Shown in pieces: positions 1 to 20,952 of a stretch of DNA of 20,952 nucleotides (within the stretch, counting starts at the first letter, position 1; the number at the start of each line of letters is the position of its first letter). The stretch comes from a virus. The translations under genes were made by a program, and so were the position numbers. The notes under the pieces are model-generated. The model was not told the origin of the DNA. It ran no database searches and saw only the letters and a program-made list of their open reading frames with translations. The stretch lies in IMG/VR virus record IMGVR_UViG_3300042868_002540, positions 1 through 20,952 of that record; one strand, 5' to 3'.

Positions 1-477
1 GGACAAACACGGGCAGAAAACTACCCCGAGCAAAAACGCATCTATCGGCAGGCAATAACGAGCAACTTTTCTAACTCACTGAAAACAAACAATTCAGAGC
101 TTAGCCGGGCTTCAACAAACAAAGTAGCCGGGCTTAAGCATCTAGAACTAGATATAGATATAGAAAGTAAGAGAAAAAGAGTGTCTAAAGACACTCCAAA
201 AAGTGACTCTGATTTTCTCTTCGAGGAGAGTTGGAATCTCTACCCTCGCAAGGTCGGAAAGGGTCAGGCTCGCAAGGCATGGATCGCAGCAGCCAAGAAG
301 GTTGACCCGGCCATCATCGCCGAAGGTCTGAAGATCCACCTTCCCGAGCTGCGCGACAAACCAGCCGAATATCAACCGCACTTCGCAACATGGCTAAACG
401 GCGAGCGCTGGGCGGACCAGCTCGACGGCGGGCCCGATGCCTTCTGGGCAGATTTCAAATGGGAGGCAAAAGAATGA
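1..477 (+). CDS. Phage replication initiator (O-like), C-terminal part; 5' end outside window
   Basis: The frame is open from the first base to the TGA at 475-477, so 158 residues of a longer protein are visible; a GTG at 181 is internal and not needed as a start. The C-terminal half has the pattern seen at the end of many phage replication proteins: W-N-L-Y-P-R-K-V-G-K-G-Q-A-R-K-A-W, then a helix, then A-T-W-L-N-G-E-R-W-A-D-Q. Such proteins usually have an N-terminal winged helix that binds origin repeats and recruit helicase or loader through the C-terminus. The middle (residues ~25-60) is low-complexity and polar, and its DNA carries repeats plus an AT-rich tract, as in lambda O, where the origin lies inside the gene. 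The next gene overlaps by ATGA. The family call is from motif recall; the initiator role is inference. Confidence 0.6.
   Translation, partial: GQTRAENYPEQKRIYRQAITSNFSNSLKTNNSELSRASTNKVAGLKHLELDIDIESKRKRVSKDTPKSDSDFLFEESWNLYPRKVGKGQARKAWIAAAKKVDPAIIAEGLKIHLPELRDKPAEYQPHFATWLNGERWADQLDGGPDAFWADFKWEAKE
102..196. other. Possible replication origin inside the initiator gene: repeats, AT-rich tract, hairpin
   Basis: An 11-nt direct repeat, TAGCCGGGCTT, occurs at 102-112 and 125-135. The 23-nt period is not a multiple of three, so protein repetition does not explain it. It is followed by a very AT-rich stretch (about 136-178) with the inverted repeat TCTAG-AA-CTAGA at 141-152 and a tandem GATATA. 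A perfect 7-bp hairpin, GAGTGTC-TAAA-GACACTC, sits at 179-196. Iterons, then an AT-rich unwinding region, inside an O-like gene is the lambda origin layout. Only two repeats are visible, and more may lie upstream of the window. The origin function is inference. Confidence 0.45.
164..196 (-). terminator. Possible minus-strand intrinsic terminator (hairpin plus T-run)
   Basis: Read on the minus strand, the stem GAGTGTC-TTTA-GACACTC (196 to 179) is followed at once by TTTTTCTCTTACTTT (178 to 164). That is the form of a rho-independent terminator for leftward transcription. The stem is only 7 bp with four G-C pairs. On the plus strand the hairpin is followed by CAAAAAG, so it would not terminate there. 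No minus-strand gene lies to its right, so it may instead be an origin hairpin or act on antisense transcripts. Confidence 0.35.
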
Positions 478-671
478 TCGCATGGACACTGCGCAAAGAC
501 GGATTCTACCTGATGGTCAGCGACACCGGGCAACGCTACGAGATCAGCGAAGGCAAGCACGGCACTTGGGATCTCAACATTGTCGGATCCCACATCGTCA
601 ACCGCGAAGAACTGCAAGACTGCTTCGAAGCAGCAGCACAACACGAAGAGGAGAGCCAAGATGAACTATGA
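474..671 (+). CDS. Hypothetical protein, 65 aa
   Basis: The ATG at 474 overlaps the previous stop as ATGA, indicating translational coupling, so this start is preferred over an upstream in-frame ATG at 390. The product begins MIAWTLRKDGFYLM and looks like a small beta-rich domain (residues 1-45: alternating hydrophobic strands with G-Q-R-Y-E-I and G-T-W-D-L). A short acidic, Gln/Glu-rich helix (E-E-L-Q-D-C-F-E-A-A-A-Q-H) follows. No family is recognised. It sits between an initiator-like gene and another small gene of the early module, and the following gene starts 11 nt before its stop. Function unknown. Confidence 0.75.
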   Translation: MIAWTLRKDGFYLMVSDTGQRYEISEGKHGTWDLNIVGSHIVNREELQDCFEAAAQHEEESQDEL

Positions 672-1236
672 TCAGCGCATCGCCCACATCCGGATATGGG
701 TCACAGACATGATCGGCCGATATGATCGACCAACACACCTCACCCACGACAAAGCCGCCGCAGAAGTCCGGGACATGGCCGAGGATCTCAACAGCGAGCT
801 GCCCGCCAAGCTCAACCACGACCAGCTCTCAGCAACCCTCGAGCGCACAGCTCAGCAGATTCGCAAACGCCAGCGCACCCGCACTTGGCCCACCATCCAA
901 ATGGTCGTGTCATGCGCCAGAGAATGCTTGCCCGGTGAAATCCTCCTCGAAGCCGCACCGCCAGCTCCGTCATCCCGCGATGGCCGATACAGCCTCGTCC
1001 ATGCAGCTAAGATGATCAAAGCCGGGAAGCCAGTTGCCGAGTCCTACATCTCAGGCCGAGGCCGCATCGAGCTGCTCAAGGCAAACCTCGTCACCGAGGA
1101 AGATCTCGCAGCATACAAACCGCCGGGCTGGGTCTACATCCCGCCGATCGATCCCGTCATCGATCAGCCAATCGTCCTCGAAGGCCCAACCGAATGGAAA
1201 GATCCGCTCGATGCAATCGCAGAGGTGAAGTGGTGA
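661..1236 (+). CDS. Hypothetical protein of the replication module, 191 aa
   Basis: The ATG at 661 is preceded by GAGGAG (about 648-653). The start lies inside the end of the previous gene (11-nt overlap), and the stop overlaps the next GTG start. The N-terminal ~75 residues are helical and charged, with a basic R-K-R-Q-R-T-R segment followed by T-W-P-T-I, a motif I associate loosely with helicase-loader or primosome-type phage proteins. The C-terminal part has a G-R-G-R-I-E-L-L stretch and a Pro-rich end (K-P-P-G-W-V-Y-I-P-P-I-D-P). The position between two replication-type proteins fits a loader or accessory factor, but no conserved catalytic motif is visible. Its third codon positions are strongly C-rich and G-poor, like the next gene and unlike the genes after 2143. 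Confidence 0.75.
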   Translation: MNYDQRIAHIRIWVTDMIGRYDRPTHLTHDKAAAEVRDMAEDLNSELPAKLNHDQLSATLERTAQQIRKRQRTRTWPTIQMVVSCARECLPGEILLEAAPPAPSSRDGRYSLVHAAKMIKAGKPVAESYISGRGRIELLKANLVTEEDLAAYKPPGWVYIPPIDPVIDQPIVLEGPTEWKDPLDAIAEVKW

Positions 1237-1811
1237 AGCCAGCAATCGCAGCCAACAAAGACCTCAGAGCATTCGCAGTCGTGCCAATTCGCGCAATCAA
1301 AGACCCACGCCTCAAGCCCAAAACATTCCGCGTCCTCGTCGCATTCTGCTCATACGCCGATCGAACAGGCCGCACATTCGTCAGCCTCGAGCGAGTAGGC
1401 GCAGACATCGGCATCACAGCAGGCGGCGTCTCATACCACACAAGATCCCTCTACAAGCTGGGATACATGGTTCACGCCAAGCGCATCAGCCGACAGATCC
1501 CAACCAAGACAAGGCGCATCGTCTACAAGCACAGCATCGCCGAAGATACGATCAGATCACGCCTCAGCAGCGAACACCTCATGGATCTTGCAGAGCAGGA
1601 GCATCAAATAAAGGCCAATGCGTCCGCAAACACGCGACCAGACCTAGAGGCTGATATGTTAAGGGCGAAGTTTTCAGTGTTGTGCGAGCGATTCTTCGCG
1701 GAATCGGCGCTCGACGGCTGGTGGATCTCGCCCGACCTGATGCGGCAGGCGATACATCAGCTCACCGAGCAGGCCGCAGGGTGTCTCCGGCGCGATAGGA
1801 GCGTCACCTGA
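1233..1811 (+). CDS. Winged helix-turn-helix protein, probably replication or regulation, 192 aa
   Basis: The GTG at 1233 overlaps the preceding TGA (GTGA) and gives a protein starting MKPAIAANKDLRAF; no better start is visible. Residues ~20-85 match a winged helix as found in phage replication initiators and plasmid Rep-like proteins. A first helix (K-T-F-R-V-L-V-A-F-C-S-Y-A) is followed by S-L-E-R-V-G-A-D-I-G-I-T, a recognition helix (G-G-V-S-Y-H-T-R-S-L) and a wing (L-G-Y-M-V-H-A-K). The C-terminal half is helical, with a Trp-rich segment (D-G-W-W-I-S-P-D-L). DNA binding is likely. It could bind the origin or regulate the early operon. It is the last early gene before the 330-nt spacer. 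The HTH call is from pattern; the role is inference. Confidence 0.65.
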   Translation: MKPAIAANKDLRAFAVVPIRAIKDPRLKPKTFRVLVAFCSYADRTGRTFVSLERVGADIGITAGGVSYHTRSLYKLGYMVHAKRISRQIPTKTRRIVYKHSIAEDTIRSRLSSEHLMDLAEQEHQIKANASANTRPDLEADMLRAKFSVLCERFFAESALDGWWISPDLMRQAIHQLTEQAAGCLRRDRSVT

Positions 1812-2011
1812 TGGGCAAGTAGGGGTCGGGCTAGGCATGGGTAGCCAACAGGGTAACATCGCGCTGCTAGGCCCCTGCCACGGGCTCTGCCGATGTGGCA
1901 CTGGCAAGCACCCCGGCAAGGTGCAATGTCCGATAACACCCATTATGTAAAGTCTCGCGACACTTGTGGTGACACTTTTGGCAATCGACCGGGGATTGGC
2001 CGATTTCGCGA

Positions 2012-2039
2012 CCCCCACCCCCTTCCCCCCGCCACGCCC
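2012..2039 (-). other. Potential G-quadruplex (minus strand) / C-rich tract
   Basis: The plus strand has C-runs of 5, 5, 6 and 3 at 2012-2016, 2018-2022, 2025-2030 and 2037-2039, separated by 1, 2 and 6 nt. The minus strand therefore satisfies the usual four-run G3+N1-7 quadruplex pattern. It is the only run of this kind I noticed in the window, and it lies in non-coding DNA about 50 nt upstream of the promoter candidate. Folding and function are untested. Confidence 0.5.
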
Positions 2040-2082
2040 GGCTTACTGCGCAGTCCCCCGCATAAATATTTTCCAATTTTTC

Positions 2083-2111
2083 TTGATACCCCGGCGCGTG
2101 TGCGATATCGT
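2083..2111 (+). promoter_or_regulatory. Candidate sigma70-like promoter for the packaging/head operon
   Basis: TTGATA (2083-2088) and TATCGT (2106-2111) are separated by 17 nt. They match TTGACA at five of six positions and TATAAT at four of six. An AT-rich stretch lies just upstream, and the first gene begins about 30 nt downstream. This is the best promoter-like pair in the spacer and the natural place to start the rightward late operon. Prediction by eye only. Confidence 0.4.
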
Positions 2112-2142
2112 TTGTGGGTTATCAACGTGACAGGAGTGAATG

Positions 2143-2415
2143 ATGTCGAAGCGTTTTAGCGTTGTTCAGGCGAAGGAAGTCCCGGGCCGAGACAAGCCGA
2201 TCTGGATGAAGCACGGGGTTGCCTTTGAGGGCCCGAAGGGTTTGTCGATCAAGCTGGAGAGTTTGCCTTTGCCGAATAAGGACGGCGAGGTTTGGCTGAA
2301 GCTGTTTGAGGACGATGGCACTCAGAATGGCGGGAGCGGTGGTTCTGCTCGATCTGGCGGTAGTGGGTCTGGCGGTCGTGGCCGTGAGGATCTTGACGAT
2401 AGCATTCCGTTCTGA
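2143..2415 (+). CDS. Small protein with SSB-like acidic C-terminal tail, 90 aa
   Basis: ATG 2143 is chosen over the adjacent ATG 2140 because AGGAG (2132-2136) then sits 6 nt away rather than 3. Residues 1-58 form a compact, probably beta-rich domain (S-V-V-Q-A-K, K-P-I-W-M-K-H-G-V-A-F, L-S-I-K-L-E-S-L-P-L, E-V-W-L-K-L-F). It recalls small alphaproteobacterial and phage proteins with a K-x-x-W-x-x-x-G-x-A-F pattern. A Gly/Ser-rich linker (about residues 61-82) leads to E-D-L-D-D-S-I-P-F at the extreme C-terminus. Bacterial SSB ends in D-D-D-I-P-F, the peptide that docks PriA, RecO, exonuclease I and others. The domain is too short for a standard OB-fold SSB. Likely a DNA-metabolism factor that binds SSB partners; this role is inference. 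Confidence 0.7.
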   Translation: MSKRFSVVQAKEVPGRDKPIWMKHGVAFEGPKGLSIKLESLPLPNKDGEVWLKLFEDDGTQNGGSGGSARSGGSGSGGRGREDLDDSIPF

Positions 2416-2837
2416 TGGCGCGGACCAACAAACAGATCCCTCCGATTGGTCGGTTTGGCGGCGTTGACATTGTTCAGCGCCGCATCGGTCGATCGGAGAC
2501 GTTGGCTCGCAACAAGGAGGCGATTGCTGCTGAATTGATTGCGATGGGCACGACGCGGATGACTGACATTGTGGATCTTGTGACTGGCAAGGTTAAGCCG
2601 ATTGAGGAGATCCCGGATTATGCTTTGGCTGCGATCAAGAAGATCACAGTTGGGGAGTTTGGGATGTCGATAGAGCTGTTTGACAAGGTTAGCGTTTTGC
2701 GTGTTTTGGCAAAGGCGACTGGGATGTTGGACGTTGAGAAGAACGACAACAAGCCTTCGATTGTTGGGATCAACATGAAGGGGCCCGAGGCGGTTGCAAC
2801 ATATGAGGTTGTCGATGAAGAAGGCGGGGAAGGCTAA
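2415..2837 (+). CDS. Terminase small subunit-like protein, 140 aa
   Basis: The ATG at 2415 overlaps the previous stop (TGATG). Residues ~45-108 follow the C-terminal pattern of phage small terminases of the Terminase_2 type: a helix ending M-T-D-I-V-D-L-V, then G-K-V-K-P-I-E-E-I-P, A-L-A-A-I-K-K-I-T-V, I-E-L-F-D-K-V-S-V-L-R-V-L and A-T-G-M-L-D. The N-terminal ~35 residues are basic and shorter than the usual HTH domain. Small terminases bind the packaging site and load the large subunit, whose gene lies about 760 nt downstream behind three small genes. The acidic C-terminal tail may contact the large subunit. A regulatory protein with the same helical pattern cannot be excluded. Confidence 0.55.
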   Translation: MARTNKQIPPIGRFGGVDIVQRRIGRSETLARNKEAIAAELIAMGTTRMTDIVDLVTGKVKPIEEIPDYALAAIKKITVGEFGMSIELFDKVSVLRVLAKATGMLDVEKNDNKPSIVGINMKGPEAVATYEVVDEEGGEG

Positions 2838-3030
2838 GGGGCCTTATGCGGCTGAGGGGGTTTTGTTTCAGAAGGCGATGGTTGCGGCCCGAATGTCGAT
2901 TGGGCTAACGGCGATCACCCACGGCCGGACTGAGGCGAAGATTGTTGAGATGATGCACGGGGTGATTAAGCCGGACGAGCTGATCTTGGCCTCGTTGCAG
3001 CTACAAGCGCACTTTGGCGGTGGGCGATGA
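2815..3030 (+). CDS. Hypothetical protein, 71 aa
   Basis: ATG 2815 is preferred because GAGG (2805-2808) lies 6 nt upstream; an in-frame ATG at 2803 would lack that site. The gene starts 23 nt before the end of the TerS-like gene and ends in an ATGA overlap with the next one. The product starts MKKAGKAKG, has a basic N-terminus, and two predicted helices (F-Q-K-A-M-V-A-A-R-M-S and A-K-I-V-E-M-M-H-G-V). Its end, D-E-L-I-L-A-S-L-Q-L-Q-A-H-F, is hydrophobic. No family is recognised. The position between TerS and TerL genes suggests a packaging accessory, without direct evidence. Confidence 0.65.
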   Translation: MKKAGKAKGPYAAEGVLFQKAMVAARMSIGLTAITHGRTEAKIVEMMHGVIKPDELILASLQLQAHFGGGR

Positions 3031-3326
3031 GTGACGATCTGATCAAGCGGCTGCACAATGTCCGCTTAGAGGGGGTGCAAGAACTCTGCTGGGAAGCCGC
3101 CTACCGTATCGAAGAGTTGAAAGAGAGCAACAGAGAACTGACGCTGCAACTGCTTGCTACAAGCGGACAGGCCGCAGATGCGTTGGATAAACTCGCCAAG
3201 GCGGTGGAGTATCTGCGGAAGATTGCAGCATACACGCATATCGGACCGCACGAACAAGGCATTGTCCAAAACGCCGAAGCACGGATTGCCCGCGCCGTGC
3301 TGGCTGAACTGGAGGGGAAAGAATGA
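3027..3326 (+). CDS. Hypothetical coiled-coil protein, 99 aa
   Basis: The ATG at 3027 is in an ATGA overlap with the previous stop, and the end overlaps the next start in the same way. The sequence starts MSDDLIKRL and is helical throughout, with a heptad-like stretch at about residues 22-70 (Y-R-I-E-E-L-K-E-S-N-R-E-L-T-L-Q-L). Small proteins beginning M-S-D-D-L-I-K-R-L and containing E-A-A-x-R-I-E-E-L are common in proteobacterial phages and are usually left as hypothetical. A central A-D-A-L-D-K-L-A-K-A-V-E-Y-L-R segment continues the coil. No enzymatic motif is visible. Function unknown. Confidence 0.7.
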   Translation: MSDDLIKRLHNVRLEGVQELCWEAAYRIEELKESNRELTLQLLATSGQAADALDKLAKAVEYLRKIAAYTHIGPHEQGIVQNAEARIARAVLAELEGKE

Positions 3327-3601
3327 AAAGCCTCAGAGGACAAGCGCGCATTGACCACATCGCCGAGCAGCGCAAACGGGCAGAGGGGTATGTGCAACAG
3401 CTTGCCACAAAGCTGGCAATGCAACTGTCATACTACGAGGTTTTTGATCTGATGATTAATGCCATTGAGGATCGCGCACTATGCAGCGTCGAAGAAATTA
3501 GGATCAGGGCTGCGCACATCACGGCAAGCTGCAATGCTGTCACTGAAATTGAGATGGTGAAACACATTCGTGCAGTGCGTGAACTGGAGGGTGGGAAATG
3601 A
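3323..3601 (+). CDS. Hypothetical protein, 92 aa
   Basis: The ATG at 3323 overlaps the previous stop by ATGA, and the stop at 3599-3601 overlaps the terminase start. GGAGGGG (about 3311-3317) gives a good ribosome site. The product starts MKSLRGQARIDHIAEQR and is predicted all-helical and basic at the N-terminus, with a central hydrophobic helix (Y-Y-E-V-F-D-L-M-I-N-A-I). Like its upstream neighbour it ends in a short polar helix (R-A-V-R-E-L-E-G-G-K versus V-L-A-E-L-E-G-K-E), which may only reflect selection for a GGAGG ribosome site before the next start. No family recognised. Confidence 0.7.
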   Translation: MKSLRGQARIDHIAEQRKRAEGYVQQLATKLAMQLSYYEVFDLMINAIEDRALCSVEEIRIRAAHITASCNAVTEIEMVKHIRAVRELEGGK

Positions 3602-5115
3602 GTGTTCCTAGCTTAGATCTGGACTTCTCTCGCAGCCCTGTTGTTTGGGACTTCCTGCATGACAAGGGCTTTGTGCGCGGGCTGTTGGGCCCGGTGGGAT
3701 CTGGCAAGTCTTATGCCTGCGCGGCCGAGATCATGCTGAAGGCTGTGCAGCAAAAGCCAAGCCCGCGTGATGGGATCCGTTACACGCGGTTTGTGGTGGT
3801 GCGGAATACCTATCCCGAGCTGCGGACCACGACGATCAAGACATGGCAGGAATTGTTTCCGGAAGATGTGTGGGGCGCGATGCGTTGGCAACCGCCGATA
3901 TCGCACCATCTCAAGCTTCCGAGCCGGGGCGACATTCCGGGGATCGACTGCGAAGTAATCTTCATGGCGCTCTCGACGCCGCAGGACGTTCGCAAGCTTT
4001 TGTCGCTCGAGCTGACGGGGGCTTGGTGCAACGAGGCGCGGGAGCTGCCAAAGGCGGTGATCGATGGCCTGACGCACCGGGTCGGCCGATACCCGACAAA
4101 GAGCGATGGGGGCCCGAGCTGGTATGGCATCTTCATGGATACCAACCCGCCGGATTCGGATCATTGGTGGCATACGCTCGATGAGAAGGAGCCCATCAAG
4201 GGCAAGTATGCTTGGAACTTCTTCCGCCAGCCCGGCGGCGTGGTCGAGGTGGCCGCAAAGGATCTGCCGGAAAACCCGGAAGCGAACGGATACATTTTCT
4301 CAGCAGGGAAGTGGTGGCGGATCAACCCAAAGGCGGAGAATTTGCACAACCTTCCGCCGGGCTACTACCCCCAGATGCTGGGCGGCAAGAACCAAGACTG
4401 GATCCGGTGCTATGCCGAGGGCAAATACACGTTTGTTCAGGAAGGCAGGCCCGTCTGGCCGGAGTATGACGATGAGATGATGTCGGCCGAGTTCGATGTC
4501 GATGCGGAATATCCAATCCATATCGGGATTGACTTTGGCTTGACGCCTGCTGCGGTGTTTGGACAGCGGACAGCGGGCGGCGCGTGGCGGATTGTGGACG
4601 AGCTGGTGACGTTTGACATGGGCCTCGAGCGGTTCGGGCAAGAGATGCTTAGCCACATTGCCCAGCGCTTTTCTAAGCATGATATTCTGATCTGGGGCGA
4701 CCCGGCCGGGATGAAGCGCGACGAGATCTATGAGGTGACGGCGTTCGATCACCTGAGATCTCTGGGGCTGAAGGCACAACCGACCGACAGCAATGCGTTT
4801 CAGGTGCGGCGCGAGGCTGGCGCGGGCCCGATGACGCGGCTTGTGGGCGGCAAGCCCGGGCTGCTGGTCCATAAGCGGTGCATGAAGGTGCGCAAATCTC
4901 TGAGCGGCGGCTATTTCTTCAAGCGGATCAGCATGGGCGCTGGGCAGGACAGGTTTAAGGACGCCCCGGTAAAGAACGAACACTCCCACGTTGGGGATGC
5001 GTTCGGCTATATGTGCTTGGGCGGCGGCGAACAGCGCAAATTGCGCGGCCGGGCTGTGGGCGGGCAGGCAACTGCGGGCGTTTACAAGGCCAACACCGAT
5101 TTCAGCGTGTTCTGA
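3598..5115 (+). CDS. terL: Terminase large subunit, 505 aa
   Basis: This is the DNA-packaging motor: an N-terminal ATPase that threads DNA through the portal and a C-terminal RNase H-like nuclease that cuts concatemers. Walker A is G-P-V-G-S-G-K-S at residues 31-38. A Walker B-like G-A-W-C-N-E-A-R-E lies at 141-149, with Asn in place of the first acidic residue, which I believe is usual in this podovirus lineage. Nuclease acidic residues are visible as I-G-I-D-F-G (D312), I-W-G-D-P-A-G (D368) and H-V-G-D-A (D467). Length and domain order are normal. The start overlaps the previous stop (ATGA), and the GNAT-like gene follows with TGATG. It is complete and shows no sign of damage. Confidence 0.93.
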   Translation: MSVPSLDLDFSRSPVVWDFLHDKGFVRGLLGPVGSGKSYACAAEIMLKAVQQKPSPRDGIRYTRFVVVRNTYPELRTTTIKTWQELFPEDVWGAMRWQPPISHHLKLPSRGDIPGIDCEVIFMALSTPQDVRKLLSLELTGAWCNEARELPKAVIDGLTHRVGRYPTKSDGGPSWYGIFMDTNPPDSDHWWHTLDEKEPIKGKYAWNFFRQPGGVVEVAAKDLPENPEANGYIFSAGKWWRINPKAENLHNLPPGYYPQMLGGKNQDWIRCYAEGKYTFVQEGRPVWPEYDDEMMSAEFDVDAEYPIHIGIDFGLTPAAVFGQRTAGGAWRIVDELVTFDMGLERFGQEMLSHIAQRFSKHDILIWGDPAGMKRDEIYEVTAFDHLRSLGLKAQPTDSNAFQVRREAGAGPMTRLVGGKPGLLVHKRCMKVRKSLSGGYFFKRISMGAGQDRFKDAPVKNEHSHVGDAFGYMCLGGGEQRKLRGRAVGGQATAGVYKANTDFSVF

Positions 5116-5606
5116 TGATCGAGCTTCCCGTCTTTCGCACTACATCCGGCCAGTCGATCGTCAGGTTTCAGCCGCAGCACCTCAATCGGCTGGATCTGAA
5201 GGAGCCCGAGCTGTCCGAGCTGCGCTTGGATCCGTCAACTCTCGATCGAGTTGCTCAAGCGGCCGAGCCTGACGCGTCTTGGACCGGGATGTTTCACGGG
5301 AAACCTGTCGTTTGCTTTGGAATCAGGACGATTTTCCCCGGCGTGGGCGAGGCGTGGCTGGTTCCGGGGGCGGATATCGATCGCCATGCGATATCGGTGT
5401 GCCGTGGAAGCCGCCGGATTTACCAGCATTTTATCAATGAAGGGGTGTTTCGCAGGATCCATGTGGTTGTTGATCCTGCAAACGATACCGCTTTCAGGTT
5501 TGCCAAGTGGAATGGTTTTGATGTAGAAGGGATCATGCGCAAGTTTGGCGCGGATGGATCAGATCACTTACTTATGGCAAGGATATCGGAACATGGGAAG
5601 TCGTAG
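5115..5606 (+). CDS. GNAT-like acetyltransferase / T7 gp13-like protein, 163 aa
   Basis: ATG 5115 overlaps the terminase stop. The C-terminal half has a GNAT-like layout. A strand pair (P-V-V-C-F-G-I-R-T-I-F and G-E-A-W-L-V-P) is followed by a helix after R-H-A-I-S-V-C-R-G-S-R-R, and then by the typical ending V-V-V-D-P-A-N-D-T-A-F-R-F-A-K-W-N-G-F. In that ending, the Asn-containing turn and W-x-G-F are as in many GNAT proteins. Phages of the T7 type carry a GNAT-related protein (gp13, needed for virion morphogenesis) and relatives often place one near the terminase or portal gene. The substrate is unknown. Whether it acetylates a protein or has only a structural role cannot be told from the sequence. 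Confidence 0.7.
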   Translation: MIELPVFRTTSGQSIVRFQPQHLNRLDLKEPELSELRLDPSTLDRVAQAAEPDASWTGMFHGKPVVCFGIRTIFPGVGEAWLVPGADIDRHAISVCRGSRRIYQHFINEGVFRRIHVVVDPANDTAFRFAKWNGFDVEGIMRKFGADGSDHLLMARISEHGKS

Positions 5607-5835
5607 AAGCTCCGCAGCAACTCCTGCTGCTGTCACCACCGCGAATGCTGAAGTAACGGCCGTTCAGCAAAAGCAAGAAGAGAAGGCAGTTGCCCAAGAG
5701 AAGCAGGCACTGACTGAAGCCTCGGCCCGTTTGCGCCTAATGCAGACTGGCGGGTTGCGTTTGTTGTTCTCCCCGCTGCGGATGCAGACATCTGAGGGAA
5801 CGCAGATGAACAAGAGCCTCGGAAGCGGCATCTAA
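5593..5835 (+). CDS. Small head-associated coiled-coil protein, 80 aa
   Basis: ATG 5593 lies 14 nt before the end of the previous gene, with AAGGA (5579-5583) upstream. An in-frame ATG at 5545 would lengthen it into the GNAT gene without a better ribosome site. The product starts MGSRRSSAATPAAV. It has a Gln/Glu/Ala-rich helix at residues ~20-48 (V-Q-Q-K-Q-E-E-K-A-V-A-Q-E-K-Q) and a distinct M-Q-T-G-G-L-R-L-L-F-S-P-L-R motif. I recall similar short proteins with this G-G-L-R-x-L-F-S-P motif just before portal genes in podoviruses, of unknown function. A minor virion or portal-assembly role is inference. Confidence 0.65.
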   Translation: MGSRRSSAATPAAVTTANAEVTAVQQKQEEKAVAQEKQALTEASARLRLMQTGGLRLLFSPLRMQTSEGTQMNKSLGSGI

Positions 5836-5859
5836 TCCCCACAATCAGGAGCCGAATCG

Positions 5860-7416
5860 ATGGCAAAGCTAAACGTCAAACAGATCATGGAGCGAGAGGC
5901 GAAAGCCCAAGCTCGCAAGGACGAGTGGCGCTCGATCTACGAGGATTGCTACGAGTTTGCGCTTCCGCAGCGCAATCTCTACAGCGGCTTCTATGAGGGC
6001 GGCGTGGCCGGGCAGAATAAGATGGCCCGCGTCTTTGATTCGACGGCGATCCACGCAACGCAGCGGTTCGCAAACCGGATCCAAGCTGGATTGTTCCCGC
6101 CCTACAAGAAATGGTGCAGGCTCGAGGCCGGAAGCTCAATCCCCCCGGACAAGAAAGAGCAAGCAACCCAAGTTCTGGACGCATACACCGACCGGATGTT
6201 CGAAACCTTGCGCCAGACCAACTTTGACTTGGCAATCGGCGAGTTCCTGCTCGATCTCTGCGTGGGCACGGCCGTAATGATGATCATGCCGGGCGATGAA
6301 GTGACACCAATTCGGTTTACGCCTGTGCCTCAGTATCTCGTCGCGTTCGAGGAAGGCCCGTTTGGCACAGTGGACAATGTTTATCGCAAGCTCCGCATGA
6401 AGGGCGAGGCGATCAAGCAGGAATACCCGGATGCAAACATTCCGGCGCACATTCAGGCTGAGATCGACAACTCGCCAGACAAGGACATCGATCTGATCGA
6501 TGCCGTGATCTTCGACAAAGACATGGGCGTCTTCAACTACCATGTGATCTGGCCGGGCAAGAACCATGAGCTTGTCCAGCGCACGATGAAATCGAATCCG
6601 TTCGTTGTTGCTCGATACATGAAGGTTGCGGGCGAGGTTTACGGGCGCGGCCCGCTTGTCACGGCTATCCCCGACATCAAAACCTTGAACAAGACGCTCG
6701 AGCTGGTGCTGAAAAATGCCAGCATTGCAGTTGCGGGCGTCTATACCGCAGCGGATGACGGCGTTCTGAACCCCAATAACGTGCGGATCCAGCCCGGCGC
6801 GGTGATTGCCGTTGCTCGCAATGGTGGACCGCAGGGCCCAAGCCTAATGCCGCTTGCGCGGTCGAGCGATTTCAACTTGTCCCAGATCATCATCAACGAT
6901 CTGCGCATGAACATCAAAAAGATCTTGATGGATGACACGTTGCCGCCCGACAACATGAGCGCAAGGTCGGCGACCGAGATCTCAGAGCGCACCCGGGAGC
7001 TGGCAACCAACCTTGGATCTGCCTTTGGCCGACTGATCAACGAGACGATGATCCCAGTCGTGACGCGGATCCTTTTCGTGATGGACCAGATGGCCCTGAT
7101 CGATATGCCGCTGCGCGTGAACGGGCTCGAGGTCAAAGTCACCCCGGTTTCGCCACTGTCTCAGGCGCAAAAGCTGCAAGAGGTGCAGGACGCAATGCAA
7201 TACACGCAGATTGCAATGGGCATGGGCCCAACTGGCGTGGCAACTGTGTCGGTCACGCGCCTTTTGCAATTCGTCGCAGAGCGCATGGGCATCGACAGCC
7301 GGGTTATCGCGACGCAGGAAGAGCAAATGGCGTTCTTCAAACAGATGCAGCAGCAGCAAATGGCTGAGCAGCAGGCGGCAATGGCGCAACAAGCACCACA
7401 AGGGGCAATGCAATGA
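5860..7416 (+). CDS. Portal (head-tail connector) protein, 518 aa
   Basis: This protein forms the dodecameric ring at the capsid vertex through which DNA enters and leaves. AGGAG (5847-5851) is 8 nt before the ATG. The sequence matches T7 gp8-type connectors. The N-terminal helix contains R-K-D-E-W-R-S-I-Y-E-D-C-Y-E-F-A-L-P-Q. The segment R-V-F-D-S-T-A-I-H-A-T-Q-R-F-A and F-P-P-Y-K-K-W follow, with a stem/clip region in the middle. Near the end is A-R-S-A-T-E-I-S-E-R-T-R-E-L, the typical C-terminal helical wing. The length is normal for the family (about 500-540 aa). The last ~30 residues are Gln/Ala-rich and probably disordered. The neighbours (terminase upstream, scaffold and capsid downstream) support the call. 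Confidence 0.92.
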   Translation: MAKLNVKQIMEREAKAQARKDEWRSIYEDCYEFALPQRNLYSGFYEGGVAGQNKMARVFDSTAIHATQRFANRIQAGLFPPYKKWCRLEAGSSIPPDKKEQATQVLDAYTDRMFETLRQTNFDLAIGEFLLDLCVGTAVMMIMPGDEVTPIRFTPVPQYLVAFEEGPFGTVDNVYRKLRMKGEAIKQEYPDANIPAHIQAEIDNSPDKDIDLIDAVIFDKDMGVFNYHVIWPGKNHELVQRTMKSNPFVVARYMKVAGEVYGRGPLVTAIPDIKTLNKTLELVLKNASIAVAGVYTAADDGVLNPNNVRIQPGAVIAVARNGGPQGPSLMPLARSSDFNLSQIIINDLRMNIKKILMDDTLPPDNMSARSATEISERTRELATNLGSAFGRLINETMIPVVTRILFVMDQMALIDMPLRVNGLEVKVTPVSPLSQAQKLQEVQDAMQYTQIAMGMGPTGVATVSVTRLLQFVAERMGIDSRVIATQEEQMAFFKQMQQQQMAEQQAAMAQQAPQGAMQ

Positions 7417-7664
7417 GCGATGGATGGGCAGATCTATCACCAGCTCTAAACGTCCGGGCTGCTCCGGATGATTTGGATTTCATTTATGGGAAGCTGTTTA
7501 AGTCTCCCGAAGGCCAAAAGGTTTTGGCACATATGCGATCGATCACGATCGAGCAGCCCGTTTTCGTCCCGGGCGAAGATCCCAGCTATGGCTATTGCCG
7601 GGCTGGGATGTGCGAATTGGTTCGCATGATCGAGCGGCGAGTGGAGAAGAGCAACAATGTCTGA
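7413..7664 (+). CDS. Bbp19-like small phage protein, 83 aa
   Basis: The ATG at 7413 overlaps the portal stop (ATGA). The sequence resembles the small Bbp19 family known from Bordetella phage BPP-1 and relatives. It has F-x-S-P-E-G-Q-K-V-L-A-H-M-R, then a Pro-rich P-V-F-V-P-G-E-D-P-S-Y-G-Y, then an R-A-G-M-C-E-L-V-R-M-I-E-R-R helix. These proteins lie between portal and scaffold/capsid genes, and their role is not established to my knowledge. A head-assembly part is inferred from position. The stop lies 8 nt inside the scaffold gene, so the two are translationally coupled. Confidence 0.7.
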   Translation: MSDGWADLSPALNVRAAPDDLDFIYGKLFKSPEGQKVLAHMRSITIEQPVFVPGEDPSYGYCRAGMCELVRMIERRVEKSNNV

Positions 7665-8406
7665 AGCGCAAATGGATGAAGGCCCGCTGGTAAAGCTGAG
7701 CGGCCAACCTGAAGCCACGGCGCAAGGGGATCAATCGATCCCTCTGCATGATGAACCGAAACCAGACGCAGCTCCGGCGGAAAGCTTGTCTCGGCCGGAC
7801 GGCTTCCCTGCAAAGTTCTGGACTGACAAAGGCCCGGATGTCGATAAGCTGGCTAAAAGCTATTCCGAGCTGGAAAAACAGTTCAAGTCTGGCAAGCACA
7901 AAGCCCCGGACGAGGACTATGATCTGTCGGCTTTGGTGGACAAGGGCGTTGCGGAAGATGACCCGATGCTGTCCACCTTTAAGGGCTGGGCCAAAGAGGC
8001 TGGCATCAGCCAAGCGGCGTTCGAGGATATCGTCGGCAAGATTACCGATATCACCGGGAAACAAGTCGAGTCGTTCGAGATTGATCGCAAGGCCGAGATG
8101 GCAAAGCTTGGCGAGCGCGGCCGCGAAAAGATTGAAATGGTCGAGCGCCACATTATGAAGCTTGGATTGTCAAACGAAGAGCGGGACGCAATTGCATCCG
8201 GCTTGGACAACGCATCATCAATCAACGCAATGGTGAAGATGATCCAGTCTTTCACAAACGAAAGCCTGCCAGTCACCCCGGCCGTAAACACTCCGACAAT
8301 GACGCGGACAGACCTCGAGGCTGCGATGCAAGATCCGCGTTATGGAAAGGATCGCGTCTACACTGATGGCGTCACATCCAAGTGGATGAAGTCGCAAAAC
8401 GTCTAA
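7657..8406 (+). CDS. Capsid scaffolding/assembly protein, 249 aa
   Basis: ATG 7657 is preceded by GGAGAAGAG (7643-7651). The protein lies between portal and capsid genes and has the form of T7 gp9-like scaffolds. Its acidic, Pro/Ala-rich disordered N-terminus (residues 1-45) is followed by a recognisable block F-P-A-K-F-W-T-D-K-G-P-D-V-D-K-L-A-K-S-Y-S-E-L-E. A Y-D-L-S-A-L-V segment and long charged helices come next, and the end is basic with Y-T-D-G-V-T-S-K-W-M. Scaffolds line the prohead interior, guide capsid protein assembly and leave before or during packaging. A 169-nt leader separates it from the capsid gene. Confidence 0.82.
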   Translation: MSEAQMDEGPLVKLSGQPEATAQGDQSIPLHDEPKPDAAPAESLSRPDGFPAKFWTDKGPDVDKLAKSYSELEKQFKSGKHKAPDEDYDLSALVDKGVAEDDPMLSTFKGWAKEAGISQAAFEDIVGKITDITGKQVESFEIDRKAEMAKLGERGREKIEMVERHIMKLGLSNEERDAIASGLDNASSINAMVKMIQSFTNESLPVTPAVNTPTMTRTDLEAAMQDPRYGKDRVYTDGVTSKWMKSQNV

Positions 8407-8421
8407 CTGTTTACAGAACCA

Positions 8422-8515
8422 TCGCTTGCGTGTATCTTGGCCGAGATGGATAACCCTTGTGGCCCTTCTATGTAGTAAGACCTACTGGCCCGGCGAGGCC
8501 ACAACACGCAAGCGA
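8422..8515 (+). ncRNA. Structured leader element upstream of the major capsid gene
   Basis: A perfect 12-bp inverted repeat, TCGCTTGCGTGT (8422-8433) and ACACGCAAGCGA (8504-8515), encloses a second perfect 8-bp pair, TTGTGGCC (8457-8464) and GGCCACAA (8497-8504). The pairs share base 8504. A small hairpin ATCT-TGGCCG-AGAT (8434-8447) follows the outer 5' arm directly, and GTAG-TAAGAC-CTAC (8472-8485) sits in the inner loop. As RNA this could be a three-way junction. There is no T-run after it, so it does not look like an intrinsic terminator. Its place in the leader suggests RNA processing or control of capsid synthesis; this is inference. Confidence 0.6.
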
Positions 8516-8575
8516 ACCGCCCGATTTCGGATAACGGATCGCGTCTAGTTTGAAACTCATATAGGAGATTCTGCT

Positions 8576-9409
8576 ATGGCGCAGAACGTCACAACGGCGT
8601 TTGTTGACCTCTTCGAATCCGAGGTTAAGCAGGCGTATCAAGCTGAGTCGGTGTTGCGCGGCACGACCCGCACCCGCACTGGTGTTCAAGGCAACACTGT
8701 TAAGTTCCCAAAAATCGGTAAAGGCGTTGCAACTTTGCGCGTTGCCCAAACCGATGTAACCCCGCTGAACGTCACCTACGCTTCGGTGTCGGCCACCATG
8801 ACCGACTATATCGCTGCCGAATACTCGGACATCTTCCACCAGTCGCACATCAACTTTGATGAGCGCCGGGAGCTGGTCCAAGTGGTTTCGAAGTCGATTG
8901 CTCGTCGTTGCGATCAGATCATCATCGATGCTCTGGCCGCTGCTTCTGGCGCTTCGACTGTTGCAACTGGCATCGGTGGCGCAACCTCGAACATGAACAT
9001 CGAAAAGATCCGCGCTGCGGCCAAAGCTATGAACACCAAGAATGTTCCGGCTGAAAACCGCTATATGCTGGTCCATGCTTCGCAGCTCGATGCCATGCTT
9101 GGTGCAACCGCAATCACTTCCTCGGACTTCGCCGTCGTTAAGGCGCTGGTTCGCGGTGAAGTAAACCAGTTCATGGGCTTCAACTTCATCACGATCGGTG
9201 ATCGCGACGAGGGTGGCCTGCCTAAGCCGTCCACTCGGACTTGCTTTGCTTGGCACATGGACGCAATTGGCTACGCTGAATCGATGGCGCAAAAGACCGA
9301 AGTGAACTATATCCCCGAGAAAACCAGCTATTTGGTTTCCTCGATGTTCTCGGCGGGCGCAATTTCCATCGATGACGAAGGCGTTGTCGCAATTTCCTGC
9401 ACCGAATAA
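8576..9409 (+). CDS. Major capsid protein, 277 aa
   Basis: The ATG at 8576 has a strong AGGAG (8563-8567) at 8 nt, as expected for the most highly made protein. The product has the look of HK97-fold capsid proteins of small podoviruses. The N-terminal helical segment is F-V-D-L-F-E-S-E-V-K-Q-A-Y. A loop region has T-R-T-R-T-G-V-Q-G-N-T-V-K-F-P. The P-domain spine helix contains F-D-E-R-R-E-L-V-Q-V-V-S-K-S-I. The next part holds D-Q-I-I-I-D-A-L and V-H-A-S-Q-L-D-A-M-L. F-I-T-I-G-D-R-D-E and a C-terminal beta-rich A-domain (S-M-F-S-A-G-A-I-S-I-D-D-E-G-V-V) follow. The scaffold lies upstream and a decoration-like gene downstream. Codon use here is more T-ended and less GATC-rich than its neighbours, consistent with high expression. 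Confidence 0.9.
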   Translation: MAQNVTTAFVDLFESEVKQAYQAESVLRGTTRTRTGVQGNTVKFPKIGKGVATLRVAQTDVTPLNVTYASVSATMTDYIAAEYSDIFHQSHINFDERRELVQVVSKSIARRCDQIIIDALAAASGASTVATGIGGATSNMNIEKIRAAAKAMNTKNVPAENRYMLVHASQLDAMLGATAITSSDFAVVKALVRGEVNQFMGFNFITIGDRDEGGLPKPSTRTCFAWHMDAIGYAESMAQKTEVNYIPEKTSYLVSSMFSAGAISIDDEGVVAISCTE

Positions 9410-9421
9410 GGAAGGCGCATC

Positions 9422-9700
9422 ATGGCTTACTCTTCGACTGGCTTCACCACTGTTTCGGCGTCCAAGCGCGGCTCAGCCCCAAGCATTTATGCCTATAAAA
9501 CGGCAGATGCTTTGGCGACTGTTCGTGTTGCGGGATATTTCAACGCTCTGGCTAACACTTTGGCCGTTGGCGACCTGATCTATGTCGTAAGCTCGACCGG
9601 GACCACGGCTGTTTGCTCCTTGACGCAAGTGCTGAGCAACGCTTCTGGCGTTGTTGACGTTGCAGATGGAACCACTCTGTCCGCAACCGACACCGACTAA
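9422..9700 (+). CDS. Putative capsid decoration/cement protein, 92 aa
   Basis: AAGGAAGG (9408-9415) lies 6 nt before the ATG, only 12 nt after the capsid gene. The small protein is beta-rich and Ser/Thr/Ala/Val-rich. It contains Y-K-T-A-D-A-L-A-T-V-R-V-A-G-Y-F followed by L-A-V-G-D-L-I-Y-V-V-S-S-T-G. This T-x-D-x-x-x-x-V-x-x-x-G-Y-F then G-D-x-I pattern recurs in small phage head proteins encoded next to capsid genes. Such proteins stabilise the shell from outside. The intrinsic terminator just downstream means it is probably made at high level with the capsid protein. The decoration role is inferred from position and fold style. Confidence 0.65.
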   Translation: MAYSSTGFTTVSASKRGSAPSIYAYKTADALATVRVAGYFNALANTLAVGDLIYVVSSTGTTAVCSLTQVLSNASGVVDVADGTTLSATDTD

Positions 9701-9708
9701 CAACCAAG

Positions 9709-9738
9709 ATGGGGCGGCTCAGGTCGCCCCATTTCCTC
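9709..9738 (+). terminator. Rho-independent terminator after the capsid/decoration genes
   Basis: ATGGGGCG (9709-9716) pairs perfectly with CGCCCCAT (9725-9732). The stem extends inward by a G-T wobble and a C-G pair to a TCAG loop. The 3' side runs into ATTTCCTCT. Stem strength is high and the T-rich tail is short but present. It starts 8 nt after the decoration gene stop. It probably lowers transcription into the tail genes relative to the capsid genes. Confidence 0.8.
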
Positions 9739-9753
9739 TGGCTGGGGTAGAAA

Positions 9754-10371
9754 ATGGCAACTGGCGATACTGACGTTTCTGTTTGTTCTGATGCGCTGGT
9801 TATGCTTGGAGCCAGCGTTATTTCATCTTTAAGCGAAGGGACGCCCGCAGCAACTGCCTGCTCCCGCCTCTATCCCGACATTCGCGACAGCTTGATCAGC
9901 GCTTATGCATGGTCTTGGTCTGTCCAGAAGGTGCAGCTTGCACAACTGATCACCGCCCCGACAAACGAGTGGCGCTACGCCTATCAGCTCCCAAGCAATA
10001 TGCTTTCGGGGGCTCTTGCCGTGTTTGACAGCGGCGCATCGACCGCCCGGCCAATCAATTACGGCTGGGAAATCTATGGGTCCAAGCTGTTTACCAACAT
10101 GGCTATTGTCTATATCGACTATCAGGCGACAGTGAGCGAGGCGGCAATGCCCCCGTATTTCGTGCGCCTGTTGAAAACTGCGCTGGCCGGAGAGATCGCA
10201 ATGGTGATCACCGATCAGGCATCCAAATCGGAATACCATCGATCAGTCGCTTTTGGATCCATTGGCGAAAACAATCGTGGCGGTTTGTTTCGCGAAGCTG
10301 TCAACATCGACAGCCGGGGCCAGCTAAGCAAAACAATTGAGGACTTTTCGCTGATCTCTGTGAGGTATTGA
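9754..10371 (+). CDS. Tail tubular protein A-like (T7 gp11 family), 205 aa
   Basis: Tail tubular protein A forms the dodecameric ring below the portal that completes the connector. The sequence carries typical features of the family: V-S-V-C-S-D-A-L-V-M-L-G-A near the N-terminus, R-L-Y-P-D-I-R-D-S-L-I-S-A-Y-A-W-S-W-S, and W-R-Y-A-Y-Q-L-P-S-N-M-L. A Y-I-D-Y-Q-A-T-V-S segment then leads to a C-terminal helical domain with F-V-R-L-L-K-T-A-L-A-G-E-I-A. The length is close to T7 gp11 (196 aa). The ribosome site is a weak GGGG-TAG before the ATG. It is the first gene after the capsid terminator and is followed one base after its stop by the gp12-like gene. Confidence 0.86.
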   Translation: MATGDTDVSVCSDALVMLGASVISSLSEGTPAATACSRLYPDIRDSLISAYAWSWSVQKVQLAQLITAPTNEWRYAYQLPSNMLSGALAVFDSGASTARPINYGWEIYGSKLFTNMAIVYIDYQATVSEAAMPPYFVRLLKTALAGEIAMVITDQASKSEYHRSVAFGSIGENNRGGLFREAVNIDSRGQLSKTIEDFSLISVRY

Positions 10372-10372
10372 A

Positions 10373-12583
10373 ATGCGGACTGTTCGGTTTATGACCAACT
10401 TCACCAGCGGAGAGCTGGATCCGCTGCTCAGATCACGAACCGATTTGCAGCAATATCAGAACGGGCTCGAGGCCGCGAGGAACGTGGTGATCCAGCCACA
10501 AGGTGGAGTGCGCCGCCGGGACGGCCTAGAGTTTATCCATGACTTCACGGGCTTTACCGCATTCAAGATTGTGCCGTTTGAATACAGCACAACTGACAGT
10601 TATTTGCTGGTTTTTGTGGACGGCCGGATCTATGTCTTTAAGGCTGGCGTCCTACAGACCAACATCAACGGATCTGGCAACAGCTACATCACGGCGACCG
10701 GGCTCACAGCAGCAATGCTGGATGAGCTAAACTTCACGCAGGCCGTCGATACAATTGTGATCTGCCACGAAGATCTTCAGACAAAACGGCTTGTCCGAAA
10801 CTCTGATACGAATTGGACATGGGAAAACCTCCCGCTCGTAAACATCCCGCAATATGGTTATGAACTTGATGAGCATTTGCCGCAATTTACAATCACGCCC
10901 AGCGCGGTGACAGGAAATGTCACCATCACGGCATCGGCGGCAACAACTGATACCGGGTCGGCTCAGGCCGGATCGATCAGCACAATAACGCTCAAGGCCG
11001 CGACATCGTTTACAACAAATGACCAGCCCGCCGGGATGTTTGTGGTTATCACATCCGGCACGGGATCCGGCCAAACGCGGCACATTGAGAGTTATGTGGC
11101 GTCCACCAAGATTGCCACTGTGTATCCAAATTGGACAACAGCGCCTGACGCAACGTCAAACTACAAGGTTGTTCCATTCGCGACAACGACAGTCGGGGAA
11201 TACCTTCAGGTTGTGTCCGGCTTTGGCCGCGCTCGATACGTCGAGTATATTTCCGACACAGTAATGAAGGCCGTTACTTCGGTTCCGTTCTTCGATACGT
11301 CTGCAATCGTCAGCACCAAATGGCGCAGCGAACATGGCTTTGAGGCTTCGTGGTCCAGCACACGGGGCTGGCCGAGATCTGCAACATTCCACCAAGGCCG
11401 TCTTTACTTTGGCGGATCTAAGAGCCGGACAAACGTGATCTGGGGATCGCGAGTTATCAACTATTTTGACTTCGACCCCGGCACGGGCTTGGCCGACGAG
11501 GGGCTCGAGGCAACCCTGAACACCGACCAATATAACGCGATCGTCAACGTGGCGTCCGGATCTGACTTGCGGATCTTCACCACAGGCGGCGAGTTCATTA
11601 TTGCCAACGCAAACAATGGCCCAATCACGCCCAGCACATTGCTGGTTCGCCCCCAAACACGCCTCGGCACAAAGGCGGGCGTTCCCATTCAGGATCTGAA
11701 CGGCGCGTCTGTGTTTATTCAGCGCAGCGGCCGATCGATCAACGCGTTCCAATTCACCGACACAACTGCCAGCTACTCGATCCAGCCTCTATCGGTTCTC
11801 AGCTCTCACCTTGTGAAAGACCCGGTGGATCTTGCGGTTCGACGCGGGACATCGACCGACGAGACTGACACGCTGTATGTGGTGAACGGCGAAGACGGGA
11901 CAATGACAGTCTATTCGATCTTGTCGAGCCAAGGCGTCATTGCCGCATCAGAGTTTACGACTGGATCAAGCGGCACGGATGATTTCCTTGCTGTTGGGGT
12001 CGAGATCGATCGCGTGTTTGTAATCATAAAGCGCACAGTCAACGCATCGACCAAATATTACTTGGAGCGGTTCTCGTCGGATGTGCTGGTGGACAGCGCC
12101 AAGATTGGAACGTCAGGCGCAACAGTTGCTATGGAACACTTGCGCAATATGACAGTGAAGGTTTTGCGCGATGGATCTGTTGAGGTCGATAAGGTCGTGC
12201 CAAATACAGCGCCTTATCAGATCACGTTCACGACCGCAGCAACCACATCGTATCAGGTCGGGCTCGGCTTTGATGTCGAGATCCGCACCATGCCGCAGGA
12301 GCCAAACTTGCCCACGGGCACATCGCTTGGCGTGAAGAAGCGGATTATCAGGGTCGATGCCTTGGTTAAGGACAGCCAGAGCATGGCTATTAACGGGACA
12401 ACTGTGCCGTTCACAGCATATGGGACCACGCCGCTCGATGCGCCTGTGCCTCTTGTTACAGGGCTAAAGACAGTGCATGGCATTCTGGGCTATAGTGAGA
12501 CGGGGCAGATCAGTGTAACGCAGCCCTATCCGTTGAAGCTTAACCTGATCGGTATGGAATACCGCTTGAGCTTGGGGGAATAA
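10373..12583 (+). CDS. Tail tubular protein B-like (T7 gp12 family), 736 aa
   Basis: This protein makes the hexameric nozzle of the short tail. The start ATG 10373 follows GAGG (10362-10365) at 7 nt, one base after the previous stop. The N-terminus is characteristic: F-T-S-G-E-L-D-P-L-L-R-S-R-T-D-L, then Y-Q-N-G-L-E-A-A-R-N and Q-P-Q-G-G-V-R-R-R-D-G. Later blocks include G-W-P-R-S-A-T-F-H-Q-G-R-L-Y-F-G-G and a beta-propeller-like middle with repeated strands. The length is slightly below T7 gp12 (794 aa). The insertion around residues 175-275 is Thr/Ser/Ala-rich and beta-like, and may be an extra tip or nozzle domain. Confidence 0.88.
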   Translation: MRTVRFMTNFTSGELDPLLRSRTDLQQYQNGLEAARNVVIQPQGGVRRRDGLEFIHDFTGFTAFKIVPFEYSTTDSYLLVFVDGRIYVFKAGVLQTNINGSGNSYITATGLTAAMLDELNFTQAVDTIVICHEDLQTKRLVRNSDTNWTWENLPLVNIPQYGYELDEHLPQFTITPSAVTGNVTITASAATTDTGSAQAGSISTITLKAATSFTTNDQPAGMFVVITSGTGSGQTRHIESYVASTKIATVYPNWTTAPDATSNYKVVPFATTTVGEYLQVVSGFGRARYVEYISDTVMKAVTSVPFFDTSAIVSTKWRSEHGFEASWSSTRGWPRSATFHQGRLYFGGSKSRTNVIWGSRVINYFDFDPGTGLADEGLEATLNTDQYNAIVNVASGSDLRIFTTGGEFIIANANNGPITPSTLLVRPQTRLGTKAGVPIQDLNGASVFIQRSGRSINAFQFTDTTASYSIQPLSVLSSHLVKDPVDLAVRRGTSTDETDTLYVVNGEDGTMTVYSILSSQGVIAASEFTTGSSGTDDFLAVGVEIDRVFVIIKRTVNASTKYYLERFSSDVLVDSAKIGTSGATVAMEHLRNMTVKVLRDGSVEVDKVVPNTAPYQITFTTAATTSYQVGLGFDVEIRTMPQEPNLPTGTSLGVKKRIIRVDALVKDSQSMAINGTTVPFTAYGTTPLDAPVPLVTGLKTVHGILGYSETGQISVTQPYPLKLNLIGMEYRLSLGE

Positions 12584-12584
12584 G

Positions 12585-13103
12585 ATGGGCATCGAAACTA
12601 TCATCGCGGCCGCAGCTCTGGGCACAAGTGTAGTTGGGACAGTTGGATCTGCTCGAGCGGCCAAGCAAGCAGGCGCTGCACAGCAGCAGCAATACAATGC
12701 GCAGGCGGCTCAATCTCAAATGCAGGGGCGCTCTCAGGCGATCGCCTATCGCCAGCAGGGGGCCGATGTTCTGCGCATCTTGAATGAGACGTTGGCTGCA
12801 ACGATTGCAATTGCCGGGGCGGGCAATGTCGATCCAACAAGTGGCTCAGCCCGTGTGCTGCAAGAGTATGCCCGGGCGGAAGCTGCATCAGAGTTTGGCA
12901 CGGCGCAGGAGAATGCCATCTTGGCTACCGCCGGGGCCACGGCTCAGGCCGGGATCTATCGTCAGGCCGGATCATCCGCCTATTCTGCAGGGATTATGCA
13001 GGGCAATTCAATCATGTTTACCGGGCTCGGCCGCGCTCTTAACTTGATGCCGACATTCAACCCGTTCCAAACACAGCCACAAGGGCCATCTGGCCGCATC
13101 TAA
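12585..13103 (+). CDS. Internal virion protein B-like (T7 gp14-like), 172 aa
   Basis: The ATG at 12585 is one base after the previous stop, with GGGGG just upstream. The product begins with a Gly/Ala-rich hydrophobic helix (residues 2-24: I-E-T-I-I-A-A-A-A-L-G-T-S-V-V-G-T-V-G). A long Gln/Ala-rich helix containing Q-Q-Q-Q-Y-N-A-Q-A-A-Q follows, then G-N-V-D-P-T-S-G-S-A-R and a second helical part. This N-terminal hydrophobic helix plus Gln-rich coil and V-x-x-x-S-G-S pattern is typical of gp14-like core proteins. These are ejected on infection and, in T7, help form the channel in the outer membrane. The place between nozzle and large internal proteins agrees. Confidence 0.75.
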   Translation: MGIETIIAAAALGTSVVGTVGSARAAKQAGAAQQQQYNAQAAQSQMQGRSQAIAYRQQGADVLRILNETLAATIAIAGAGNVDPTSGSARVLQEYARAEAASEFGTAQENAILATAGATAQAGIYRQAGSSAYSAGIMQGNSIMFTGLGRALNLMPTFNPFQTQPQGPSGRI

Positions 13104-13120
13104 GTTTAACGAGGTAAACT
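13103..13120 (+). promoter_or_regulatory. Ribosome-binding site displayed in a hairpin loop before the 878-aa gene
   Basis: AGTTTA (13103-13108) and TAAACT (13115-13120) are perfect inverted repeats enclosing the 6-nt loop ACGAGG. The loop holds the Shine-Dalgarno GAGG (13111-13114), and the ATG follows the stem directly at 13121. The 5' arm begins at the last base of the previous stop codon. The stem is A/T-rich and weak, so it may present rather than block the site. The similar arms AGTTT/AAACT occur at 8547-8557 in the capsid leader. Confidence 0.5.
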
Positions 13121-15757
13121 ATGGCTATGCTTCCGCGCTACGAACGTCTTGGAGTGAAGGCCGCACAGCCAGCACAATTGGACTTTGCAAACTTCAGAGA
13201 GCAATCGCAGGCGGCGCAAACCCTAAGCCAAAGCCTTGGCCGTATGTCGGATTTTGCCTTTGGCGTGGCGGAGAAAAAGTTTGAGCAAGTTGCAAAGCAA
13301 ACAGTTTCCAACCTCGGGGCAACTGAAACGCTGGCCCGGATCCAGAAATCTGGCGGTCCGACGAGCAGTTTCGACATGGTGGCATTCCAAACTGCTAACC
13401 GCATTGCATCGGCCGAGATCCAAATGGAATCGGATAAGCAGATCAGCAGCCTTCTCGATACAGCTCAGAAGACCGGGATGTCGATCGCGGATGTTTCGTC
13501 GGGCTTGGCCGATATCACCGATGGTTATGCCGCCACGCTTTCAACGCTAGATCCGGAAGCCGCCGGGCTGCTGCGCGTTCGCATCGGAGAGGCGTCAGGG
13601 CAGGCCATACAGCGCTATGGATCCTATGTTGAGTCTCAGGCCAAGGCCGCTCGATCTGCCCGCATAGAGGCGGCTGGTGATCTCTATGCGGCCAACATGA
13701 TGCAGACGGCGCTGATCCCCGGCATCACGCCGGAAACGCTTTACACCATGTCGCAGAACCGCATGAACCTTTTGATCGATGCGGGCGTTAGCCCCGACAA
13801 AGCGGCCACATGGGCGGCATCGGCTTTGAGAGATGCTGTGACGGAACACTCGGCCTTTTCCGCCATGACCATGCCTCTTGCGGATCTCAAAGCGAGGGCA
13901 ATGACGCCACCGGACAAACCGCTCCCCGGGATGGATTACACCGACACGCTTTCGCTTTGGAGCAAGTCCAACACGATCTACAACACCCGGACGGAATCGC
14001 TCCGGGTTGATGCAAGCACGTTATCCGATCAGCTCCAAGCAGAGGCCAAGGTTCTTGGCTCTGGCGGGACACCAGATCCCACACGCATTGCCGCGCTCCA
14101 AGAAAAAGCTCAAGCTCTTGCAGAGTTTGACCCCACCTTGGCGGGCAAGGTCGCAAACCTTCAGGCCGACATAACTTTTGTCTCGGGCGTTCGTGGCATG
14201 AATGTCGATGAGCTAAACAACGAAGTCACGCGCCTGAGCGCAGGCGTTCCCGGCGTTGGCGGGCCCGGGCTTGATACTACCGACGAAACTGCCATGCTTA
14301 GCTTTGCAACGCAGACCAGAGACGCAGCGCAAAAGGCGATCGATATCGCTAAGGCTGATGCGCTTAGATTGAGTGAAAGAGCAACAAATCTGATTGGCGG
14401 GGCAAGAGACGCAATTGATCGCGCAGAGAAAGAAACAGCGGCTTTAATCGTCAATGACATCAACACGGCGATCGATGTTCTAGGTCAGCAGCTCGATCAG
14501 ACAAATCCAAACCCGGCAGTTGTCCAACTTGCAATTACTGAAATCACGGCGCAGATCGCCAAGGTTCCAGAGAGCCAGATGACACCTGAGCTTTTGGCAA
14601 AAGTGACAGAGATCAAGCAGATCTCCAAAGACTTTGCTGATTGGCGCGGAATGACATCGCCCGAGCAAGATGCGTTCATTCAAAAACTGGCGCAGGATAT
14701 CCCCGCGCAAACCCCGCCCGGCATGACCACAATGGAAGCTCTTGCGATGAATGGTCGCCGGGCAAAGCTTTTGATGGGATTGCAGGCATCGCAGTCTGAC
14801 GCAATCGCAAAGGGTGATGCGCTATTGTTTGCCCAGACGCAGCGGATCCAACTTGTAGACGCGCAAGGAAATGCGCACGTTGTCGGGCAACCATTGGACT
14901 TCTCAAGCCCGGAAGCCGTGGCGCAATCGTTTGAGCGCAGGCTCGATGATGTGACAAAACTTGAAACTCGTTTTGGCGCGTCCGGCCAGAACATTTTTCT
15001 CCCACAGGAAAAGGCACAATTCACGGCAGCTCTTGAGTCCGGCACTGTCGGACAGCAACTTGTTATGCTCGACGCTATTGTTCGCGGCGGCGGGCCGACT
15101 GCCGAAAAGATTTTGGCGGAAGTTGGTGCTGAGAAGCCAATCTATGCCCATGTTGGCGGTCTTGTTGCTGATGGGAATATGGATACGGCGCAAGCTGTTC
15201 TGCGCGGCCTAAAGCTTGAAAAGCCGCCCGCACTTGGCGGAAACGACCCAAAGAACACAGCAGCGCAATACCTTGGCGGCGCATTGTATTCCCTGCCAAA
15301 GTTCTATCAATCCGTAACCGATGCGGCAGATGCAATGTATGCGGACTATGCCTCTCAGAACGTGGCAGCGGGGGAAGCATTTGACCCCGACATATATCAG
15401 ACGTTCCTAGATAAAGCGCTCGGAACGATGGAGGTGTCCACAGAGTTTGATGCTCCCGCGCTTGTTCCCCGGGGCGTAACACCCGCATTTATCGATCTTC
15501 TGAAGGATCCGGTTGACTATCCAGACTATGGCGAAAACTTTCTCGGCGGGTTTGTCTCCAACAAATCTGACCTGATCGACTTTCCAATCGATGCCTTGCC
15601 GGATCTGGAATGGTATCCGTTCAACGTGGGCTTGGTAAACGGCAAGAGTGCATGGGTTTTGCGGCATTCCGTCGGCGGAAGTTTTGTCGATTGGGCAGAC
15701 ACCAATGGAACGCGCATTCTGCTTGACCTAAACAAGATGACCGGGGGATCCCAATGA
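13121..15757 (+). CDS. Large internal virion protein (gp15-like position), 878 aa
   Basis: The protein begins MAMLPRYERLGVKAAQPAQ and continues F-R-E-Q-S-Q-A-A-Q-T-L-S-Q-S-L, a start style I associate with gp15-like ejection proteins. Nearly the whole length is predicted helical and Ala/Gln/Asp-rich with long coiled segments (about residues 15-130, 290-350 and 400-510). The last ~60 residues are aromatic- and Pro-rich and more globular (W-Y-P-F-N-V-G-L and S-A-W-V-L-R-H-S-V-G-G). No signal peptide, membrane span or lytic-transglycosylase motif is visible. Position and size match T7 gp15 (747 aa), part of the internal core and the periplasmic ejection tunnel. The stop overlaps the next start. 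The general role is fairly safe; exact homology is not shown. Confidence 0.7.
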   Translation: MAMLPRYERLGVKAAQPAQLDFANFREQSQAAQTLSQSLGRMSDFAFGVAEKKFEQVAKQTVSNLGATETLARIQKSGGPTSSFDMVAFQTANRIASAEIQMESDKQISSLLDTAQKTGMSIADVSSGLADITDGYAATLSTLDPEAAGLLRVRIGEASGQAIQRYGSYVESQAKAARSARIEAAGDLYAANMMQTALIPGITPETLYTMSQNRMNLLIDAGVSPDKAATWAASALRDAVTEHSAFSAMTMPLADLKARAMTPPDKPLPGMDYTDTLSLWSKSNTIYNTRTESLRVDASTLSDQLQAEAKVLGSGGTPDPTRIAALQEKAQALAEFDPTLAGKVANLQADITFVSGVRGMNVDELNNEVTRLSAGVPGVGGPGLDTTDETAMLSFATQTRDAAQKAIDIAKADALRLSERATNLIGGARDAIDRAEKETAALIVNDINTAIDVLGQQLDQTNPNPAVVQLAITEITAQIAKVPESQMTPELLAKVTEIKQISKDFADWRGMTSPEQDAFIQKLAQDIPAQTPPGMTTMEALAMNGRRAKLLMGLQASQSDAIAKGDALLFAQTQRIQLVDAQGNAHVVGQPLDFSSPEAVAQSFERRLDDVTKLETRFGASGQNIFLPQEKAQFTAALESGTVGQQLVMLDAIVRGGGPTAEKILAEVGAEKPIYAHVGGLVADGNMDTAQAVLRGLKLEKPPALGGNDPKNTAAQYLGGALYSLPKFYQSVTDAADAMYADYASQNVAAGEAFDPDIYQTFLDKALGTMEVSTEFDAPALVPRGVTPAFIDLLKDPVDYPDYGENFLGGFVSNKSDLIDFPIDALPDLEWYPFNVGLVNGKSAWVLRHSVGGSFVDWADTNGTRILLDLNKMTGGSQ

Positions 15758-18700
15758 TCTTCGATCAGTTCGATCCAACATCTGTCCCGACAACTTCCGT
15801 TAGAAGTGCCCCGGTCGGAACGGCATCAGAAAACTTCTTCGCCGCAATGAAGAGGTATGACTATGTTGACTCATCGATCGCATCAAGACTGGTTCTGCGA
15901 GACATCTGGGATCCCATTGTTGCGGAGGTAAACGAGGCAACCGGGTCAAACTTTGTGTCCCCCCTTTATGCTGGCGAGGAGTTTTCTGGCCTTAGCGGAG
16001 ATTATCAAGGGCAAGCCTTGTCGTTTTTCGATTTTGTCAAAAAAGCTGAAAGCGAAAAGCCCGGAAGCATATCTCCGAAAATCATGGAGCTGATGAGCCT
16101 CGAGGCAATGGACGCTGCTGTAATCAGCGAAGCTCAACGCGCAGTTTCAGAATATGATGCCGTCTCAATAAATAGCGAAGGCTTCATAAATGGGGCTGCA
16201 AGCTTTCTTGGCAGTCTTGCGGCCGGGTCCAAGGATCCATTTAACGTCGCTTTGATGCTTGGGACTATGGGCGTTGGCACTGGCATAAACGGGGCCAAAA
16301 CACTGGCAGGCATTGCGCTGCGAGAGGCGCTGATAAACGGCGGCGGCGAAGCTCTTAAGCAGCCGCTTGTCGCTTCGTGGTATAAAGAAATCGGCTTAAA
16401 TTACACGGCCGATAACTTTATCTCAAACGTCGGCGGCGCAGCCGTTATCGGCGGGGCCCTGCCAATTGCGGGAGCTGCGGTTAAAGCTGGCGCGGGGGCT
16501 GTGTCTCGCGGGATTGATATTCAGTCCGGGGTAACGCGGCCGACTCGAGCGCTGATTGATTTTCTCGATGCGGCTGAGCCTGAGCTGAACCGGACGCTTT
16601 CTCCAACCCAAATGCTTGCCGGGGTTGAAACGCTCAAGTCTGGCGGGATCAAAATAAGCCGCGAATCTCAAGCAGCCGTTACCGCCGCGCAAGATCTTCT
16701 CGACCTCGAGGCCAGCAATCCAATTTCCGGCAATCCGGTCGGAACGATTGTCGATCATGCCAGCACAATGGCAAGCGCTCAGCACAGCCTATTCAATGGT
16801 GAAGTGCCAAAGATTAAAGCCGTGCCGATCGAGATGGTAAAGCCCGAGGCAATTTTGCAACAGGCCGACAACCTTGATGGGTTTGTGTTCCGGTTCAACC
16901 CGAATGAAATTGGCGTCGATGCCAAGACGTTCCAATTCAAGATGGGCGGCGATGCTTTCGGTGTGTCCGAGCGCCTGCGCGGCGTTAAGGTTTGGGATCC
17001 AATCTTGGGCGGCGAGATCCTTGTCTATGAATATGCCGATGGCCGGATGTTTGTGGCAGACGGCCACCAGCGCCTTGGTCTGGCAAAGCGGATCATGTCC
17101 GAGGATCCAGCTCAGAATGTTGTGATCTATGGGCGCAAGCTGCGCGAAGCCGATGGCGTCACGCCTGAGCAGGCTATGGTCGTTGCCGCAATCAAGAACA
17201 TCGCAGAGGGCAGCGGATCCGCGATCGATGCCGCAAAGGTAGCGCGTATCGACCCGGTGGGCTTTTCTTCGCTGATTGGCAAGACGCTTCCTCCTTCGTC
17301 CGTCTTGGTCCGCCAAGCGAACGACATGATCAACCTGACCGACAATGCCTTTGGCGCGATCATCAACGAGGTGATCCCGGCAAACTATGGCGCGATCATC
17401 GGCCGCGTTCTGGGCGACAGGAAGGATCTGCAAGACGCAGCCGTCAAGATCTTGGCAAAGTCTGAGCCCGCCAATGTGTTTCAGGCCGAGGCAATCGTTC
17501 GCCAAGTGCGAGAAGCAGATGCCGAGCAAGTGCAGCAATTCTCCTTGTTCGGGGAAGAGACTGTCACGGAAAGCCTGTTTGTCGAGCGGGCTAAGATCCT
17601 CGATCAAGCCTACCGCCAGCTCAAGCAGGACAAGGCGACATTCGCCAACCTAACGCGAAACGCAGACCGCATCGAGGCAGAAGGCGGGAACGTCCTCGAT
17701 CGTCAGCTCAACGAGCAGAAAGCAACCCAAGATGCGCAAACCATCGCCCTCCTCCAAACCCTTGCCAACCGCAAAGGGCCCGTCTCTGATGCCCTCTCAG
17801 CCGCAGCCAGAGCCTTCCGCGACACCGGAAGTTATGGGCGTCCAACCCGAGACTTCCTCGAATCAGTCCGCAATGCAATTGCAACAGGCGATCTCGACCG
17901 GATATCTTCTAGCGACATTGGGCGCACTCTCGATGGTCCGTCGCCGGGCAGCGCAGATACAGTCGGCAAAGAACCAGTCCTTGATGGATTCGAAGAACCC
18001 AACGGCGTAGCGGCCGAGCAGCAGATCGACCAGCTAACGCAAGATATGTTCCCCGAGCCAGTAGCAATGGCCGAGGCTGCGGCTACCGGGACAATCGAAG
18101 AGCTGAAAAGCTTGATCGACGCAGGCGCAGATTTCAAGCAGATTGATCAACATCCTGTTGTCTTGCAGGCAATCAAGGACATGGAGTCTCGTCCGCAAAC
18201 TGTTAATCTTGATGGATATGGCAGCGAGGATTGGCACAACACTCGCGCTTATACCATTGATAAAAAACGCATTGTTGGAACGGAAGATGCTTTTGCCGCG
18301 TGGGAAATGCAAGCGGATCGCTTGGCTTGGGTTAAGAAGGGATTGCAGCCTGAGCCTGTTGCTCTGGATCGTCAGGCAACTATCATCCTTGGCCCGCCCG
18401 CTGCTGGGAAAAGCACAATCGCCGAGGATTTTGCCATATTTAACAAGGCGGCAATCATTGATAGCGATGAGATAAAGGCATCCATTCCGGAGTTTGACAA
18501 CGGAATCGGAGCTGCTGCGGTGCATGAGGAAAGCTCAAGCCTTGCCAAAGAACTTATGGATGCAATGCTAAAGAGTGGCAGAAATGTCGTGATCCCAAAA
18601 GTTGGTGACAAAGCCTCTTCCATTCTGAAGCAGATCCAACTACTTAAAGATAACGGCTACACTGTCTTTTTGATAGATATGTCCGTAACCCCTCAAAATG

Positions 18701-19215
18701 CTAAGCTCAGGATGTATGGGCGCTTTGTGTCGAATGGACGGCTTATCCCGCCTGCCTACGTCGATGCTGTTGGCAACCTGCCATCAGGGGTTTATCGCGA
18801 GCTTAAACAACAAGGAGCAGCAGATGGCTTTGCGCAAATCGACAACAATGGAAAGTTTGGGGCCGCAAGGCCCATCACCGACAAATCCGGGCAAGACTTC
18901 CTCTCGGGATCTCCTCTCGATATGGACAAGAGCGGAGGAGATATCGGTGGAGCCGCTAACGGAATCGCAAAAGAACCGAGTCAGGCGGTTTCTGGAGAAG
19001 TATCACCCAGAGGTGAAGCTCCCGTAACCAGTCAAGTCTCTGAGATGCAGTCGGCCATTATGGATGAGCTTCAGCCTGACGATATGATATCGGTCGGGCT
19101 GATGCAGGATGCCAATGGCAACATTGTCTCGCAAACGATGACTATGGCAGAAATGAAGACTATGCTGGATGCTGAAGACGAGTTCATCAAACAATTGGGG
19201 ATCTGTGGGATATGA
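15754..19215 (+). CDS. Polyvalent virion protein with ParB-like and zeta-toxin-like domains, 1153 aa
   Basis: ATG 15754 overlaps the previous stop. Residues ~165-255 are Gly/Ala-rich and hydrophobic (A-A-S-F-L-G-S-L-A-A-G, G-G-A-A-V-I-G-G-A-L), perhaps membrane-active. Residues ~355-500 form a ParB/Srx-like domain: V-P-I-E-M-V-K-P-E-A-I at 357-367 and D-G-H-Q-R at 436-440, then A-I-D-A-A-K-V-A-R. Residues ~600-740 are helical linker. Residues ~874-1010 form a zeta-toxin-type kinase domain: Walker A G-P-P-A-A-G-K-S-T (880-888), D-S-D-E (903-906), H-E-E-S-S (924-928), and an R-M-Y-G-R segment (986-990). Zeta enzymes phosphorylate UDP-N-acetylglucosamine or related targets. Domain mixtures of this type are known as polyvalent proteins, thought to be injected with phage or plasmid DNA. 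T7 gp16's transglycosylase is absent here. Enzymatic activity is inferred. Confidence 0.8.
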   Translation: MIFDQFDPTSVPTTSVRSAPVGTASENFFAAMKRYDYVDSSIASRLVLRDIWDPIVAEVNEATGSNFVSPLYAGEEFSGLSGDYQGQALSFFDFVKKAESEKPGSISPKIMELMSLEAMDAAVISEAQRAVSEYDAVSINSEGFINGAASFLGSLAAGSKDPFNVALMLGTMGVGTGINGAKTLAGIALREALINGGGEALKQPLVASWYKEIGLNYTADNFISNVGGAAVIGGALPIAGAAVKAGAGAVSRGIDIQSGVTRPTRALIDFLDAAEPELNRTLSPTQMLAGVETLKSGGIKISRESQAAVTAAQDLLDLEASNPISGNPVGTIVDHASTMASAQHSLFNGEVPKIKAVPIEMVKPEAILQQADNLDGFVFRFNPNEIGVDAKTFQFKMGGDAFGVSERLRGVKVWDPILGGEILVYEYADGRMFVADGHQRLGLAKRIMSEDPAQNVVIYGRKLREADGVTPEQAMVVAAIKNIAEGSGSAIDAAKVARIDPVGFSSLIGKTLPPSSVLVRQANDMINLTDNAFGAIINEVIPANYGAIIGRVLGDRKDLQDAAVKILAKSEPANVFQAEAIVRQVREADAEQVQQFSLFGEETVTESLFVERAKILDQAYRQLKQDKATFANLTRNADRIEAEGGNVLDRQLNEQKATQDAQTIALLQTLANRKGPVSDALSAAARAFRDTGSYGRPTRDFLESVRNAIATGDLDRISSSDIGRTLDGPSPGSADTVGKEPVLDGFEEPNGVAAEQQIDQLTQDMFPEPVAMAEAAATGTIEELKSLIDAGADFKQIDQHPVVLQAIKDMESRPQTVNLDGYGSEDWHNTRAYTIDKKRIVGTEDAFAAWEMQADRLAWVKKGLQPEPVALDRQATIILGPPAAGKSTIAEDFAIFNKAAIIDSDEIKASIPEFDNGIGAAAVHEESSSLAKELMDAMLKSGRNVVIPKVGDKASSILKQIQLLKDNGYTVFLIDMSVTPQNAKLRMYGRFVSNGRLIPPAYVDAVGNLPSGVYRELKQQGAADGFAQIDNNGKFGAARPITDKSGQDFLSGSPLDMDKSGGDIGGAANGIAKEPSQAVSGEVSPRGEAPVTSQVSEMQSAIMDELQPDDMISVGLMQDANGNIVSQTMTMAEMKTMLDAEDEFIKQLGICGI

Positions 19216-20952
19216 GTTTCAAGGCTTGCATCGAGGGCGCTGTCGGTAAGACCATCACCAAAGAGCAGGCCGATGAGGCGATCGGGCTCTTCGATGAGCT
19301 TGAGGTCCAATACAACAAGCAGATGGGGCCGGGACCGGCTCAGAGCAAAGCTGCGATCGATGCCGCAAATGCGATGAAGATTGCCGCTATCCAGCGCAAG
19401 CGCCGCGTTCTGTTGCAGGCCCAATCCTTCAAATCGATCCAGAAGGACATGGCAACCTATCGCGGCGGCGATGTTAAGCACATGGGATCTGCCGCAGTTG
19501 CCTTGCTCGAGCAAGACACCCTGAGCCGATATCCAAGCGTTGCTCAGCTTCACAATGTGATCCAGCGCCGGGCGACATCGATGATGGATCAGGTCTTGGC
19601 AACTTTTCGGCGCGACATTATTGGGCGGACCCGCAACAAGGCTGCAATGAAAAATCTGATTCGCGAGGCGTTCGGGGAAAACACCGGGGACGCAGCGGCA
19701 AAAGAGATGGCTACGGCTTGGGGCAAGGCATCGGACTATCTTGCGTCAAGATACAATGCAGCAGGCGGTGCGATATCAAAACGCCTTGATTGGGCATTGC
19801 CACAAAGCCATGTAGCCGAAAAGGTCAAGGCCGTATCCTACGATGAATGGCGCTCCTACATCCTTCAGCGCCTTAACACCACCAAAATGATCGACCAGCG
19901 CACCGACCTTCCTTTTACGCCTGAGCGGCTCGAGCTGGCGTTTAAAGACTCATATGATGCAATCAGCACAAACGGAGTTAGCAAGCTTGTTCCGTCAGGC
20001 CAAAAGGGCGGTCGATCAATTGCAACCCGGCATCAAGATCACCGCTTCTTTGTCTTCAAGAACGCCGATGCTTGGATGGAATACCAAGAACGCTTCGGCA
20101 ACCCTGAGCCGTTTGATGTGATGCTTGGGCATATCGATATCATGTCCAGAGAGATTGCGCTGATGGAACGGCTTGGGCCAAACCCAACCGCAACGCTTAA
20201 CTTTATCGGCCAGACATTGGAGAAGGCGGGCGCTCCAAACGCCGTTTCGGCATCAAAGGCAATGAGCGATATCTATGGGATGATCACCGGATCAAACAAC
20301 TCTCCCATCAACTCGAAGATGGCCCTGACAATGGCGGGCGTCCGGCAGGGCTTGCAGGCGGCGCAGCTCGGATCCGCAGCTCTGGCGGCTTTGACGGATC
20401 TCAACTTTCAGCGCATGACCCGGGCGTTTAACGGCCTGCCGCAGATGAACACGATCAACGACACAGTGAAAATGCTCGTTGCCTCTGAGGACAAGGGCCG
20501 CTTGGCATTGCGCCTTGGCCTAATCGCAGAAGGCTGGTCCTCAATGGCGTCCGGCCAGATGCGCTTTGTTGGCGATATGTCTGGGCCAGAGGTGATGCGC
20601 CGGGTCAGCGACTTCGTGATGCGGGCATCCTTGCTCTCACCTTGGACGCAAGCCGGGCGATGGGCGTTTGGCATGGAGTTTCTTGGAACGCTGGCCGACA
20701 ACACGGGCAAGTCCTTTGACGGCCTCGATCCCAATCTCCGCTCGGCCCTGACAAAGTATGGCATTGGCGCAGACCGCTGGGAGATCCTGCGCAAGACGCC
20801 TCTTTACGATTATCAGGGTGCAAAGTTCTTGCGGGCCGACGATGTTGCAGCTCGCACCGACATCGATCCCCGGCTGGCAAGCGACATTGCAGACAAGCTT
20901 CTGATGATGATCGACACTGAAACCAATTACGCCATTCCGTCAACGTCATTGC
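19212..20952 (+). CDS. Large virion/polyvalent-type protein, N-terminal 580 residues; 3' end outside window
   Basis: ATG 19212 overlaps the previous TGA (ATGA), and the frame stays open for 580 codons to the window edge with no stop. The visible part begins MSFKACIEGAVGKTITKEQ. It is helical (residues 5-160, basic and Ala-rich). A more globular block contains F-F-V-F-K-N-A-D-A-W-M-E-Y, F-D-V-M-L-G-H-I and I-A-L-M-E-R-L-G-P-N-P. Later comes a membrane-like or amphipathic stretch, Q-A-A-Q-L-G-S-A-A-L-A-A-L. The final visible segment D-T-E-T-N-Y-A-I-P-S recalls conserved blocks seen in very large phage ejection/polyvalent proteins, but I cannot name a family. From position it is the gp16-equivalent end of the ejection set, coupled to the ParB/zeta protein. 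Confidence 0.72.
   Translation, partial: MSFKACIEGAVGKTITKEQADEAIGLFDELEVQYNKQMGPGPAQSKAAIDAANAMKIAAIQRKRRVLLQAQSFKSIQKDMATYRGGDVKHMGSAAVALLEQDTLSRYPSVAQLHNVIQRRATSMMDQVLATFRRDIIGRTRNKAAMKNLIREAFGENTGDAAAKEMATAWGKASDYLASRYNAAGGAISKRLDWALPQSHVAEKVKAVSYDEWRSYILQRLNTTKMIDQRTDLPFTPERLELAFKDSYDAISTNGVSKLVPSGQKGGRSIATRHQDHRFFVFKNADAWMEYQERFGNPEPFDVMLGHIDIMSREIALMERLGPNPTATLNFIGQTLEKAGAPNAVSASKAMSDIYGMITGSNNSPINSKMALTMAGVRQGLQAAQLGSAALAALTDLNFQRMTRAFNGLPQMNTINDTVKMLVASEDKGRLALRLGLIAEGWSSMASGQMRFVGDMSGPEVMRRVSDFVMRASLLSPWTQAGRWAFGMEFLGTLADNTGKSFDGLDPNLRSALTKYGIGADRWEILRKTPLYDYQGAKFLRADDVAARTDIDPRLASDIADKLLMMIDTETNYAIPSTSL

Follow-up and report, generated by a model that had tools for sequence, protein, structure and literature searches.

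Ejection proteins of short-tailed phages are usually viewed as tunnel parts, and the locus analyzed here raises the question of whether one of them may also deliver enzymes into the host, and on what such enzymes would act. The locus encodes a 1153-aa protein within a stretch of 20,952 nucleotides (the window) from a phage that is probably marine, and a preliminary description had proposed that this protein combines ParB-like and zeta-toxin-like domains and could be a virion-delivered counter-defense or host-takeover system.

The gene is the third in a run of four ejection-type genes (Table 1), lying after gp14- and gp15-like genes and before a homolog of phiV10 p20, which is the gp16-type position and agrees with the place it had been given in the ejection gene set. 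The gp15-like protein itself has no Pfam or PHROG family match. Since the reading frame overlaps each of its two neighbors by 4 nt, there is no space for an epsilon- or PezA-like antidote gene beside it, and none adjoins, as had been noted before.

Homology of the N-terminal part may point in the same direction. Protein 18 of the Vibrio podophage K225, encoded at the same locus, gave a profile match to aa 1 to 345 (E value, 9e-17), and 10 of 32 homologous N termini showed a weak relation to the T7 gp16-type family phrog_342 (best E value, 3e-8); phiV10 p19 had no significant match to this N terminus. The previously described glycine-rich hydrophobic stretch was found here, with a top 19-residue Kyte-Doolittle mean of 1.53. 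Synteny and homology, both read from sequence, support the assignment as a virion ejection protein. Ejection by T7, P22, and epsilon15 has been described (PMC8954989), and internal virion proteins have been inferred from size and position alone in PMC9860041, while the cryo-EM paper on P-SCSP1u yielded no evidence on the ParB-bearing 2563-aa protein of that phage. Among cultured phages, no close relative of the whole 1153-aa protein reached 80% coverage, and MEP301, the nearest by portal (60%), has no recognizable homolog of it.

Table 1. Features of the locus, in window coordinates
Feature	Position	Strand	Basis or remark
gp14-like small ejection protein, 172 aa	12585..13103	+	phrog_418 internal virion protein, E 1e-7; MEP301 gp27 homolog, E 1e-14
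gp15-like large ejection protein, 878 aa	13121..15757	+	Position; N terminus vs MEP301 gp26, E 2e-9
Candidate polyvalent ejection protein, 1153 aa	15754..19215	+	Open ORF; N-terminal delivery part, ParB core, effector slot with zeta kinase, C-terminal tail
N-terminal part, ejection-protein-like, aa 1-345	15754..16788	+	phrog_342 and Vibrio phage K225 protein 18 matches
Glycine-rich hydrophobic stretch, aa ~222-250	16417..16503	+	Kyte-Doolittle scan
Near-invariant core, aa 350-765 (ParB/Noc fold at ~375-585)	16801..18048	+	Identity to relatives; AF2 and Foldseek
DGHQR motif, aa 436-440	17059..17073	+	ParB box II position; invariant alignment columns
QFSLFG linear motif, aa 595-600	17536..17553	+	Resembles sliding-clamp-binding motif
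Exchangeable effector slot, window-specific DNA	18063..19059	+	Absent from L002, L003, L004
Zeta-fold P-loop kinase, aa ~866-1060	18349..18933	+	Pfam, PDB profile, AF2, Foldseek
Walker A GPPAAGKS, aa 880-887	18391..18414	+	Motif alignment
IDSDEIK, aa 902-908	18457..18477	+	Alignment; second Asp is catalytic Asp67 of zeta toxin
PKVG, aa 948-951	18595..18606	+	Alignment; replaces EGT of UDP-GlcNAc kinases
Arginine motifs RMYGRF, aa 986-991, and NGRLIPP, aa 994-1000	18709..18753	+	Motif alignment
Conserved C-terminal tail, aa 1103-1153, near-terminal Cys	19060..19212	+	Identity to L002-L004; present in complete members listed
Next ejection-type protein	19212..20952	+	Ends at contig end; homolog of phiV10 p20 (E 2e-55) and epsilon15 gp17

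The ParB-like core and the zeta-fold kinase

The core is 98.6 to 98.8% identical in amino acid sequence among the window protein and three relatives (L002, L003, and L004), and the ParB part matches phrog_10691 (E value, 1e-62). Its ParB identity comes from a structure model, since Pfam and PDB profile searches with the window protein gave no ParB match; ParB-type Pfam models, which would reveal a DdrB-type ParB domain like that of polyvalent proteins, returned a single weak RepB match (E value, 0.013) across 40 family members. In Foldseek, the AlphaFold2 model of aa 355 to 700 matched Noc (7nfu; E value, 3e-5) and CDP-bound ParB (7bnk; E value, 2e-4) with a probability of 1.0 and with modest target-normalized TM-scores of 0.34 to 0.44 for the top matches, whereas sulfiredoxin matched weakly (E value, about 2). 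Judged from the model, the domain, once described as ParB/Srx-like, resembles NTP- and DNA-binding modules of the ParB/Noc type, and the pattern [QE]xx[LM]FG, seen in the window as QFSLFG, occurs in 82 of 85 family proteins.

The kinase is recognized both by sequence and by fold. Pfam Zeta_toxin covers aa 875 to 1031 (E value, 5e-15; 55.9 bits against a cutoff of 22.3), a PDB profile search retrieved zeta toxin (1gvn; E value, 8e-14) and PezT (E value, 1e-8), and a model of aa 766 to 1061 with a pLDDT of 89 has zeta toxin (1gvn, E value of 8e-9, and 3q8x) and PezT as its top PDB fold matches. The P-loop, acidic pair, and downstream arginines reported from the letters alone are all in place, and among the 34 zeta-type proteins the P-loop and acidic motif are intact in every one and the arginine motif in 33. 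Retention of catalytic motifs across kinases that are about 40% identical argues for selection on activity. The two domains are thus genuine, and neither is obviously degenerate.

Zeta-toxin residues that bind UDP-GlcNAc include the catalytic Asp67, Thr118, and Arg120, and PezT is nontoxic when its Thr118 equivalent is changed to Val (PMC3062530). In the window kinase Asp67 is kept and invariant, while Val and Asp stand at the positions of Thr118 and Arg120, respectively; membership in the UDP-GlcNAc kinases (zeta toxin and PezT) was rejected on these two replacements. Of the UDP-sugars or nucleotides suggested earlier as targets, a UDP-sugar appears doubtful because Thr118 and Arg120 are replaced, and a different nucleotide-type molecule is the more likely substrate as judged from the sequence.

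An exchangeable slot between core and tail

The preliminary description did not mention an exchangeable slot. Blastn comparison of the window with L002, L003, and L004, which carry modules other than a zeta kinase at this position, reveals sharp breakpoints: homology ends at 18053 to 18062 and restarts at 19045 to 19061, and kilobases are common on both sides, mostly at 84 to 92% DNA identity. The C-terminal tail behind the slot is again shared with these relatives, at 78 to 92% amino acid identity.

Slot content could be assigned for 78 proteins, including that of the window, drawn from the nearest 80 of at least 541 relatives: 34 have a zeta kinase, 32 a module termed RSH1, and 6 a module termed RSH2, and in 6 the slot is empty. 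RSH1 has a Tas1-like (p)ppApp/(p)ppGpp-synthetase fold (profile match to Tas1 [6ox6], E value of 2e-18; to SaSAS, E value of 8e-4), with synthetase motifs in 32 of 32 modules, while RSH2 is a divergent synthetase-like module without a match in the PDB that is placed by profile comparison with RSH1 alone (hhalign, 95.6%; E value, 1e-8). From one close relative to another, the content (zeta kinase, Tas1-like synthetase fold, or nothing) is swapped as one complete block, and a minimum of 18 changes is required on the tree of a neighboring gene, compared with 24 to 36 for shuffled labels. Relatives with an empty slot show that the slot enzyme is dispensable, a point against the function proposed below. 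Bacterial genome contigs carry RSH1 after the core in 5 of 31 cases and the zeta kinase in 1 of 31. When just the zeta cassette served as the query, one locus was found.

Proposed function and alternatives

We think it probable that the 1153-aa protein ranks third among the ejection proteins of a short-tailed phage of the T7/epsilon15 type and is a scaffold for delivery, with a single exchangeable effector slot whose enzymes act on host nucleotides after entry. The protein would be packaged in the head and would leave before or with the DNA, as ejection proteins do in T7 and epsilon15, and both its core and its slot domain would enter the cytoplasm of the host. In the cytoplasm, the ParB-like core could handle incoming DNA in an NTP-dependent manner, and the slot enzyme, as an ATP-dependent (pyro)phosphotransferase, would modify a nucleotide of the host, or a metabolite resembling one, shortly after entry, so that host defense would be blunted or host metabolism redirected before phage gene expression. 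An antidote would not be needed because the infected cell is to be taken over, and host differences may favor different slot enzymes and thereby lead to slot turnover. The earlier idea of counter-defense or host takeover is strengthened by the alternation of the slot with Tas1-like alarmone-synthetase modules.

More tentatively, we speculate that the podophage ejectosome is also a polymorphic effector-delivery machine, in which a ParB-bearing constant protein carries one swappable enzyme, either a zeta-like kinase (possibly with an adenine-nucleotide or NAD-like substrate) or a Tas1-like (p)ppApp synthetase. By (pyro)phosphorylating small nucleotides of the host, this enzyme would disarm nucleotide-based defense or reset metabolism before phage genes are read. 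AvrRxo1, which has a zeta fold, uses NAD.

Other targets of the kinase appear unlikely. Phosphorylation of UDP-GlcNAc as by zeta toxin and PezT, which would weaken the cell wall and help DNA entry, is a role that PMC5512222 proposes for zeta domains in polyvalent proteins, and it would fit the zeta fold, the P-loop, and the retained Asp67; against it stand the Val and Asp at the UDP-phosphate-binding positions and the PKVG motif in 33 of the 34 zeta-type proteins, nor does the swapping of the kinase for an alarmone synthetase hint at a role in the cell wall. We give about the same small weight to a kinase of RNA or DNA ends, for instance one that restores 5' phosphates on tRNAs cut by host anticodon-nuclease defenses: bacterial Pnkp1 gave a profile match (E value, 5e-8) and polynucleotide kinases gave fold matches (E value, about 2e-5), but zeta toxins are clearly the nearer match and no RNA ligase was recognized in the window.

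A slightly less probable reading takes the slot enzymes for interference toxins against rival phages or the host's competitors, a role put forward for the MuF polymorphic toxins that temperate phages encode, in which the RelA-like module type also occurs (PMC5576092 and PMC12226406); no immunity gene, however, adjoins the locus. That the protein instead stays in the producing cell for late assembly or packaging, without ejection, is again somewhat less credible, for although ParB folds are DNA binders, gene order and homology put this protein among the ejection proteins. Finally, the evidence for slot exchange comes from metagenome contigs, and single contigs could be chimeric because exact shared runs of 35 to 323 nt adjoin the slot, yet it is very improbable that the exchange is an assembly artifact, as the same pairings of cassette and phage recur in several metagenomes (L017/L018/L020-L022 for zeta; L056/57/59/62/65 for RSH1), frames remain open, and the exchange is repeated in independent clades.

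If ejection proteins also bear a fast-evolving swappable enzyme, widespread podophages would hit the nucleotide chemistry of the cell at entry. Nearly identical phages whose slots hold a zeta kinase, a synthetase module, or nothing provide natural controls for the purpose of a virion-delivered effector, and the same natural series could reveal which host trait selects each slot enzyme.

Comparison with known systems

According to PMC5512222 (Iyer et al. 2017), phages and conjugative elements encode polyvalent proteins, large multidomain proteins that lie beside virion genes and are predicted to be delivered with DNA; some join a ParB-like domain to a zeta-type kinase, and others have RelA/SpoT domains. 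The 1153-aa protein, with at least two domains of unlike biochemical activity beside virion genes, would fit this family, with which the preliminary description had suggested comparing it. In the passages of that paper considered here, zeta domains occur in conjugative elements and MuF fusions and an internal exchangeable slot is not described, whereas the zeta domain of the window protein sits in one exchangeable slot within a probable ejection protein of a podophage and alternates with Tas1-like modules.

MuF polymorphic toxins (PMC5576092 and PMC12226406) similarly join a phage structural protein to a variable toxin domain, which can be a (p)ppApp synthetase, and the protein studied here shares this arrangement of a variable region on a constant delivery part. 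It differs in that the slot is internal rather than C-terminal and is followed by a conserved tail, in its podophage ejection gene set, and in its zeta kinases; it has no Pfam match to a MuF domain, and the main texts of the two papers do not mention "zeta." Our literature search found no report linking zeta toxin with an internal virion or ejection protein.

In gene order and homologous neighbors, the position corresponds to that of T7 gp16 and of phiV10 p19/epsilon15 gp16, with the weak N-terminal match to the T7 gp16-type PHROG. T7 gp16 differs in carrying a transglycosylase, and in phiV10 p19 neither a ParB domain nor a kinase was detected. Tas1, a T6SS (p)ppApp synthetase, shares homology with the module found in place of zeta in relatives; the window protein itself has no such module, and delivery here, if it takes place at all, would be by a phage. 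Halovirus HCTV-5 gp114, annotated as a "zeta toxin and ParB nuclease domain protein" and encoded near head genes, belongs to a different virus group, has the reversed domain order (zeta first, at aa 149 to 340), and its ParB part does not match the profile of our family significantly (E value, 0.03). The pairing of ParB and zeta in one phage protein is already known from this annotation, while an effector slot located within the ejection protein of a podophage looks new.

Late gene order and the ejection-protein setting

The late genes of this 20,952-base IMG/VR virus record are arranged as in a short-tailed phage (see the table), and the four genes of the ejection region are consecutive, all on the plus strand, with a 4-nt overlap at each junction of the last three. 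The gp14-like protein resembles gp27 of Methylophilales phage MEP301 (1e-14) and also matches a PHROG for internal virion proteins, the gp15-like protein resembles MEP301 gp26 (2e-9), and the gene running past the contig end has matches in 110 phage records, including phiV10 p20 and a "virion structural protein" of Dunaliella virus SI2. A T7-gp16-type PHROG is matched by 10 of 32 N-termini homologous to that of the 1153-aa protein (best 3e-8), and the N-terminal profile of this family finds protein 18 of Vibrio phage K225, whose gene sits immediately before the K225 homolog of phiV10 p20. Ejection of such proteins has been described for T7, P22, and epsilon15, and for T7 gp16 a cytoplasmic location has been assigned to the C-terminal part (PMC8954989). 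The neighbors, the phiV10 p20 homolog, and the N-terminal matches back the preliminary description, which had proposed a virion ejection protein with ParB-like and zeta-toxin-like domains, and by analogy we infer, on good grounds, that the 1153-aa protein is ejected from the virion.

A Cys 3 to 4 residues before the C terminus (RLxxCxx) is kept in nearly all tails of the family; phiV10 p19 and K225 protein 18 likewise carry a Cys close to their C termini. The gp15-like protein is mosaic too: its DNA homology to the related locus L003 ends near 14423 and is back at 15560, apart from a weak patch.

Late genes of the window and parts of the 1153-aa protein
Feature	Position	Strand	Match or content
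Terminase	3598		
Portal	5860		Pfam Head-tail_con, 1e-97
Gene in scaffold position	7657		
Capsid	8576		
Tail tube proteins	9754 and 10373		
gp14-like gene	12585	+	
gp15-like gene	13121-15757	+	
1153-aa protein	15754-19215	+	
N-terminal third	15754-16788	+	
Core	16801-18048	+	ParB part
Motif in linker	17536-17553	+	QFSLFG
Slot	18063-19059	+	zeta-type kinase
C-terminal Cys motif	19192-19212	+	RLxxCxx
Large protein past contig end	from 19212	+	

An exchangeable slot and its turnover

Three related IMG/VR loci (L002, L003, and L004) encode the same core and the same tail as the window with unrelated sequence in between; in blastn against L002, homology stops at 18062 and restarts at 19060, and the borders against L003 and L004 agree within 15 nt. 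For kilobases on either side of the slot, DNA identity is mostly 84-92%, with the N-terminal region of the gene more diverged: protein identity to the three loci is just 59-79% in the N-terminal third and 98.6-98.8% in the core, aa 350-765 (94-97% in DNA), the latter reflecting strong constraint or gene flow. Among 78 classifiable proteins, including the window, the slot holds a zeta-fold kinase in 34, a Tas1-like synthetase-fold module (RSH1) in 32, and a divergent synthetase-like module (RSH2) in 6, and is empty in 6. These counts come from the 80 best-scoring of 541 loci confirmed in a search with alignment A1 of the core and are not population frequencies. Empty-slot members are complete proteins that retain the tail.

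On a quick IQ-TREE tree built from the neighboring gene (~820 aa, 69 rows), 18 slot changes are required with four states, or 14 if RSH1 and RSH2 are merged, compared with 24-36 (mean, 30.4) when labels are shuffled, so slot content in part follows descent, yet switches often. One recent switch separates L086 (zeta) from L090 (RSH1) at an adjacent-gene distance of about 0.005, and others separate L024 from L026, L052 from L061, and the empty L039 from L040. Flanking the slot are stretches of 35-323 nt that are shared without mismatch and could be homology arms; they also leave room for chimeric contigs, but the same pairings of cassette and phage recur across separate metagenomes, which speaks against chimeric assembly as the usual explanation.

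Slot modules and the ParB core

Pfam Zeta_toxin is matched by aa 875-1031 (E 5e-15), a profile of 23 cassettes matches zeta toxin (1gvn, 8e-14), PezT, and Pnkp1 in the PDB, and an AlphaFold model of aa 766-1061 (pLDDT 89) matches zeta toxin and PezT first, followed by AvrRxo1 and polynucleotide kinases. All 34 zeta-type proteins keep the P-loop and the acidic motif, and 33 keep each of HEESS, PKVG, and the arginine motif, at ~40% identity, which argues for selection on catalysis. The slot kinase is thus zeta-like in fold and probably in phosphotransfer. The zeta-type kinase and the motifs named in the preliminary description were borne out; its suggestion of a UDP-sugar target was weakened. 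Asp67, Thr118, Arg120, Thr128, and Glu100 of zeta toxin contact UDP-GlcNAc (Mutschler et al., PMC3062530), and a PezT with Val at the Thr118 equivalent is non-toxic (PMC3062530). In a sequence alignment of the window kinase that takes the ungapped GxNxVI strand as its anchor, Asp67 is retained while Thr118 is replaced by Val and Arg120 by Asp, making UDP-GlcNAc an unlikely target. The zeta-fold effector AvrRxo1 is reported to phosphorylate NAD (PMC5491322).

The RSH1 profile, which for the PDB search also contained divergent RSH2 members, matches Tas1 (6ox6, E 2e-18), a type VI (p)ppApp synthetase, and an exported alarmone synthetase (8vx3, 8e-4); the D..R, GY(F/V)D(R/K)K, and E(I/V)(Q/I)(I/V) motifs are present in 32/32 RSH1 modules. 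RSH2 is tied to RSH1 by profile comparison (95.6%, 1e-8) and had no match in the PDB search, leaving it the less certain module. Some longer slots carry a second ParB-like segment ("DGNST") ahead of RSH1 (L004:11311-12729, L025, L054, L055, L068, and L078), and others an additional domain in that place without a convincing match in Pfam (L090:8174-9580, L095:3893-5299, and L036:8228-9535).

The ParB part of the window matched no ParB-type Pfam family. Its structure model (pLDDT ~80-90 across most of aa 375-585) resembles Noc and ParB in its nucleotide-bound form, the 210-230 aligned columns taking in the N-domain and the helical part together, with modest TM-scores, so the model supports a ParB/Noc fold and not a detailed function. 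In the low-confidence linker behind this fold, QFSLFG resembles the bacterial sliding-clamp-binding motif, QL[SD]LF, and [QE]xx[LM]FG is found in 82/85 family proteins.

Distribution and relation to known systems

The core is also encoded by 31 contigs of bacterial genomes, most of them from alphaproteobacteria and many also with the N terminus; it is followed by RSH1 in 5 and zeta in 1. Named phages with the core are Ruegeria phage 45A6, SI2, and Prochlorococcus P-SCSP1 phages; neither a zeta nor an RSH module was detected in the proteins of SI2 and P-SCSP1u or in the examined part of that of 45A6. The distant core copy of P-SCSP1u (E 8e-32) lies in a 2563-aa protein (L005:6624-14315) of the ejection gene region that is annotated as hypothetical.

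Polyvalent proteins bearing ParB, zeta, and RelA/SpoT domains are described in PMC5512222, and MuF toxins bearing RelA-like domains in PMC5576092 and PMC12226406. HCTV-5 gp114 is annotated "zeta toxin and ParB nuclease." Against this background, our search of the open-access literature turned up no description of a podophage ejection protein with a slot that exchanges zeta and alarmone-synthetase modules.
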